Source of the DNA: Rhizobium sp. NRK18
Lineage (GTDB): Bacteria; Pseudomonadota; Alphaproteobacteria; Rhizobiales; Rhizobiaceae
Reading direction: 5' to 3'
Assembly: GCF_024385575.1 (NCBI RefSeq)
Contig: NZ_JANFMV010000001.1
Location: forward strand, 1,703,681 to 1,767,680
DNA length: 64,000 bases
Both the position numbers and the translations under genes were made by a program. Under the pieces are notes generated by a model. The model saw nothing but the letters and a program-made list of their open reading frames with translations, did no database searches and was not told where the DNA came from. Shown piece by piece: positions 1 through 64,000 of this stretch (the stretch's first letter is position 1; every line of letters begins with the position of its first letter).

Positions 1-141
1 TGCGCCGGCCTCCGCGATCGTCAATCATTCGTCGTCGGCGCCTGCGTTCTCCTGGGGCAATGTCGCCGGAACCGTGATTTGGCTTTTGGCCGCAGTTGCA
101 CTACATTTACTGGCAAGACGGTCCCTAGGAGGATTGCAGTC

Positions 142-261
142 ATGACCGGAATGGAAATCTTTTTCTACCTCGTCCTGCCGGCCAGTATCGTTCTTGCCGG
201 ATGGATCGCCGTGCGCCTCAATGAACGTGCGGGAAGGCACCGCCTGCATCCGGGCGAGTGA
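142..261 (+). CDS. small single-pass membrane protein, unknown
   Basis: A 39-residue ORF starts at an ATG preceded by a perfect AGGAGG ribosome binding site (127-132, spacing 9), which is the main reason to believe it. The product is one hydrophobic helix (about residues 5-24, FFYLVLPASIVLAGWIAV) followed by a short basic tail rich in Arg and His. That layout suggests a small inner-membrane peptide with a cytoplasmic C-terminus. I recognise no family and infer no function. The upstream part of its transcription unit lies partly outside the window, so it could be the last gene of an operon. Confidence 0.5.
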   Translation: MTGMEIFFYLVLPASIVLAGWIAVRLNERAGRHRLHPGE

Positions 262-276
262 CGTGAGTCCAGTCCT

Positions 277-567
277 TCACAGCCCAAGCAAATAGCTCGA
301 GATGTCCTCCCACTGCGGATTGTTTTCCTCGATCAGGTTCAGTTTCCACGCGCGCGGCCATTTCTTGATGTTCTTTTCGCGCTGAATGGCATCGATCAGC
401 AGGTCATGCTCCTCGAACCAGACCAGTGTCTTTACCCCATATCTCGACGTGAAGCCGGGAGTGAGTTCGTTCTGGTGTTCTTAGAGACGCGTGGGCAGAT
501 GACGGGTGACACCGGTGTAGAGCGTGCCGTTGCGTTTTGAGGCGAGGATATAGACGTAACCCTTCAT
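277..567 (-). pseudogene. GIY-YIG endonuclease-domain gene interrupted by a stop codon
   Basis: Reading the minus strand from ATG at 567 gives MKGYVYILASKRNGTLYTGV, the hallmark start of single-domain GIY-YIG proteins (UPF0213/YhbQ-like, usually 90-100 residues). After residue 28 a TAA (481-483) interrupts the frame. The same frame then continues without any shift to a TGA at 277-279, giving the expected rest of the domain (FTSRYGVKTLVWFEEHD, then IQREKNIKKWPRAWK). The full frame is 97 codons. The stop sits where relatives usually have Tyr or Trp before EH, so a single base change explains it. Either this is a recent pseudogene or the assembly has one base error. Confidence 0.8.
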
Positions 568-634
568 GGGAAGAGCATGATGGGTGCGTCTCTGAATTGC
601 AAATGAGATTCTTTCGCGCGAAAGACTTCGCGCT

Positions 635-823
635 GCTGGATCCCCGGGACAAGCCCGAGGATGAGGGAGCATGGGGATGCACCTCGACCAGCAATATCCG
701 CTCCATTGCTTGGAGACGGGTGAACGATAGGGTAATCACATCACGGCAAGCACGACCTGTCTTCTGGCACAAGAGGCGCCAAAAACTCTGCCCTCATCCT
801 CGGGCTTGTCCCGGGGATCCAGC
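635..823. repeat. intergenic element bounded by a 33-bp perfect inverted repeat
   Basis: Bases 635-667 and 791-823 are exact reverse complements of each other (33 bp), separated by 123 bp with no plausible gene. The arms carry the motif GGATCCCCGGGACAAGCCCG. Arms of this kind resemble the palindromic intergenic elements scattered in Rhizobiales genomes (RIME/Bru-RS-like); that family link is from memory and untested. This element fills most of the 311-base gap between the GIY-YIG remnant and the helicase gene. No other copy was noticed in the window. Confidence 0.75.
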
Positions 824-878
824 CGGCTCGTGTCCACGAGCCGAGAAGAACTAGCTTAAACGTGAGTGCGCAGTTCCC

Positions 879-3332
879 TCACACCCGCGCCACGAACCCG
901 TCCAGCACGCGTTTCTGCCCGGCCTTGTCGAAATCCACCGTGAGCTTGTTGCCCTCGATGGCGGAGACGTTGCCGTTGCCGAATTTCTGGTGGAAGACGC
1001 GGTCGCCGACGGTGAAGGCGGACGGGGTGTCGGTGGTCGACTTGGCGACGAGTTCGCCGTCGATGGTGCGGCCGCGCGGGCCGGCTTCGCCGTAGCCGAT
1101 GCGTTCGACGGCGTGGCCGGAGCGGTTGCCCCAGTTCGAGCGGGTCGCCTCGGAGCGGTTGGCCTGGGCGCGCTTCCAGCCGGGCGTCGAATAGGAATTG
1201 CTGAAAGGGTCGGCCGTGTCGAAGCGCGACTGGCCGTAGCTGCCGCGCCCATAGCCGCCATAGGAGGTCTCGACCTCGGCGACCTCGACATGGGTCGTCG
1301 GCAGTTCGTCGAGGAAGCGTGACGGGATGGTCGACTGCCAGAGGCCGTGAATGCGGCGGTTGTTAACGAACCAGATATGGCAGCGGCGCTTGGCCCGCGT
1401 GATGCCGACATAGGCGAGGCGGCGCTCTTCCTCCAGTCCGGCGCGGCCGCTTTCATCGAGCGAGCGCTGGTGCGGAAACAGGCCTTCCTCCCAGCCGGGC
1501 AGGAAGACGGTGTCGAATTCGAGCCCCTTGGCCGAATGCAGCGTCATGATTGACACGGCGTCGAGGTTTTCGTTTTGCTCGACATCCATGACCAGCGAGA
1601 CGTGTTCGAGGAAGCCGCGCAGCGACTCGAACCCCTCCATCGAGCGGATCAGTTCCTTCAGGTTTTCCAGCCGGCCCGGCGCTTCAGCCGACTTGTCGGC
1701 CTGCCACATGGCCGTATAGCCGCTCTCGTCGAGGATCTGTTCGGCAAGTTCGGTATGCGGCGTGTTTTCCAGCAAAGACTGCCAGCGGCGGAAATCGGTG
1801 ACGACGTCGAACAGCGCCTTGCGCGGCTTCGGCTTGAACTCGTCGGTCTCGATCACTGCCGCTGCGGCGGCCAGCATCGGAATGTCGCGGGCGCGGGCGT
1901 AATCGTGCAGCTGGCGGACGCTGGCGTCGCCAAGGCCGCGCTTCGGCGTGTTGATGATGCGCTCGAAGGCGAGGTCGTCGGCCGGCTGGCAGACGAGGCG
2001 GAAATAGGCCATGGCGTCGCGGATCTCAAGCCGCTCGTAGAAGCGCGGGCCGCCGATGACGCGGTAGTTGAGGCCGAGCGTGACGAAGCGGTCTTCGAAT
2101 TCGCGCATCTGGAAGGACGCGCGCACCAGGATCGCCATGTCGTTGAGCTCGTGCTTCTCGCGCTGGAGCTGCTCGATTTCCTCGCCGATGGCGCGGGCCT
2201 CTTCCTCCGAATCCCAAGCATTGTGGACCTGCACCTTGTCGTCGTCCGGATCGGTGCGGTCGGTGAAGAGCGTCTTGCCCAGGCGCCCCTCGTTGTGGGC
2301 GATCAGGTGGCCGGCAGCGCCGAGAATATGCTCGGTCGAGCGGTAGTTTCGTTCGAGCCGGATGACCTTGGCTCCCGGAAAATCCTTCTCGAAGCGCAGG
2401 ATGTTGTCGACCTCGGCACCGCGCCAGCCATAGATCGACTGGTCGTCGTCGCCGACGCAGCAGACATTGATCGGCTCGCCCTTCGGCCGCTGGGCCAGAA
2501 GCCGCAGCCACATGTACTGGGCGGTGTTGGTGTCCTGATACTCGTCTACGAGGATGTATTTGAAGCGGCGATGGTAATCCTTGAGGATGCCGGGCTCGCT
2601 GCGGAAGATGTGGATCGGATGCAAAAGCAGGTCGCCGAAATCGCAGGCGTTCAGCGTCTTTAGCCGATCCTGATAGGCCTTGTAGAGTTCGCGGCCCTTG
2701 CCATTGGCAAAGGCGCGGGCGTCGCCCTCGGGAATCTGCTCCGGCGTCAGCCCCTTGTTCTTCCAGTTGTCGATCATGCCGGCGAACTGCTTGGCCGGCC
2801 AGCGCTTGTCGTCGAGACCCTCGGCCTGGATGATCTGCTTGATCAGCCGGATGACGTCGTCGGTGTCGAGGATGGAAAAATCGGACCGGAGGCCGACGAC
2901 TTCGGCGTGGCGGCGCAACAGCTTGACGCCGATCGAGTGGAAGGTGCCGAGCCAGGGCATGCCTTCGACGGCGTCGCCGAGCAGCAGGCCGATGCGCTCC
3001 TTCATCTCGCGCGCCGCCTTGTTGGTGAAGGTCACGGCAAGGATCTGCGAGGGGAAGGCGTGTCCGGTCGAGAGAATATGGGCGATGCGGGTGGTCAGCA
3101 CGCGGGTCTTGCCCGTGCCGGCGCCGGCCAGAACCAGCACCGGGCCTTCCGTCGTCTCTACCGCATCGCGCTGTTCCGGGTTCAGGCCGGCGAGGTAATC
3201 CGGGGCGCGATGCTGGCCGCGAGCGGCCATCGCACGGGCGGCGATGCCGCCGGACGCCGGCGCATGGGGAGCGGGCGTCCTGGGTTCGGGTTCCTCGTCG
3301 AAAAAGGGAATATCGTCATAACCACCGATCAT
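879..3332 (-). CDS. uvrD: ATP-dependent DNA helicase UvrD/PcrA family
   Basis: An 817-residue superfamily 1A 3'-5' DNA helicase of the kind that acts in nucleotide excision and mismatch repair. After a variable 45-residue N-terminus come the Q motif region (LNPEQRDAVE), Walker A (AGAGTGKT), motif II (LVDEYQDTN), motif III (GDDDQSIYGWRGA), motif IV (LERNYRS) and motif VI (YVGITRAKRRCHIW). The C-terminal region ends in a PcrA-type small beta domain (VGDRVFHQKFGNG). ATG at 3332 is chosen over an in-frame TTG at 3341; neither has a clear ribosome binding site. It is transcribed alone, divergently from the efflux genes. The UvrD/PcrA family call is secure, the exact orthologue less so. Confidence 0.92.
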   Translation of the reverse strand: MIGGYDDIPFFDEEPEPRTPAPHAPASGGIAARAMAARGQHRAPDYLAGLNPEQRDAVETTEGPVLVLAGAGTGKTRVLTTRIAHILSTGHAFPSQILAVTFTNKAAREMKERIGLLLGDAVEGMPWLGTFHSIGVKLLRRHAEVVGLRSDFSILDTDDVIRLIKQIIQAEGLDDKRWPAKQFAGMIDNWKNKGLTPEQIPEGDARAFANGKGRELYKAYQDRLKTLNACDFGDLLLHPIHIFRSEPGILKDYHRRFKYILVDEYQDTNTAQYMWLRLLAQRPKGEPINVCCVGDDDQSIYGWRGAEVDNILRFEKDFPGAKVIRLERNYRSTEHILGAAGHLIAHNEGRLGKTLFTDRTDPDDDKVQVHNAWDSEEEARAIGEEIEQLQREKHELNDMAILVRASFQMREFEDRFVTLGLNYRVIGGPRFYERLEIRDAMAYFRLVCQPADDLAFERIINTPKRGLGDASVRQLHDYARARDIPMLAAAAAVIETDEFKPKPRKALFDVVTDFRRWQSLLENTPHTELAEQILDESGYTAMWQADKSAEAPGRLENLKELIRSMEGFESLRGFLEHVSLVMDVEQNENLDAVSIMTLHSAKGLEFDTVFLPGWEEGLFPHQRSLDESGRAGLEEERRLAYVGITRAKRRCHIWFVNNRRIHGLWQSTIPSRFLDELPTTHVEVAEVETSYGGYGRGSYGQSRFDTADPFSNSYSTPGWKRAQANRSEATRSNWGNRSGHAVERIGYGEAGPRGRTIDGELVAKSTTDTPSAFTVGDRVFHQKFGNGNVSAIEGNKLTVDFDKAGQKRVLDGFVARV

Positions 3333-3449
3333 GCGGCTCAATGTAGTGATTCGGTTCCAAAAGGCAAAAGAAAGAGAACAAAAGGCGCACTTACCCCGTG
3401 AATTGATGGGGTTTACGGTGAGATCAAACGGAAGTGTGATCGAACATGA

Positions 3450-3485
3450 CCAAATTGTAATCTTGTTTCGCTTGTCGCAATTTGG
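3450..3485. promoter_or_regulatory. inverted repeat CCAAATTG-N20-CAATTTGG upstream of efflux operon
   Basis: Two 8-base arms, CCAAATTG (3450-3457) and CAATTTGG (3478-3485), are perfect reverse complements. They lie about 100 bases before the membrane-fusion gene in the 253-base divergent intergenic region. An operator for a regulator encoded elsewhere is possible, since no regulator gene adjoins the pump. This is an inference from symmetry only. Confidence 0.35.
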
Positions 3486-3585
3486 GATTAAATCATAATG
3501 CAGACTGACTGACTGTGAGCGGAGCGGGCGACCAGGGGCGGAACCAAAGGTCGCAGCAGAACTCCGCCACCCCCCGGAGAAATTG

Positions 3586-4800
3586 ATGCGTCTGTGGAAA
3601 CAGCTTGTTTTGAGCCTGATCGTTTTGTGTGCCGGTCTTTATGTGTGGGTGACTTTCGTGCCCGGCGCCGGTGCGCTGCTCGAGAAGATGGGCCTTTCGC
3701 AGGAGGTGGTCGCCGCCATTGCTCCCAAGAGTGAAGGTGCGCCCGCAACAGGGCAGGGGCGCGGCCGCGGCGGATTTCGCAACGGCCCCACGGTTGTCGT
3801 TACCGCTCCGGCCGGAGAGGGCGTCGTCAACGACCAGTTGACGGCTATCGGCAATGGCGAGGCGATCGAATCCGTCGTCATCGCGCCGCAGGCCTCCGGC
3901 AATATCGCCACGGTCAATATCCGCTCGGGCGACCGGGTGAAGAAGGGCGAGGTGATCGCCAGCCTCGATCGCGAGGAACAGGTGATCGCCCGCGACCAGG
4001 CACAGGTGGCGCTCGAAAGCGCCGAAGAGAAGCTGTCGATCTACAAGAACGCGAAGTCGACCGTGTCGCGTGTGAGCCTGGTGGAAACCGAGATTGCCGC
4101 GAAGTCGGCGAAGCTCGCCCTCGACAATGCCGAGCTGACGCTGAAGCGGCGCGATATCGTTTCACCGATCGACGGCATCGCCGGCATCATTCCGGTCAGC
4201 GTCGGCGATTACGTGACGACCTCGACCGCGATCGTAACCGTGGACAACCGCTCCGAACTGCTGGTCGATTTCTGGGCGCCCGAGCGGTTCGCGGCGGGTA
4301 TGGCGACCGGACAGCCGGTGCAGGCGACGGCGGTGGCGCGGCCCGGCGAGGTGTTTTCCGGCGAGATCGAAGCCGTCGACAACCGCATCGATGAGGCCAG
4401 CCGCACCTTCAAGGTTCGCGCCCGCATTCCCAATGCCGACGACAAGCTGCGCGCCGGCATGGCGTTTACGGTGTCGATGAAATTCGGCGGTGACAGCTAT
4501 CCCTCCGTCGACCCGCTTGCCGTGCAGTGGGATTCCGACGGCTCCTATGTCTGGCGGGTGACCGAAGGCAAGGTGGAGAAGGTCCGCGTCGCCATCATCC
4601 AGCGCAATCCGGACGTGGTTCTGGTCAAGGCCGATATCGCCAAGGGCGACGGCATCGTCACCGCCGGCTTGCAGCGGCTGCGCGAGGGCGCCGAGGTGCA
4701 GGTCGCCGGGGCGCCGGAAGCCGAGAAGCCGAAAGCCGAGGACGGCAAGACCGTTCCCGAAGCCGAGGTGAAGGCGCCGACAGCCGAGCGGGGTGCTTAA
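3586..4800 (+). CDS. RND efflux periplasmic adaptor (membrane fusion protein)
   Basis: A 404-residue HlyD/AcrA-type adaptor that links an inner-membrane RND pump to the outer membrane. It has an N-terminal hydrophobic anchor (about residues 6-25) and a Gly/Arg-rich spacer near residue 60. A biotinyl-lipoyl half-motif follows (GNIATVNIRSGDRVKKGEVI, about 105-125), then a short alpha hairpin, the second lipoyl half (SPIDGIAGIIPVSVGDYV), a beta-barrel, and an acidic Lys/Glu/Pro-rich tail. ATG at 3586 is preferred over TTG at 3583 because GGAGA (3576-3580) then sits 5 bases upstream. The stop codon directly abuts the ATG of the pump gene, so translation is probably coupled. No outer membrane channel gene is nearby. 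Confidence 0.93.
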   Translation: MRLWKQLVLSLIVLCAGLYVWVTFVPGAGALLEKMGLSQEVVAAIAPKSEGAPATGQGRGRGGFRNGPTVVVTAPAGEGVVNDQLTAIGNGEAIESVVIAPQASGNIATVNIRSGDRVKKGEVIASLDREEQVIARDQAQVALESAEEKLSIYKNAKSTVSRVSLVETEIAAKSAKLALDNAELTLKRRDIVSPIDGIAGIIPVSVGDYVTTSTAIVTVDNRSELLVDFWAPERFAAGMATGQPVQATAVARPGEVFSGEIEAVDNRIDEASRTFKVRARIPNADDKLRAGMAFTVSMKFGGDSYPSVDPLAVQWDSDGSYVWRVTEGKVEKVRVAIIQRNPDVVLVKADIAKGDGIVTAGLQRLREGAEVQVAGAPEAEKPKAEDGKTVPEAEVKAPTAERGA

Positions 4801-7800
4801 ATGGCGGCAGAGGAAACCCCGACAACCGAACACGGCTCGACGGCGCTCTTCGTGCGCCGGCCGATCCTGGCGCTGGTCTTCAATGCGCTGATCGTCGTTG
4901 CGGGGCTTGCCGCCTATTTCGGCGTTGAGGTGCGCGAACTGCCGGACGTCGACCAGCCGGTCATCACCGTGCGCACCACCTTCACCGGCGCATCGCCGGA
5001 GACGGTCGACCGCGAGATCACCCAGGTCATCGAGGGGGCGGTCGCGCGCGTTTCGGGCTTGAAGTCGATGTCCTCGACCTCGTCCTTCGGCTCCAGCCGC
5101 GTGACGCTGGAATTCACCGATGCCACCGATCTCAACGTCGCCTCGATGGATGTGCGTGATGCGATCAGCCGGGTCACGAACCAGCTGCCGGACGACGTGG
5201 ACGATCCTCGCATCGTCAAGGCGGATGCGGATTCGCAGCCGATCATGCGACTGGCGCTGACCTCCGACACACTGTCGATCGAGGACCTGACGCAGCTCGT
5301 CAACGACCAGATCGCCGACCGGCTTGCCTCCGTCGAGGGGGTTGCGGACGTCGAGGTCTATGGCGACCAGGACAAGGTGTTCAAGGTCGATGTCAGCCAG
5401 TCTGAGCTTGCGAGCCGCGGGCTGACGATTGCCGACATCAGCACGGCGCTTTCCTCCATGGCGCTCGATGTACCGGCGGGATCCCTGACCAGCCTGAAGC
5501 AGGATATCGTGGTGCGCGCCACCGCGTCGCTGACGAAGCCGGAGGATTTCGCCAATATCCTGATCAACGACCGCGTGCGCCTTGGCGACGTGGCGACCGT
5601 GACCTTCGGGCCGGACACCGGTTCGACGACGCTGCGGGCCAACGGCAAGCCCGGCGTCGGCATGGGCATCATCCGGCAGGCGCAGTCGAACACGCTGTCG
5701 ATTTCGGCGGGCGTTCACAAGGCGGTCGAAGAGATCCAGAAGACGCTGCCGGAAGGCACATCGATGCGCATCAGCAGCGACGACGCGGTCTTCATCCAGG
5801 GATCGATCGAGGAGGTCATCCGCTCGCTGATCCTGGCAGCCGTGATCGTCGTCGCGATCATATACCTCTTCCTGCGCGACTGGCGGGCAACGATCATTCC
5901 CGCGGTCACCATGCCGGTGGCGCTGATCGGCACGCTGGCGGCAATCTACATTGTCGGGTTTTCCGTCAACATCCTGACGCTGCTGGCGATCGTGCTGGCG
6001 ACCGGCATGGTGGTCGACGACGCCATCGTCGTGCTTGAAAACATCGTCCGGCGGCGCGGCGAGGGGATGGGACCGCGGGCGGCAGCCGTGCTCGGCACGC
6101 GCGAGGTGTTCTTCGCCGTCATCGCGACGACGGCGACGCTGGCGGCCGTGTTCGTGCCGCTGTCCTTCCTGCCGGGCCAGATCGGCGGCCTGTTCCGCGA
6201 ATTCGGCTTCGTGCTGGCCTTCTCGGTCCTCATCTCGTCGGTGGTGGCGCTGTCGCTCTGTCCGATGCTCGCCTCGCGCATCCTCACCTCGCATTCCGTC
6301 AGGCATGGCGGCATGCTCGCCAATCTGGGCAACCGGCTCGGCGGGCTCTACCGGGTGCTTCTGAAGGCGGCGCTGGATGCGCCGATGGTCATCCTGATCG
6401 CCGGTGCGCTCTTTGCTCTCGCAGCCCTCGGCACGTTCGGTCTCCTGACCAGCGAACTGACACCGAAGGAAGACCGGTCGATGCTGCTTATGCGCGTCTC
6501 TGCGCCGCAGGGCGTCAGCCTCGATTACACCCGGGACCAGATGCAGCAGGTCGAGGAGCGGCTGAAGCCACTCGTCGACAGCGGCGAAATCCAGAGCATC
6601 TTCTCGATTTCCGGCTTCGGCTCCAACACCAATTCCGGCTTCATGGTCATGCAGCTGGCACCCTGGGGCGAGCGCACGCGTTCGCAGGACGAGATCGCTG
6701 CGGACGTCAACAAGGCGACGGCGGCGATACCGGCCGTCAGCGCATTTGCGATGCAGCCGAACAGCCTGCATATCCGCGGTGCCGGCAACGGGCTGTCCTT
6801 CGCGATCGTTGGCGCGACACATGAAATCCTGTCGGAGGCCGCCATCAAGCTTGCCGACGCGATGCAGGACGACAAGGCGTTCTTCTCCAATCCGCGGCTT
6901 TCCAACGACGCCCGCCAGGGTCAGCTCTCCGTCGTCCTCGACCGTGAGCGCGCCTCGGATCTCGGGATCAACATTTCAGGGCTTTCGGCGGCGCTGCAGT
7001 CGCTGCTCGACGGAAGGTCGGTCGGCGACGTCTATGTCGATGGCCATTCCTATGACGTGATGCTGACCTCGGACACGCATCCGATCGATGATCCGACCGA
7101 TCTCGAGAACGTGTTCCTGAAGACGGGTGACGGCAAATACGTGCCGATGTCGACGATCGCCACGCTGGAGGAGCGGTCGGTGGCGCCGAGCCTGTCGCGC
7201 GAAAACCAGCTCGCCTCCGTCGGCCTGCAGTCCAATCTCGCCGACGGCGTTTCGCTGGGCGCCGCGCTTTCCGAACTCAACCGGATCGCGGCCCCGATCC
7301 TGCCGCCGGGCGCTCGCGTCCTGCCGCTCGCCGAAGCCGCCAGCCTCGGCGAAAACTCGAACGGCATGGCGGTGACGTTCGGCTTTGCGATCATCATCAT
7401 CTTTCTCGTGCTGGCCGCGCAGTTCGAAAGCGTGCTCTCCGCCATCATCATCATGGCCACCGTGCCGCTTGGCCTCGCCTGCGCCGTCTTCGCCATGCTG
7501 ATGACTGGCTCGTCGCTCAACGTCTACAGCCAGATCGGACTGGTTCTGCTGGTCGGCGTCATGGCGAAGAACGGCATTCTCGTGGTCGAGTTCGCCAACC
7601 AGCTGCGCGATCGGGGTTACGACGTGCGCCGGGCCATCGAGGAGGCCGCCAATCTCCGCCTGAGGCCGGTGATGATGACGATGATCTCGACCGTGCTCGG
7701 CGGTGTGCCGCTGGTACTTGCGCATGGCGCAGGGGCGGAAGCCCGCATCGCGCTCGGCTGGGTCATGGTCGGAGGATTGGGGATGGCAACGGTCATCACG

Positions 7801-7920
7801 CTGTTCGTCACGCCGGTCGCCTATCTGCTGCTGGCGCGATTCGCCAAACCGCATGCGGACGAGGAAAAGCGCCTGCATCGCGAGATGTCTGCGGCACACG
7901 AGCTTCAGGCCGGCGAATAA
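4801..7920 (+). CDS. RND multidrug efflux transporter, HAE1/AcrB family
   Basis: A 1039-residue proton-driven RND pump of the usual length for the AcrB/MexB group. It starts with FVRRPILALVFNALIVVAGL (TM1) and has two large periplasmic loops, each followed by a cluster of membrane helices (about residues 335-560 and 855-1020). The TM4 proton-relay motif GMVVDDAIVVLENI carries the paired Asp residues expected of an active antiporter, and the TM10-11 region reads GVMAKNGILVVEFANQLRDRG. The start follows the adaptor stop with no spacing, so the two form a pump pair that must recruit a channel encoded elsewhere. The substrate cannot be told from sequence. Confidence 0.95.
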   Translation: MAAEETPTTEHGSTALFVRRPILALVFNALIVVAGLAAYFGVEVRELPDVDQPVITVRTTFTGASPETVDREITQVIEGAVARVSGLKSMSSTSSFGSSRVTLEFTDATDLNVASMDVRDAISRVTNQLPDDVDDPRIVKADADSQPIMRLALTSDTLSIEDLTQLVNDQIADRLASVEGVADVEVYGDQDKVFKVDVSQSELASRGLTIADISTALSSMALDVPAGSLTSLKQDIVVRATASLTKPEDFANILINDRVRLGDVATVTFGPDTGSTTLRANGKPGVGMGIIRQAQSNTLSISAGVHKAVEEIQKTLPEGTSMRISSDDAVFIQGSIEEVIRSLILAAVIVVAIIYLFLRDWRATIIPAVTMPVALIGTLAAIYIVGFSVNILTLLAIVLATGMVVDDAIVVLENIVRRRGEGMGPRAAAVLGTREVFFAVIATTATLAAVFVPLSFLPGQIGGLFREFGFVLAFSVLISSVVALSLCPMLASRILTSHSVRHGGMLANLGNRLGGLYRVLLKAALDAPMVILIAGALFALAALGTFGLLTSELTPKEDRSMLLMRVSAPQGVSLDYTRDQMQQVEERLKPLVDSGEIQSIFSISGFGSNTNSGFMVMQLAPWGERTRSQDEIAADVNKATAAIPAVSAFAMQPNSLHIRGAGNGLSFAIVGATHEILSEAAIKLADAMQDDKAFFSNPRLSNDARQGQLSVVLDRERASDLGINISGLSAALQSLLDGRSVGDVYVDGHSYDVMLTSDTHPIDDPTDLENVFLKTGDGKYVPMSTIATLEERSVAPSLSRENQLASVGLQSNLADGVSLGAALSELNRIAAPILPPGARVLPLAEAASLGENSNGMAVTFGFAIIIIFLVLAAQFESVLSAIIIMATVPLGLACAVFAMLMTGSSLNVYSQIGLVLLVGVMAKNGILVVEFANQLRDRGYDVRRAIEEAANLRLRPVMMTMISTVLGGVPLVLAHGAGAEARIALGWVMVGGLGMATVITLFVTPVAYLLLARFAKPHADEEKRLHREMSAAHELQAGE

Positions 7921-8021
7921 ACCCGTTGCTTTGTGTCTTTGCGCGATTTGCGGTCAACCAATTGCCGTATTTCGTGGTAAGAGGCAGATGACAGCACAAG
8001 GATCTCGGAGACTTCACTTCC

Positions 8022-8687
8022 ATGCTCAAGCGTATTGCCATACTTGCCCTCGCTGGCACCTTCCTCAGCGCCTGCACCACCACCGACCCCTATACCGGTG
8101 AGCAGAAGGTTTCCAACACGGCGGGCGGCGTGGCGCTCGGTGCTGCAGCCGGCGCCGTCGGCGGCCTGCTGCTTGGCAACGGCCCCACCAGCCGCCGCAA
8201 CGGTGCATTGATCGGAGCCGGCATCGGCGCGCTGGCCGGCGGTGCGATCGGCAACTACATGGACCGCCAGGAAGCCGAGCTTCGCGCCCAGCTGCAGGGT
8301 ACCGGCATCTCGGTCACCCGCAACGGCGACAACATCATTCTCAACATGCCGTCGAACATTACCTTCCCGACGGACCAGTATGCGGTGATGCCGGCCTTCT
8401 ATCCGACGCTGAACTCGGTCGCGATCGTGCTGAACAAGTTCAACAAGACGCTGGTCGACGTCAACGGTCATACCGACTCGACCGGCTCGCTTCAGCACAA
8501 CATGGAACTGTCGCAGCAGCGTGCCACTTCGGTCGCCAACTACCTGGCCGGCCAGGGCGTCGACGCCCGCCGTATGTCGGCCATGGGCTTTGGCCCGAAT
8601 CAGCCGATCGCAACCAATGCGACGGCTGAAGGCCGCGCCCAGAACCGCCGCGTCGAAGTGCAGATTTCGCCACTGCGCGAAGGCTGA
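8022..8687 (+). CDS. OmpA-family outer membrane lipoprotein (YiaD-like)
   Basis: A 221-residue lipoprotein. The signal peptide ends in lipobox LSAC with the lipidated Cys at residue 18. A Gly/Ala-rich glycine-zipper segment (about residues 34-80, GALIGAGIGALAGGAIG) follows, then an OmpA C-terminal peptidoglycan-binding domain (about 105-220). That domain shows GHTDSTGS, the SQQRATSVANYL helix and NRRVEVQI, including the Asp and Arg that bind diaminopimelate. The family anchors the outer membrane to the cell wall. It stands about 100 bases after the pump gene with its own GGAG ribosome binding site, so linkage with the pump is not established. Confidence 0.92.
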   Translation: MLKRIAILALAGTFLSACTTTDPYTGEQKVSNTAGGVALGAAAGAVGGLLLGNGPTSRRNGALIGAGIGALAGGAIGNYMDRQEAELRAQLQGTGISVTRNGDNIILNMPSNITFPTDQYAVMPAFYPTLNSVAIVLNKFNKTLVDVNGHTDSTGSLQHNMELSQQRATSVANYLAGQGVDARRMSAMGFGPNQPIATNATAEGRAQNRRVEVQISPLREG

Positions 8688-8791
8688 GCGTAGAGATCGT
8701 GACGAACTGTCCGGCGGGCGTTATGCCCGCTGGACAAGCCGCGCCGGCTGTCCCATACCTGCACTCCAAAATGGACATGGAGGAAGACCCA

Positions 8792-10204
8792 TTGGCGCGT
8801 GAACATGCAAGACCGGGTGTCCGCAACGAAGACGGTATCGCTGCGGTTCTCGGCATTTTGAAGCAGAGCTTCGGCGAGCGCTTCCAGACCGGTGAAGCCT
8901 TCCGCGCCCAGCATACGCACACCACCACCTATCTTCCGGCGCAGTTGCCGGACGGCGTCGCCTTCGTTGAAAACGCCGACGAGGTGAAAGTGATCGTCAA
9001 GGCCTGTGCCGAGCACAAGGTTCCGGTCATTCCCTTCGGCGCCGGCACGTCGCTCGAGGGCCAGGTGAATGCGCCGAGCGGCGGCATTTCCATCGATTTC
9101 TCGCGCATGAACAAGGTACTTTCCGTCAATACCGAAGACCTCGATTGCACGGTGGAGCCGGGCATCACCCGCGAAGACCTCAATACCTATCTGCGCGATA
9201 CCGGCCTGTTCTTCCCGATCGATCCGGGCGCCAACGCCTCCATCGGCGGGATGGCGTCGACGCGGGCTTCCGGCACAAATGCGGTGCGCTACGGCACGAT
9301 GAAGGACAATGTGCTTTCGGTCACCGCCGTCACGGCCAATGGCGAGGAAATCCGGACCGCTCAGCGGGCGCGCAAGTCCTCCACCGGCTACGACCTGACG
9401 CGGTTGTTCGTCGGCGCCGAAGGTACGCTCGGCGTACTGACCTCGGTCACGCTGCGCCTGCAGGGCATCCCGGAAAAGATCGCCGGCGGCGTTTGCGCCT
9501 TTCCGGATATCGAATCGGCCTGCAACGCGGTCATCATGACCATTCAGCTTGGCATTCCGGTCGCCCGAATCGAGCTTCTGGATGCGCTTCAGGTGCGCGC
9601 CTGCAACGCCTATTCCGGCCTCAGCAACGAAGAGAAGCCGACGCTGTTTCTCGAATTCCACGGCAACGAGCAGACGGTTGCCATACAGTCGGAACAGTTT
9701 GCCGAAATCGCGGCCGAGTTTGGAGGCGGCGAATTCCGCTGGACCGTGAACGCCGAGGAGCGCGCCAAGCTGTGGAAGGCGCGCCATGACGTCTACTGGT
9801 CGGTGAAGGCGACGGCGCCGGACAAGGCGATCCTGGCAACGGACGTCTGCGTGCCGATCTCGCGCTACGCCGATTGCGTCACCGAAACGCACCGCGATAT
9901 TCTCGAGCACGGCCTGTACGCGCCGATCGTCGGTCATGCCGGTGACGGTAACTTTCATACCTCCGTCGTGTTTGACGACAAGGATGAGGCCGATGTCGCC
10001 AAGGTCGAGGCGTTCATCGCCCGGCTGGCGCAACGGGCGCTTTCGATGGACGGCACCTGCACCGGCGAACACGGGATCGGGCAGGGGAAGAAGGGTTTTC
10101 TCGTCGAGGAACTTGGCGGCGCGGTGGATTTGATGCGGCAGATCAAGCAGGCGCTCGATCCCGACAGCATCTTCAATCCCGGGAAGATCTTCGATCCGGC
10201 TTGA
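8792..10204 (+). CDS. FAD-binding oxidase, D-lactate dehydrogenase (cytochrome)/GlcD type
   Basis: A roughly 470-residue FAD_binding_4/FAD-oxidase_C flavoprotein that oxidises a 2-hydroxy acid and passes electrons to cytochrome or quinone. The FAD-binding PCMH fold shows VIPFGAGTSLEGQV, DPGANASIGGM and GTNAVRYGTM. The C-terminal domain shows GHAGDGNFHT, with the His ligands, and GTCTGEHGIGQGK. TTG at 8792 is chosen because GGAGGAAG (8778-8785) lies just upstream and the length then matches the family; ATG at 8771 is in frame but lacks a ribosome binding site. There is no GlcE/GlcF partner, which favours the single-subunit LDHD group over glycolate oxidase. The substrate is inferred only at class level. 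Confidence 0.85.
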   Translation: MAREHARPGVRNEDGIAAVLGILKQSFGERFQTGEAFRAQHTHTTTYLPAQLPDGVAFVENADEVKVIVKACAEHKVPVIPFGAGTSLEGQVNAPSGGISIDFSRMNKVLSVNTEDLDCTVEPGITREDLNTYLRDTGLFFPIDPGANASIGGMASTRASGTNAVRYGTMKDNVLSVTAVTANGEEIRTAQRARKSSTGYDLTRLFVGAEGTLGVLTSVTLRLQGIPEKIAGGVCAFPDIESACNAVIMTIQLGIPVARIELLDALQVRACNAYSGLSNEEKPTLFLEFHGNEQTVAIQSEQFAEIAAEFGGGEFRWTVNAEERAKLWKARHDVYWSVKATAPDKAILATDVCVPISRYADCVTETHRDILEHGLYAPIVGHAGDGNFHTSVVFDDKDEADVAKVEAFIARLAQRALSMDGTCTGEHGIGQGKKGFLVEELGGAVDLMRQIKQALDPDSIFNPGKIFDPA

Positions 10205-10281
10205 TCGCGGCGCCGGAAAATTTCATGCTTGGAAGGCTCCGGATTTTCGGGCCGAAGAGGCGGACAAGGGAGTAAGGCAGT

Positions 10282-13200
10282 TTGCTCGGACGGATCATCC
10301 TGTTCTTTGCGGGACTTCTCGTCGTCGTACTGTTTACGGCGCTGATCGCACCGATGTTCATCACCTGGAATGATTTTCGAACCCAGTTCGAGGATCAGGC
10401 CAGCCGTATTCTCGGCAAGAAGGTGGTGGTCAACGGCGACGTCCAGGTGCGCATCCTGCCGTTCCCGACCGTGACCTTGCACGACGTGCAGGTCGGCCGG
10501 GACGAAGACGGCAATCCGCTGATCCAGGTGGCCAACTTCTCCATGGACATGGAACTGGCGCCGTTCCTTTCCGGCGAGGCGCGCATCGTCGAGATGCGCA
10601 TCGATCAGCCGCGCGCCCGCCTGAAGCTCCTGCAGGACGGCACGCTCGACTGGATGCGCGGCAGCCATTCCTCCATTCCGGCCAAGACGGTCGTTCTCGA
10701 AAAGGTCTTCATTATCGACGGCGAGGTGGCCTTCGTCGACGACCAGACCGGTCGCGACCGGGTTGTCTCCGACATCAACACGGAAATGTCGGCGCGTTCG
10801 CTGGCCGGCCCCTGGCGGGCGGATGGAGACGCCGTTTTCGATGGCCATCCGTCGCATTTCTCCTTCTCGTCGAGCGCGCCCGACGAGAAGAATGGCACGA
10901 TCCGCGTTCACACCACCATCAAGCCCGAGGCGGTTCCGGTGACCGTGGAGACGGACGGCGACCTGGCGATCGTCGATGACCGGCCCCGCTATGACGGACA
11001 GTTCACGGCGTCGATGATGGCGGAGGTCGAGGACAAGGCGGAAGGCGGGGAGAAGTCCCGCAACCTGCCGCCGCGCGTCAAGGGCAAGTTCGAGCTCAAC
11101 AACGAGCGCATCCGCATCCCCGAATACCGTCTCGAAGTGGGATCGCTCAGGGATCCCTATGTGGTGACCGGGGAGGCGACCTATGACACGGGAACCAAGG
11201 GCGATTTCTTCCTCAAGGCGGAAGGTCAGCAGATCGATGTGGCGCGGCTCGACACCGGTCCGGCCCAGAAGACCGCGCGGCCCGGTACGCAGCGCCTCAG
11301 CGCCGCAGACCGGCTGGCCACGCTGATCGGTCTGGCGCGCCGCATTCCGATCCCGAGCGTGCCGGGACGCGCCGAAGTCAAGCTGCCGGCTATCGTTGCC
11401 GGCGACACGACGGTCCGCGACGTGCTCTTGAAGGTCGAGCCGAACGGCAAGGGGTGGACGATCGACAATGCCGAGGCGACATTGCCGGGTCGGACGAAGA
11501 TCGAGGGCTCCGGCAAGCTCACCCTTGTCGGCAGCGCGGTCTTCGACGGCCACCTGACCGTGGCGTCGCGCCAGCCTTCGGGTGTCGCCGACTGGCTGAC
11601 CGGCAGCGTCGCACCGGAAATCCGCAACCTCAGGACGGCCGGCTTCTCCGCCGATGTCAGCCTTTCGCCGGAAGTGCAGAATTTCGACAATCTCGAGGTC
11701 ATCACCGGCGGTGCGACCATGAAGGGCCGGATCGGCCGCGTATCGCTCAGCGGACAGGTGCCGGCCCTGACCGTCGATCTTGCCGGCGAGCGCATCGATC
11801 TCGACGTGTTGCGGGCGTTGACGAGCCTGATGATGGGCCAGGACACCGGCAGCGGGCTTCTGGGACACGACATCGATGCCCATCTGGCTGCCGGCCGACT
11901 GACGGCTTTCGGGGTGGAAGCGCAGCAGGTCGATGCCGCCTTCTCGCTGTCGAATGGCGCGCTCTCGGTCAAGACGCTCGACATCGGCAATATCGGCGGC
12001 GCCAAGGTCAGTACCTCGGGTGAAGCGGAAGGGTCCGTTTCCGGCATGTCTGGCAGCGGCGACGTGCATTTCGACGTTGCCGATGCCGGTCCGTTCCTGC
12101 AAATGCTTGAGAAGAGCATGCCGGCGCATCCGGTTCTCGCACGTCTGGCGGAAAACAGTTCCTGGTTCGACAACACGGCACTCGACGTGGCGCTGTCGGT
12201 CGGTGGCGGCGACAGGAGCGGAATTTCCGCCGATATTCGCGGCACGTCCAACGGCAGTAATGTGACCGCCCGGATCGGACTGAAGAGAGTCGCGGCGCTT
12301 GCCGACCACACGGGACTGTCACTCGACCTGACGCTGACCAATCCTCGCTCGTCGATCCTGTTCGGCCAGCTCGGCTTTGCGCCACTGCCGGTCGGCGGGC
12401 TCGAGGATGGACGCGTTCGCCTGGTCTTCAATGGGGCCGACGGCGAGAAGGGGCGCACGCAGGTGACCTTCGACGCCGGAAGCACGCATCTCGCCGCCGA
12501 TGGCAATGTCAGCCTGGCGGCGGACGACTTCCTGCAGGGCGATCTCAACCTCACACTCAAGAGCGACGACATCGAGCCCTATCTCATCTTGAACGGCGTG
12601 GCTCTGCCAGGGCTCGGCGACGGTCTTCCGATCGACATGACGTCGAGCGTGTCGGTTGCCCCCGATACCGTCACATTCGACAAGCTCGCCGGAAATGTCA
12701 GCGGCGATGCCTTCAGCGGCATGCTCTCCGTCAAGCGTGGGCAGCCCGTGCTGACCATCGGCGGCAATCTGGCATTCGACAGCCTCGATCCCTACTGGCT
12801 GGCCGAAACGGTCTATGGTCCGCTCTATGATGTTTCGACCGGCGACTACACCAATGCCCCGTTCGAGCCGCCGATGAGTTCGGTCGCCGACATCGATCTG
12901 ACGCTGAAGGCCGGGGAAGTGCCTGTCGGGCTTGGCGAGCCGGTTCGCTCGGTCACCGGAACGCTGACGAGCCGCAATGGCGTGCTCAATTTCGAGGAGC
13001 TGACGGGCGAGCTGTTTGGCGGCAAGGTCAGCGGCCATCTCCGGCTGGCCAACAGCAATGGAACCGGATCGCTGCAGGCAGGCCTTGAACTCGCCGGCGC
13101 CGATGCCAAGCGTCTGTTCTGGAGCCGCGGCGGCAAGCCGGTGATCGAGGGCGGTCTCACCGGCAATGTGACGGTCGAGACGAGCGGCGCAACCCTTTCG

Positions 13201-14097
13201 GCGCTTGCAAGGACACTCGGCGGTTCCGGTGAACTCGATGTGGCCGGCGCAAAGATCAACGGGTTGGACCTTTCCATCCTGCCGACCTTGCTCGCTGCCA
13301 ACGAGCAATCCACCGGCGACAACATTTCCAACGAGAGCGTGGCCGGTGAAGTCCTGCCGCTGCTCCTGAACGGCAGCAGTGCCGTCGGTGACCTCAAGGT
13401 TCCGTTCAGCATCACCAACGGTCGCTGGCGGGCCAACAACCTTTCGGCCACCACCGCAACGGCGCAATTGTCGGGGGCGGCCGATTTCGACGTTCAGGAT
13501 CGCGACATGTCAGGTGCGCTGCAGATCGCCTTTGCCACGGGCAAAGACGACGTTGCCGGCGCCAACGCCAATCTGACGTTGCAATATTCCGGTCAGCTGA
13601 ATGCACCGCAGATGAAGGCCGATGTGACGGGACTGACCAATTACCTCTCGCTTCGGGCCTTCGACCGCGAGCGGCGTCGCGTCGAGCATCTTCAGGCCAA
13701 TGTGCTCGAAAAGCAGCGGCTGCGGCGCGAGGCATCCCTTTATCAGGCGATGGATGAGCGTCGCGCCGAAGAGGCGAAGAAACAGGACGCCATCCGCCTT
13801 GAGGTGGAACAGCACCTCAAGGAGCTTGCCGATCAGGAGAAGAAGGCCCTGGACAAGCGCAATGCCGAGCTCGAGGCCGCAAAGCGGGCGGCGGAGGCGG
13901 CGGCACAGAACCCGCAAGACAATGTGCCGGTGTTCGACGTCGTGCCCCTGCAACGGGCCGAGCCGATCATCGTGCAGCCGCCTGCAGTTCAGACGCCGCC
14001 ACCGGCCGAGCCGAAGGCCGAGGCACCGGCGCCGAAAGAGGAACCGGCTGCCGGCGGAGGTAACCTTAAGTTGGATTCCTGGTTGAATTTGCGCTGA
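10282..14097 (+). CDS. AsmA-family protein, large
   Basis: A 1271-residue AsmA-like protein. It has one N-terminal membrane helix (about residues 4-26, ILFFAGLLVVVLFTALIAP), the typical AsmA opening (ITWNDFRTQFEDQASRILGKK), and a long repetitive beta-rich periplasmic body. A second conserved AsmA_2 block lies near residues 850-1100. The C-terminus is a charged coiled coil (about 1130-1210, rich in Lys/Glu/Arg/Gln) and then a Pro/Ala/Glu segment. AsmA proteins are inner-membrane-anchored bridges thought to move phospholipid toward the outer membrane. The start is TTG at 10282 because no earlier ATG fits and homology begins there. It is monocistronic as far as visible. Confidence 0.88.
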   Translation: MLGRIILFFAGLLVVVLFTALIAPMFITWNDFRTQFEDQASRILGKKVVVNGDVQVRILPFPTVTLHDVQVGRDEDGNPLIQVANFSMDMELAPFLSGEARIVEMRIDQPRARLKLLQDGTLDWMRGSHSSIPAKTVVLEKVFIIDGEVAFVDDQTGRDRVVSDINTEMSARSLAGPWRADGDAVFDGHPSHFSFSSSAPDEKNGTIRVHTTIKPEAVPVTVETDGDLAIVDDRPRYDGQFTASMMAEVEDKAEGGEKSRNLPPRVKGKFELNNERIRIPEYRLEVGSLRDPYVVTGEATYDTGTKGDFFLKAEGQQIDVARLDTGPAQKTARPGTQRLSAADRLATLIGLARRIPIPSVPGRAEVKLPAIVAGDTTVRDVLLKVEPNGKGWTIDNAEATLPGRTKIEGSGKLTLVGSAVFDGHLTVASRQPSGVADWLTGSVAPEIRNLRTAGFSADVSLSPEVQNFDNLEVITGGATMKGRIGRVSLSGQVPALTVDLAGERIDLDVLRALTSLMMGQDTGSGLLGHDIDAHLAAGRLTAFGVEAQQVDAAFSLSNGALSVKTLDIGNIGGAKVSTSGEAEGSVSGMSGSGDVHFDVADAGPFLQMLEKSMPAHPVLARLAENSSWFDNTALDVALSVGGGDRSGISADIRGTSNGSNVTARIGLKRVAALADHTGLSLDLTLTNPRSSILFGQLGFAPLPVGGLEDGRVRLVFNGADGEKGRTQVTFDAGSTHLAADGNVSLAADDFLQGDLNLTLKSDDIEPYLILNGVALPGLGDGLPIDMTSSVSVAPDTVTFDKLAGNVSGDAFSGMLSVKRGQPVLTIGGNLAFDSLDPYWLAETVYGPLYDVSTGDYTNAPFEPPMSSVADIDLTLKAGEVPVGLGEPVRSVTGTLTSRNGVLNFEELTGELFGGKVSGHLRLANSNGTGSLQAGLELAGADAKRLFWSRGGKPVIEGGLTGNVTVETSGATLSALARTLGGSGELDVAGAKINGLDLSILPTLLAANEQSTGDNISNESVAGEVLPLLLNGSSAVGDLKVPFSITNGRWRANNLSATTATAQLSGAADFDVQDRDMSGALQIAFATGKDDVAGANANLTLQYSGQLNAPQMKADVTGLTNYLSLRAFDRERRRVEHLQANVLEKQRLRREASLYQAMDERRAEEAKKQDAIRLEVEQHLKELADQEKKALDKRNAELEAAKRAAEAAAQNPQDNVPVFDVVPLQRAEPIIVQPPAVQTPPPAEPKAEAPAPKEEPAAGGGNLKLDSWLNLR

Positions 14098-14235
14098 TTC
14101 ATGCCATGATGATTTCAGGTCGTGGGGCGGCCCGCTAAAATACGAAAATCGGGGAAATATGGTGCCGGATAGTCAGTCTGGACTCCATGCGGGTGTGTGC
14201 TTCGTCCTGAGTTTGTCGCATCCAGGGGGCTTGTG

Positions 14236-14499
14236 ATGTCGTGGCGTGGCGTAGTGCGTTTGGTAGGGGCAGTCGCGATTTTTCTGGCGACGGCCGGATT
14301 TCTTCAGACGAGTCAGAAATTTCCCGTGACGAGCGCGTCACCGCACACCGCAGCGGTTGCGATTTCCAGCCCGGCCGTACCGCAATCGTCCGATCCGCAG
14401 AGTTATCTGATGCGTTGGGTGTCGGCCTGCGAGCAGGAGTTCGGGGCACACGGGCACAATCCGAACGAAGCGTTGCTGCGCAGTTGCACCAGCTATTGA
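14236..14499 (+). CDS. small secreted or anchored protein, unknown
   Basis: An 87-residue ORF from ATG at 14236 with a GGGGG stretch 8 bases upstream. It opens with basic residues and a hydrophobic helix (MSWRGVVRLVGAVAIFLATAGF), a signal peptide or anchor, followed by a Ser/Ala/Pro-rich stretch and a short conserved-looking tail with two Cys residues (CEQEF and SCTSY). The spacing of the two Cys would allow one disulphide in the periplasm. I do not recognise the family. Its 3' end overlaps the convergent RHH gene by 7 bases. Confidence 0.6.
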   Translation: MSWRGVVRLVGAVAIFLATAGFLQTSQKFPVTSASPHTAAVAISSPAVPQSSDPQSYLMRWVSACEQEFGAHGHNPNEALLRSCTSY

Positions 14500-14723
14500 G
14501 CGGCGGGCGGTTCGCCGCCACTGCGGTACCATTCCAGGACATAGACGCGGAGGGACGATGACAGGTTTGCGTCCTCGGAGCGATGATCGTCAATCTCGGC
14601 GATCAGTGCCGCGAGCGACATTGCCCGCCGGTCCGCGATCGCCTTCAGTTCTTCCCAGAACACGTCTTCCACCGTGAAGCTGGTGCGGTGGCCGTGCAGG
14701 GTTGCGGAATGTTTGCGGATCAT
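14493..14723 (-). CDS. ribbon-helix-helix domain protein (RHH_4 type)
   Basis: A 76-residue protein on the minus strand. The segment HRTSFTVEDVFWEELKAIADRRAMSLAALIAEID is split here into a beta strand with basic contacts (RTSFTV) and two helices (DVFWEELKAIA and SLAALIAEID), the pattern of the RHH_4 (PF13467) family of alphaproteobacteria. These are small dimeric putative DNA-binding proteins with no settled targets. The ATG is followed by a Lys/His/Arg-rich leader. A related but longer protein is encoded at 34722-35072. It lies in the same direction as DUF4169 and sspB but is separated by 120 bases. Confidence 0.8.
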   Translation of the reverse strand: MIRKHSATLHGHRTSFTVEDVFWEELKAIADRRAMSLAALIAEIDDHRSEDANLSSSLRVYVLEWYRSGGEPPAAQ

Positions 14724-14843
14724 CGGTGTGCCTGCTTGGGGCTACAGAATGGCTCGGGGAAGGGGCGTCGGCCGCTTGAGAAAATGAGTCCGTTTCCCGC
14801 CGGAACCAGCTGAAGGCATTGTTTCTTTCGGCGGTCGCAGCGC

Positions 14844-15041
14844 TCAGTCCTTGGAGCCGTCGTCCGTCTCGCGGCGGCCTTCGTCCAGGCGTTTGCGTTC
14901 CAGCATGTTGCGGGCCGTCGTCAGTTCCTTTTCGGCCTTGGTGCGTCCGAAGGAAATGCGGTTCTGCTCGGCAGTCTTTTCCTTTTCCTGCCGGGTCTTC
15001 TGCTTGCGCGCCATGCGCAGATTGACGATCTCGGCGGTCAT
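14844..15041 (-). CDS. DUF4169 family protein
   Basis: A 65-residue, very basic and Gln/Glu/Lys-rich protein. It opens with MTAEIVNLRMARKQKTRQEK and continues with NRISFGRTKAEKE, the diagnostic pattern of DUF4169, a short alphaproteobacterial family of unknown function. It is predicted to be almost entirely helical and charged with no membrane segment. The start at 15041 fits the family; a longer in-frame extension upstream runs through the sspB terminator and is rejected. It lies 79 bases downstream of sspB on the same strand, beyond a hairpin terminator. Confidence 0.8.
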   Translation of the reverse strand: MTAEIVNLRMARKQKTRQEKEKTAEQNRISFGRTKAEKELTTARNMLERKRLDEGRRETDDGSKD

Positions 15042-15091
15042 GTCCAGTTGGTCTCCTGCCTCGTGCGGCCCCATAGGGTTCATGCGACCAT

Positions 15092-15115
15092 GAAAAAGGG
15101 GAGCCGCGCTCCCCT
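15092..15115 (-). terminator. rho-independent terminator after sspB
   Basis: On the minus strand an 8-base arm (AGGGGAGC, 108-115 side) pairs perfectly with GCTCCCCT across a 3-base loop, and a run of five T follows. It begins 6 bases after the sspB stop codon. Confidence 0.8.
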
Positions 15116-15120
15116 GGTTC

Positions 15121-15648
15121 TTACTGTTTCTTGCGGAACGCATCGAGCGAGACCACGGAACCGGATGGCTTGCCGCCGCCGTCGCCGTCAGGGCCCGGAT
15201 CTTCGCCGGGCGTCTCGGATTCGTTTTCGGCCTTGGGCGCTGCGGGCGCCGGGTAGGCGGTCACTTCTCCGCCTGCCTCTTCCTCGACTACCGGCACGTC
15301 GAATTCGACCTCGAAATTGACGGAGGGATCGTAGAAGCCGCGGATGGCCGCAAAGGGGATCACCAGCTTTTCGGGCGTGTCGGAGAAGGAGAGGCCGATC
15401 TCGAACTGTGTATCGGTCACCTTCAGGTCCCAGAACTGGTGCTGGATTACGATGGTCATCTGCTCGGCATATTTCGCCTTGAGGTGCTGGGAAATCCGCA
15501 CGCCCGGCGCGCCGGTCAGGAAGGTGATGAAGAAGTGGTGTTCACCCGGCAGGCGGCCCGTTGCGGCGACTTCGGACAGGACCTTGCGGATCACTCCACG
15601 CAGCGCATCCTGTGTCAGAATATCGTAACGGATATGGTCATGGCCCAT
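15121..15648 (-). CDS. sspB: ClpXP protease adaptor SspB (alpha type)
   Basis: A 175-residue SspB-alpha protein. The substrate-binding fold occupies about residues 5-125 (HIRYDILTQDALRGVIRKVL, then HHFFITFLTGAPGVRIS, then VIQHQFWDLKV and IPFAAIRGFYDPSVNFEVEF). A disordered acidic Pro/Gly linker follows, and a short basic C-terminal ClpX-binding tail ends in FRKKQ. SspB tethers ssrA-tagged proteins to ClpXP for degradation. The gene for the tmRNA that supplies those tags lies directly upstream on the same strand, about 140 bases away. The ATG at 15648 has a GAAGGA ribosome binding site. Confidence 0.93.
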   Translation of the reverse strand: MGHDHIRYDILTQDALRGVIRKVLSEVAATGRLPGEHHFFITFLTGAPGVRISQHLKAKYAEQMTIVIQHQFWDLKVTDTQFEIGLSFSDTPEKLVIPFAAIRGFYDPSVNFEVEFDVPVVEEEAGGEVTAYPAPAAPKAENESETPGEDPGPDGDGGGKPSGSVVSLDAFRKKQ

Positions 15649-15789
15649 CGTGCATTCATTCCTTCATCATCACGAGCGCGACCGTACCAAGGCGCGCAGT
15701 TGCCGGCTAGAGCATTGCATTCAGCGAGGAATCTTACCTCAGCCGGTTCTTCGAATCCTCTTACACCATAAAGAGCGAGAATGGGAGTA

Positions 15790-16135
15790 GGTGACGGGGG
15801 TGTAGGTGAAGGCTTCTGTTGCCAGGTGCCTTCGGACCCCGCCTTAAAGTGCTACCCTCAAGGACTTAGGTTGGGTTTCCCGCACCGCCATTAGGCAGCG
15901 AGAGCGTAACCCTGAGCGTTGTTGTCGTTTGCAACTACTCTAGTGACCCGATAACGGTGGTATCATGCCGGGTAAAAAGTCGATCTTTACGCCCTTGTCG
16001 ATCCTATATCGCCCCCATCACAAGCCGGCCATTGCATCAGCCGTTCCGCCGGTTTGTGGTGGAGGCGCCGGGTACCGCCCCCGGGTCCAATAGGTTTATT
16101 ACATCGCTGTTTATCACCATAGCCGGGCAAGCCGG
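15790..16135 (-). ncRNA. ssrA: tmRNA, circularly permuted two-piece form
   Basis: On the minus strand the tag reading frame is at 15932-15891: GCA start and TAA stop, encoding ANDNNAQGYALAA. The coding piece begins at 16016 with GGGGGCGATATAGGATCGAC, the canonical tmRNA 5' end. Its first seven bases pair perfectly (one G-T) with CGCCTCC at 16067-16061, which is followed by the ACCA 3' end at 16060-16057. The acceptor piece is therefore encoded upstream of the coding piece with a 40-base spacer (16017-16056), the permuted arrangement of alphaproteobacteria. A TATATC -10-like box lies at 16148-16143. The two outer ends are approximate. Confidence 0.93.
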
Positions 16136-16297
16136 CAGACCTGATATAGGTGTTTCCGTCGCCCGTGAAAAGGGGGGCCGGTCGACATGGTGCGACAAAA
16201 TCCCCTGTCAGCTTGACGAAGTCATGTGCGCAGACCATTCTGCCGGTGCAGTTTAATCGATCCTCTGTAAAGATTATTTCTTGGGAAGGAACAGAAG

Positions 16298-16606
16298 ATG
16301 ACGGACTACCTTGCAGATGTGAAGAAGTACGATGGCGCCGCGGATGCGGATATTGTCAAGAAGATCGAGCGTCATCTTGGCATCGCTCTTCGCAACAGGG
16401 ATTCCTCGCTCGTATCCTGTTCCGATCCGAAGGAACTCGATCGCGTCAAGGCAAGCTGGTGCGGCAAGAAGCTCGGCGTCGAGGGAGCCGATGCCGACAA
16501 GGCGGTGGAAGCCGTCTGCGCTGCCATGTCCGCCGACCGCACCAAGTCGCGCGTCACCTTCTACTATCTCGTCGCCAAGGAACTCGGGAAACTCGGCGAT
16601 CTCTGA
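16298..16606 (+). CDS. DUF2853 family protein
   Basis: A 102-residue soluble protein matching the small DUF2853 family. It opens with MTDYLADVKKYDGAADADIV, then has SDPKELDRVKASWCGKKLG in the middle and KSRVTFYYLVAKELGKL near the end. It is mostly helical, with no signal peptide or membrane segment, and its function is unknown. The ATG is preceded by GGGAAGG at suitable spacing. It stands alone between the oppositely oriented tmRNA gene and thyA, and a hairpin terminator follows about 30 bases after its stop. Confidence 0.85.
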   Translation: MTDYLADVKKYDGAADADIVKKIERHLGIALRNRDSSLVSCSDPKELDRVKASWCGKKLGVEGADADKAVEAVCAAMSADRTKSRVTFYYLVAKELGKLGDL

Positions 16607-16636
16607 TCCTTGCCTGAAGCCGTGCCGCATGCAGAA

Positions 16637-16659
16637 GGGCCGCTCACCGGGCGGCCTTT
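16637..16659 (+). terminator. hairpin terminator after DUF2853 gene
   Basis: GGCCGC (16638-16643) and GCGGCC (16651-16656) pair around a 7-base loop and are followed by TTT. The short T run makes it a moderate rather than strong terminator. Confidence 0.5.
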
Positions 16660-16759
16660 CGATACCGTGAGCAAAACCGCTGGACAATGCCGCTTGTCTG
16701 TTGGCCGCGGCGTCGCCGTGACCTACAATACGCGACGAACGAATCTACGGGCAGCGTCC

Positions 16760-17554
16760 ATGAAGCAATATCTCGATCTCCTCGATCATGTCCTTTCGAC
16801 CGGCACGGACCGCGGCGACCGCACGGGTACGGGCACGCGCTCCGTCTTCGGTTACCAGATGCGCTTCGATCTCGGCGAAGGCTTTCCGGTCCTGACGACG
16901 AAGAAGCTGCATCTGCGCTCGATCATCCATGAACTCCTGTGGTTCCTGAAGGGCGACACCAACATCGCCTACCTCAAGGAACACGGTGTCAGCATCTGGG
17001 ACGAGTGGGCCGACAAGGACGGAAATCTCGGACCGGTCTACGGCGCGCAGTGGCGGTCGTGGCCGGATTACAATGGCGGGCATGTCGATCAGATCGCTGC
17101 CGTGGTCGAGAGCATCCGCAAGAACCCGAATTCGCGCCGGCACATCGTGTCTGCCTGGAACCCCGCTCTCGTCGACGAGATGGCGCTGCCGCCGTGCCAC
17201 TGCCTGTTCCAGTTCTACGTCGCCGACGGCAAACTCTCCTGCCAGCTCTATCAGCGCTCCGCGGACGTCTTCCTCGGCGTGCCGTTCAACATCGCCTCCT
17301 ATGCGTTGCTGACCATGATGATCGCGCAAGTGACAGGCCTGAAGCCCGGCACGTTCGTCCATACGCTCGGCGACACGCACATCTATCACAATCACTTCGA
17401 GCAGGCCCGGCTGCAGCTACAGCGCTCGCCGAAGCCGCTGCCGACGATGCGCATCAACCCGGAGGTAAAGGATCTCTTTGCCTTTAAGTTCGAGGACTTT
17501 ACGCTCGAAAACTACGAAGCTGATTCAAGCATCAAGGCGCCGATCGCAGTCTGA
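16760..17554 (+). CDS. thyA: thymidylate synthase
   Basis: A 264-residue ThyA, exactly the length of the E. coli enzyme, which methylates dUMP to dTMP using methylene-tetrahydrofolate. Visible motifs are the phosphate-binding Arg region ([15 protein letters not shown]), the folate-site stretch [11 protein letters not shown], the active-site Cys in [12 protein letters not shown], and [20 protein letters not shown]. The start at 16760 is chosen because MKQYLDLL is the family start; the frame is open further upstream but shows no homology. folA begins 31 bases after the stop, so the two folate-cycle genes probably form an operon, folA regenerating the dihydrofolate that ThyA produces. Confidence 0.97.
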
Positions 17555-17585
17555 GTCCGGTTTTCAAGCCAAGGTATTCGAATTG

Positions 17586-18095
17586 ATGGACATTTCCCTT
17601 GTCGTCGCGGTTTCCTCCAACGGCGTCATCGGTCGTGACGGCGACATGCCGTGGAGGCTTTCGACCGATCTGAAGCGATTCAAGTCGCTGACGCTCGGAA
17701 AGCCGGTGATCATGGGGCGCAAGACCTTCCAGTCGATCGGCAAGCCTCTGCCGGGTCGCCTGAACATCATCGTTACGCGGGATCCGGCCTTCGAGGCGGA
17801 AGGGTGTGTCACGGCTTCGTCGCTGTCGTCCGCGGTCGCGCTCGCCGAAGACGAGGCGCGGCAAGAGGGCCTGGATGAAATCTGCATTGTCGGTGGCGGC
17901 GAGATCTATCGCCAGGCGATCGAGGCCGGCTTGGCGACGGTTGTCCATCTGACCCATGTGGACGCCGAGCTCGATGGCGACACGCGTTTCCCGCCGCTCG
18001 ATCCCAGGGTCTGGGAGAAGCAGAGCGAGACATCGGTTCCTGCAGGGGAAAAGGACAATTTTCCGACCCGCTATGCCGTTTACAGGCGCCGTTGA
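17586..18095 (+). CDS. folA: dihydrofolate reductase
   Basis: A 169-residue type I DHFR that reduces dihydrofolate to tetrahydrofolate with NADPH and is the target of trimethoprim. Motifs seen are VAVSSNGVIGRDGDMPWRL at the N-terminus with the catalytic Asp (in GDMPW), MGRKTFQSIGKPLPGRLNI for NADPH binding, and IVGGGEIYRQAI. ATG at 17586 gives the family start MDISLVVAVS; a TTG lies immediately before it. It follows thyA by 31 bases on the same strand. The next gene, hflK, is 155 bases away and probably has its own promoter. Confidence 0.97.
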   Translation: MDISLVVAVSSNGVIGRDGDMPWRLSTDLKRFKSLTLGKPVIMGRKTFQSIGKPLPGRLNIIVTRDPAFEAEGCVTASSLSSAVALAEDEARQEGLDEICIVGGGEIYRQAIEAGLATVVHLTHVDAELDGDTRFPPLDPRVWEKQSETSVPAGEKDNFPTRYAVYRRR

Positions 18096-18250
18096 CGCGG
18101 GACTCAAACAATTTTTCCAATAAAACCTGCCTTCCGTCTGCCGTTACATTGAAAGCGCCTTCCCGCATACCTATAAACGGGCAGTGGCTGTGCCCGGGCG
18201 ATCTCTGATCGGCGAGGGCATAGGGAGTTGTTTCTAGACAAGAGGTATGA

Positions 18251-19345
18251 ATGCCCTGGAGCAATCAGAATGGCGGCGGCGGCGGTCCTTGGGGCGGCGG
18301 CGGCGGCAATAATCAAGGCCCCTGGGGTCAAGGTCCGAACCGTCCGCGCAACAATGGCGGCAATAACGGCGCTCCGCCGGATCTGGAAGATCTGATCCGT
18401 CGCGGGCAGGACCGGCTCAAGAGCATCGTGCCCGGTGGCGCGAATGGTGGCGTAGTCCTCATCGTCGCCGCGATTATTGCGGTCTTCTGGATTTTCCAGT
18501 CGGTCTATACCGTGCAGCCGGACGAGCGAGGCGTGGAACTGCGCTTCGGCCAGCCGAAAAAAGAAATCTCCATGCCGGGCCTGCATTTCCACTTCTGGCC
18601 GATCGAGACCGTCGAGATCGTCAAGGTCACCGAGCAGCAGCTCAATATCGGCGCCGGCAGTTCATCTACCTCGGCCGTCGGCCTGATGCTTTCGGGCGAC
18701 CAGAACATCGTCAACGTGCAGTTCTCGGTGCTCTTCACCGTTACCGATCCGAGCGCCTACCTCTTCAATCTCGAATCTCCGCCACAGACGCTGCAGCAGG
18801 TCGCCGAAAGCGCGATGCGCGAAGTGGTCGGCCGCCGTCCGGCACAGGATATCTTCCGTGATGCCCGTCAGGGGATCGCTACCGATGTGAAGTCGATCAT
18901 CCAGTCGACTATGGACAGCTACGGCGCCGGCATTTCCATAAATGCCGTGGCGATCGAGGATGCGGCCCCGCCGCGTGAAGTCGCCGATGCCTTCGACGAA
19001 GTGCAGCGCGCCGAACAGGACGAGGACCGCCTCGTCGAGGAAGCCAACCAGTACGCCAACAAGGTACTCGGCGGCGCCCGTGGCCAGGCCGCGCAGATCC
19101 GCGAAGAGGCAGCCGCCTACAAGGATCGCGTCGTCAAGGAAGCCGAAGGTGAGGCCCAGCGCTTCATCTCGATCTATGACGAATACAAGGAAGCGCCGGA
19201 CGTGACCCGCAAGCGCCTCTATCTCGAAACCATGGAGAAGGTTCTGGAAAACTCCAAGAAGGTCATCATCGACGAGAAGCAGGGGGTTCTGCCTTACCTG
19301 CCGCTCACCGACCTCGGCTCGACCAAGCAGCAGGGAGGCAAGTGA
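18251..19345 (+). CDS. hflK: FtsH regulator HflK
   Basis: A 364-residue SPFH/band-7 membrane protein, the HflK subunit of the HflKC cage that surrounds and moderates the FtsH protease. The N-terminus is a Gly/Asn/Trp-rich disordered segment (residues 1-40). One membrane helix follows (about 60-80, VVLIVAAIIAVFWIFQSVY), then the SPFH domain and a long helix rich in Ala/Glu (about 255-320). A tail carries DEKQGVLPYLPL, typical of HflK. The TGA stop shares a base with the hflC ATG, so the pair is translationally coupled. Confidence 0.95.
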   Translation: MPWSNQNGGGGGPWGGGGGNNQGPWGQGPNRPRNNGGNNGAPPDLEDLIRRGQDRLKSIVPGGANGGVVLIVAAIIAVFWIFQSVYTVQPDERGVELRFGQPKKEISMPGLHFHFWPIETVEIVKVTEQQLNIGAGSSSTSAVGLMLSGDQNIVNVQFSVLFTVTDPSAYLFNLESPPQTLQQVAESAMREVVGRRPAQDIFRDARQGIATDVKSIIQSTMDSYGAGISINAVAIEDAAPPREVADAFDEVQRAEQDEDRLVEEANQYANKVLGGARGQAAQIREEAAAYKDRVVKEAEGEAQRFISIYDEYKEAPDVTRKRLYLETMEKVLENSKKVIIDEKQGVLPYLPLTDLGSTKQQGGK

Positions 19346-20316
19346 TGAACTCCAATCGTCTTCCCGCAATCCTGGTTGCCGTCGGCGTCATCCTGTTCCT
19401 CGGCTATTCCTCGATCTTCGTCGTCAATGCCCGCCAGCAGGCCGTGGTCATCCGCTTTGGTGAAATCCGGTCGGTCAAGACCGAGCCGGGTCTCTACTTC
19501 AAGCTGCCCTTCGCCTTCGCCAATGCAGACCGTGTGCAGTACGTTCCCAAGCAGGAACTGCGCTTCGACCTCGACGACATCCGCGTCCAGGTTTCCGGCG
19601 GCAAGTTCTACGAAGTCGACGCGTTCGTGGTCTACAAGATCACCGATGCGGCCCGCTTCCGCGAAACCGTCTCCGGCGACCGCATCTCGGCGGAATCGCG
19701 CATGCGCACCCGTCTCGACGCCTCGCTTCGTCGTGTCTACGGTCTACGCGGCTTCGAATCCGCGCTCTCCGACGCCCGTGCGTCCATGATGCAGGAGGTC
19801 CGTGACGACCTGCGTCCTGATGCGGAATCGCTTGGCATCAGCATCGAGGACGTGCGTATCCGCCGGACGGACCTGACCCAGGAAGTCTCGCAGCAGACTT
19901 ATGCCCGCATGAAGGCCGAACGTCTCGCCGAGGCCGAGCTGATCCGCGCCCGCGGTTCGGAAGAAGGCCAACGCCGCCGTGCTGTCGCCGACCGCAAGGT
20001 CGTCGAAATCCAGGCGGAAGCGCAGCGCGATGGCGAGATCATCCGGGGTGAAGGTGACGCGGCCCGAAACAAGGCCTTCGCCGACGCCTTCAAACGTGAT
20101 CCGGCCTTCTTCGACTTCTATCGGTCGATGGACGCCTATTCGAAGTCGATGAGCTCCGATTCGACGACGCTGGTTCTGTCTCCGGATTCGGAATTCTTCC
20201 GCTACTTCAATCAGGCCGATGGCGCCACGCCTTCCGACCGGGTTCCGCAGGCCATGCCGCAGGCGGGGGCTCCGGAAGCGGCAGCGCCTCAGCCGGCGAC
20301 CGGCAGCGGGAACTGA
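19345..20316 (+). CDS. hflC: FtsH regulator HflC
   Basis: A 323-residue partner of HflK. It has an N-terminal membrane helix (about residues 7-27), a band-7 domain (ARQQAVVIRFGEIRSVKTEPG; FAFANADRVQYVPKQ), then RGSEEGQRRRAVADRKVVEI and FFDFYRSMDAYSKSM, both diagnostic of HflC. The ATG overlaps the hflK stop by one base; an in-frame GTG one codon earlier is possible. A C-terminal Ala/Pro/Gln tail is variable. The complex sits in the periplasmic face of the inner membrane, and the DUF2065 and DegP-type protease genes follow, making a membrane and envelope quality-control group. Confidence 0.95.
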   Translation: MNSNRLPAILVAVGVILFLGYSSIFVVNARQQAVVIRFGEIRSVKTEPGLYFKLPFAFANADRVQYVPKQELRFDLDDIRVQVSGGKFYEVDAFVVYKITDAARFRETVSGDRISAESRMRTRLDASLRRVYGLRGFESALSDARASMMQEVRDDLRPDAESLGISIEDVRIRRTDLTQEVSQQTYARMKAERLAEAELIRARGSEEGQRRRAVADRKVVEIQAEAQRDGEIIRGEGDAARNKAFADAFKRDPAFFDFYRSMDAYSKSMSSDSTTLVLSPDSEFFRYFNQADGATPSDRVPQAMPQAGAPEAAAPQPATGSGN

Positions 20317-20325
20317 TTTCCGGCA

Positions 20326-20511
20326 ATGTCCGACTTTTTGACCGGTCTGGCATTCTTTCTGATCATCGAGGGGCTGGTGTACGCACTGGCCCCTCGATTT
20401 CTCGTTGAAATGGCGAAGGTTTTGCCATCAATTCCCGAACAGCGCCTGCGGTATTTCGGCCTTGGGGCTGTCGCAGCCGGCGTGGCGCTGGTCTGGCTCA
20501 TTCGCGGTTGA
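20326..20511 (+). CDS. DUF2065 (YjeT-like) membrane protein
   Basis: A 61-residue protein made of two hydrophobic helices (about residues 4-24 and 44-59) joined by a short loop with PSIPEQRLRYFGLG, the conserved core of DUF2065. This small inner-membrane family is commonly encoded beside hflKC, as here, 9 bases after the hflC stop. Its function is unknown; the fixed neighbourhood suggests it belongs to the HflKC/FtsH assembly, which is inference. Confidence 0.85.
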   Translation: MSDFLTGLAFFLIIEGLVYALAPRFLVEMAKVLPSIPEQRLRYFGLGAVAAGVALVWLIRG

Positions 20512-20612
20512 GCGGGTTCTCCGGCCGCTCGCGAAAGATTGTTTTTTCCTGTCGTGATTCCGCCCTATGGTCGGGATTGAATGATCGGAATGTCCATTTA
20601 AGAGGAAGCCCC

Positions 20613-22151
20613 ATGGTGCGGATTTCGCCTTCACCCTTCGCCAAGACCCTTGCCGTGATGTCGATCGCGGCGATGACGTGGTCGGCAAGCGTTTCGGGCC
20701 TTCAGGCGGCACCGGTTCCGGCCGGCCCGTCCTCGGTCGCAAATCTCGCGGAAGGGCTTCTCGGCGCGGTGGTCAACATCTCCATCTCGCAGAATGTGAA
20801 ATCGGAGGGCGAGGGGCCGCTGCCGAACGTGCCGGAGGGCGCGCCGTTCGAAGAGTTCTTCAACGACTTCTTCAAGAACAAGGACAATCAGGGCAATCGC
20901 ACGGTCAATTCGCTCGGCTCCGGCTTCGTGATCGATCCGGACGGCTATATCGTTACCAACAATCACGTCATCGAGGGTGCCGACGACATCGAGGTGAACT
21001 TCGCCGACGGCACCACGCTGAAGGCCAAGCTGATCGGCACGGACACCAAGACCGACCTGTCGCTCTTGAAGGTCGAACCGAAGAAGAAGCTGGCCGCCGT
21101 CCACTTCGGCGATTCCCGCGTCATGCGCATCGGCGACTGGGTGATGGCGATCGGCAATCCTTTCGGCCTCGGCGGAACGGTGACGCTCGGCATCATCTCG
21201 GCGCGCGGCCGCAACATCAATGCCGGCCCCTATGACAATTTCATCCAGACGGATGCGGCGATCAACAAGGGCAATTCCGGCGGTCCGCTGTTCAACATGA
21301 ACGGCGAGGTCATTGGCATCAATACGGCGATCATTTCGCCGAGCGGCGGCTCGATCGGCATCGGCTTCGCGGTGCCGTCGGAGATCGCCGAAAACGTCAT
21401 CCAGCAGATCCGCGAATTCGGCGACGTGCATCGTGGCTGGCTCGGTGTTCGCATCCTGCCGGTGACGACCGATATCGCAGACACCAATGGCCTGCCGGAC
21501 ACGCAGGGTGCGATGATTGCCGGCGTCATCAAGGGCGGGCCGGTCGATGACGGGACCATCAAGGCCGGCGACATCATTCTGAGCTTCGACGGCAAGCCCA
21601 TTCATGAAATGCGCGATCTGCCGCGCATCGTCGCCGAAAGCCCGGTCGGCAAGGAAGTTGCGGTCGAGATCGTCCGCGAGGGCAAGAAGCAGACCGTCAA
21701 CGTCAAACTCGGCCAGCTGACCGCGGCTCAGGAAGCGGCCGCCAACGCCGATGACGACCAGCAGCAGCAACAGACCGACGAGGGCGCCGAGACCGACAAT
21801 GACAAGGGCGGCGACAAGGCGCAGGACGATGGCTCCGGCGACGAGGAGGACCAGACCGGCATCCTCGGCATTTCGCTCGCCGAACTCGATGATGATGCCC
21901 GCGAGGTCTACAAGATCGCGCCGAGCGTCGAAGGCGTGGTGATTTCCGACGTCGATCCCGGTTCCGCTGCAGCGGAAAAGGGTCTGAAGACGGGCGACGT
22001 GATTGTCGAGATCGCGCAGGACTTCGTGTCAAACCCGCAGGCGGTTGCCGACAAGCTGCAGGAGCTGATCGACGAGGGCCGGCGCAACGCCTACATGATG
22101 ATCGCCTCGCCGAACGGCGACCTGCGGCTGGTGGCCGTACCGCTCGAATAG
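20613..22151 (+). CDS. degP: Do/DegP-type periplasmic serine protease
   Basis: A 512-residue HtrA-family protease and chaperone. Signal peptide about residues 1-31. The trypsin-like domain has the triad His118 (TNNHVIEG), Asp148 (TDLSLLKV) and Ser222 (GNSGGPLFN). Two PDZ domains follow (about 290-380 and 420-505). Between them lies an unusually acidic, Gln/Asp-rich linker (about residues 377-412, with a run of five Gln). The family degrades misfolded periplasmic proteins. The start at 20613 gives a proper signal peptide and is preceded by AGAGGAAG. It closes the hflK-hflC-DUF2065-degP series, about 100 bases after DUF2065. Confidence 0.95.
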   Translation: MVRISPSPFAKTLAVMSIAAMTWSASVSGLQAAPVPAGPSSVANLAEGLLGAVVNISISQNVKSEGEGPLPNVPEGAPFEEFFNDFFKNKDNQGNRTVNSLGSGFVIDPDGYIVTNNHVIEGADDIEVNFADGTTLKAKLIGTDTKTDLSLLKVEPKKKLAAVHFGDSRVMRIGDWVMAIGNPFGLGGTVTLGIISARGRNINAGPYDNFIQTDAAINKGNSGGPLFNMNGEVIGINTAIISPSGGSIGIGFAVPSEIAENVIQQIREFGDVHRGWLGVRILPVTTDIADTNGLPDTQGAMIAGVIKGGPVDDGTIKAGDIILSFDGKPIHEMRDLPRIVAESPVGKEVAVEIVREGKKQTVNVKLGQLTAAQEAAANADDDQQQQQTDEGAETDNDKGGDKAQDDGSGDEEDQTGILGISLAELDDDAREVYKIAPSVEGVVISDVDPGSAAAEKGLKTGDVIVEIAQDFVSNPQAVADKLQELIDEGRRNAYMMIASPNGDLRLVAVPLE

Positions 22152-22163
22152 GCGGTTCGGTCC

Positions 22164-22727
22164 CTAGCGGGCGAGAAACTGCTCGCGGGTGATCGCGTAG
22201 AGCGCGTGGCGCCTCAGATGCGGGTGGCTGTCCGGAATTTTCGGATGGTCGAAATCGCGCTTCGGGTCATGGGTCATGTCGATCCGTTTCATCACCGCGG
22301 TGGAGCGATGATTGTCGGCAACGGCAAAGGACACGACCTCGGGCAGGCCCTTGTCCACGAATGCGTGGTGCAGGAGCGCTTCCGCGGCTTCGGTGACATA
22401 ACCCTTGCCCCAATAGCGTTCGGCCAGCCGCCAGCCGATCTCCACCGTTCCCGCAGGCAGGATCGGTGCGAGATCCGGTTGCCAGAGGCCACAGAACCCC
22501 ATGACATCGCCGGATGCCTTGTCCTCAAGGGCATAGAAGCCGTACCCGGTTTCCCGGATGCGGGCGGCGATGAAGTCCATCATCTCGTCCGATTGCGTGC
22601 GGTTGCGACGCCAGGGGAAGAATTCCATGACGCGCTCGTCCGAATTGATCTCGTGAAACAGCGCGCGATCGGCTTCTTCCCAGTTGCGGACGACGAGGCG
22701 CGGCGTTTCCAGTATGACGAGCGGCAT
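22164..22727 (-). CDS. GNAT N-acetyltransferase (RimJ/RimL-like)
   Basis: A 187-residue Acetyltransf_3-type GNAT protein. It opens with LETPRLVVRNWEEAD, has EIGWRLAERYWGKGYVTEAA with the acetyl-CoA pyrophosphate loop (R-x-x-G-K/G-Y), and VSFAVADNHRSTAVMKRI near the end where N and S contact the cofactor. The group includes RimJ/RimL protein acetylases and many small-molecule acetylases, so the substrate is open. It lies 44 bases downstream of serB on the same strand and may be cotranscribed with it. Confidence 0.88.
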   Translation of the reverse strand: MPLVILETPRLVVRNWEEADRALFHEINSDERVMEFFPWRRNRTQSDEMMDFIAARIRETGYGFYALEDKASGDVMGFCGLWQPDLAPILPAGTVEIGWRLAERYWGKGYVTEAAEALLHHAFVDKGLPEVVSFAVADNHRSTAVMKRIDMTHDPKRDFDHPKIPDSHPHLRRHALYAITREQFLAR

Positions 22728-22771
22728 TGCGTCCCCCTGTGGGCGTCTTCGCGACAGTGCGATGGGATCCG

Positions 22772-23662
22772 TCAGGCGGTGACGAAGTCGTGGCGCCGGT
22801 AGCCCTGCAGATAGAGAAGCGCGGTGAGATCGCCGTGATCGATACGGATTTTGGCCTGGGCCGCGACCGAGGGTTTGGCATGCAGCGCGACGCCGCTGCC
22901 AGCAAGCTCGATCATGCCGAGGTCATTGGCGCCGTCGCCGACGGCAATCGCATCGTCGGGAGAGATGCCAAGTCTTGCGGTGATGTCGAGGAGCGCGTCG
23001 ACCTTCGCCTGCTTGCCGAGGATCGGTTCCGCGACCTCGCCGATTAGCAGCCCGCCTTCCTCGATCAGCAGATTGGCGCGGTTCTCGTCAAAGCCGATCA
23101 TCGCCGCGATTCGGCTGGTGAAGACGGTAAAGCCGCCCGACACCAGCGCCGTGTAGCCGCCCCTGGCCTTCATGGTGCCGACAAGTTCCTTGCCGCCCGG
23201 GGTCAGCGTGATGCGTTTTTCGATCACCTCGTCGACGACGGTCGCGGCGAGGCCTTTCAGGAGCGCGACGCGTTCGCGCAGCGCCGGTTCGAATTCGATC
23301 TCGCCGTTCATGGCGCGGGCGGTGATGGCCGCCACCTTTTCCTTCAGGCCCACTTCGGCCGCCAGTTCGTCGATGCATTCCTGGCCGATCATGGTCGAAT
23401 CCATGTCGGCGATCAGCAGTCGCTTGCGACGGCTGTCGGCGTCCTGAACGGCGACGTCGATCTTCTCGGAGCCGATCGCCGCGCGGATGGCGGTCTCTGC
23501 GGCGGCCGCGGACACGCCGTCACGCAGCGGCAGATCGCAGGCAACTCCGTCGGCAAGCCAGTAGAGACCGGAGGCCGAAACGGCCTTTTCGACCGCCTCG
23601 GCGAGTGCCGGCGTCAGCACCGGATTTGACGGATTGGCGATAAGCGTGGCAACGAGAGCCAT
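22772..23662 (-). CDS. serB: phosphoserine phosphatase
   Basis: A 296-residue HAD-family SerB that dephosphorylates phosphoserine in the last step of serine biosynthesis. The catalytic DMDST motif is at residues 86-90 (Asp86 nucleophile, Asp88 acid/base). It is followed by MIGQECIDELA, TLTPGGKELVGTMKARG, SGGFTVF and the C-terminal Mg site GDGANDLGMIELAG. An N-terminal ACT-like segment of about 75 residues precedes the catalytic domain, as in other alphaproteobacterial SerB. The ATG at 23662 and the miaA ATG at 23661 overlap head to head, so each promoter must lie inside the other gene. Confidence 0.95.
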   Translation of the reverse strand: MALVATLIANPSNPVLTPALAEAVEKAVSASGLYWLADGVACDLPLRDGVSAAAAETAIRAAIGSEKIDVAVQDADSRRKRLLIADMDSTMIGQECIDELAAEVGLKEKVAAITARAMNGEIEFEPALRERVALLKGLAATVVDEVIEKRITLTPGGKELVGTMKARGGYTALVSGGFTVFTSRIAAMIGFDENRANLLIEEGGLLIGEVAEPILGKQAKVDALLDITARLGISPDDAIAVGDGANDLGMIELAGSGVALHAKPSVAAQAKIRIDHGDLTALLYLQGYRRHDFVTA

Positions 23663-24560
23663 GAGCAAGAGTCCTATTGGTGAATTCGACGCGATCCTGA
23701 TAGCCGGGCCGACCGCCAGCGGCAAGTCCGCATTGGCGGTTGATCTGGCGCGCAAAGCCGGCGGCGTGGTCATCAATGCCGACAGCATGCAGGTCTACGA
23801 CACGCTGTCGGTGCTGACGGCGCGCCCGTCATTGACGGACATGCAGGGCGTCGAGCACTTCCTATACGGCCACGTGCCCGCCGGATCCGCCTATTCGACC
23901 GGGGCGTGGCTGCGCGAGGCGCAAGCGTTGATATCGAGGCTGAAGACGGAGGGACGGCTGCCGGTCTTCGCGGGTGGGACGGGGCTTTATTTCAAGGCGC
24001 TCACTGGCGGGCTCTCCGATATGCCGGAGATACCCGATGCCATTCGTACGCGTTGGCGTGGGCGGCTTTTCGCCGAGGTGCCCGAGGCTCTTCACCTTGA
24101 ACTTTCCCGGCAGGATCCTGAAGGGGCGGCGGCGCTCAACCCGCAGGACGGTCAACGGATCGTCAGGGCGCTGGAGGTGCTGGAGGCGACAGGCAAGCCG
24201 ATCCGTGAATTCCAGGGGCGCTCCGGACCGATGATCATCGATCCTGCGCGAGCGCTGAAGATCGTTATCGATCCCGATCGGACGGTGCTGCACGAGCGGA
24301 TCAACCGTCGCTTCGAAGCGATGCTGGAGCATGGGGCTGCGGACGAGGTCAGGGCGCTTCTCGCCTTGAACCTGCCGCCCGAGATGCCGGTGATGAAGGC
24401 GATCGGCGTGCGCGAACTGTCGGCCATGCTTTCCGGCGAGCTGACCCGCAAGCAGGCTTGCGAGCAGGCGAGTGCCGCGACACGGCAATATGCCAAGCGG
24501 CAGATGACGTGGTTTCGCAATCAGATGGATGAAAGCTGGGAACGCCGTGCAACGGTCTGA
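23661..24560 (+). CDS. miaA: tRNA dimethylallyltransferase
   Basis: A 299-residue MiaA, which adds the dimethylallyl group to A37 of tRNAs reading UNN codons. The P-loop GPTASGKS is at residues 16-23, followed by VINADSMQVYDTLSVLTARP for substrate recognition, GGTGLYFKAL, and QRIVRALEVLEATGKP. A C-terminal segment with KQMTWFRNQ-like sequence (RQMTWFRNQM) matches the family. The ATG at 23661 shares its first two bases with the antiparallel serB start codon. The gene converges on the GGDEF-EAL gene with a 24-base gap. Confidence 0.95.
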   Translation: MSKSPIGEFDAILIAGPTASGKSALAVDLARKAGGVVINADSMQVYDTLSVLTARPSLTDMQGVEHFLYGHVPAGSAYSTGAWLREAQALISRLKTEGRLPVFAGGTGLYFKALTGGLSDMPEIPDAIRTRWRGRLFAEVPEALHLELSRQDPEGAAALNPQDGQRIVRALEVLEATGKPIREFQGRSGPMIIDPARALKIVIDPDRTVLHERINRRFEAMLEHGAADEVRALLALNLPPEMPVMKAIGVRELSAMLSGELTRKQACEQASAATRQYAKRQMTWFRNQMDESWERRATV

Positions 24561-24584
24561 GCGGCAGGCGTGACCGCGTCTGCG

Positions 24585-26537
24585 TCAAACCGCGCTGGCC
24601 ATCTCCGCAACGGGGCGGGCAAGGAAGGCTTCGGTTTCATCTGCGGGCAGCGGTCGTGAATAAAGATAGCCCTGCAGGAGCGAGGCGCCAAGCTGGAGAA
24701 GGGCCGCGCGTTCCTCTGCTGTCTCGACGCCTTCGATGACGCAGTCGAGCTGCATGTCGCGGCTGAGCGCCAGCAGTGATTTGACGATCTTGTAGCTCGA
24801 CGGCTTGCGATCGAGGTCCGTGACGAAGCTGCGATCGATCTTTATCTTCGTCAGCGGCAAGGCGTGCAGGCGGGTGAGGCTGGAGTAGCCGGTGCCGACA
24901 TCATCGAGCGAGATGCCACAGCCGATGCCGCGCAGCAGTTCCACGGAGCGCAGCACCTGATCGAAATCAAGGGTGAAGGCGGTCTCGGTGATCTCCAGGT
25001 CGAGGCGCCTCGCGTCGACCGTCGAATTCTCGATGATGGCGAGCAGCGTCAGCGCGTTCTCGTGCGTATTGAGATCGTGAGGAGAGAGATTGAAGGACAG
25101 ACGGATGTCTGCCGGCCATCCGGCGGCCGCAGCCAGAGCCTTCTTCATGAGGACGCGGGTCAGAGGAATGATCAGGCCGGTGCGCTCGGCGATGGCGATG
25201 AACTCGACCGGCGGCACGGTGCCGAGGACGGGGCTCTGCCAACGTGCAAGGGCTTCGAAGGCGACCGGGCGGTTCGAGCGGATATCGATGATCGGCTGGA
25301 ACAGGACGGACATCTCCATTGCGAGATCGGCCTGCTTCAGTGCCTGCTCGATGCGGGTTTCGCGCACGATCTGCGCGTCAAGCGCTTCGGTAAACAGCGA
25401 GACACGCCCGCGCCGCATGCGCTTGCCGTGATAGAGGGCGTAGTCGGCGCGCGTGAAGAGGTCTTCATAGGCTGCGGCATTGTCCGGATAGACGGCGATG
25501 CCGGCCGAGCCGGAAATCATGATGCGGCCTTCCGGCAGCAGGAAGGGACGCTGCAGCGTCGCACAGATACTGTCGCCAAAAGCCGTGATTTCGGCGTCGT
25601 CGCCGGCAGACGGGATCATGACGGCAAACTCGTCGCCGCCGAGGCGGAAAAATGTAGCGCCATGCTTCGACTGCAGATCCATGAGCCGTGCGCCGACCTC
25701 GACGAGCAGCCGGTCACCCGTCGCGTGGCCATAGACGTCATTGACCGGCTTGAAACCATCAAGATCGACAATGCCGACCGCAAGCCGCGTGCCGCCTTCC
25801 GACGCGACCGTGAAGGCGCTTTGCAGACTGGCGAAGAAGGCGCGGCGGTTCGGCAGGTTGGTGAGGCTGTCGCTGTTGGCGAGGCGCATGTTCTCGTTGC
25901 CGAGGGCCTCGCTTCTTTGGCGCGACAGCACCATCTGATTGAAGTTGGCGTAATTGACGAACAGGATGAACAGCATGCAGATGCTGACAAGCGCGATATT
26001 GATGGCGATGGCGACGAAGGTCGGCTCTCCGGTCGTAGCGAAATAGGCGACGAAAGAGCCATTGACGATCACCGTGACGGTAATCGCGGCCGAACGCAGA
26101 TGCGTCAGGCAGAAGATGCAGCTGATGACGGTGATCGCCATGTAGAATGCAACATGCGAGCGGGTATAGGCGTCGCCATAGGGCAGAAGCATGTAGGACC
26201 AGCCGGCGAAGGCAATGGCGATGAGGAAGGCGAGACGGTTGGTGCGGGTCAGCGCCTTCAGCGCCAGTTCGGGCGTCGGTTTGCGGCCGATCGACTTCCA
26301 CCAGTGAATGACACGCAGCGCAGTACCGATCGTGAAGATCACCGGCACGACGACGGTGAGCCACAGGGGCGCGATCCTCATGTGGGTGGCCGCCAGCGCC
26401 CAGGTGCTGGTCATCAGGATCAGATACATCATCGGAAGCTGACGCGAGAAGGACTGATATTGCGCCTTCAAAAGCTCCGGATTGCCGGCCGGCACCGACA
26501 TGAAGGTCGCCGCTTTTCGCAATATCGTCTTCAACAA
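24585..26537 (-). CDS. membrane GGDEF-EAL cyclic-di-GMP protein
   Basis: About 650 residues. The N-terminal third has roughly six membrane helices and no recognised sensor. A GGDEF domain (about residues 235-400) has an intact RLGGDEFAVM signature but no RxxD inhibitory site before it. An EAL domain (about 410-640) keeps FEALARW, NLSPHDL, LEITET, DDVGTGYSSL, KIDRSFV and EGVET, the metal and catalytic residues, so phosphodiesterase activity is likely and cyclase activity possible. The start is uncertain: TTG at 26537 or 26534 follows AGAAGGG, while ATG at 26501 has no ribosome binding site. Confidence 0.9.
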   Translation of the reverse strand: MLKTILRKAATFMSVPAGNPELLKAQYQSFSRQLPMMYLILMTSTWALAATHMRIAPLWLTVVVPVIFTIGTALRVIHWWKSIGRKPTPELALKALTRTNRLAFLIAIAFAGWSYMLLPYGDAYTRSHVAFYMAITVISCIFCLTHLRSAAITVTVIVNGSFVAYFATTGEPTFVAIAINIALVSICMLFILFVNYANFNQMVLSRQRSEALGNENMRLANSDSLTNLPNRRAFFASLQSAFTVASEGGTRLAVGIVDLDGFKPVNDVYGHATGDRLLVEVGARLMDLQSKHGATFFRLGGDEFAVMIPSAGDDAEITAFGDSICATLQRPFLLPEGRIMISGSAGIAVYPDNAAAYEDLFTRADYALYHGKRMRRGRVSLFTEALDAQIVRETRIEQALKQADLAMEMSVLFQPIIDIRSNRPVAFEALARWQSPVLGTVPPVEFIAIAERTGLIIPLTRVLMKKALAAAAGWPADIRLSFNLSPHDLNTHENALTLLAIIENSTVDARRLDLEITETAFTLDFDQVLRSVELLRGIGCGISLDDVGTGYSSLTRLHALPLTKIKIDRSFVTDLDRKPSSYKIVKSLLALSRDMQLDCVIEGVETAEERAALLQLGASLLQGYLYSRPLPADETEAFLARPVAEMASAV

Positions 26538-26786
26538 TCGCACCCTTCTTGCTGCCGATAACTTTGCTGGCAATGTCTCTCCCCGGAGCGGGGCAAGTAA
26601 AGTTAGCCGAAATTCGCACAACCAACTTAAAAATTGGTTTTCTGCTTTTTCTTTCACCTAAGGTTGTATTTGGATGGTTAATGCTTGGAGAATGTTTCGC
26701 AGGGTTGCAGAGCGTCTTTTGGAATTAAGGTTCGCGGGTGTCGGAACTCGTGAATCATCCAGCGACACACCCGCAAGACCCTATTC

Positions 26787-28898
26787 TCAATCTTTCTTGT
26801 ACAGACTGCTGAGCGGCTTTTTTAGGATGCTGTCGCGCAGGGACGGCGTGCCGGGATCGCGGCGCAGGCTCGGCTGGTCGCCCGGCTGCGGGCGAGCGAA
26901 CGCCGTGTCGCGAGGGCTAGTGCCACCATTCGCGCTGGCACCATTGAGGGCAGGGGTGCGTTCCATCGTCTGCCGCAAGACAGGCGGGCGCTCATAGGCA
27001 GGGCGCTCGAAAGAAGGACGCGGTGCCGGGTTATGACTGGGGGCCGGTTGATGGCTGGGCGCTGGTTGATGACTGGGCGCGGGCGGCGGTTCGGGTGCGA
27101 ATGACGGTTCGTCACCCGGCAGCATGCCGGGATGATAGGATTCCGCTTCGTCCTCATCCCTGTCGGCATAGGCGCCGGAGTGCGGACGATCGCCCTGTTG
27201 CGGCATGAAGCCTTCGGGGAAGGAGGCGAGATCGGGGCCGGAAATGTTGCGCAGCTTGTTGACGATCTGGCGCAGGTCGATCGTGTCGGGCGAGACCTCG
27301 GAGGTCTTGACGTCGATGCCGTTCGCCTTCGGCAGCAGGTCGTCGGACACGCGCTCGAAGCGCATGCGCATCGGCACCGCGATCGCCTCGCCGAAGGCGA
27401 TGGCTTCGCCGTTGCCGATCGACGAGATGAAGTTGGTCGTCGAGATCGAGGAGTTGGGGATCGCCGAGCGGATGATTTCCTGGTCGCGGTCGTTGGAAAG
27501 CCGCATGGCAAACAGCGTCGAACACTGCGACAGGATCGTCTGGTCGAGTTCGCCGGGACGCTGGGTGACAACGCCGAGCGAGACACCGTATTTGCGGCCT
27601 TCCTTGGCGATACGCGAAATGGCCTGCCGGGTCGGGAAGAAACCGAGCGTCGGGTCCGACGGCACGTAGCGGTGCGCTTCCTCGCAGACCACCAGCATGT
27701 GGATCGCGCCGTTCGACCACAGCGCCAGTTCGAAGGCCATGCGGCAGAGCACCGAGGCGACCGAGTTGACGACTTCCGACGGGATGCCGGCGAGCTGGAA
27801 GGTCGAGATCGGCCGGTCGTCGCCGGGAATGCGGAAGATGCGCGAGATCGTCTCCAGGATCGTGTCGTTGATCGTGTTGTTGGAGAACATGAAATGGTAG
27901 CGCGGATCGTTGATGGCGCCGAGGATGCGCATCTTCAGCGAGCGCAGGAACGGCTTTTCCTCGCGGCCTTCCAGCTTGCCGATGCGTTCGTCGATCAGGG
28001 CCAGGAGGTCGGCCATGCGGTAGGGCACGGGGGTGTCGGCGGTGATCGAGTTCTTTTCCGTATGCTTGCGCATCAGCGTGCTGTCGGTGCCGCGGAAGGC
28101 CTTTCTGGCCTCGGGCATCAGGTCACGCAGGATGTCCATCTCCTCTGCGATCGGCGGACGGCCGCGGAAGACGACTTCTGCAAATTCTTCCAGCCGGAAG
28201 AGCCAGAAGGGCAGGTCGAGCGTCTCGGTATCGATGACGACCGCATGCTTGGGGAAGGCGGCGGCGAATTCGTTGTGCGGATCGAGGATCAGCACGCGAA
28301 GCTTCTCGTCCGACTGGATCGCCTTGTGAAGGAGCAGCGAGACGGCGGTCGACTTGCCGACACCGGTGGAGCCGACCACGGCGAAGTGCTTCGACAGCAT
28401 GGAGGGGATGTGGATGGCCGCGTCGAGGCTCTCGTCCTGGGTCAGCCGGCCGATGGTGCAGACATCCTTGTGGCCGCTGTCATAGATGCGCACGAGGTCC
28501 GCGGCGCGAATGCGATGGGCGATGGCGCCGAGATAGGGATAGCGCGAAATGCCGGTGGTGAAGACTTCCTTGCCTTCGGGGTTCTTGTAGACCTGGCCAA
28601 GCAGTTCGACCTCGATCAGGAAGGTATTGTCGATGCCTTCGGCCCAGGCGCCGCTCTCCGTGTTCATCGCATAGGCGAGCGCGACGACGCGGTTTTCTCC
28701 GACGGAAATGGATATGAGACGGCCGACCGACCAGAGTTCGGTCAGATCGGTTTCGCCCGACTGGGCGACTGCGGCGATTGTCGCGCGCGCTCCGTTGCAG
28801 GCCACGACGCGGCCGAGAAAGCGATTGCCGGGATGCATCGTATCCCGGCGTTCCGGTCCGCTGTCACCTGCCGCAGGCTGAAAGTCTTCGTTACGCAA
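26787..28898 (-). CDS. HerA/DUF87-type ATPase
   Basis: A 703-residue P-loop ATPase of the HerA-FtsK superfamily. An N-terminal HAS-barrel-like beta domain (about residues 20-130, NRFLGRVVACNGARATI) precedes Walker A (GSTGVGKST, about 173-181). Then come LILDPHNEF, a Walker B-like block (MLVVCEEAHRYVP) and the sensor stretch GVVTQRPGELDQTILSQC. The last 130 residues are disordered and Pro-rich, with PAPSHQ/PAPSHN repeats. HerA ATPases form hexamers that pump or resect DNA, usually with NurA; no nurA is nearby. TTG at 28898 with GGGAG upstream is the chosen start. Its direction is away from ilvB. Confidence 0.85.
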   Translation of the reverse strand: MRNEDFQPAAGDSGPERRDTMHPGNRFLGRVVACNGARATIAAVAQSGETDLTELWSVGRLISISVGENRVVALAYAMNTESGAWAEGIDNTFLIEVELLGQVYKNPEGKEVFTTGISRYPYLGAIAHRIRAADLVRIYDSGHKDVCTIGRLTQDESLDAAIHIPSMLSKHFAVVGSTGVGKSTAVSLLLHKAIQSDEKLRVLILDPHNEFAAAFPKHAVVIDTETLDLPFWLFRLEEFAEVVFRGRPPIAEEMDILRDLMPEARKAFRGTDSTLMRKHTEKNSITADTPVPYRMADLLALIDERIGKLEGREEKPFLRSLKMRILGAINDPRYHFMFSNNTINDTILETISRIFRIPGDDRPISTFQLAGIPSEVVNSVASVLCRMAFELALWSNGAIHMLVVCEEAHRYVPSDPTLGFFPTRQAISRIAKEGRKYGVSLGVVTQRPGELDQTILSQCSTLFAMRLSNDRDQEIIRSAIPNSSISTTNFISSIGNGEAIAFGEAIAVPMRMRFERVSDDLLPKANGIDVKTSEVSPDTIDLRQIVNKLRNISGPDLASFPEGFMPQQGDRPHSGAYADRDEDEAESYHPGMLPGDEPSFAPEPPPAPSHQPAPSHQPAPSHNPAPRPSFERPAYERPPVLRQTMERTPALNGASANGGTSPRDTAFARPQPGDQPSLRRDPGTPSLRDSILKKPLSSLYKKD

Positions 28899-29071
28899 TA
28901 CATCTCTCCCGAAGGAATCCCAACCTGTTCAATAACAAGGGGGGATTAACACGGGGTGTAAATTATCGGCACATGGAGAGAGTGCGTGTGTCGAAACAGG
29001 ACGGAAAAACTGAAGGATACGGGCCGATGCACCGTTTTCAGGCGCAACGCCGTTTTTTTGGTCAGGGCGCG

Positions 29072-29100
29072 TTGACGGCTCTGCGGTTTGTGTCTATCAA
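29072..29100 (+). promoter_or_regulatory. sigma-70 promoter of the ilvBN leader
   Basis: TTGACG (29072-29077), a 17-base spacer and TATCAA (29095-29100) form a close match to a housekeeping promoter. The expected transcription start is about 29106-29108, which is at or 1-3 bases before the leader-peptide ATG at 29109. Confidence 0.75.
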
Positions 29101-29108
29101 TCCGTCCC

Positions 29109-29165
29109 ATGAAAAATTCGGCAGTTATTCTCGTGGTGGGACGGCGCATGGGCAGGATGGTGTAA
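29109..29165 (+). CDS. ilvBN leader peptide (attenuator), 18 residues
   Basis: The ORF encodes MKNSAVILVVGRRMGRMV and stops at TAA 29163-29165. Codons 5-10 read Ala-Val-Ile-Leu-Val-Val (GCA GTT ATT CTC GTG GTG, 29121-29138), all pyruvate-family or branched-chain residues, directly ahead of the acetolactate synthase genes that make them. This is the signature of ribosome-mediated attenuation: scarce charged Val/Leu/Ile tRNA stalls the ribosome and prevents formation of the terminator at 29201. The promoter places the transcript start next to the ATG and there is no Shine-Dalgarno, so the peptide would be read from a nearly leaderless RNA, as reported for trpL of Sinorhizobium meliloti. Confidence 0.82.
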   Translation: MKNSAVILVVGRRMGRMV

Positions 29166-29191
29166 CCATCCGGCGATAGCCACCCATGCGC
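29144..29191 (+). promoter_or_regulatory. leader RNA hairpin (pause/alternative structure)
   Basis: GCGCATGGG (29144-29152) pairs perfectly with CCCATGCGC (29183-29191). Nested inside, GGATGG (29155-29160) pairs with CCATCC (29166-29171). The 5' arm overlaps codons 12-15 of the leader peptide, so a ribosome stalled on the Val-Ile-Leu codons would keep it open. Confidence 0.7.
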
Positions 29192-29200
29192 GGTAAACCA

Positions 29201-29223
29201 GGCTCCCAAAGGAGCCTTTTTTT
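29201..29223 (+). terminator. ilvBN attenuator terminator
   Basis: GGCTCC (29201-29206), a 4-base loop and GGAGCC (29211-29216), followed by seven T. It lies between the leader peptide and ilvB, so it must be bypassed for ilvBN expression. A candidate antiterminator by eye pairs 29149-29152 with 29205-29208 and 29158-29161 with 29197-29200. Confidence 0.88.
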
Positions 29224-29290
29224 ATGTCCGCAAACAGGCTAACAGGGCCGGGAAATACCGGCGAGCAAGAAGACGAACGGAACGGAACTG

Positions 29291-31069
29291 ATGACGGGTA
29301 CAGAGAACAGGATGACGGGAGCGGAAATCGTTCTGCAGGCTTTGAAGGATAACGGCGTCGAGCACATCTTCGGTTATCCCGGCGGTGCGGTGCTGCCGAT
29401 CTATGACGAGATTTTTCAGCAGGAAGACATTCAGCACATTCTCGTGCGTCACGAGCAGGGCGCCGGCCATGCTGCCGAGGGCTATGCGCGTTCGACCGGC
29501 AAGGTCGGCGTCATGCTGGTCACCTCCGGTCCGGGTGCGACCAATGCAGTCACGCCGCTGCAGGACGCGCTGATGGATTCCGTCCCGCTCGTCTGTCTGA
29601 CGGGCCAGGTGCCGACGACGCTGATCGGCTCGGATGCCTTCCAGGAATGCGACACCGTCGGCATCACGCGGCCGTGCACCAAGCACAACTGGCTGGTCAA
29701 GGACGTCAACAAGCTGGCCGAGACGATCCACGAGGCCTTCCGGATTGCCCAGACGGGTCGCCCGGGTCCGGTCGTCGTCGACATCCCGAAGGACGTCCAG
29801 TTTGCCACCGGCACCTATGTTGCCCCCTCGGCGCATGTCGCCGAGCCGAGCTACAAGCCGAAGAAGCAGGGTGACATCAAGGCGATCGAGGCTGCCGTCG
29901 AATTGATGGCGAAGGCCCGCCGGCCGGTCATCTATTCTGGTGGCGGCGTCGTCAATTCCGGTCCGGAAGCCTCGACGTTGCTGCGCGAACTGGTTTCGCT
30001 CACCAACTTCCCGATCACCTCGACCCTGATGGGTCTCGGCTGCTATCCGGCCTCCGGCGACAACTGGCTCGGCATGCTCGGCATGCACGGCTCCTACGAG
30101 GCCAACATGGCGATGCATGATTGCGACGTCATGGTCTGCATCGGCGCACGCTTCGACGATCGCATCACCGGTCGCCTGGATGCGTTCGCGCCGAATTCCA
30201 AGAAGATCCACATCGACATCGACCCGTCCTCGATCAACAAGAACGTCCGCGTCGACATCCCGATCCTGGGCGATGTCGGAACGGTTCTGGAGGACATGGT
30301 CCGCCTGTGGCGGGCCATGGACAAGAAGCCGGACGCCGCGCAGACGGAAGACTGGTGGACCTCGATCCAGCGCTGGCGGGCCCGCAACTCGTTTGCCTAT
30401 GCGCCGAGCAACGATGTCATCATGCCGCAATATGCCATCGAGCGGCTCTACGAGATGACCAAGGATCGCGATGTCTACATCACGACCGAAGTCGGCCAGC
30501 ACCAGATGTGGGCGGCGCAGTTCTTCGGCTTCGAGCAGCCGAACCGCTGGATGACGTCCGGCGGCCTCGGCACCATGGGCTACGGCCTGCCGGCAGCGCT
30601 GGGCGTCCAGATCGCCCATCCGGAAGCGCTCGTCATCGACATTGCCGGCGACGCGTCCGTCCAGATGTGCATCCAGGAAATGTCGGCGGCGATCCAGCAC
30701 AACGCGCCGATCAAGATCTTCATCCTCAACAACCAGTACATGGGCATGGTGCGCCAGTGGCAGCAGCTCCTGCACGGCAACCGGCTGTCGAACTCGTATA
30801 CGGAAGCGATGCCGGACTTCGTCAAGCTCGCCGAAGCCTACGGCGCCGTCGGCATTGCCTGCGACGATCCCAAGGAGCTCGATGCGGCCATCCAGAAGAT
30901 GATCGACAGCGACAAGCCGGTGATCTTCGACTGCCGTGTCGCCAATCTCGCCAACTGCTTCCCGATGATCCCCTCGGGCAAGGCGCATAACGAAATGCTG
31001 CTGCCGGACGAGGCCACCGACGAGGCCGTCGCCAATGCGATCGACGCCAAGGGCCGCCAGCTCGTCTGA
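29291..31069 (+). CDS. ilvB: acetolactate synthase large (catalytic) subunit
   Basis: A 592-residue thiamine-diphosphate enzyme that condenses pyruvate to acetolactate (valine, leucine) or with 2-ketobutyrate (isoleucine). The N-terminal Pyr domain has GYPGGAVLPIYDEIF and the catalytic Glu in LVRHEQGAGHAAEGYAR. The central domain has FAD-binding GLGCYPASGDNWLGMLGMHG. The C-terminal PP domain has GDASVQM and NNQYMGMVRQWQ. The ATG at 29291 is used; another in-frame ATG lies at 29312. The gene is under the leader attenuator described above and is followed by the regulatory subunit gene after 16 bases. Confidence 0.97.
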   Translation: MTGTENRMTGAEIVLQALKDNGVEHIFGYPGGAVLPIYDEIFQQEDIQHILVRHEQGAGHAAEGYARSTGKVGVMLVTSGPGATNAVTPLQDALMDSVPLVCLTGQVPTTLIGSDAFQECDTVGITRPCTKHNWLVKDVNKLAETIHEAFRIAQTGRPGPVVVDIPKDVQFATGTYVAPSAHVAEPSYKPKKQGDIKAIEAAVELMAKARRPVIYSGGGVVNSGPEASTLLRELVSLTNFPITSTLMGLGCYPASGDNWLGMLGMHGSYEANMAMHDCDVMVCIGARFDDRITGRLDAFAPNSKKIHIDIDPSSINKNVRVDIPILGDVGTVLEDMVRLWRAMDKKPDAAQTEDWWTSIQRWRARNSFAYAPSNDVIMPQYAIERLYEMTKDRDVYITTEVGQHQMWAAQFFGFEQPNRWMTSGGLGTMGYGLPAALGVQIAHPEALVIDIAGDASVQMCIQEMSAAIQHNAPIKIFILNNQYMGMVRQWQQLLHGNRLSNSYTEAMPDFVKLAEAYGAVGIACDDPKELDAAIQKMIDSDKPVIFDCRVANLANCFPMIPSGKAHNEMLLPDEATDEAVANAIDAKGRQLV

Positions 31070-31085
31070 GGAAGGAACAGGAACC

Positions 31086-31658
31086 ATGAACGCACATCTT
31101 CAACCGACGGGTTCGGCCTATTTCATCGCCAAGGAAACCGAGGCCGCCGAGAGCCACACGCTCTCCGTTCTCGTTGCCAACGAGCCGGGCGTGCTCGCCC
31201 GCGTCATCGGCCTTTTCTCCGGCCGGGGCTACAATATCGAAAGCCTCACCGTGTCGGAGACCGAGCACGAGGCGCATCTGTCGCGCATCACCATCGTCAC
31301 GCGCGGTACGCCGCACGTGCTGGAGCAGATCAAGGCGCAGCTGGAGCGCATCGTTCCGGTTCATCGCGTCGTCGACCTGTCCGTCCGCGCCCGTGAGCTC
31401 GGCCATGACCGGCCGATCGAACGCGAGCTCGCCTTGATCAAGGTGTCGGGGCAGGGCGAGGATCGGCTGGAGGCGCTGCGTCTCGCAGACGCCTTCCATG
31501 CCAAGGTGATCGATGCCACGACCGAACACTTCATCTTCGAACTGACCGGCAAGGTCTCCAAGATCGACCAGTTCATCGCCATCATGAAGCCGCTCGGTTT
31601 GATCGAGATCTGCCGCACCGGCGTGGCGGCGATGAATCGCGGTCCGAAGGGCATGTAA
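31086..31658 (+). CDS. ilvN: acetolactate synthase small (regulatory) subunit
   Basis: A 190-residue IlvH/IlvN-type subunit that stabilises the catalytic subunit and gives valine feedback inhibition. The ACT domain starts at about residue 25: SVLVANEPGVLARVIGLFSGRGYNIESL, shown here as LVANEPGVLARVIGLFSGRG then YNIESLTVS, with the effector-site Asn and Gly residues intact. RIVPVHRVVDL follows, and the C-terminal domain has RELALIKV and FHAKVIDATTEHFIFELTG. The ATG is preceded by GAGGAAGGAACAGG. It is cotranscribed with ilvB and ends at a strong hairpin terminator 40 bases downstream. Confidence 0.96.
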   Translation: MNAHLQPTGSAYFIAKETEAAESHTLSVLVANEPGVLARVIGLFSGRGYNIESLTVSETEHEAHLSRITIVTRGTPHVLEQIKAQLERIVPVHRVVDLSVRARELGHDRPIERELALIKVSGQGEDRLEALRLADAFHAKVIDATTEHFIFELTGKVSKIDQFIAIMKPLGLIEICRTGVAAMNRGPKGM

Positions 31659-31696
31659 ATCCGGGTATCGTCCGGTTCAGGCGCAATGATCTGAAA

Positions 31697-31730
31697 GGCT
31701 GGCCGCACGAGATTGCTGCCGGCCTTTTTT
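31697..31730 (+). terminator. rho-independent terminator after ilvN
   Basis: GGCTGGC (31698-31704) pairs with GCCGGCC (31718-31724, one G-T pair) and is followed by a run of six T. Confidence 0.85.
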
Positions 31731-31731
31731 G

Positions 31732-32052
31732 TTGCGACACGACGGACTGTCGATCAGATCACGCTCTTGCAATTCTGTCGTCTTTTCCGCCTTTTCTGCT
31801 TGATATTTGTCAATTTCTGACTGAAGTAAGGCGCAATATTGTGCGATACACAGTATTTGTTGTTTTGTTTCATGTATCTGGCTTCCCGCGTGGCTTACGC
31901 TTAATTTTTCATAAATGATTTTATCCTATTTCTTGCAGTGAAGCTGTATTCCTCAGAGCAGCGTAAAACTCCCTTTCTCTGGAGCGCGCGCCGGTCCCCA
32001 TCTTTGTCGAACAGCGACATGGATCTGTTTTCGGACTAAGGAGTGGATGCGC
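31732..32052. promoter_or_regulatory. 394-base gap before chemoreceptor, with an inverted repeat
   Basis: The gap is AT-richer than its surroundings and has no credible ORF. AATATTGTG (31835-31843) and CACAGTATT (31849-31857) form an inverted repeat with one mismatch around 5 bases, a possible operator about 195 bases before the chemoreceptor start. Nothing else stands out. Confidence 0.35.
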
Positions 32053-33831
32053 ATGTTTGGATTGGGTAGTGCCGAGAAGGCAAAGCTGACTGCACTGAAT
32101 ACGATCAGCGCGAATGTGATGATCGCTGATGCGAAGCTCAACATCACCTATATGAATGATGCCGTACGCGGGCTGCTGCAGGAAGCTGAAAGCGACCTGA
32201 AGAAGGAACTGCCACGGTTCGACATGGCGACGCTGATCGGCGCCAACATCGACATTTTTCACAAGAACCCTGCCCATCAGCGCGGCATGCTGACGGCTCT
32301 GAGGAGCCAGCACAAGGCGACGATCTACGTCGGCAACCGCGCCTTTGATCTGCTGGTCACGCCCATCAAGGACGGCGACACGGTGAAGGGTTTCGTCGTC
32401 GAATGGGCAAACGCCAAGGAACGCCTGCTCAACCTCGACTATCAGAACCAGATGGAAGCGATCAGCCGCGTGCAGGCGATCATCGCGTTTACCCCCGAAG
32501 GCGAAGTCCTGACCGCCAACCAGAATTTCTGCGATGCGCTCGGCTACCGGCTCGACGAGATCAAGGGTCGTCACCACAGCATGTTCGTCGACAAGGCCTA
32601 TGTCGCCTCGGACGATTACAGACAGTTCTGGGAAAACCTCCGGGCCGGCAAGTTCCAGGCGGCCGAGTTCGTGCGCTATGGCAAGAACGGCAAGCGTGTC
32701 GTCATCAACGCCTCCTACAATCCGATCTTCGATGAGAAGGGCAAGGTAGCCAAGGTTGTGAAGTATGCCATGGACGTGACCGAGCGCGTCTATGCCGTCG
32801 ACACCATCGGCGAGGCGTTGAACCGGGTTGCCGGCGGCGACCTGACGGTTTCGATCGACCGGGCTTTCGCTGCCGACTTCGAAGCGCTGCGCAAGAATTT
32901 CAACGAAGCGGTCAGCCAGCTCAACAACACGCTGTCGTCGGTCGCCCGATCGGCGGAATTGATCGACAGCGGATCGCGCGAAATGAGCCACAGCGCCAGC
33001 GATCTCTCCAAGCGTACCGAACAGCAGGCCGCTTCGCTGGAAGAAACGGCGGCGGCGCTCGACGAGATCACCGTCAACGTCAAGAACGCCTCGCAGCGGG
33101 CGGAAGACGCCCGGGTCGCAACGCAGGAGGCCGACAAGAACGCGTCGCACTCCGGCCAGATCGTCGCCGACGCCGTTGGTGCGATGGATCGCATCGAGCA
33201 GTCGTCCGGCCAGATCTCCAACATCATCGGCGTGATCGACGACATCGCCTTCCAGACCAACCTGCTGGCTCTGAACGCCGGTGTCGAAGCCGCCCGTGCC
33301 GGCGAGGCCGGCAAGGGGTTTGCCGTCGTTGCCCAGGAAGTCCGCGAGCTGGCCCAGCGCTCGGCGCAGGCCGCCAAGGAAATCAAGGACCTGATCCGCA
33401 ATTCGTCGAACGAGGTGACGACCGGGGTCAAGCTGGTGCGCGAGACGGGCGAAGCGCTGCGGACCATCCAGGACCGTATCGTTGCCATCAACGACCATAT
33501 GCAGGCGATCGCAAGCTCTGCGCGTGAGCAGTCGACCGGCCTGTCCGAGGTCAACTCGGCCGTCAACCAGATGGACCAGATGACCCAGCAGAACGCCTCC
33601 ATGGTCGAAGAATCGACCGCAGCCAGCGCGACGCTGGCCCAGGAGGCCGACATGCTGCGCCAGATGATCGGCCGCTTCCGCCTGTCGGAAGGCTCCGGCC
33701 GCGGCGGGGAAACCATGACCACGCGCGCGCCAGCCGTCAGTGCTCCGGCCAGGCCGGCTGCCAGCCGCCCGCGGCCTGCGGCGACCGTCGGCAACACGGC
33801 GCTGAAGGCAGACGACTGGCAGGAGTTCTGA
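32053..33831 (+). CDS. soluble PAS-domain methyl-accepting chemotaxis protein
   Basis: A 592-residue chemoreceptor with no membrane helices, so cytoplasmic. Two PAS-like domains occupy about residues 10-125 and 130-245 (AIIAFTPEGEVLTANQNFCD), followed by a HAMP-like linker (NRVAGGDLTVSIDRAFAAD). The signalling domain has the hairpin tip [18 protein letters not shown] near residue 400. The C-terminus ends in DWQEF, an xWxxF pentapeptide that tethers CheR/CheB. ATG at 32053 is chosen because AAGGAG (32038-32043) then has 9-base spacing. The PAS domains suggest redox, heme or flavin-linked energy sensing; the ligand is unknown. Confidence 0.92.
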   Translation: MFGLGSAEKAKLTALNTISANVMIADAKLNITYMNDAVRGLLQEAESDLKKELPRFDMATLIGANIDIFHKNPAHQRGMLTALRSQHKATIYVGNRAFDLLVTPIKDGDTVKGFVVEWANAKERLLNLDYQNQMEAISRVQAIIAFTPEGEVLTANQNFCDALGYRLDEIKGRHHSMFVDKAYVASDDYRQFWENLRAGKFQAAEFVRYGKNGKRVVINASYNPIFDEKGKVAKVVKYAMDVTERVYAVDTIGEALNRVAGGDLTVSIDRAFAADFEALRKNFNEAVSQLNNTLSSVARSAELIDSGSREMSHSASDLSKRTEQQAASLEETAAALDEITVNVKNASQRAEDARVATQEADKNASHSGQIVADAVGAMDRIEQSSGQISNIIGVIDDIAFQTNLLALNAGVEAARAGEAGKGFAVVAQEVRELAQRSAQAAKEIKDLIRNSSNEVTTGVKLVRETGEALRTIQDRIVAINDHMQAIASSAREQSTGLSEVNSAVNQMDQMTQQNASMVEESTAASATLAQEADMLRQMIGRFRLSEGSGRGGETMTTRAPAVSAPARPAASRPRPAATVGNTALKADDWQEF

Positions 33832-33860
33832 TCGTCCGCAGCCTGCCAGAACGCATCGGG

Positions 33861-33889
33861 GAGGGTGGCCTTTTAGAAAGGCCGCCCTC
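33861..33889 (+). terminator. hairpin terminator after chemoreceptor
   Basis: GAGGGTGGCCTT and AAAGGCCGCCCTC pair almost completely around a 4-base loop. The downstream tract (TCTCTGTCGTTTC) is T-rich rather than a clean T run. Confidence 0.6.
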
Positions 33890-34008
33890 TCTGTCGTTTC
33901 CGGCGACGTCATCCGCCACGCCATCGGCTATGTAGTATCCGCGTAATACCCGTGCCGGGCGACGTTTTGCTACACTCCCTTCATCGTTGCGACCGAGGGA
34001 GGAAGACG

Positions 34009-34599
34009 ATGGCTCAGGCGAAAATTCTGATGATCACCGGTGATTTCACCGAAGACTACGAGACCATGGTACCGTTCCAGACACTGCTGGCTTGCGGTTA
34101 TGAGGTGCACGCGGTCTGCCCCGGCAAGAATGCCGGCCAGACGGTGGCGACCTCGATCCATGATTTCGAGGGCGACCAGACCTACTCGGAAAAGCGTGGT
34201 CACAACTTCACGCTCAACGCGACCTTTTCCAGCGTTCGCGCCGAAGATTACGATGCGCTGGTGATCCCGGGTGGTCGGGCGCCGGAATATCTGCGGCTCA
34301 ACGCCGACGTGATCAAGATGGTTCAGTACTTCTTCAAGGCGGACAAGCCGGTTGCCGCCATCTGCCATGGCGCGCAACTGCTGGCGGCTGCCGGCGTGCT
34401 GAAGGGCAGGACCTGCTCGGCCTATCCGGCCTGCCGGCCTGAGGTGGAGCTTGCCGGCGGCACCTATGCCGATATCGCGATCGACGGCGCCGTGGCGGAC
34501 GGCAAGCTGGTGACGGCACCGGCGTGGCCGGCGCATCCGGCATGGCTGCGCCAGTTCATGGCTGTGCTCGACGCCGGCGCGCTGTCGGACGCTGCCTGA
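34009..34599 (+). CDS. DJ-1/PfpI family protein
   Basis: A 196-residue class I glutamine-amidotransferase-like protein of the DJ-1/PfpI group. The Rossmann start is [16 protein letters not shown] with the conserved Glu15. [14 protein letters not shown] holds the oxyanion loop, and the nucleophile elbow AICHGAQLL has Cys119 followed by His120. The family includes deglycase/glyoxalase-like and chaperone members that respond to carbonyl or oxidative stress; which activity applies cannot be read here. The ATG at 34009 gives the family start and is preceded by GAGGGAGG. It appears monocistronic. Confidence 0.88.
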
Positions 34600-34617
34600 T
34601 AGCGGTCTGTCGGTGAA

Positions 34618-34645
34618 CGGTCCCTTCGTTAAACCGGAGGGACCG
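34618..34645 (+). other. hairpin after the DJ-1/PfpI gene
   Basis: CGGTCCCT (34618-34625) and AGGGACCG (34638-34645) are perfect complements around 12 bases. No T run follows, so termination is uncertain. Confidence 0.4.
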
Positions 34646-34721
34646 CTGCCCGTCTGCGAAAGCTGTCTGTTGCGGCAAATTGGGTGTATGTTGGTGACGC
34701 GCAGGCCATGGGAGGCAGGAG

Positions 34722-35072
34722 ATGTGCGAACTTTTCATCAAGGCCGATGCGGCTCTCTGGGAAAGCACCACCCGATCGCTGAGGATCGACGGCATGGTGA
34801 CGAGCGTGCGGCTGGAGAACTTCTTCTGGTCGAAACTCGAGGAGATCGGCCGGCGAGACGGGATGAACGTGGTGCAACTGATCACCAAGCTCCATCATGA
34901 ATCGATCGATGCCGGACACGATCTCGGCAATTTCACCTCGTTTCTCAGGGTCTGCTGCGCGCGCTATCTCGATCTGCAGCTTTCCGGCGATATATCGACC
35001 GATCTCGGCCAGCGGATCGCAGGGCTCGATGCCCCGGCCATTCTCGGACGCGAACGCCTGAAATATCATTGA
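34722..35072 (+). CDS. ribbon-helix-helix domain protein, RHH_4 type with extension
   Basis: A 116-residue protein with a ribbon-helix-helix segment at about residues 23-65: a basic strand (MVTSVRLENFF), helix WSKLEEIGRRDG and helix VVQLITKLHHES. It resembles the RHH_4 protein at 14493-14723 but has an N-terminal arm (MCELFIKADAALWESTTRSL) and a longer C-terminal tail. DNA binding as a dimer is expected for the fold; targets are unknown. A GGAGGCAGGAG ribosome binding site precedes the ATG. It stands alone, tail to tail with the DUF1428 gene. Confidence 0.8.
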   Translation: MCELFIKADAALWESTTRSLRIDGMVTSVRLENFFWSKLEEIGRRDGMNVVQLITKLHHESIDAGHDLGNFTSFLRVCCARYLDLQLSGDISTDLGQRIAGLDAPAILGRERLKYH

Positions 35073-35088
35073 GCGGCATGGCCGCCCG

Positions 35089-35442
35089 TCAGCGATCGAG
35101 GAAGGGGACGAAGCCGCCATAGATCATGCGGCGGCCGTCGAAGGGCATTTCGTCGAACATCTCCGACATGCGCGGATCGCTCATGACCTTCTGGTTGGCG
35201 TCGTCCCGGACCTCCTTCGAAGGGTATTCGATCCAGCTGAAGACCAGGATTTCATCCGGCTTGAGATCAACAGAGCGACGGAAATCCGTCACCTTGCCGT
35301 CTGGAACATCCTCTTCCCAGCATTCGACATGGCGAATGGCGCCGAACTCCTTGAAGAGGACCGAGGCGCCCTCTGAGAGTTTGCGGTATTCCTCCATGCG
35401 GTCACGCGGTACCGGCAATACGAACCCGTCGACATAGGTCAT
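35089..35442 (-). CDS. DUF1428 (YbaA-like) family protein
   Basis: A 117-residue protein matching DUF1428, a dimeric alpha/beta-barrel (ferredoxin-like) family of unknown function. Diagnostic stretches are MTYVDGFVLPVPRDRMEEY, HVECWEEDVPDGKVTDFRR, VFSWIEYPSKEVRD and PFDGRRMIYGGF. ATG at 35442 fits the family start; an in-frame upstream start would add six residues. The gene is followed within 17 bases by the convergent RHH gene and has an AT-rich promoter region upstream (35460-35515). Confidence 0.88.
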   Translation of the reverse strand: MTYVDGFVLPVPRDRMEEYRKLSEGASVLFKEFGAIRHVECWEEDVPDGKVTDFRRSVDLKPDEILVFSWIEYPSKEVRDDANQKVMSDPRMSEMFDEMPFDGRRMIYGGFVPFLDR

Positions 35443-35533
35443 GGCTGCTTTCTCCCCCATTTTTCATTCTGAACACATACGTTGATATAAACGTATTTTG
35501 CAAAAGTCAACATTCGGGGGAGCGGTTGGCTTC

Positions 35534-36379
35534 TCAGATCATCGCCAGCGGCTGCTTTTTCCAGGGCGGCGGGAAGGCGGCATCGAGACTCTTGAGATCG
35601 GCAGCCGTCAATTCCAGGGCCAGAGCCTCGATGTTCTCGTCGACGCGGGCGGCCTGGCCGGTCTTGGGAATGGCGATGACGCCATCCTGGCGCAGGACGA
35701 AGGCAAGGGCTACCTGCGCCGGGGTGGCCTGATAGGCCTTCGCCATGTGGATCAGGTCCGGATCTTCGAGGAACTCGCCCTGGCCGAGTGGCGAATAGGC
35801 CATGACCGGGATGGAGCGCTCGCGGCAGAAGGGCAGGAGGTCATATTCGATGCCGCGGCTGTTGAGATTGTAGAGCACCTGATTGGCGGCGACTTGATCG
35901 CCGCCCGGCACGGACAGGAGTTCCTTCATGTCGGAGACATCGAAGTTGGATACGCCCCAGGCGCCGATCTTGCCCTGCGTCTTCAGGCGCTCGAAGGCTT
36001 CCACCGTCTCTTCCAACGGATGACTGCCGCGCCAGTGGAGGAGATAGAGGTCGATGAAATCCACCTGCAGGCGCTTGAGGCTGCGCTCGCAGGCCTCCGG
36101 AACGCCGTGGGCGCTCGCGTTCCACGGATAGACCTTGGAGACCAGGAACGCATGGCTGCGGCGACCGGCGATCGCTTCGGCCACCAGCCGTTCGGCGCCG
36201 CCATCGGCATACATTTCCGCCGTATCGATCAGGGTGAGGCCACGATCGAGCCCATGCCGGAGACTGTCGATCTCCTGCGGCTTGGGTGCCTTTCCTTCCG
36301 CCATCTGCCAGGTGCCCTGGCCAAGCGCGGGAACCGACCTGCCGTTCGGGAATGTCACCAACGGATACCTGCGAGACAT
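35534..36379 (-). CDS. aldo/keto reductase
   Basis: A 281-residue NADPH-dependent AKR. The catalytic tetrad is visible: Asp and Tyr in [12 protein letters not shown], Lys in [11 protein letters not shown] and His in LYLLHWRGS. The cofactor-binding C-terminal part has [12 protein letters not shown] and VIAIPKTG. Its length and sequence fit the YeaE-like group that reduces methylglyoxal and other aldehydes. ATG at 36379 matches the family start ([13 protein letters not shown]). It is monocistronic and divergent from the LysE-type exporter gene, with about 210 bases between. Confidence 0.9.
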
Positions 36380-36587
36380 CTGGACCTCTTTCACGCGTCA
36401 CAGTTCAAAGGCGCCAACTTCAACGTAAGCTTACCATGAAATCGTGACTGTTTCATTCGGACACAAGGGCGCGAGCGCTCTTTTCTCTGTCTTTTCAGCA
36501 TTTGGTCAAACTTGTTGCGGTGACAAGGTTTGCGTGGTACGCGCGGCGGAGTTCGATTACCTCCTGCGGGCGTTTCAGGAGAAGTCC

Positions 36588-37190
36588 ATGGCCGTCGATA
36601 CTCTGTTTGCCCTGTTTCTGTTTGCCCTGACCACATCCATCACGCCGGGTCCCAACAACATGATGCTGTTCGCATCGGGTCTCAACTTCGGCTTCCGGCG
36701 GACCTTGCCGCACCTGGTGGGTATCGAGGCGGGCTTCTTCGCGCTGCTGGTCGCCGTCGGTCTCGGCCTCGGCGCCGTCCTGCAGGCCGCGCCGAGGCTC
36801 TACTGGTTCCTCAAGGCGGCCGGCGCGGCTTACCTTCTCTATATCGCCTGGAAAATCGCGACGACGCGCCGGCTTTCAGAGGGGCGGATATCGGGAACGC
36901 CAATGACCTTCGCACAGGCAGCCGCCTTCCAGTGGGTCAACCCGAAGGCCTGGGTCATGGCCGTGGGCGCGATGTCGACCTACGCCGTTGCCGAGGGCGG
37001 GGCATCGACTTTCATTCCCGTATTGATCGTCGGTGCCGCCTTCATGGCGGTCGGTGTCTTCACCGCGTCGACCTGGGCGGGCTTCGGCACGCTGCTCAAG
37101 GAATGGCTTGCCGATCCGGTGCGGCTGAAATGGTTCAACATCGCCATGGCGGTGCTGCTGGTGGTGAGTTTGTGGCCGATGCTTGAATAG
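36588..37190 (+). CDS. LysE/RhtB family exporter
   Basis: A 200-residue inner-membrane exporter with about six hydrophobic helices. The first carries the family motif SITPGPNNMMLFASGLNFG, and the middle has AAFQWVNPKAWVMAVGAMST, typical of the LysE/RhtB amino-acid exporters (threonine, homoserine, leucine types). The substrate is not predictable. ATG at 36588 is chosen because the hydrophobic start (MAVDTLFALFLFAL) follows it directly; upstream sequence in frame is not conserved-looking. No LysR or Lrp regulator gene adjoins it. A hairpin follows 20 bases after the stop. Confidence 0.9.
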   Translation: MAVDTLFALFLFALTTSITPGPNNMMLFASGLNFGFRRTLPHLVGIEAGFFALLVAVGLGLGAVLQAAPRLYWFLKAAGAAYLLYIAWKIATTRRLSEGRISGTPMTFAQAAAFQWVNPKAWVMAVGAMSTYAVAEGGASTFIPVLIVGAAFMAVGVFTASTWAGFGTLLKEWLADPVRLKWFNIAMAVLLVVSLWPMLE

Positions 37191-37210
37191 GACAGACCTA
37201 TAACGGTAAA

Positions 37211-37235
37211 GGCCGCGCAGCATTGCCGCGCGGCC
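37211..37235. terminator. hairpin between convergent lysE-type and chemoreceptor genes
   Basis: GGCCGCGC (37211-37218) and GCGCGGCC (37228-37235) are perfect complements around 9 bases. It lies between two convergent genes and could serve both, but T runs are short. Confidence 0.55.
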
Positions 37236-37267
37236 CTTGGGTCAGTCATCGATTTGACGAGAAATTC

Positions 37268-39220
37268 TCAGAACTCTTCCCAGCTGTCTGATGCCACCGC
37301 CGTATTGCCTCTGGCGACGACGCGTCGCGGCGCCGGCGCCTGGCTGGGAGCTTTCGGCGCGGCGGGCCGGGCGGCCATGCTTGCCGCCGTCTGGCGAAGG
37401 GCGCCGGCCTGGGCGGACGCGCCATCTTCCAGACGGAACTGCTGGACAAGAGAGCGCAGGCGTTGTGCGTCACCGGCCAGTGATGCCGAGGCGGCGTTCG
37501 ACTGCTCGACCATGGCGGCGTTCTGCTGGGTCGCCTGATCCATGGCGTTGATGGCGGCATTGACCTCGACGATACCGGTCGCCTGTTCCTTGGCGGAGAC
37601 GGCGATCGCCTCGACATGGCTGTTGATCTCGACGATGAAGCCGCCGATCGTCGTCAGTGCCTGTCCGGCGTCGCGGACCAGCTTGACGCCGCCTTCGACG
37701 TCGCCGGCCGAACGGCCGATCAGTTCCTTGATCTCCTTGGCGGCATGGGCCGAGCGTTGCGCCAGTTCGCGGACTTCTTGGGCGACGACGGCAAAGCCCT
37801 TGCCGGCATCGCCGGCGCGTGCGGCTTCGACCCCGGCATTCAGCGCCAGCAGGTTGGTCTGGAAGGCGATCTGGTCAATGACGCCGATGATGTTGGAGAT
37901 CTTCTGCGAGCCTTCCTCGATTCGGCGCATGGCCTCTTCGGCGTGGCTGACCACCTCGGCCGACTGGACCGCCGACCTGTTGGCCTCGGACGCAATGGTC
38001 CGGGCTTCTTCTGTGCGCTGGGCGGAGTTGTTCACGTTGGCGGTGATTTCGTCGAGCGCGGCGGAGGTCTCCTCCAGCGAGGCGGCCTGATGCTCGGTCC
38101 GCTTCGACAGGTCGTCGATGCCCGAGGCGATCTCGTGTGTGCCGTTTTCGAGCGACGAGATCGACTGGGTGATGTCGGTGAGCGTCCGGCCGAGCTGCTG
38201 GACCGACTGGTTGAAGTCGTGGCGCAGTGGCTCGAAGTCGGTCGCGAAAGGCTCGGTAATCTGGAAGGCGAGGTCGCCGGCGGCCAACCGCTTCAACGCT
38301 TCGGCAAGGCCGGAAGTGGCGATGCGAAGCCGCTCTGCCGCAGCCGCTTCCGCATGCTGTTCGGCTTCGATGCGTTCGGCCTCGGCCTTGGCCCGGTTGT
38401 CCGCAGCCTCCTGCTCCAGCCGGCGGTTGGCGATGGCGGCTTCGCGGAAGACGCCGACGGCTCCGGCCATGGCGCCGATCTCGTCGGACCGGCCGACGAA
38501 GGGAATTTCACTGGCCGTATCGCCGTTGGCGAGATCACGCATGGATCGGGTGATGCGGCGGATCGGGGCGGCGATGCTCTTGACCACGAACACGACGGCC
38601 AGAAGCGCACCGATGAGGGCTATGGCGGCGAGGATATAATTGAGCTGGGTAGCCGAGCGCATCAGCTCCTGGTTTTTCGTCGCTGTTGCTGCCGCTCCGT
38701 TCTCGCTGTCGGTGACCAGCTGGCCGACGATCTTCTCGATCGTGTTGCCAATATTACTCATGGTGCCAAGATACATCTTGGCTTCCTTGTCGCGGCCGGC
38801 GCCGGAATAGTAGAGGACCGTCTTGCCCATCTTGTTGTAGGAGGCGATCTGGTTCTTCAACTGGTCGATCGACTTGGCGGTCTTCTCGTCAGTGGTTCTC
38901 GCGGCATAATTGTCGAGAAGTCCGTCCAGGTCCGCGTTGGCGGCCGCGACTTTCTTTTCGGCGGCGGCCTTGGCGTTCTTGTCGGCAGCGAGCACATGGG
39001 CCGCATAGGTTTCGCGCAGCTTGCCGGCGGCGATCACGAGATCCTTGGAAATCGAAACGCTCGGCAGCCAGGTCTCGGTAATCGCACTGCTGTTGGTGTT
39101 GATCGTTTCCATGGACTGGGTCGATGCCCAGGAAATGACGGCCGAGAGGGCCGCAAGCCCGCCAATCGTGCCAATAAGCGTGGCGCGGATTCCCGGACGC
39201 CGGAATGTCAGTCGTTTCAT
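37268..39220 (-). CDS. transmembrane methyl-accepting chemotaxis protein
   Basis: A 650-residue chemoreceptor. TM1 is at about residues 13-33, a periplasmic four-helix-bundle domain (4HB_MCP type) spans about 34-190, and TM2 is at about 193-213 ([19 protein letters not shown]). A HAMP domain and a second HAMP-like insert with an Ala/Glu/Arg coiled coil follow. The signalling domain has the tip [18 protein letters not shown]. The C-terminus ends in SWEEF, an xWxxF CheR/CheB tether. ATG at 39220 gives the proper N-terminus ([10 protein letters not shown]). The ligand is unknown. It is divergent from the glycosyltransferase gene. Confidence 0.93.
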
Positions 39221-39462
39221 GTCTCCACCCGATACACAGCAGCTTATCTCTGAGCTAAGCTCGTCAAAATTGCAGGCTAGGGACAATTGGTTAAAAAACC
39301 TGATCCGTTTTGATGCATGTACGGTAACAGACAATGCCGGCGCGCCTCGCTTTCGCACGCGGAAGACCAGCCTGTCTGTCAAAAATGGACGTATGGCGAA
39401 GGCCGAGTTTACGTCAAATAAGTCAGCGTCAATTTTATGTTTTCGACGCGGGTCGCATGTGA

Positions 39463-40299
39463 ATGAGAATTTTCTATATCAATCTCGATAGCCGCCCGGA
39501 CCGGCGGGCCTTCATGGAAGCCGAGTTGGCGAAATGCGCGCTGACCGCGGAGCGCGTGGCCGCGATTTCGTCACAAGACGTCAAGTCTTGCGGCGTCGCG
39601 ATTGATGTAGAGGCATTCAACTTCAATCGACTGGCTCCGGCCGAGATCGGATGCGTCCTGAGCCATCGCAAGGCCTGGCAGGCCATGCTTGACCAGGGGT
39701 CGGAACAAGCTCTGTTTCTGGAAGATGACATGCGACTATCGCCCTTGTTGCCTGCATTCCTGAAAGACGCCGAAGATCTGGCGATGCCATTCGACATTCT
39801 CAGGCTTGAAACCCGTTTGGACCGCGTGCGATTGAGCCGGGATACGGCCGCTCTGTCCTGCGGGGTCGAGTTGCGGCGCTTCTTCACGCTGCAGTTCGGT
39901 TTCGGTGGCTACATCATGCGTGCTTCTTGCGCCCGACGCTTCATGTCCGACCCGCGGCTTTTTGAATTTCCGATCGACCATACGTTTTTCGATCCCGATT
40001 GCCCGAGCTTCCATGACGTGGATACGCTGCAGGTCATCCCAGGATTATGTGCCCCCGGCAGTTCGACGCGCGAGAAAGAGGGGCTTTGGCGCAGCGACAT
40101 CCAACTGGAGCGACGCGACAGGCAGGTCATGCAGATGTCCCGGCTGCCGGCCACCGCTTCAGGTCCAGTCGTGAAGGCGGCAAGAGAGATGCGGCGGATC
40201 GCAATGCAAGGCTGGATGCTGGGCTGCGCGGTTCGCGAGTTCATCAGGCGCCCGTTCGTGTCGATGCGGATTCCCTATTGGGACGGCGGTCGGGGCTGA
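39463..40299 (+). CDS. glycosyltransferase family 25
   Basis: A 278-residue GT25 (LPS biosynthesis) protein. It opens with [19 protein letters not shown], has [19 protein letters not shown], and the metal/sugar-nucleotide acidic motif LFLEDDM with Glu87-Asp88-Asp89. GFGGYIM follows. Family members add galactose or glucose to lipooligosaccharide or capsule precursors at the cytoplasmic face. The C-terminal 60 residues are basic. No other polysaccharide genes are close, so the acceptor is unknown. The start codon has no strong ribosome binding site; the conserved N-terminus decides it. Confidence 0.87.
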
Positions 40300-40426
40300 C
40301 ACGTCATAGCGTTTTGCCGACACCGGCTCTCACTGATTGCCGATCGCATCCACAGATTGCGCTCTCTCAAGACGCTTCACATTATGCGGACTTGCTTTGT
40401 TCCGGCGAATCCTGCCAAGTCGCGCC

Positions 40427-41554
40427 ATGCAATTTGCTCCGCAACAGGATGAGGCGCTGAAGGCCGTATCGCGCTGGTTGAAGGAAGGCCGGCAGCCGGT
40501 GTTCCGGCTGTTTGGCTATGCCGGAACCGGCAAGACGACGCTTGCCCGGCATTTTGCCGAACATGTCGATGGCGACGTGCTGTTTGCCGCCTTTACCGGC
40601 AAGGCCGCCCAGGTGCTGCGTTCGCGCGGTGCTTCCAATGCCAAGACCATTCATTCGTTGATCTACCGGCCGCGCGGCGAGGAGACGGTCGAGGACGAGG
40701 AGACAGGCAAGACCTCGGTTTCGCCGATGTTTTCGATCAATCGCCAGAGCCCGCTTGCCAAGGCCGCGCTGATCATCATCGACGAATGCTCGATGGTCGA
40801 CGAGCAGCTCGGGCAGGACCTGATGAGTTTCGGAACGCCGATCCTGGTGCTCGGGGATCCGGGGCAGCTGCCACCGGTTTCGGGCGGCGGCTTCTTCACC
40901 AATCAGGAGCCCGACTACCTGCTGACGGACATTCATCGCCAGGCGCGAGACAATCCGATCATCCAGCTTGCCATGCAGGTGCGTGAGGGCAAGGAGATCA
41001 TGTATGGCGATTACGGCACCGCCCAGGTGATTTCCAAGAACGAGGTGACGCAGGATCTGGTGCTGGAGGCGGACCAGGTGCTGGTCGGTACCAACCGGAC
41101 CCGCCGCCGCTACAACATGCGCCTGCGCGAGCTCAAGGGCTTTACTGCATCCTATCCGCAGGCCGGCGACAAGCTCGTCTGCCTGCGCAACGATCAGGTC
41201 AAGGGCCTGCTCAACGGTTCCTTGTGGCAGGTGATGACATCGTCGCGCGAGACGGTGAAGCCCGGCATCAATCTGCTGATCAAGCCGGAAGACGACGACA
41301 TGGATCGCGGTGCGGCGAAGATCAAGCTCTTGAAGGCCGCATTCGAGGATGTCGATACGGAAATCCCGTGGTCGACGCGAAAGCGTTATGACGAGTTCGA
41401 TTACGGCTATGCGCTGACCGTGCACAAGGCGCAGGGTTCGCAGTGGAACAATGTCGTGCTCTTCGACGAGAGCTTTGCCTTTCGCGACACGCGCGAGCGC
41501 TGGCTTTACACCGCCGTCACCCGCGCCGCCGAGACCCTGACGATCGTTCGCTAA
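40427..41554 (+). CDS. RecD-like SF1B helicase/AAA ATPase
   Basis: A 375-residue superfamily 1B helicase core. It has Walker A GYAGTGKTT (residues 30-38), motif Ia (AFTGKAAQVLRSRGA), Walker B IIIDECSMVD, motif III GDPGQLPPV and, at the end, the UvrD_C_2 block YALTVHKAQGSQWNNVVL with TAVTRAAETL. It is much shorter than RecD or RecD2, lacking their N-terminal domains, and resembles the stand-alone 'ATP-dependent RecD-like DNA helicase' common in alphaproteobacteria. ATG at 40427 gives the conserved start (MQFAPQQDEAL). Its last 4 bases overlap the convergent SDR gene. Confidence 0.88.
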   Translation: MQFAPQQDEALKAVSRWLKEGRQPVFRLFGYAGTGKTTLARHFAEHVDGDVLFAAFTGKAAQVLRSRGASNAKTIHSLIYRPRGEETVEDEETGKTSVSPMFSINRQSPLAKAALIIIDECSMVDEQLGQDLMSFGTPILVLGDPGQLPPVSGGGFFTNQEPDYLLTDIHRQARDNPIIQLAMQVREGKEIMYGDYGTAQVISKNEVTQDLVLEADQVLVGTNRTRRRYNMRLRELKGFTASYPQAGDKLVCLRNDQVKGLLNGSLWQVMTSSRETVKPGINLLIKPEDDDMDRGAAKIKLLKAAFEDVDTEIPWSTRKRYDEFDYGYALTVHKAQGSQWNNVVLFDESFAFRDTRERWLYTAVTRAAETLTIVR

Positions 41555-42435
41555 CCTTCGAAATAGGCCGGCTGATCCAGGTCCGTCAGAAGATCCGGAC
41601 CTGTCGGCGTCCAGCCGAGCGCTTGCCGGGTCCATTCGCTCGAGGACGGATTGTCGAGCTCGGCAAAATGGGCAAACCAGCCGAAATGATCGATGGCGTC
41701 CTGACCGGATTTCGAGACGACCGGCAGGCCGAGCCGGCGGCCGATGACTTCGGCGATCTTGCGGAACGGAACGCCGGGTTCCCCCGTGGCATGATAGGCG
41801 ACGCCCGAGGTGCCGTTCTCAAGCGCCAGACCATAGAGACGCGCTGCATCAAGGCGATGGACGCCCGGCCAGACATTGTCGCCCGCGTCGATATAGGCGG
41901 CTGCGCCTTTTTCACGGGCCAGATTGATGAGCAGCGGCACGAAGCCGTGGTCGCCGACGCCGTGGACGGAGGGGGCTAGCCGGACTGCGGAAGCCCGCAC
42001 ACCCGATTCCAGCATCCGAAACGCCGTCTGCTCTGACATTCGCGGAATGTGTCCGGATGCGACGCTGCTTTCCGTCGCCAGGACCCCGGATGTGAGGATG
42101 CCCGTTCCCGAAGTCACCAGCATGAGGCGATCCGAGCCGGCGAGCACCGAGCCCATGGCCTCGATGGCCCGGACGTCGATTTCGCAGCATTCCTTGAACC
42201 TGGAGAAATCGTGGACGAAACCGGTGTGGATGATGCCGTCGGCGTTTCGAGCGCCGAGCCTCAAGCTGTCGAGGTCGGTGAGGTCGCCGTGAATGACCTC
42301 GGCGCCCATCGCCGATATGGCCTTGGCGGATGCCTCCGAGCGGGCGAGCCCCGCAACCGCATGGCCTGCTGCAATCAGTTCTCCGACAACCGCCGATCCG
42401 ACAAAACCGGAAGCACCCGTAACAAAGACCCGCAT
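41551..42435 (-). CDS. extended SDR, NAD-dependent epimerase/dehydratase
   Basis: A 294-residue Rossmann protein. The NAD(P)-binding glycine motif GASGFVGSAVV is at residues 7-17, with an acidic residue and HGDLTDLDSL further on. It looks like an atypical or extended SDR of the NAD(P)H-binding oxidoreductase kind commonly paired with AraC regulators. A classic YxxxK is not obvious, so the reaction is uncertain. ATG at 42435 gives the conserved beta strand MRVFVTGASG. An AraC-type regulator gene starts divergently 116 bases away and is the likely regulator. Confidence 0.8.
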   Translation of the reverse strand: MRVFVTGASGFVGSAVVGELIAAGHAVAGLARSEASAKAISAMGAEVIHGDLTDLDSLRLGARNADGIIHTGFVHDFSRFKECCEIDVRAIEAMGSVLAGSDRLMLVTSGTGILTSGVLATESSVASGHIPRMSEQTAFRMLESGVRASAVRLAPSVHGVGDHGFVPLLINLAREKGAAAYIDAGDNVWPGVHRLDAARLYGLALENGTSGVAYHATGEPGVPFRKIAEVIGRRLGLPVVSKSGQDAIDHFGWFAHFAELDNPSSSEWTRQALGWTPTGPDLLTDLDQPAYFEG

Positions 42436-42551
42436 GGAAAATCTCCTTCGATACCTGGGGATGGAATGTTGCCGGCTGGTCATAGAAAATAGTCGTGGTA
42501 CGATCCATGTTCTGAAGTTCGTATTATTCTTGCGATCGTCCGGAGATGGTG

Positions 42552-43532
42552 ATGGATCCGCTTTCCGATGTCCTGTCCTTGTTGAAGCCGAAGAACCACT
42601 TGTCGGCCGGCTTCGATGTAAAGGGCGATTGGGCGATACAATTTCCCGATCAGCACAAATCGATCAAATGCGGCACCGTGGTTCGCGGGCGATGCTGGCT
42701 GGCTGTCGAAAATGAGGCGCCGGTGCTTCTCGAGGAGGGGGATTCCTTTCTGCTGGCCGCCGGCCGACCGTTCCTGATGGCGAGCGACATGTCTGTTCCC
42801 GCAGTCCCGGCGACCGACGTCTTCGCTCCGGCCCGGAGCGGCGGCGTGGTCACGCTCCACGGCGGCGGCGATTTCCTGCTCGTCAGCAGCCGGTTCGGGC
42901 TTGCCGGAGACCATGCGCATATCTTGCTGAGCATGCTTCCGCCGATCGTGCACATCCGTCGGCGGGAAGACAGCGGCGTGCTGCGCTGGTCGGTGGAACG
43001 GATGATGCAGGAATTGCGGGCGGCGCAGCCGGGAGGCTTCCTGGTCACGCAGCATCTCGCGCACATGATCCTGATCGAAGCCCTTCGCCTGCATATGAAC
43101 AGGGGCGCGGACGGCGGTGTCGGCTGGTTGTTCGCCCTGACCGACAAGCGTCTCGGTGCCGCGATTGCCGCGATGCACGCCGATCCCGCCCGCCGCTGGA
43201 CACTGCAGGCTTTGGCCGGACTGGCCGGCATGTCGCGCACCGTCTTTGCGGAAAGGTTCAAGCAGGCCACCGGAAAGTCGCCAATGGACTATCTCGCCCT
43301 CTGGCGCATGCGTCTGGCAGCCGACCGGCTGGTCCATTCCGGCGTGTCCGTCGCGTCGATCGCTCTCGGGCTTGGCTATGAATCCGAAAGCGCCTTCGGC
43401 GTTGCCTTCAAGCGCGTCCTGGGTTGCGCGCCGCGCCAATATGCGCGTCATGCCGCCGATCGTCTCGACGAGGAGGACGGCGGCAGACCGGCGGGCGAAG
43501 CAGCCTATCGGTCAGCGGAGGCTGCCGAATAG
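42552..43532 (+). CDS. AraC-family transcriptional regulator
   Basis: A 326-residue regulator with an N-terminal cupin-like sensing domain (about residues 10-190, cupin_6/AraC_binding_2 type) and a C-terminal pair of helix-turn-helices (about 215-310). The HTH part reads WTLQALAGLAGMSRTVFAERF, then KSPMDYLALWRMRLA and SIALGLGYESESAFGVAFKR. ATG at 42552 is preferred over 42546 because CGGAG then has 6-7-base spacing. The divergent SDR gene next door is its probable target. The same cupin_6/AraC plus SDR pairing is frequent in proteobacteria; the inducer is unknown. Confidence 0.9.
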   Translation: MDPLSDVLSLLKPKNHLSAGFDVKGDWAIQFPDQHKSIKCGTVVRGRCWLAVENEAPVLLEEGDSFLLAAGRPFLMASDMSVPAVPATDVFAPARSGGVVTLHGGGDFLLVSSRFGLAGDHAHILLSMLPPIVHIRRREDSGVLRWSVERMMQELRAAQPGGFLVTQHLAHMILIEALRLHMNRGADGGVGWLFALTDKRLGAAIAAMHADPARRWTLQALAGLAGMSRTVFAERFKQATGKSPMDYLALWRMRLAADRLVHSGVSVASIALGLGYESESAFGVAFKRVLGCAPRQYARHAADRLDEEDGGRPAGEAAYRSAEAAE

Positions 43533-43560
43533 CCGCGCGACCTCCGCTCGCCGAATGGGA

Positions 43561-44067
43561 TCATTTGCGGCTCGACGCCAGGTAGGAGATCATGTCGCGC
43601 TCGCCGATGCCGGACGCTTTGGCGACGTCGGCAATCGTGCTTTCGGTCGAGGACACCGTCAGGCCCTTTTCCTGAAGTGCCGCGGAGAGCGTTTCCGGCG
43701 TGTGGCCGAAGAGCGGAGCGACATTGGCGACCGTGCTGCCGGTAATGGCCTGCGAGACAGCGACCAGTGGATTGCCGCCCGCACCAGTGGTCGCGGTCAT
43801 GGCCGGAACGGCGAAGGCAACGGCAGCGGCCAGGGACAGGCCGGAAGCGATCGCCATGGGCGGACGCTTGAGATAGTTCAGGAAAGGCCGCCAGTTTTTC
43901 CAGATATGCAGCAGGAAGGGGGCGATCAGCACCATGCTGAGCCATTCGTGCATCCCGTGGAAATAGGCCGATCCAAAATGGAAGAAGAGCGCAATGCCGG
44001 AGATGAGGGAAACGAGAAAGAGACCGGTGATGAACGGGGTCGCATATCGTTGAAACAGGGTCGGCAT
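43561..44067 (-). CDS. DUF4405 membrane protein
   Basis: A 168-residue protein. Two membrane helices near the N-terminus (about residues 8-28 and 36-55) are linked by a His-containing loop (HFGSAYFHGMHEWLSM), and the second is followed by LLHIWKNWRPF. A third helix lies at about 70-90. This is the DUF4405 (cytochrome b-like) layout, where the His residues may bind heme. A soluble helical C-terminal domain of about 75 residues (GHTPETLSAALQEKGLTV) is added and is predicted periplasmic. The partner redox protein is unknown. It lies downstream of AraC in the opposite direction. Confidence 0.75.
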   Translation of the reverse strand: MPTLFQRYATPFITGLFLVSLISGIALFFHFGSAYFHGMHEWLSMVLIAPFLLHIWKNWRPFLNYLKRPPMAIASGLSLAAAVAFAVPAMTATTGAGGNPLVAVSQAITGSTVANVAPLFGHTPETLSAALQEKGLTVSSTESTIADVAKASGIGERDMISYLASSRK

Positions 44068-44202
44068 TCTGGCGCTCCTTAGGCAAAAAAACATCAAATA
44101 TCAGACGACACTGATGTAGATCGCACGGCAGAACTCGGCCAGTTAAATCCTTGTAATGAATGACAATGATCAAAGGCTGCGGCAGGATGATCCGCCGTCG
44201 TG

Positions 44203-44886
44203 TCAGGTCTTGACGATGCCCAGCAGCACGGCCTTGGCGACGGCCTGGAAGCGATTGTTGGCGTCGAACTTGCGAATGATCGACACTTCCAGCTCCTGGA
44301 CCTTTTCAGGAGAAATCTGCATCGCCCTCGAAAGGCGGGTCAGCGTGTAGCCTTCCGCCATCAGTTCGAGACATTCGCGCTCGGCATCCGACAGGTCGTG
44401 TTCCGTGCGGTTGTCGTTCGTGGGGGAGGCGCCGGTCTCGCCCTCGAGATAATCGGTGATCTGCTGCATCTGCCGATGAAGCGCCGACATGTTTGCCGTC
44501 AGTTCGCGCCGGCGGGCTTCCAGCGCCTCCTGAAAGGTCTCGTCGGCATCCTCCTGGCTTTCCGCCGAACGGATGCGTTCCAGCAGGTCCTGAATGTCGG
44601 CGACGGGCATGCCGACTTCGCGGCAGAGATTGACGACCGCCATCTGGCGGGCGTCCGAGGCATGATAGATGCGCATCAGCCCGGCGCGGTCAGAGGCCAG
44701 CAGGCCTTTTTCCTCGTAGAAATGCAGGGTGCGGTGGGTGACGCCGAAGGCATTGGCCATGTCGGCAATGGCGATGGTTTCCCGGTCGAGTTCAGGCGGA
44801 ACCGGGACGGACGGCATGAACCGAAACGTCTTGCGGGCTCTCTTTGCCGAGCCGTTCTTCTGCAAGCGTTTGCTCAGATCCGGCAT
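44203..44886 (-). CDS. MerR-type regulator with C-terminal LuxR-type HTH
   Basis: A 227-residue protein with two different DNA-binding modules. Residues about 37-105 are a MerR winged helix (IADMANAFGVTHRTLHFYEEKG, shown as AFGVTHRTLHFYEEKGLL, then MRIYHASDARQM). Residues 105-150 are a coiled coil. Residues 165-227 match a GerE/LuxR four-helix HTH (LSDAERECLELMAEGYTLTR; then ISPEKVQELEVSIIRKF and RFQAVAKAVLLGIV). No metal-binding Cys pattern is present. ATG at 44886 is the likely start; a later Met at residue 24 is possible. It is divergent from pdxJ across a long gap and has no obvious operon partner. Confidence 0.82.
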   Translation of the reverse strand: MPDLSKRLQKNGSAKRARKTFRFMPSVPVPPELDRETIAIADMANAFGVTHRTLHFYEEKGLLASDRAGLMRIYHASDARQMAVVNLCREVGMPVADIQDLLERIRSAESQEDADETFQEALEARRRELTANMSALHRQMQQITDYLEGETGASPTNDNRTEHDLSDAERECLELMAEGYTLTRLSRAMQISPEKVQELEVSIIRKFDANNRFQAVAKAVLLGIVKT

Positions 44887-45318
44887 TTCGATCCCCACAA
44901 TCTTTGCCGCCAAACTGGTCCATTTCCGCACGCATCAATGCCGGATTACCGGCGTTCCATTCCAATCGCTCCCGATCAAGACCTCAAAGCAAGGCGAATG
45001 GAAACAGTGTATGCGTTGGGGAGGGCGATTGTCACCCCTTTAGTTCGGCGTTCACTTCGGTTTCCGTCGTAATCGTTATAATTTTCGCTATATGAACTCG
45101 CCTTCACATTCGAGCCGCTATTGGTGACAGGGTCAACGAAGCGTTATTGCGGGTCGGTTTTCGGGGTCGCGCCGTGCCATAGTGGGACCGGTGTCGCAGG
45201 TGATCAAACTTATCCACAGGTGCATTTGCGTTTTTCATTGGTTTGCAGGGGCGCGAAGACCTAAAACGCTGTTGGTGCGCCCCAGCACCATGGTTCCCGA
45301 TCCGCAAGTGAGATGCCG
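44887..45318. other. 432-base divergent intergenic region with one DnaA-box match
   Basis: No credible gene is visible. TTATCCACA at 45210-45218 is a perfect DnaA-box consensus, but only one copy is present and no AT-rich unwinding element adjoins it, so it is not an origin. The region should hold the promoters of the MerR-LuxR gene (minus) and pdxJ (plus). An AT-rich stretch at 45060-45100 is the best place for the former. Confidence 0.4.
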
Positions 45319-46071
45319 ATGACCGCTAAACTTTCCGTCAATGTGAATGCCATCGCCATGCTGAGAAACCGTCGCGACCTGCCATGGCCGAGCGTGCGGG
45401 AGCTTGGTCGTATCGCGCTAGCCGCGGGGGCATACGGATTGACGGTGCATCCGCGGCCGGACGAGCGGCATGTCCGCTTTTCCGACTTGCCGGTTCTCAG
45501 GGCGTTGATCGATGACGAATATCCGAGCGCCGAGTTCAATATCGAGGGCTATCCGAGCGAAGAGTTTCTGGCGCTCTGCGAGAAAAACCAGCCGGAACAG
45601 GTGACGCTGGTCCCCGACGATCCGGCGCAGGCAACCTCCGACCATGGCTGGGATGTGCTCGCGAACATGGCGTTTCTCAAGACAGTCGTGTCGCGGTTGA
45701 AGGCGGCCGGCATGCGGGTGTCGCTGTTTGCCGACGGAGACAGCAGCCGCGAGCAGATGGAGGCGGCGAAGGCGACCGGTGCGGATCGCGTGGAATTCTA
45801 CACGGGGCCCTATGGCGGTTGCTACGACGATCCCGACAAGGCGCGGCAATGGGCCGAGACCCTAGGGCGGACGGCGGGGTACGCCCGCGAATTCGGCCTT
45901 GGCGTCAATGCCGGACACGATCTCACCATTGAAAACCTGCCGCTTCTGATAAAGCACATCCCGGACCTTGCCGAGGTTTCGATCGGTCACGCGCTGACGG
46001 CCGATGCGCTTCAATACGGCATGGCCGAAACGGTCCGCCGGTATCGCCGGGCTTGCGGGGAGGCGGTCTGA
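45319..46071 (+). CDS. pdxJ: pyridoxine 5'-phosphate synthase
   Basis: A 250-residue PdxJ, the last enzyme of the DXP-dependent vitamin B6 pathway, joining 1-deoxyxylulose 5-phosphate and aminoacetone phosphate. The TIM-barrel signatures are [39 protein letters not shown] with the catalytic His-Arg region, [26 protein letters not shown] and [18 protein letters not shown] at 45319 is favoured over 45313 because AAGTGAG then has proper spacing and [10 protein letters not shown] fits homologs. The enzyme differs from the E. coli form (NID-H versus NVN-A) as rhizobial PdxJ usually does. A strong terminator follows. Confidence 0.95.
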
Positions 46072-46097
46072 CGCGCCTCCATACTGTCTTTCAACGT

Positions 46098-46133
46098 GAA
46101 AACGGCCGCCCGATGAGAGGCGGCCGTTTTCAT
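46098..46133. terminator. bidirectional terminator between pdxJ and qorB-type gene
   Basis: GAAAACGGCCGCC and GGCGGCCGTTTTC pair perfectly around a 9-base loop. The A and T runs at the two ends let it work for both convergent genes. Confidence 0.85.
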
Positions 46134-46152
46134 GTATGGGGTCTGCGGGCGA

Positions 46153-47034
46153 TCAGAACTGACTCTTCACCTGTTCAAAGAATGCCTTGAGGGGGCGCGG
46201 CTTCTCGCCGGTCAGCATTTCGAAATCGCCGGTGACGATGTCGAAGCCGCCCTGGCGGGTGTTGATGTCGAACGAGGTGAAGACCTTCGCCACCGGTTCC
46301 GGCAGCCCATGGGCGACCATGCCGCCGATCAGTTGCTCGTCGGTCAGGTTGACGACCGAAAGCGGCTTGCCGACGATGGATGATGCCAGCGCAGCGATCT
46401 CCGCAGTCGTGAAGAGTTCCGGCCCGGTCAGTGTCAGGATGTGGTTTTCATTGCTGGTCGAGGCAAGGGCGGCGGCTGCGGCCTTGGCGCAATCGGCATG
46501 CGCGATGTGGGAAATCCTGCCATCGCCTGCAGACGTATAGAGCGTGCCGGACTTGAAGGCGTCGGGCAGAACCAGGAACAGGTTTTCCTGATACCAGGTG
46601 TTGCGCAGGATGGTGTAGCCCATGCCGCTGGCAATGATCGCCTGTTCCGTTCCGTAATGATCCGGCGCGAAGAGAACGGCGTTGCCCGGCTCCGGCTTCG
46701 GCATCGACGTATAGACGATGTGCTTCACGCCTGCCTTGGCGGCGGACTCGACTGCGTTGGTGTGCTGGACCAGACGCTTGCCGGGCGTCGAGAGTTCGTC
46801 GGTGGAGATCAGCAACAGCCGGTCGGCGCCGGCAAATGCCGTCAGAAGCGATTGCGGATCGTCGAACGTCGCCGGACGGACGACGACGCCTTTGTCGGCG
46901 AGGTCCGAGAGCTTGGTGACGTCGCGCGTGGTGGCAATGATCGTGCCGGCAGGATGGCCAGCATCCAGCAGATGGTGGACGACGGCCCGGCCGAGTTTTC
47001 CGGAGGCGCCCGTTACGAGCAATGTCTCAGTCAT
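46153..47034 (-). CDS. qorB: NAD(P)H-binding SDR, QorB/YtfG-type quinone oxidoreductase
   Basis: A 293-residue atypical SDR of the NmrA/QorB group. It has Rossmann motif LLVTGASGKLGRAVVHHLL, LLLISTDE, KHIVYTSMPKPE, LRNTWYQENL and ISHIAHADCAKAAAAAL, matching the E. coli YtfG (QOR2) NADPH:quinone oxidoreductase. The enzyme reduces quinones in the cytoplasm. ATG at 47034 is preferred over 47040 because GAGAAGG then has proper spacing. A HxlR-family regulator gene lies divergently next door, the same pairing as ytfG/ytfH, with a palindrome between. Function is by strong family and context agreement, not proven. Confidence 0.85.
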   Translation of the reverse strand: MTETLLVTGASGKLGRAVVHHLLDAGHPAGTIIATTRDVTKLSDLADKGVVVRPATFDDPQSLLTAFAGADRLLLISTDELSTPGKRLVQHTNAVESAAKAGVKHIVYTSMPKPEPGNAVLFAPDHYGTEQAIIASGMGYTILRNTWYQENLFLVLPDAFKSGTLYTSAGDGRISHIAHADCAKAAAAALASTSNENHILTLTGPELFTTAEIAALASSIVGKPLSVVNLTDEQLIGGMVAHGLPEPVAKVFTSFDINTRQGGFDIVTGDFEMLTGEKPRPLKAFFEQVKSQF

Positions 47035-47081
47035 GTTCATCCTTCTCGCCGATGGCGGGTATCGGTTATTCGATGTGGTTA

Positions 47082-47100
47082 TGGTCTCATTTCGAGACCA
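47082..47100. promoter_or_regulatory. 19-bp palindrome, likely HxlR operator
   Basis: TGGTCTC (47082-47088), 5 bases and GAGACCA (47094-47100) are perfect complements. It lies in the 142-base divergent region between the QorB-type gene and the HxlR gene, the expected place for an autoregulated operator. Confidence 0.6.
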
Positions 47101-47176
47101 GCTCTAGATATCGCTTCCATATCCTGTGTAAAGAAGGCATGTTGGGGTAAGAAGGTTACACGCAGGGAACCATGGC

Positions 47177-47602
47177 ATGAACAAAACAGCACTCGCGGCG
47201 AAGTCCGGCATGGTGATCGACGGCAACGGATTCATGCGCGGCAAGACGTTCGACGGAGGACAATGCCCCGTGCGCGACGTGATGGACAAGATCAGCGGGA
47301 AGTGGAGTTCATTGCTGCTGCTCGCGCTCGATGACGGGCCGATGCGTTTCGGTCAACTGCGGCGGCTGGTGCCCGACATCTCGCAGCGGATGCTGACGCA
47401 GACATTGCGGGACTTGCAGCGGGACGGCTATATCTCGCGGACGGTCTATCCGACGCAGCCTCCGAGCGTCGAATACGCGCTGACAGATCTCGGTTGCTCG
47501 TTCATGACGCCGCTAAAGGCGCTCGTGGTGTGGGCGGAAAGCAATCACGGCCACATCAAGCAGTTGCGTTCGCATTATGATGCCTTGGCGCAGGCCGAAT
47601 AA
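47177..47602 (+). CDS. HxlR-family transcriptional regulator
   Basis: A 141-residue winged-helix protein of the HxlR/DUF24 family. [20 protein letters not shown] contains the conserved Cys of the redox-sensing members. It is followed by [20 protein letters not shown] and the wing [11 protein letters not shown]. Relatives (YodB, HypR, QorR) sense quinones or hypochlorite through this Cys and repress neighbouring reductase genes. The divergent QorB-type gene is the obvious target, through the palindrome at 47082-47100. An N-terminal extension of about 28 residues precedes the domain; the ATG at 47177 has GGGAA upstream. A terminator follows 40 bases after the stop. Confidence 0.9.
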
Positions 47603-47644
47603 TTCGGGCCGGCAGATCCCGAAGCGGAACGGAAAACATTAAAC

Positions 47645-47668
47645 CCCGGGCGCAGGCCCGGGGCTTTG
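47645..47668. terminator. bidirectional terminator, HxlR gene and tandem small-protein genes
   Basis: CCCCGGG (47645-47651) and CCCGGGG (47658-47664) pair around 6 bases, with TTT on the plus side and TTT on the minus side. It ends both the HxlR gene and the four-gene minus-strand array. Confidence 0.7.
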
Positions 47669-47689
47669 AGGTCGGCAAGCGATCAATGC

Positions 47690-47941
47690 TTACTTGTCGT
47701 TCAGAGTGGTGCGATTGACCAGTTCGACGGAGCCGCCCTGCTGCACCTTGTAGAGTTCTTCCACCTGGTTGCCCTGCTGGTCGTAGAATTCGTGGGTGAA
47801 AACACTACCGGCCGGAGCCTTGGTCAGGTGAACTTCGTCGGAGTTGCCGTAGTTGAGGCTGCCCTTGATGGGTTCCAGAGCGAAAGCCGAGGAAGCGCCA
47901 GCTGCTGCGATGAGGACGGTTGCTGCAATAAGCTTCTTCAT
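47690..47941 (-). CDS. small secreted protein, tandem copy 1 (promoter-distal)
   Basis: An 83-residue protein with a clear signal peptide (MKKLIAATVLIAAAGASSAFA, cleaved after AFA at about residue 21). The mature domain is about 62 residues beginning LEPIKGSLNYGNSDEVHLTK. It contains no Cys, so no disulphides. A conserved middle (PAGSVFTH then FYDQQGNQVEELYKVQQGG) suggests a small beta fold. It is the most diverged of four tandem copies (DQQ, VEE and the C-terminus TTLNDK differ). The family is not one I can name and no function is inferred beyond periplasmic or secreted. SD AAAAGGAAT precedes the ATG. Confidence 0.85.
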   Translation of the reverse strand: MKKLIAATVLIAAAGASSAFALEPIKGSLNYGNSDEVHLTKAPAGSVFTHEFYDQQGNQVEELYKVQQGGSVELVNRTTLNDK

Positions 47942-47991
47942 TGTCTTATTCCTTTTGATTTCAATGTTTGTCTTTGAGGGGAGGGACCGAC

Positions 47992-48240
47992 TTAGTCGTT
48001 GGTCACCTGGCGGTTGACGAGGTCGACGGAGCCGCCCTGCTGCACCTTATAGAGTTCCTTCACCTGGTTGCCCTGTTCGTCGTAGAACTGGTGGGTGAAG
48101 ACGCTGCCGGCCGGAGCCTTGGTCAGATGCACTTCGTTCGAGTTGCCGTAGTTGAGGCTGCCCTTGATCGGCTCCAGAGCGAAGGCGGAGGAAGCGCCGG
48201 CTGCGGCGATGAGGACGGTTGCTGCAATAAGCTTGTTCAT
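47992..48240 (-). CDS. small secreted protein, tandem copy 2
   Basis: An 82-residue paralogue of copy 1 with the same signal peptide type (MNKLIAATVLIAAAG, cleavage after AFA) and mature domain. It differs from copy 3 only near the C-terminus (KELYKV for NELYKV, GGSVDL for GGTVDL, and the last residues). Its N-terminal coding part and upstream spacer are base-for-base identical to those of copy 3. A 51-base spacer with SD AAAAGGAAT separates it from copy 3, with no terminator, so the four genes are probably one transcript read from copy 4 to copy 1. Confidence 0.87.
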   Translation of the reverse strand: MNKLIAATVLIAAAGASSAFALEPIKGSLNYGNSNEVHLTKAPAGSVFTHQFYDEQGNQVKELYKVQQGGSVDLVNRQVTND

Positions 48241-48768
48241 TGTTCTATTCCTTTTGATTTCAATGTCTGTCTTTTGAGGGGAGGGACCGACTTAGTTGTC
48301 GGTCACCTGGCGGTTGACGAGGTCGACCGTGCCGCCCTGCTGAACCTTGTAGAGTTCGTTCACCTGATTGCCCTGTTCGTCGTAGAACTGGTGGGTGAAG
48401 ACGCTGCCGGCCGGAGCCTTGGTCAGATGCACTTCGTTCGAGTTGCCGTAGTTGAGGCTGCCCTTGATCGGCTCCAGAGCGAAGGCGGAGGAAGCGCCGG
48501 CTGCGGCGATGAGGACGGTTGCTGCAATAAGCTTGTTCATTGTTCTATTCCTTTTGATTTCAATGTCTGTCTTTTGAGGGGAGGGACCGACTTAGTTGTC
48601 GGTCACCTGGCGGTTGACGAGGTCGACCGTGCCGCCCTGCTGAACCTTGTAGAGTTCGTTCACCTGATTGCCCTGTTCGTCGTAGAACTGGTGGGTGAAG
48701 ACGCTGCCGGCCGGAGCCTTGGTCAGATGCACTTCGTTCGAGTTGCCGTAGTTGAGGCTGCCCTTGAT
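48068..48768. repeat. perfect direct repeat with 300-base period
   Basis: Bases 48068-48468 are identical to 48368-48768: 401 positions match at a shift of exactly 300, ending at mismatches 48067/48367 and 48469/48769. The repeat unit is one gene plus its 51-base spacer. Confidence 0.93.
48292..48540 (-). CDS. small secreted protein, tandem copy 3
   Basis: An 82-residue paralogue. The mature sequence (LEPIKGSLNYGNSNEVHLTK onward) is identical to that of copy 4, and the signal peptide and upstream spacer are identical to copy 2. It is therefore the central unit of a perfect 300-base-period repeat and probably arose by very recent unequal crossing-over or gene conversion. The spacer to copy 4 is again 51 bases and carries its own ribosome binding site. 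Function unknown, as for the other copies. Confidence 0.87.
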   Translation of the reverse strand: MNKLIAATVLIAAAGASSAFALEPIKGSLNYGNSNEVHLTKAPAGSVFTHQFYDEQGNQVNELYKVQQGGTVDLVNRQVTDN

Positions 48769-48840
48769 GGGCTCCAGAGCGAATGCAGAGGAAGCGCCAG
48801 CGGCTGCGATAACGAGGGTTGCTGCAATAAGCTTTTTCAT
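48592..48840 (-). CDS. small secreted protein, tandem copy 4 (promoter-proximal)
   Basis: An 82-residue paralogue and the first gene of the array. The signal peptide differs slightly (MKKLIAATLVIAAAGASSAFA) and the DNA of this part has diverged from copies 2 and 3, while the mature part is the same as copy 3. SD AAAGGAAT precedes the ATG. Upstream lies a long AT-rich region with several inverted and direct repeats, the probable promoter and control region of the whole array. Four copies in a row suggest selection for high output of this protein, which is inference. Confidence 0.87.
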   Translation of the reverse strand: MKKLIAATLVIAAAGASSAFALEPIKGSLNYGNSNEVHLTKAPAGSVFTHQFYDEQGNQVNELYKVQQGGTVDLVNRQVTDN

Positions 48841-48841
48841 T

Positions 48842-49100
48842 TCTCTATTCCTTTCAGTATCTTGTGGCCTTCGTGGCCAGTCGTTTTAATCAAGCGACTG
48901 AATAAGAAATATGCTCATTTTCAGAATTTTCAATCGTCTCCCTTATTAATTTTTTGTCAGATTCTGCGTTTTCGCCCGGCTTCTGTGACAGCCATATGAA
49001 GGGAAGTGCTTGAAAAATATGGAAAAATAACTCAATCGTATGATTGAAAAATATGTTGTTCGGATCTTCTGAACGCTGTGTTCAGCGTTAAACAATCTCT
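48842..49100 (-). promoter_or_regulatory. repeat-rich AT-rich control region of the small-protein array
   Basis: Visible elements are a 12-base direct repeat TTGAAAAATATG (49010-49021 and 49044-49055), a palindrome CAATC-GTAT-GATTG (49033-49046) between and abutting them, and an inverted repeat AACGCTG-TGTT-CAGCGTT (49072-49089). A short hairpin TGGCC-TTCGT-GGCCA lies near 48870. No ORF is credible here. The base composition is clearly AT-richer than its surroundings. It should hold the promoter of the array; no single -35/-10 pair is certain by eye. Confidence 0.5.
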
Positions 49101-49426
49101 ATTCTAGGCCATTCCGGTGTCCTCAAACACGCCATCGGCCATGAAATTCCCCGCCCGGCGAGATTCGCTTTTGGGTTGAAGCGGATTTGAGGGCGAGGGA
49201 ATCGCGGAGCGGGTCCGATCCGCTGCGAAACCGGCTTCGGCAATGTGTCCGCTGGAGCGATAAAATTCTTCTCACGCATCGATGGCGGACGAAGCCTGTC
49301 GTTTCGGAGCGGCTTCACCTGGCATCGCAGGATGGCCGCCGACTGGATGTCATTATGTTTAGGCATTGTCGGCCGCTTAAGGGGGCTTGACGAAAGGTGG
49401 CGGTATGAAGCATAAACGACAGAACC
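49101..49426. other. non-coding stretch before the TetR gene, nothing recognised
   Basis: About 325 bases of ordinary GC content with only short unconvincing ORFs on either strand. I see no RNA gene, repeat or promoter I can support. Confidence 0.4.
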
Positions 49427-49440
49427 GTACCGTACGGTAC
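49427..49440. promoter_or_regulatory. 14-bp perfect palindrome before TetR-ilvC
   Basis: GTACCGTACGGTAC is fully self-complementary and ends 14 bases before the TetR start codon. The position suits an autoregulatory TetR operator that would also control ilvC. Confidence 0.6.
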
Positions 49441-49454
49441 CTTGAGGAGTTGAC

Positions 49455-51168
<1,714 letters not shown>

Positions 51169-51194
51169 TCTTTTTCGCATACTGCGAATGACGA

Positions 51195-51225
51195 AGCCGG
51201 GGAGGGCGACTTCCCCGGCCTTTTT
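51195..51225 (+). terminator. rho-independent terminator after ilvC
   Basis: GCCGGGGA (51196-51203) pairs with TCCCCGGC (51212-51219) and is followed by CTTTTTG. It begins 27 bases after the ilvC stop. Confidence 0.85.
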
Positions 51226-51279
51226 GTTTCAAAGAATACCGCGGCTTGTTCTCCACCGAGTGGCATCCATAGCAGGCGG

Positions 51280-52029
51280 CTAAGCTGGTTTCTTTTTACC
51301 CGGCGCCATCTTTATGCGAATCCTTAGCGCACCGCCCTGCGGCTGCTCCAAGTCAAAGGCGCCGGTCTTTCGCACCAGATCGCTGAGCTTGCTTGTTCCA
51401 TAGGTGCGGGGATCGAAATCGGAAGCGAGATTGGAGAGTTGCTGGCCGACAGTGCCGAGCGGTACCCAGCCATCCTCGGAGTCCATTTGCTTCAAAACTT
51501 TCCGGATGATCGGAACTGAGGCCGACGGTGGCTGAAGAGGATGCTTTTCAGGATTCTGTTCGTCTGTCGTGCCGTTTGCAGCGCCGGGCAGCAGGTTTTC
51601 TGTATAAATGAAGCGCTTGCAGGCCTGGCGAAAACTCTCGGGCGTCTTCTGCTCGCCGAAGCCGAAGACATCAATGCCCTGTTCGCGGATACGGGAGGCA
51701 AGGCGGGTGAAGTCGCTGTCGGATGATACGAGGCAGAAGCCGTCGAACCTGCCGCTGTGCAGGAGGTCCATGGCGTCGATGACCAGCGTGATGTCGGAAG
51801 CGTTCTTGCCGGTCGTATAGGCGAATTGCTGCTGGGGAATGATGGCGTGCTGAGACAGCACGTCGGACCAGGATTTCATTCGCGTGCTGGAAAAGTCGCC
51901 GTAAATTCTGCGCACGCTCGCTTCGCCGATCTTGGCGACCTCCTCAAACAGCGCATTGGCGATCTTCGCCGAGGTGTTGTCGGCGTCGATGAGAACGGCG
52001 AGGCGTTGGGAGCGGCGCTCTGAAGCCAT
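51280..52029 (-). CDS. NYN-domain putative RNase with C-terminal LOTUS/OST-HTH domain
   Basis: A 249-residue protein. Residues 8-150 are a PIN-like NYN nuclease fold (LabA/DUF88 type) with acidic metal ligands in VLIDADNTSAK (Asp15, Asp17), KNASDITLVIDAMDLLHSG (Asp80, Asp85, Asp88) and LVSSDSDFTRLASRIREQG (Asp104, Asp106). A Pro/Gln linker follows. Residues about 170-240 match the LOTUS/OST-HTH winged helix (IRKVLKQMDSEDGWVPLGTV, then FDPRTYGTSKLSDLVRKTG), which in other systems binds RNA. It is therefore a likely RNA-targeting endoribonuclease in the cytoplasm. It is monocistronic; no antitoxin-like partner is adjacent. Confidence 0.88.
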   Translation of the reverse strand: MASERRSQRLAVLIDADNTSAKIANALFEEVAKIGEASVRRIYGDFSSTRMKSWSDVLSQHAIIPQQQFAYTTGKNASDITLVIDAMDLLHSGRFDGFCLVSSDSDFTRLASRIREQGIDVFGFGEQKTPESFRQACKRFIYTENLLPGAANGTTDEQNPEKHPLQPPSASVPIIRKVLKQMDSEDGWVPLGTVGQQLSNLASDFDPRTYGTSKLSDLVRKTGAFDLEQPQGGALRIRIKMAPGKKKPA

Positions 52030-52167
52030 GGGTGTTTCCTTTCTGCTTGTCGTTGTCCAACGCTATCCGACTGTCCGCAAAACGGGAAACGGTTTCGGTC
52101 TGGAGACATGTGAAGCGGGGTGAGAGGAGGATAGGTAACTGAGCAAAAGTCACCAAACGGCGGAAAG

Positions 52168-52198
52168 AAAAAAAGCCGGAGAGGTCGCCATCTCCGGC
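52168..52198 (-). terminator. rho-independent terminator after the heme-copper-like gene
   Basis: On the minus strand GCCGGAGA pairs with TCTCCGGC (52191-52198 and 52175-52182) around 8 bases and is followed by a run of seven T. It lies 29 bases after the stop of the minus-strand gene at 52227. Confidence 0.8.
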
Positions 52199-52226
52199 AG
52201 CATTGATAGTCCCATTATAATGTCAG

Positions 52227-52610
52227 TCACTTTTCGGTGACATTCGACTTCCGTGCCATCAGCGTAATCGCGACGAACAGGCCCATCGACAGGATGGTCG
52301 CAAATGAGCCGATGATGGCGAGACCCTCGGTCATGCCCAGATTGGCAAGCGCAATGCCGGGGATGAGCAGCCAGATCGATAGCGTTGCGAAGCCGACATG
52401 GATGCGGGCGATCCGGCGTCCGGCGATGTGCGGGGCAGCCTGATAGAACAGTCCGAAAATCGCCATCGATACCCAGCCGAGCAGGTTGAGGTGGGCATGC
52501 ACCGGCGTCAGCGTGTGGTCGTGCGACGCGGCCATGGTAATTCCGAGCGCCATGCCGAGGAAGGCGTAGACGGCGGCCGAAACGAAGCAGAAATGCGCGA
52601 GTTTATGCAT
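52227..52610 (-). CDS. four-helix heme-copper oxidase subunit I-like membrane protein
   Basis: A 127-residue protein with four hydrophobic helices. The first two hold His residues (HKLAHF and HDHTLTPVHAHLNLLGWVSM), and AIFGLFYQAAPHIAG follows. The pattern resembles a fragment of the cytochrome c oxidase subunit I / nitric oxide reductase fold, and such 120-130-residue proteins are usually annotated as cytochrome oxidase-like. It lacks most copper and heme ligands of a full oxidase, so it cannot be a complete enzyme. It starts 27 bases after the cupin gene stop and is probably cotranscribed with it. Function unknown. Confidence 0.7.
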   Translation of the reverse strand: MHKLAHFCFVSAAVYAFLGMALGITMAASHDHTLTPVHAHLNLLGWVSMAIFGLFYQAAPHIAGRRIARIHVGFATLSIWLLIPGIALANLGMTEGLAIIGSFATILSMGLFVAITLMARKSNVTEK

Positions 52611-52637
52611 GGTTGGTCCCTCTCCGGTGACACGCCG

Positions 52638-53129
52638 TCATGCCGCTTGCGGCGGCAGGATCTCGATGCCGAACCGGGCGGCGGTCTGTGCCAGAAGGCC
52701 GAAATCGGGCGGCCCCATGTCCTCATAGGCGGTATCTCCGGCCTTCACCGGGTCGCCCACCGTCATGAAGAAGCCCTCATGCATGCCGCCCGGCAGGTTG
52801 ACGATCAGCATCTTGGCCGGCTTGTCGCCCGGATTGCGGAAGGTGTGAACGGCCTTAGGCGGTACATAGGCGAAGTCGCCAGCCTCGCAGATGCGGGTTT
52901 CGCCATTGATGGTGATTTCATAGCGCCCGCAGAGCACGAGGAAGGCCTCCTCGTCGTCCTGGCGGTGCAGGGGGGCACCTGCGCCGGGTGCGGTCAGGCA
53001 CTCGGTGAGCGTGAAGGACCCGTCGGTGTCACGGGTCATGGCGCGGAAGGTCAGAAGGTTCCCGAGGAAGTGAACGATGGTTTGACCTCTCGGCGGTGCG
53101 GATGGGCATTCAGATGTGGCGTTTTGCAT
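52638..53129 (-). CDS. cupin-domain protein
   Basis: A 163-residue protein with one conserved barrel (about residues 45-120). The first metal motif reads PLHRQDDEEAFLVLCGRYEI and the second GDFAYVPPKAVHTFRN. His and Glu in the first and His in the second would hold a metal, as in quercetin dioxygenase-like cupins; the second His of motif 1 appears to be replaced. The substrate is unknown. ATG at 53129 is the start that leaves space for a promoter. The gene is divergent from a TetR regulator with an operator-like palindrome between, and precedes the four-helix membrane gene by 27 bases. Confidence 0.85.
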   Translation of the reverse strand: MQNATSECPSAPPRGQTIVHFLGNLLTFRAMTRDTDGSFTLTECLTAPGAGAPLHRQDDEEAFLVLCGRYEITINGETRICEAGDFAYVPPKAVHTFRNPGDKPAKMLIVNLPGGMHEGFFMTVGDPVKAGDTAYEDMGPPDFGLLAQTAARFGIEILPPQAA

Positions 53130-53168
53130 GTTTGTATCTTTCCATGATTGTGATACGTTGAACTCGTA

Positions 53169-53186
53169 ATGAGATAAATGTCTCAT
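53169..53186. promoter_or_regulatory. palindrome ATGAGA-N6-TCTCAT, likely TetR operator
   Basis: The two 6-base arms (53169-53174 and 53181-53186) are perfect complements in the 69-base gap between the divergent cupin and TetR genes. This is the expected operator of the adjacent TetR repressor. The palindrome covers an alternative ATG at 53178, supporting the TetR start at 53199. Confidence 0.6.
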
Positions 53187-53198
53187 AAAGAGGATTGC

Positions 53199-53804
53199 AT
53201 GACGAGTCAAGACAAGAGCCATGAGCGCGTGAATCAGAAGCGCAGGACGCGTGCCGAATTGCTGCGGGCCGCACAGGAAATGACGGAGCAGGGGCTTCAG
53301 CCGTCCGTTGCGGAAGTGGCGGATCATGCCGGCATTTCGCGTGCGACCGCGTATCGCTACTTCTCGACGCCGGAGGAGTTGATCCGGGAGGCGGCGCTGG
53401 ATGCGGTCGCGCGCAACATCACCTTCGAATTGCCGAATGCCGTCGATGTCGACAAGGGCCCAGAAGACCGACTCGCGGATGTCGTCGACCAGATCTTTGG
53501 AATGGTGGAAGACAACGAACCGATGTTTCGCGCGCTTCTCGCGAGTTCCGCCACCGGCAAGAGTGCGACCAAGCGTGGCGGTCGACGCTTGATCTGGCTG
53601 CGCCAGGCGCTTGAGCCATTGAAAAAGGACTTGCCCGCGAAAGACTATGAACGGCTGATCCACGGCCTGTCGCTGATGACGGGCATCGAGACGCAGGTGG
53701 TGTTGAAGGACATCTGTGAACTCTCTCCAGCCAAGGCGCGGGAGGTGTCCGTCTGGGCGGCGCGGATGTTGCTTGCAGGCGTTCTGGCCAACACTCACAA
53801 GTGA
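53199..53804 (+). CDS. TetR/AcrR-family transcriptional regulator
   Basis: A 201-residue repressor. A basic start (KSHERVNQKRRTRAELL) precedes the HTH GLQPSVAEVADHAGISRATAYRYF, here split as QPSVAEVADHAGISRAT and AYRYFSTPEELI, with recognition helix RATAYRYF. The ligand-binding half is helical. ATG at 53199 with AAAGAGG upstream is preferred over 53178, which lies within the operator palindrome. The divergent cupin and the membrane gene behind it are the probable targets. The ligand is unknown. Confidence 0.88.
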   Translation: MTSQDKSHERVNQKRRTRAELLRAAQEMTEQGLQPSVAEVADHAGISRATAYRYFSTPEELIREAALDAVARNITFELPNAVDVDKGPEDRLADVVDQIFGMVEDNEPMFRALLASSATGKSATKRGGRRLIWLRQALEPLKKDLPAKDYERLIHGLSLMTGIETQVVLKDICELSPAKAREVSVWAARMLLAGVLANTHK

Positions 53805-53860
53805 GTTTCGGCGCATATCGGCGTCGACGAAACGGCATTAACTCATTCCAAAATAACGAC

Positions 53861-53911
53861 AAACCCACATAGGTCAGCATTGTTGACATATATGGGTTTG
53901 CATGCTGATAT
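53861..53911 (+). promoter_or_regulatory. 39-bp imperfect palindrome overlapping a promoter
   Basis: Bases 53861-53899 form a near-perfect dyad: AAACCCA and TGGGTTT at the ends, ATA/TAT and GTCA/TGAC inside, with few mismatches. A perfect -35 box TTGACA (53883-53888) lies in its right half; TGATAT (53906-53911) is a weak -10 at 17 bases. A regulator bound here would block this promoter of the aminotransferase gene. Confidence 0.6.
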
Positions 53912-53944
53912 CGTGTGATAACTGATAAACAGGAAACACACGTC

Positions 53945-55165
53945 ATGGACTGGGAAAGCGTCTTCGCCACGCGCGCGTCGCGCATGAAGGCATCGGAAAT
54001 CCGCGAGCTTCTGAAGCTTCTGGAACAGCCGGATATCATCTCGTTTGCCGGCGGCATTCCGGATGCCAAGCTGTTTCCCAAGGAGGCGGTAAATGCCGCG
54101 TTTGCCAAGGTGCTTGGCGGCGAACAGGCGAATGCCGCGCTGCAATATTCGGTGAGCGAAGGCTATCGCCCGCTCAGGGAGTGGATCGTCACGCGCATGC
54201 AGGCGATCGGCATAGACTGCACCGCCGAGAACGTGCTGATCACATCGGGTTCGCAGCAGGTACTGGATTATGCCGGCAAGCTTTTCCTGTCGCCGAAGGA
54301 TACGGCGCTTGTCTCATGGCCGACCTATCTCGGTGCGCTCGGCGCCTTCAACGCCTACGAGCCGACCTATGACCGGCTGGATATTCTCGCCAACCGCGAA
54401 CCGACCTCCTATGTCGAGGCTGCGGAGAAGGCGGGCGGGGGCGTGAAATTCGCCTACTGCGTGCCGGAATTTTCCAATCCGACTGGCGAGACGATCCCGG
54501 TCGCCGCGCGCGAAAAAATCCTCGACCTGGCCGAGGCGCTCGACATTCCTGTGATCGAGGACGCCGCCTACCAGCAACTGCGCTATGACGGGGAAAGCGT
54601 CGCGCCGATCCTGGCGCTCGACATCGCCCGCAATGGCGGCGACATCGAAAAGACGCGCACGCTCTATTGCGGCACCTTCTCCAAGACGCTGGCGCCGGGG
54701 CTCCGCGTCGGCTGGGTCGTGGCCGCGAAGCAGGTCATCTCCAAGATGGTGCTGATCAAGCAGGCCTCCGACCTGCATTCCTCGACGATCAATCAGATGG
54801 TCGTCGCCGAGGTCGCGAAAAACACCTTCGACGAGCAGGTCGCCACACTGCGACAGACCTATGGCCACAGGCGCACGCACATGCTGCGGGCGATGGAGCG
54901 GCATATGCCGAAGGGTGTCAGCTGGACGAAGCCGGAGGGCGGCATGTTTCTCTGGGTGACGCTGCCTGACGGCATGGACGGCGCCGATCTTCTGGCCAAG
55001 GCAATCCGCGATCATCGCATCGCCTTCGTTCCCGGCAAGGCATTTCACGCCGACGGATCGGGCGCCAACACGCTTCGGCTCAGCTTCTCGTGTGCCGACG
55101 ACCAGATGATCGACACCGGCATAGAGCGCCTTGGCCGGCTTCTCTTAGCGGAACTGGCTGGATAG
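53945..55165 (+). CDS. PLP-dependent aminotransferase, class I (2-aminoadipate/KAT II type)
   Basis: A 406-residue fold type I aminotransferase. It opens with the characteristic SEIRELLKLLEQPDIISFAGGIPDAKLF. It has ITSGSQQVLDYAGKLFLSP, the cofactor Asn-Pro motif FSNPTGETIPV, EDAAYQQLRYDG, and the Schiff-base Lys in GTFSKTLAPGLRVGWV. This sequence group covers 2-aminoadipate, aromatic and branched-chain aminotransferases and the enzyme half of MocR regulators; there is no N-terminal wHTH here. ATG at 53945 gives the family start MDWESVFA. It is monocistronic with a strongly palindromic promoter. Substrate unknown. Confidence 0.9.
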   Translation: MDWESVFATRASRMKASEIRELLKLLEQPDIISFAGGIPDAKLFPKEAVNAAFAKVLGGEQANAALQYSVSEGYRPLREWIVTRMQAIGIDCTAENVLITSGSQQVLDYAGKLFLSPKDTALVSWPTYLGALGAFNAYEPTYDRLDILANREPTSYVEAAEKAGGGVKFAYCVPEFSNPTGETIPVAAREKILDLAEALDIPVIEDAAYQQLRYDGESVAPILALDIARNGGDIEKTRTLYCGTFSKTLAPGLRVGWVVAAKQVISKMVLIKQASDLHSSTINQMVVAEVAKNTFDEQVATLRQTYGHRRTHMLRAMERHMPKGVSWTKPEGGMFLWVTLPDGMDGADLLAKAIRDHRIAFVPGKAFHADGSGANTLRLSFSCADDQMIDTGIERLGRLLLAELAG

Positions 55166-55200
55166 TCACCGGACCCACAGGCCGGAGCGCTGCAGTTTGG

Positions 55201-55224
55201 CCTCCGGCCGGCAAGGGCCGGAGG
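55201..55224. terminator. hairpin between convergent genes
   Basis: CCTCCGGCC (55201-55209) and GGCCGGAGG (55216-55224) are perfect complements around 6 bases. It lies between the convergent aminotransferase and aldo/keto reductase genes; no T run is present, so termination efficiency is uncertain. Confidence 0.55.
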
Positions 55225-55232
55225 CGAGGTGA

Positions 55233-56297
55233 TCAGGCATCCTTCAGGAACGGTCCGAGCAAGGCGAGATCGGCAGGGCCGAGCCTGTCGCTCGCCGTAT
55301 TGGCCTGGTGCCAGTAGGGATAGAGGAGCGGCGGGCGGCTGACCTTTTCGAGGCGGTCGATCTCGTCTTGCGAAAGCTTCAGCTCTGCAGCTGCGACATT
55401 GTCCTTGAACTGGGCCTCGGTGCGTCCGCCGATGACGAGCGAAGTGACCCAGGGGCGCGACAGCATCCAGGCGAGCGTCACCTGCGCGGCGGAAACGCCA
55501 TGCGCGTCGCCGATCTCCACCAGCGTATCGACGATGTCCCACAGCCGGTTCTCGTCGCGGATCGGCGGTTCGGTCCAGCCGGCGAACTGGCGGCTGTCTT
55601 CCGGCGTCTCCTTGTTGCGGCGATGCTTGCCAGACAGAAGGCCACCGGCAAGGGGGCTCCAGACGAGGATGCCGAGACCCTGATCGACCGACAGCGGCAC
55701 GAGCTCGTATTCTGCCTCGCGGGCTTCCAGCGTGTAGTGGATCTGCTGGCTGACGAAGCGCGACAACCCCTTGCGCTCGCTGAAGCCAAGGCCCTTCATA
55801 ATGTGCCAGGCGGCAAAATTGGAGCAGCCGACGTAACGGACCTTGCCGTGCTTCACCAGAATGTCGAGCGCCTCCATGGTTTCCTCGACCGGCGTCAGGC
55901 CGTCCCATTCATGGACCTGGTAGAGATCGATCGTATCGGTCTTCAGGCGTTTCAGGCTCGCTTCGCAGCCGCTGATGATGTGATGGCGCGAAAGGCCGCG
56001 ATCGTTCGGGCCGTCTCCCATCGGAAAGCGGACCTTGGTGGCGATCAGCGACTTCTGGCGGCGGCCGTTGCGCGACAGGATATCGCCGATCACCTCTTCC
56101 GAGGTACCCGCCGAATAGGCGTCCGCCGTATCGATCAGGTTGATGCCCGCATCGAGGCAGATGTCGACCTGCCGTTCGGCCCCGTTGCTGCCGGTATTGC
56201 CGGTCGCCTTGAACGCGCCCTGGCCGCCGATCGTCATCGTGCCCATGGTCAGCACCGAAACCTTGAGACCGGAATTTCCAAGCTGGCGATATTGCAT
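55233..56297 (-). CDS. aldo/keto reductase (YajO/GSP69-like)
   Basis: A 354-residue AKR. It opens with MQYRQLGNSGLKVSVLTMG, has catalytic Asp and Tyr in LIDTADAYSAG, Lys in IATKVRFPMG and His in LYQVHEWDG. LGILVWSPLAGGLLSGKHR and WVTSLVIGGRTEAQ bind the cofactor. The length and opening match the AKR11/YajO-type branch rather than the shorter AKR at 35534. ATG at 56297 fits the family; an upstream in-frame extension is not conserved-looking. Substrate unknown, probably aldehydes. It is divergent from the EEP-NUDIX genes. Confidence 0.92.
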   Translation of the reverse strand: MQYRQLGNSGLKVSVLTMGTMTIGGQGAFKATGNTGSNGAERQVDICLDAGINLIDTADAYSAGTSEEVIGDILSRNGRRQKSLIATKVRFPMGDGPNDRGLSRHHIISGCEASLKRLKTDTIDLYQVHEWDGLTPVEETMEALDILVKHGKVRYVGCSNFAAWHIMKGLGFSERKGLSRFVSQQIHYTLEAREAEYELVPLSVDQGLGILVWSPLAGGLLSGKHRRNKETPEDSRQFAGWTEPPIRDENRLWDIVDTLVEIGDAHGVSAAQVTLAWMLSRPWVTSLVIGGRTEAQFKDNVAAAELKLSQDEIDRLEKVSRPPLLYPYWHQANTASDRLGPADLALLGPFLKDA

Positions 56298-56470
56298 GTG
56301 AGTCCTCCTTCGTTTTCGAGGGTAGAAGTAGCAAGCGGCACGCATTTGCCAAGGGCAGCGGCCAGCGAAACGGATCGGTTCGCGGAAACCGTTGCCGGGC
56401 TCTGGATCGGTTCGCCTTTTCCGCCTAGGGTCCGGTCACGTCTTTCGAATCCCAGCCGGAGACTGACTTC

Positions 56471-57583
56471 ATGTCGCTGCGCCTTGCCACGTTCAATGTC
56501 GAAAACCTGATGGAACGCTTCGATTTCTCGGGCTTTCGCAACGAACTCAATCGCGACCGGGCGTTGCGGCTCTTCGACGTCGACAACGAGGCGCAGTACC
56601 GGCGGCTCGAAGAGGCACGGATGGTCGCCTCGGCCGACGACACGCGGCAGCTGACCGCGCTGGCGATCGCCGACACCGGTGCCGATATCATCTGCCTGCA
56701 GGAGGTCGACAATATCGCTGCCCTGAAGGCATTCGAATACGGCTATCTGTTCCGCATGGTCGGCGCCGGCTATCGGCAAAAATATCTGATCGAGGGCAAT
56801 GACAGCCGGGGCATCGACGTCGCCGTGATGATGCGCGAGGAAACGGCGGATGGCGAACCGATCGAGGTCTCCGACATCAAGAGCCATGCGGCGCTGACCT
56901 ATCGCGACCTCGACCTCTACACGCCGGAAATTGCCGAAACCAACCGGCCGGATGACCGCATCTTTCGCCGTGACTGCCTGGAAATGGATATGAGAATCGG
57001 CGGCAAGCCGTTCACGCTCTACGTCGTGCACCTGAAGTCGATGAGCGGCGGTGGGCGGCAGGGCATGGACAGCCGCGTCGCCACCATGGCGATCCGGGAG
57101 GCCGAAACAAAGGCTGTGCGCCATATCATCGAACAGCGCTTCGGCCGCGGCGGCAGCGCCAGCAAGCGGTTCGCGATCTGCGGCGACATGAACGACTATC
57201 AGGAAAAGATCGTCATCAGCGGCGACAGGCTGAACGGTTACGCCTTCGACCCCGTGGCGGAGGCGGAAAGCGCGCTCAATGTGTTTTCGCGGGACGGTTT
57301 TACCGAGAACGCGCTTCTGCGTCGCGACGTGATGGATCGCTGGACGCTCTATCACTCGCGCGGGCCGCAGGAGCGCCATCTCTGCCAGCTCGACTATATC
57401 TGGCTGTCGCCGAAGCTGGCCGCCGACAACGCCATGCGGGTGCCGGACATCATCCGCAATGGGCAACCCTACCGAACGATCTTTCCGCCGGGCCAGGAAG
57501 TGGAGCGCTATCCGCGCACCGGCTGGGACAGGCCGAAGGCGTCCGACCATTGCCCGATCGCCATCACGCTGGACATCATATGA
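56471..57583 (+). CDS. endonuclease/exonuclease/phosphatase family protein
   Basis: A 370-residue EEP (DNase I-like) hydrolase. It has RLATFNVENLMERFDF at the N-terminus, the catalytic Glu in ADIICLQEVDNIAAL, a catalytic Asp region and His in VVHLKSMSGGG, CGDMNDYQEK with the Asp-Asn pair, and SDHCPIAITL with the final Asp-His. Substrates of the family range from DNA to phospholipids and nucleotides. It lacks a signal peptide, so it is cytoplasmic. Its stop overlaps the NUDIX ATG in an ATGA arrangement, so the two are coupled and may act on related phosphodiester or nucleotide substrates. Confidence 0.9.
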   Translation: MSLRLATFNVENLMERFDFSGFRNELNRDRALRLFDVDNEAQYRRLEEARMVASADDTRQLTALAIADTGADIICLQEVDNIAALKAFEYGYLFRMVGAGYRQKYLIEGNDSRGIDVAVMMREETADGEPIEVSDIKSHAALTYRDLDLYTPEIAETNRPDDRIFRRDCLEMDMRIGGKPFTLYVVHLKSMSGGGRQGMDSRVATMAIREAETKAVRHIIEQRFGRGGSASKRFAICGDMNDYQEKIVISGDRLNGYAFDPVAEAESALNVFSRDGFTENALLRRDVMDRWTLYHSRGPQERHLCQLDYIWLSPKLAADNAMRVPDIIRNGQPYRTIFPPGQEVERYPRTGWDRPKASDHCPIAITLDII

Positions 57584-58311
57584 GCGACAGATGGCGTGAC
57601 CTGCCGGGTGAGGGCGAGGTGATCGAAATCGACGCCTTCGATCTGCGCGTTGTCGATGGCGTTCATCCGGTCGAGCGGGATAACCGCGTTGCGATCGGCG
57701 AGAACTGGGAAAGGGAAAAGGCGGCGAAACCGGCGCTCTTCAACGGGCGCGTGGTGTTTCAGGATCGCGTCGCCATCGAGGGCCGGGTGCTGCGCGCCGA
57801 GGGGTTTGTCGTCGACTATGCCACCTTTCTGTGGTGGCGGCGTCATGCCGAGCCGAAGGCCGGGTTTCATCTCTTCGGCTTTCCCGTGCCGGTCTCGAGC
57901 GACGGCGCCCTGATCGCGGTGAAGATGTCGGAGCACACGCTGAACGGCGGCTATGTTTACTGTCCGGCCGGTGGCATCGACGACAGCGATGTTGTCGACG
58001 GACGTTGCGATCTGGCGGGCAACATGGCGCGGGAGGTTCTGGAAGAAACCGGGTTGAGGCTCGACGAGGCGCGGGCGGCGGATGGGCTGCACGTCTTCCG
58101 CCTCGGCCGGCACTTTACCGTCTTCCGCTATTTTCACTTTGGCCGCACAGCCGATTCGCTGATCGATGACATTCGCGGGCATATCGCCGACGGGCATGAG
58201 GACGAGATCGCCGATGCCGTGGCGATCACCTCGGGCCGGCCGGATGCGCATCGCTATTCGCGGGCGATGTTGCCAATTCTTCACCATTATTTCGGGTCAG
58301 ACCGGGGGTAG
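57580..58311 (+). CDS. NUDIX hydrolase
   Basis: A 243-residue protein. The NUDIX box core REVLEETGLRL is clear, but the upstream Gly-x5-Glu part is stretched (GGIDDSDVVDGRCDL), so the loop differs from the canonical box. A beta-rich N-terminal region of about 70 residues contains FNGRVVF and LRAEGFVVDYATFLWW. NUDIX enzymes cleave nucleoside diphosphates linked to another group. The ATG overlaps the stop of the EEP gene by 4 bases (ATGA), a strong sign of translational coupling. The substrate is unknown. Confidence 0.88.
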   Translation: MSDRWRDLPGEGEVIEIDAFDLRVVDGVHPVERDNRVAIGENWEREKAAKPALFNGRVVFQDRVAIEGRVLRAEGFVVDYATFLWWRRHAEPKAGFHLFGFPVPVSSDGALIAVKMSEHTLNGGYVYCPAGGIDDSDVVDGRCDLAGNMAREVLEETGLRLDEARAADGLHVFRLGRHFTVFRYFHFGRTADSLIDDIRGHIADGHEDEIADAVAITSGRPDAHRYSRAMLPILHHYFGSDRG

Positions 58312-58381
58312 CGACCAAGGGGTTGCGCGGCGATGGCCCGTAATGCACGGTGCAGCCGGTTCTTGATTCAGGAGGTAAGGT

Positions 58382-59302
58382 GTGCCGCGGGCTTACAGTA
58401 TCTACGACGTGTTCACGGACAAGAAACTCGCCGGCAACCCGCTGGCCGTCATATTCGAGGCGGAAGGCCTTTCCGATGAGGCGATGCAGGCCATCGCCCG
58501 GGAAATGAACCTGTCGGAGACCGTGTTCGTGCTGCCGCCGAACAATCCCGCCCATACCGCAAAGATCCGCATCTTCACGCCCGGCCGCGAATTGCCGTTT
58601 GCCGGGCACCCGACCGTCGGCTCCGCCGTGGCGCTGGCCGAAGACAAGCATGAGCGCAACGGCAATACGGATATCGACGTCGTCTCCGTTCTGGAAGAAG
58701 AGGTCGGTCCGGTGCGCTGCGCCGTCAAGCTGCGTTCGGACGGCGCCGGCTTTGCCGAATTCGACCTGCCGCGCAAGTCGAACAGCATCGCTCTTCCCTT
58801 GGAGAAGGATGGCATTGCCGAAGCACTGAGCCTCAATCCGGCGCAGATCGGCTTCGAAAACCATCAGATCAGCATCTGGAGCGCCGGGGTGCCGTTTCTC
58901 CTCGTTCCCGTCCATGATGTCGCGACGGCCTCGCAGATCGAGTTCGATCCGGGTCTTTGGGAACGGGCGGTGCCCTTCGTCGAAGGACGGCTCGCCTCCG
59001 CCTATGTCTACACGCGTGGGGGCGTCCATCACCACGCCAACTTCCACGCTCGCATGTTTTCGCCGGACATGGGAATTGCCGAAGACCCGGCGACGGGGGC
59101 CGCCGTGGCCGCGCTTTCGGGAGCGATCCGCTTCTATGACGACCTCAATGACGGCCATCACAGCCTGGTGGTGGAGCAGGGGGTGGAAATGGGCCGTCCG
59201 TCCTTCATCCATCTGCATATGAGTGTCGCGGGCGGCGCGATCGCGACCGCAAGAATCGGCGGGCAGGCGGTCCGCATCGCCTCCGGCACGCTCGACGTCT
59301 GA
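58382..59302 (+). CDS. PhzF-family isomerase-like protein
   Basis: A 306-residue PhzF/DapF-fold protein. It has YSIYDVFTDKKLAGNPLAVI, the catalytic Glu in EMNLSETVFVLPP, and FTPGRELPFAGHPTVGSAVAL, all diagnostic, with a second half bearing EDPATGAAVAALSGA. Most bacterial PhzF homologs outside phenazine clusters have no known reaction; there are no phenazine genes here. The start is GTG at 58382 with an ideal AGGAGG ribosome binding site 5-6 bases upstream. It lies 70 bases after the NUDIX gene and may be the third gene of that operon. Confidence 0.92.
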   Translation: MPRAYSIYDVFTDKKLAGNPLAVIFEAEGLSDEAMQAIAREMNLSETVFVLPPNNPAHTAKIRIFTPGRELPFAGHPTVGSAVALAEDKHERNGNTDIDVVSVLEEEVGPVRCAVKLRSDGAGFAEFDLPRKSNSIALPLEKDGIAEALSLNPAQIGFENHQISIWSAGVPFLLVPVHDVATASQIEFDPGLWERAVPFVEGRLASAYVYTRGGVHHHANFHARMFSPDMGIAEDPATGAAVAALSGAIRFYDDLNDGHHSLVVEQGVEMGRPSFIHLHMSVAGGAIATARIGGQAVRIASGTLDV

Positions 59303-59394
59303 TCAACCACGGGTGTGGCCAACAGCAAGACTGTCGTTTTTCACCGCGTTTCCGGGCCTTTTGCGCAGCTGCGAAAAAAAGATGATTTTGTCTC

Positions 59395-59423
59395 TGGACA
59401 TTAAAAAAGAACCTGTCTATATC
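59395..59423 (+). promoter_or_regulatory. promoter of tRNA-Lys
   Basis: TGGACA (59395-59400), a 17-base A-rich spacer and TATATC (59418-59423) form a good sigma-70 promoter about 28 bases before the tRNA. Confidence 0.65.
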
Positions 59424-59451
59424 GCCCACACACTGCAGCAACGCAGGGTGT

Positions 59452-59527
<76 letters not shown>

Positions 59528-59847
59528 AATTCTTCTTTGAAAACCAAAGTCTTCCGCTGATTAATTAAAGCAGTTTCTGCGCCGCTCGATGGCGCGGAAA
59601 AATGCTTTTCATCAGGCCTGGTCTTGTGCCGATGCTGGTCGTCAGTCGTCTTGTTTGCGATGACCGCCTGTGAGGGAAGCCTTGTCTTCGGCTCCGTCAC
59701 GCAGAGGCTGACCACACCGGAAGTCTGATTGTCTCGGCAATCAAGTCGCTCCCTCGCAGATCGATATGGCGGGTTGACCCCACATCCCAATCCAAGGCTA
59801 ATGTCGGTGGTGCCGCCGACGGCATGACAAGCACGGAGGAGACTGGG
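59528..59847. other. 320-base gap after tRNA-Lys
   Basis: A T-rich first part (TTCTTCTTTG near 59530) may serve as tRNA terminator. The rest has only short non-conserved-looking ORFs and a minor hairpin GATTG-TCTCGG-CAATC near 59730. There is no direct repeat of the tRNA 3' end, so no sign of an integration site. Confidence 0.4.
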
Positions 59848-60408
59848 ATGTCCGACTATGTCGCAATCGCATCGCCGGCGGAAATTCTGCATTTCTGGTT
59901 CGAGGAACTGACGCGGGAAGACTGGTTCAATTCGTCACCGGAGCTCGATGCCAGCATCCGCAAGCGTTTTGCAGAAACGCATCTGACGCTTGCCAAGCAC
60001 ATCAGCGAGGAGTGGCACGAAACGCCCGAGGCCTTTCTGGCTGCCATCATCGTTCTCGATCAGTTGCCGCGCAACATGTACCGCGCCACGCCGCTGGCCT
60101 TCGCAACGGACGGCCTGGCCCTTCGCCAGGCGAAGCTCGCGGTACAGACCGGCGTGGACCGGAAGATCCCGATCGAGCGGCGGGTGTTCGTCTACATGCC
60201 GTACGAGCATTCCGAGTCTATCGAGGATCAGACGCGCTGCGTGGAGCTGATGGAAACGCTGGGGAATGAAGAGTTTCTCGATTATGCCCGGCGGCACCGG
60301 GACGTGATCGCCGAATATGGTCGTTTTCCCCATCGAAATGCCATACTTGGGCGTCAGTCCACCGCCGCGGAGGAATCCTATCTGGCGAAACCCGGCGCCG
60401 GCTTCTAG
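59848..60408 (+). CDS. DUF924 family protein
   Basis: A 186-residue all-helical protein matching DUF924 (TPR-like fold). It has ILHFWFEELTREDWFNSSPE, IIVLDQLPRNMYRATPLAF, and RRVFVYMPYEHSESIEDQ followed by HRDVIAEYGRFPHRNAILGR, the conserved core. The family's function is unknown and it is cytoplasmic. ATG at 59848 is the start with GAGGAGAC upstream and the usual length. It precedes the channel gene by about 95 bases on the same strand. Confidence 0.92.
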   Translation: MSDYVAIASPAEILHFWFEELTREDWFNSSPELDASIRKRFAETHLTLAKHISEEWHETPEAFLAAIIVLDQLPRNMYRATPLAFATDGLALRQAKLAVQTGVDRKIPIERRVFVYMPYEHSESIEDQTRCVELMETLGNEEFLDYARRHRDVIAEYGRFPHRNAILGRQSTAAEESYLAKPGAGF

Positions 60409-60501
60409 TCTGTCCGGGATCGCGCAACGGCACGGGTTTCCTCGCGGTCGAAAATGTGCCAACCAGCGCATGACCGTTTCCATGACGGATGAGGTATTCG
60501 T

Positions 60502-63099
60502 TTGCGCAGCATGTCCGTTGTCTCCGGGCGTATTCCGGCCCTGATCGCCTTCCTGCTTTTGCTCGCCGCCGGTGTGGGGCTGTCGCCTTCCGCATCGTTC
60601 GCGCAGGCTGCGCCCGCGGCTGCCGAGCAGGCCGCCAAGGCCGCGGTGAACCCGGTCGACGACGCGCGCCAGCAACTGGACCAGGCCAAGCAGCAGCTTT
60701 CGGCGATCGAGAAGCAACTGACGCCGTCGATCGGCGACGATGACAAGCTTGTCGACATGATGGACCAGGTGGAAAAGGTCAGTCGTGCGGTCATCCAGAT
60801 TTCCGTGGATCTGCGCCCAAGCTTCGATCAGCTGAAAAGCCGCCTCGACCAGCTCGGCGATCCGCCGGCAGAGGGCCAGCCGCCGGAAGCGCAGATCGTC
60901 ACCGACGAGCGCAACCGGCTGAAATCGGAGCGCGCGGAGATCAACGCCCTGACCGGCCAGGCCGAGTCGCTGTCGAGCGAGGCAAGTCGGCTTGGCACAG
61001 CCATCATGATCGCACGCCGGGACCTGTTCTCGAAAAAACTGCTGGCGCGGCGGGATATCTCGCTTGGCCTGTTCGAGACGGCCTGGGATATGGCCGGACG
61101 GGAAGCCTCCACCCTGCAGCGCACCTTCGGCAGCTGGACCTCGTTCATCTGGCGCTTCAAGGCCGTCTATTTCGGCGGTGCGGTCATGGGCTCGCTCGCC
61201 TTTGCCCTGGTGCTGATGGTGACGGTGAGGCGGCTGTTCGGGTCGCTCGTGCGCCGGGACCCGATGAAGGAGACGCCGAGCTATCTCAGCCGGTTGTCGG
61301 TCGCCTTCTGGTCGACGACGATTACCACCTTGTCCTTTGCCGCATTTCTCACGGTCTCCTACGCGCTTTTCGACCGGCTCAATGTTCTGAGGCAAGATGT
61401 GGCGCCGATCATCTCCGCTTGTCTCGGCATGATCGGCCTCGTCTTCTTCATCTGGCGGCTGAGCAAGGCGACGCTGGCGCCGGTCGATGTTCAATGGCGG
61501 CTGGTGCGTGTCTCGAACAGCGGCGCCAGCGCTCTGGTCCATCTCTTCACGCTCATGGCGGCGGTCAACGGCCTTGACTATGTGCTGGAAGCCGTCAGCA
61601 CCACCGCCGGTTCCGACCTGATCCTGACGGTGGTGAAAAGCCTGATCGCCTCGGTGATCATCGGGCTGTTGCTGATCGCGCTGTCGTTTTCGCGGCCCAT
61701 CCTCAACAGCAGCGGCGATCCCAAGGATCCGGGCCGGCCGTTGCCGCATTTCGCGGCGATCCTTCTGCGCCTCTGCGGTGTGGCGATCATACTGCTCTGC
61801 CTTGCCGGCTACGTCAGTCTGGCGCGCTTCCTCTCCACACAGCTGATCGTCACAGGTGCTGTCGTCATCACCATCTACATCGGCATCCTGTCGGGCAGGG
61901 CGGTGTCGGAGCAGAACGGCTTTCCGCGGACCGCCGTCGGGGGTTACATCGGCGAGCGGTTCAACATCGAGGCGAAGACGCTTGATCAGCTCGGCCTCGC
62001 GGTCGGCTTCTGCATCTATCTCTTTGCGCTGCTCGTGGGCATTCCGCTCATCCTGTTGTCCTGGGGCTTCCAGTTCTCCGACATCGAGCGCTGGGTCTAT
62101 CGCATATTCACCAACATCACGATCGGCAGCTTCTCGATTTCGATCGTCGGCATTCTCGGCGGTCTGATCATCTTCGCCATAGCGCTCGTCATTTCGCGCT
62201 TCTTCGAGAACTGGCTCGACCGGAACGTGCTCGGCCGCACCTACATGGATGCCGGGGTTCGCAACTCGGTCAAGACGGGCGTCGGCTATCTCGGCATCGG
62301 CATCGCCATCATGATCGGGCTGTCGGCGGCCGGTATCAGCCTGTCGAACCTCGCGCTCGTCGCCGGTGCCCTCTCGCTCGGTATCGGTTTCGGCTTGCAG
62401 AACATCGTCTCGAATTTCGTGTCGGGGCTGATCCTGCTTGCCGAGCGACCGTTCAAGGTCGGCGACTGGGTGGTGACGGGAACGACGGAAGGCTTCGTCC
62501 GCCGTATTTCGGTGCGCGCCACGGAGATCGAGACGTTCCAGCGCCAGACGATCATCGTGCCGAACTCGGAGTTCATCAACAGCTCGGTCGGCAACTGGAC
62601 GCACCGCAACAAGATCGGCCGGATCGAGATCATGGTCGGCGTCGCCTATGACTCGGATCCGCGCCGGGTACTGGAAATCCTCAAGGAGATCGCCGACGCC
62701 CATCCCAAGCTCCTGCATTTCCCTGAGCCGATGGTGGTCTTCGCCAATTTCGGCGATTCGTCACTCGATTTCGAGTTGCGCGGCTATCTCGCGGACGTCC
62801 TCGACGGACTGGGGGTCAGGACGGAAATCCGTCTGCAGATCTACGAGCGCTTCAAGGCAGAGGGTATCGAGATACCGTTCCCGCAGCGCGATCTGAACAT
62901 CAACATGAAGTCGGAGAAGATCGCAGAGGCCGTGCGGGCCGCGCGCGACGTGGGGCGGTGGCCGGAGGAGTTTTCCGGCCGCAAACGCGGCAAGCGGCCG
63001 GCCGCCGATATTTCCGATCTCGAGAACGAGGGGCATCCGGACATTCCTGAGGGCGACGGCCATATCGAGGATGCGAGCGACGGCGAGAACCAGCAATAG
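60502..63099 (+). CDS. large MscS-family mechanosensitive channel (DUF3772 type)
   Basis: An 865-residue channel. A signal peptide (about residues 10-37) precedes a periplasmic Gln/Lys coiled-coil domain (about 40-200, DUF3772). About ten to eleven membrane helices follow (210-640), the last being the MscS pore helix with GALSLGIGFGLQNIVSNF near residue 625. Then come the beta domain (FKVGDWVVTG; IVPNSEFINSSVGNW) and the cytoplasmic vestibule (RTEIRLQIYERF; EIPFPQRDL). A charged tail of about 50 residues ends the protein. Such channels release solutes under hypo-osmotic stress. TTG at 60502 fits GAGG at 60490-60493; ATG at 60511 is the alternative. Confidence 0.93.
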   Translation: MRSMSVVSGRIPALIAFLLLLAAGVGLSPSASFAQAAPAAAEQAAKAAVNPVDDARQQLDQAKQQLSAIEKQLTPSIGDDDKLVDMMDQVEKVSRAVIQISVDLRPSFDQLKSRLDQLGDPPAEGQPPEAQIVTDERNRLKSERAEINALTGQAESLSSEASRLGTAIMIARRDLFSKKLLARRDISLGLFETAWDMAGREASTLQRTFGSWTSFIWRFKAVYFGGAVMGSLAFALVLMVTVRRLFGSLVRRDPMKETPSYLSRLSVAFWSTTITTLSFAAFLTVSYALFDRLNVLRQDVAPIISACLGMIGLVFFIWRLSKATLAPVDVQWRLVRVSNSGASALVHLFTLMAAVNGLDYVLEAVSTTAGSDLILTVVKSLIASVIIGLLLIALSFSRPILNSSGDPKDPGRPLPHFAAILLRLCGVAIILLCLAGYVSLARFLSTQLIVTGAVVITIYIGILSGRAVSEQNGFPRTAVGGYIGERFNIEAKTLDQLGLAVGFCIYLFALLVGIPLILLSWGFQFSDIERWVYRIFTNITIGSFSISIVGILGGLIIFAIALVISRFFENWLDRNVLGRTYMDAGVRNSVKTGVGYLGIGIAIMIGLSAAGISLSNLALVAGALSLGIGFGLQNIVSNFVSGLILLAERPFKVGDWVVTGTTEGFVRRISVRATEIETFQRQTIIVPNSEFINSSVGNWTHRNKIGRIEIMVGVAYDSDPRRVLEILKEIADAHPKLLHFPEPMVVFANFGDSSLDFELRGYLADVLDGLGVRTEIRLQIYERFKAEGIEIPFPQRDLNINMKSEKIAEAVRAARDVGRWPEEFSGRKRGKRPAADISDLENEGHPDIPEGDGHIEDASDGENQQ

Positions 63100-63230
63100 T
63101 CACGGTCAAGCCATCATTCAGGCAACATTCATCAACGATCGGCTATGGATAAGACCATGACGTGTGTGGCATGCTCTGTGCCAGACACAGGAACGACAAC
63201 AGAGGGCGGCGCCACGTGTGCCGTAGAGAC

Positions 63231-63494
63231 ATGAAAAGATTTCTTGTTGCACTGCTGATTGCCGGAGCCGGATCAACCTTTGCGCACGCTGCGACCGTGA
63301 CCAACAAGGATGGCGAAACTGTGGTCCTGGTGGTCGTCGAAGGCGGAAACCGCATGGACGTGCCGATCGATGCAGGCGCCACCGAAACCATCTGCCCGGC
63401 AGGCTGCTTCGTCACGCTGCCGAACGGCGACCGCGTCGGCTTGAGTGGCGGCGAGACCGTCGACATCGTAAAGGGCTCGGCCCAGGTCAAGTAA
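63231..63494 (+). CDS. small periplasmic protein, unknown
   Basis: An 87-residue protein with a signal peptide (MKRFLVALLIAGAGSTFAHA, cleaved at about residue 20). The mature 67-residue domain is beta-rich (TVTNKDGETVVLVVVEGGNR) and contains a close Cys pair in ETICPAGCFVTLPNGD that could form a small disulphide loop. I do not recognise the family. The ATG at 63231 lies within a longer in-frame ORF; it is chosen because it gives a proper signal peptide, and the GTAGAGAC upstream is a weak ribosome binding site. It is monocistronic. Confidence 0.75.
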   Translation: MKRFLVALLIAGAGSTFAHAATVTNKDGETVVLVVVEGGNRMDVPIDAGATETICPAGCFVTLPNGDRVGLSGGETVDIVKGSAQVK

Positions 63495-63654
63495 GCTTTG
63501 TCGGCGGTGCGTGATGCGCACCGCCGCTGATCCCCTTGGCAATCGCTCTGCGAATATCTTCACAAGTCGAATGTCGAACCGCTGGCAGGGATTAAACATT
63601 TTTAAAAACGTCAAAGCTATAACATCCTGAAATGACTTGAGGGGATGGGTTCGC

Positions 63655-64000
63655 ATGGCGTTTTTGGGAATTTCCGGAATGCATTACTCCGGCGCTTCTT
63701 TGAAGGGACACAGAGTGCTCCTGGCGGAAGATTCCAATGTTTACATTTCCATGATCGGCAAGCGGCTCAAGGAGCTTTTCGACATCGACGTCGAAGTCTG
63801 CCGCAATTTCGAGCAGCTGCAGTATGTCTACGAGCGCTCCAGCGATCCGGTCGCTATCGCCATCACCAACATGAACCTCCCGGGGGCCGAGAGCGGCGAG
63901 GCGCTGAGCTATCTCGTCGATCTCAGCGTGCCGACCATCGTGTTCACCGGTGCATTCCATGAGAAGATCCGCGAGGAAATTCTGGCCAAGGAAATCGTCG
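63655..64000 (+). CDS. receiver-domain protein, N-terminal part (truncated by window end)
   Basis: The frame from ATG 63655 stays open to the window edge (115 complete codons). It encodes a CheY-like fold: RVLLAEDSNVYISMIGKRLK (acidic pair Glu-Asp), a central strand AIAITNMNLPGAES, and VPTIVFTGAFHEKIREEIL with the conserved Thr. The phospho-acceptor position, normally Asp before x-N-L-P-G, is Asn here, so this looks like a pseudo-receiver. N-terminal receivers of this kind often precede a second receiver and a GGDEF output domain in rhizobia; that continuation is outside the window and is inference. Confidence 0.78.
   Translation, partial: MAFLGISGMHYSGASLKGHRVLLAEDSNVYISMIGKRLKELFDIDVEVCRNFEQLQYVYERSSDPVAIAITNMNLPGAESGEALSYLVDLSVPTIVFTGAFHEKIREEILAKEIV

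Follow-up and report, generated by a model that had tools for sequence, protein, structure and literature searches.

The leader that precedes the ilvBN operon of Rhizobium sp. NRK18 is very probably a ribosome-mediated transcription attenuator that senses the supply of valine, isoleucine and leucine. The analysis was performed on a window of 64,000 nt, by which we mean the whole stretch of DNA that was analyzed (contig NZ_JANFMV010000001.1, positions 1,703,681 to 1,767,680, assembly GCF_024385575.1). The parts of an attenuator that were observed here are the geometry of promoter and ORF, the register of the codons, the selection acting on them, a covarying hairpin, a terminator and the link to ilvB.

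All features of the leader lie on the plus strand. A sigma-70-type promoter was read directly from the sequence at 29072-29100, with a -35 box TTGACG (29072-29077), a 17-nt spacer and a -10 box TATCAA (29095-29100), and relatives show the same distance between it and the ATG. Eight nucleotides separate the -10 box from the ATG (29109-29111) of a small ORF that is conserved in relatives and consists of 18 codons, MKNSAVILVVGRRMGRMV, followed by a stop codon (29109-29165). From this distance, transcription is predicted to start at about 29107-29109, and the leader ORF is predicted to be leaderless or to have a 5' UTR of at most 2 nt. The sensor codons Val-Ile-Leu-Val-Val (GTT ATT CTC GTG GTG), recognized by their register in the aligned elements, occupy 29124-29138, and the last of them starts 8 nt 5' of the main hairpin. 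The 5' arm of this hairpin (GCGCATGGG, 29144-29152) lies inside the ORF and its 3' arm is CCCATGCGC (29183-29191); both arms were identified by folding and covariation. Folding also placed an inner hairpin GGATGGT/ACCATCC at 29155-29171, which contains the stop codon TAA (29163-29165), and a second small inner hairpin GGC-GATA-GCC at 29172-29181. An intrinsic terminator, A-GGCTCC-CAAA-GGAGCC-T7, was read at 29200-29223 and was also predicted by folding; it is composed of GGCTCC (29201-29206), the loop CAAA, GGAGCC (29211-29216) and a run of seven T (29217-29223). Right after the T run lies ATGTCC (29224-29229), which corresponds to a hexamer conserved at this place in relatives. The T run ends 67 nt before the ATG (29291) of ilvB, encoding the large subunit of acetolactate synthase (29291-31069; NF006581, 1216.8 bits, cut-off 974), and ilvB is followed by ilvN, encoding the small subunit (31086-31658; PF10369 and PF22629). 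By sequence, fold and profile match, the terminator sits between the leader ORF and a gene for branched-chain amino acid (BCAA) biosynthesis. The folding energy of 29107-29230 was -54.8 kcal/mol, compared with -37.75 ± 3.59 kcal/mol for shuffled sequences (z = -4.75; 0 of 200 shuffles). Promoter, near-leaderless ORF, hairpin, terminator and ilvB were all located where the original prediction, made from the bare sequence, had placed them, and the length of 117 nt that it gave for 29107-29223 was correct.

An Rfam scan of the window returned four matches, among them RF02502 (Atu_C8) at 29111-29233 on the plus strand (124.6 bits, E = 3.2e-27). The leader matched this model over its full length (1-122 of 122), with a score exceeding the gathering cut-off (50 bits). 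RF02502 was not named in the original prediction. The window also contains an ordinary alphaproteobacterial tmRNA at 15805-16175 on the minus strand (RF01849, 295.7 bits). In the NRK18 genome the leader was the only RF02502 match at E ≤ 0.001. At the same threshold 217 of the 397 genomes in a sample of the order had a match, and just 72 of the 397 reached the Rfam cut-off; in a family sample, 146 of 151 genomes matched, 141 of them above the cut-off. The cut-off was also exceeded in all 50 named genomes reached via close ilvB relatives, while none of 14 control genomes matched. The element was located upstream of ilvB at 80 of 80 named ilvB loci, these being the nearest IlvB relatives. With the element at all of these loci and in 146 of the 151 family genomes, the small ORF on which the original prediction depended is conserved among relatives. 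RF02502 is typed by Rfam as a Rhizobiales sRNA, whereas the copy in the window is, by its genomic context, a cis leader of ilvB. In the literature searched, RF02502 was named only as an item in one benchmark list.

To describe the start of the leader across the family, the 60 nt upstream of every element were taken and a -35/-10 pair was assigned by a simple score. A pair was found in 147 of 151 distinct upstream sequences, and the mean score was 9.09 in real and 7.14 in shuffled upstream sequences. In 115 of the 147, the distance from the end of the pair to the ATG was 6-8 nt, compared with 95 of 1067 pairs in shuffled sequences. The predicted near-leaderless start thus characterizes the family and is no quirk of the window. 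The conserved spacing agrees with the almost leaderless start that had been proposed for this leader, and near-leaderless initiation appears to be conserved across the whole family.

For the analysis of the sensor codons, 84 of 87 elements were aligned, a chosen subset of the matches in the order sample and the named genomes; the other three were dropped as they lacked a clean ORF. The distance from the last BCAA codon to the hairpin was 8 nt in 63 of the 84 elements, 5 nt in 15, 2 nt in four, 11 nt in one and 7 nt in one, which puts 83 of the 84 in one reading register. To these were added 74 of the 80 named loci, with an ORF required in register, a choice that favors the codon result; of the remaining named loci, three lacked an ORF in the chosen register and three gave none. 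The resulting set contained 136 distinct ORFs, of which 120 precede genes other than MFS transporters, 119 of these in register. In these 119 ORFs a BCAA was encoded by 95, 98, 100 and 99% of the codons at the four positions adjoining the hairpin, against 0-37% when the two shifted frames were read. All one-step variants of the commonest codon remained BCAA codons at the four positions (66/66, 53/53, 37/37 and 43/43), where 44-56% would be expected. Leu or Ile was favored at the outer two positions and Val at the inner two. Codons -6 and -5, ahead of the BCAA run, varied freely among the distinct ORFs, and the codons behind the run encode R-R-M-G and similar residues because they form one arm of the paired stem. 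Since the residues flanking the BCAA run are either variable or set by RNA pairing, it is the BCAA sensor and the RNA structure that are conserved, not the peptide. The conservation of register and codons throughout the family supports the earlier observation that the Val-Ile-Leu codons are placed where a sensor needs them.

The arms of the main hairpin paired with their own partner better than with arms swapped between lineages (z = -13.2), and the hairpin columns topped the covariation list (weighted pair covariation). In the window the main hairpin and the terminator do not overlap and are 8 nt apart; the gap was 3-9 nt in 67 of the 84 elements. In the other 17 the automatic fold put a pair at or inside GCGC, which proved to be a small pairing of its own within the spacer and not the terminator. 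To search for an antiterminator, the 84 elements were folded while a ribosome footprint was placed on one codon after another. In this constrained folding the terminator had a mean probability of 0.92-0.98 at every ribosome position, and no competitor was found. In the unfinished RNA the share of the terminator 5' arm that was paired upstream ranged from 0.25 to 0.50 over the ribosome positions, with no rise peculiar to stalled positions among the 84 elements (0.48 with the ribosome on the last BCAA codon and 0.50 with it on the stop codon). No alternative pairing covaried among the best 60 pairs of the weighted pair covariation, and no segment paired specifically with the terminator 5' arm when own and swapped duplexes were compared (z from -2.1 to +2.2). 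The most favorable value in this test was that of the BCAA run (-2.1), followed by the 5' arm of the hairpin (-1.5) and the other segments (0 to +2.2); the main hairpin arms, with the z given above, served as its positive control. Constrained folding, covariation and swap test thus gave no classical antiterminator for the RF02502 type; kinetic or tertiary routes lie outside the reach of these three tests. A hexamer resembling [A/G]T[T/G][G/C]CC follows the T run in 44 of 81 ilvB leaders; at terminator-like sites elsewhere in these loci it was seen in 2 of 76, so that it is no general property of such sites. The swap test gave no support for pairing of this hexamer with the hairpin or with the terminator (z from -0.70 to +1.90). 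Thus, the attenuator-type ilvBN leader and the sensor codons of the original prediction held up in comparison, but the classical mutually exclusive pair that it implied was found neither by folding nor by covariation or arm swapping. The puzzle is that the codons and the hairpin are under strong selection, yet an antiterminator is not visible.

We infer that leaderless initiation, premature termination and a response to amino acids are combined in this leader in the following way. RNA polymerase would start at the AUG or within 2 nt of it, and a 70S ribosome would begin translation on the 5' end of the transcript. The progress of this ribosome through Val-Ile-Leu-Val-Val would set the options of the main hairpin before the terminator is made. 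With ample charged tRNAs, most transcripts would stop at 29217-29223 and yield an RNA of about 115-117 nt, which would be the 'sRNA' of Rfam; if the ribosome stalls at the sensor codons, more of the polymerases would proceed into ilvB.

BCAA attenuators of the E. coli type (ilvGMEDA, ivbL, leuL) have a run of sensor codons and a terminator before a BCAA operon, together with alternative overlapping hairpins and ribosome-binding sites. In contrast, the RF02502 type has separate hairpins and an ORF with a predicted near-leaderless start. Attenuation of ilvIH in alphaproteobacteria was reportedly predicted by Vitreschak in 2004, and Tarleton is said to have addressed Caulobacter ilvBN in 1994. 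The ilvB attenuator is ordinary in kind, a widespread bacterial switch already known from Caulobacter ilvBN, and it is very well supported by comparison. In Caulobacter crescentus, ilvBN (ilvIH) is described as attenuated via an ilvL leader in which Ile and Val codons stand in tandem (PMC4117421). By this description it has in common with the window the operon, a leader ORF with such codons, a Rho-independent terminator and the membership of the Alphaproteobacteria (PMC4117421). Pausing is said there to block the terminator (PMC4117421), whereas no blocking structure was found in the RF02502 family. S. meliloti trpL is described as leaderless and as yielding the attenuator RNA rnTrpL and the peptide peTrpL, and rnTrpL, a leaderless product of attenuation, as regulating trpDC in trans (PMC10117765, PMC7143759). 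It resembles the ilvB leader in its small ORF, which is leaderless in trpL and predicted to be nearly so before ilvB, in its sensor codons, in the similar predicted size of the terminated RNA and in the bacterial family. It differs in its operon and amino acids and in its trans function, to which nothing in the ilvB leader sequence points.

Second copies of the element were examined at 25 loci, comprising six of the Rhizobium type and five from another family in the order sample, three tandem copies from a third family and 11 from named Rhizobium genomes; four more two-copy genomes lie outside this set. Judged by the next reading frame, 17 of the 25 unexpectedly precede an MFS transporter gene, and eight an ilvB paralogue. 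The 17 RF02502-type cassettes stand before Bcr/CflA-like MFS genes in two families, between which the MFS proteins share about 50% identity. Two of these proteins were scanned; both matched MFS_1 and were nearest to the Bcr/CflA efflux model TIGR00710, with 214.8 and 172.8 bits (cut-off 200.9). At three loci the ilvB paralogues were in tandem, about 2.7 kb apart and with one attenuator each, and two of these three pairs had Phe codons (FFVV, FFFVV) replacing Leu in their second leader. At five other loci, in Rhizobium, a second gene for acetolactate synthase carried an RF02502 leader of its own. When ilvB-linked second copies were compared with MFS-linked ones, similarity at the DNA level was restricted to 111-205 nt surrounding the element with its promoter, as though the cassette had moved by itself. 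The inner Val codons were kept in 16 of 16 distinct MFS-linked ORFs. No paper describing MFS-linked leaders was found, judged on titles and the starts of abstracts, which is weak evidence of novelty; the placement of such a switch before the gene of a membrane transporter, as seen in some relatives, may be new.

Orthologues of the MFS protein were searched for in a sample of 297 genomes from the order, of which 34 matched. The 15 nearest of these orthologues were preceded by an RF02502-type leader in four cases, by another form in six and by none in five, and at five further loci with 34-39% identity the automatic scan detected no leader. Among the 22 MFS loci found in 21 of 385 genomes sampled from the class, one had a leader of the RF02502 type, 11 had the other form and 10 had none; in two of the 11 (L203 and L209) the Val run was poor or absent. 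The other form, a variant attenuator recorded at 18 loci before more distant MFS orthologues, has a Val-rich leader peptide with VV or V-x-V in 14 of 17 by a loose count, often ending in R-M-D/G-R-stop. In the 16 variants that were aligned, the last three columns of the hairpin GGCGCATGG/CCATGCGCC double as the first pairs of the terminator, and the pairs held in 11-16 of the 16 sequences for the hairpin and in 13-16 of the 16 for the terminator. As three columns are common to both structures, they form a textbook mutually exclusive pair, unlike in the window leader, where the 3' arm of the hairpin and the 5' arm of the terminator are 8 nt apart and share nothing. A model built from the 16 aligned variants (R1) had no match in the NRK18 genome. 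In 297 genomes it gave nine matches, eight of them at ≥74 bits, six of these being training members; all eight precede MFS genes, and the ninth, at 31 bits, lies among other genes. When 11 carrier genomes were searched, R1 recovered the MFS-linked RF02502-type copy in only two (28.4 and 27.7 bits; E 0.001-0.003), and a third match (31.3 bits) was located elsewhere. These matches are at most suggestive of a shared ancestry of the two forms of MFS leader. We tentatively consider, at slightly less than even likelihood, that the cassette is a portable sensor of BCAA, chiefly Val, which controls ilvB, ilvB paralogues and a Bcr/CflA-like MFS transporter in several alphaproteobacterial families. The MFS variant would then be a complete attenuator whose antiterminator and terminator exclude each other, and the RF02502 type would be a relative in which hairpin and terminator have drawn apart.

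The terminated RNA or the 18-residue peptide might also act in trans, as rnTrpL and peTrpL are reported to do, either in addition to attenuation or in its place. The classification of RF02502 as an sRNA implies that a short RNA was presumably seen in Agrobacterium, and rnTrpL is described as a likewise leaderless and attenuation-made RNA with such a role (PMC10117765, PMC7143759). However, the codons ahead of the BCAA run vary and the residues behind it follow the paired RNA, and elements before other genes keep the hairpin and the Val codons but not the remaining peptide. The conservation of sensor and structure instead of the peptide lowers the case for a trans-acting peptide, and a trans role, which the original prediction had raised, is unlikely and finds no support in a sequence whose peptide residues are variable or fixed by pairing. 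The folding, which showed no competitor of the terminator, would also suit a stable sRNA gene with a constitutive terminator, where ilvBN is fed by leak-through and translation exerts no control; as this gives no reason for the selection of Val, Ile and Leu codons in one frame and register, we regard it as highly improbable.

A response to ribosome-stalling drugs in place of amino acids would explain the copies before Bcr/CflA-like transporters. The MFS linkage of 17 of the 25 second copies examined agrees with this, as do the drug-efflux pumps that form the closest families of the MFS proteins and the reported action of peTrpL upon antibiotic exposure (PMC7298713). Drug sensing would need no BCAA codons, however, and Val codons are kept before ilvB, ilvB paralogues and MFS genes alike; one of the two scanned MFS proteins, at 172.8 against 200.9 bits, also falls under the Bcr/CflA cut-off. 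We consider drug sensing quite unlikely.

With BCAA-sensing attenuation of ilvBN as the preferred reading, RF02502, an Rfam 'sRNA' without a known role, gains a likely cis function. If the cassette is indeed a portable BCAA sensor, the MFS transporter would belong to branched-chain amino acid physiology and would not be a drug pump. The transporter-linked copies, if confirmed, would assign a signal, the supply of valine, to transporters that have been named by their likeness to drug pumps.
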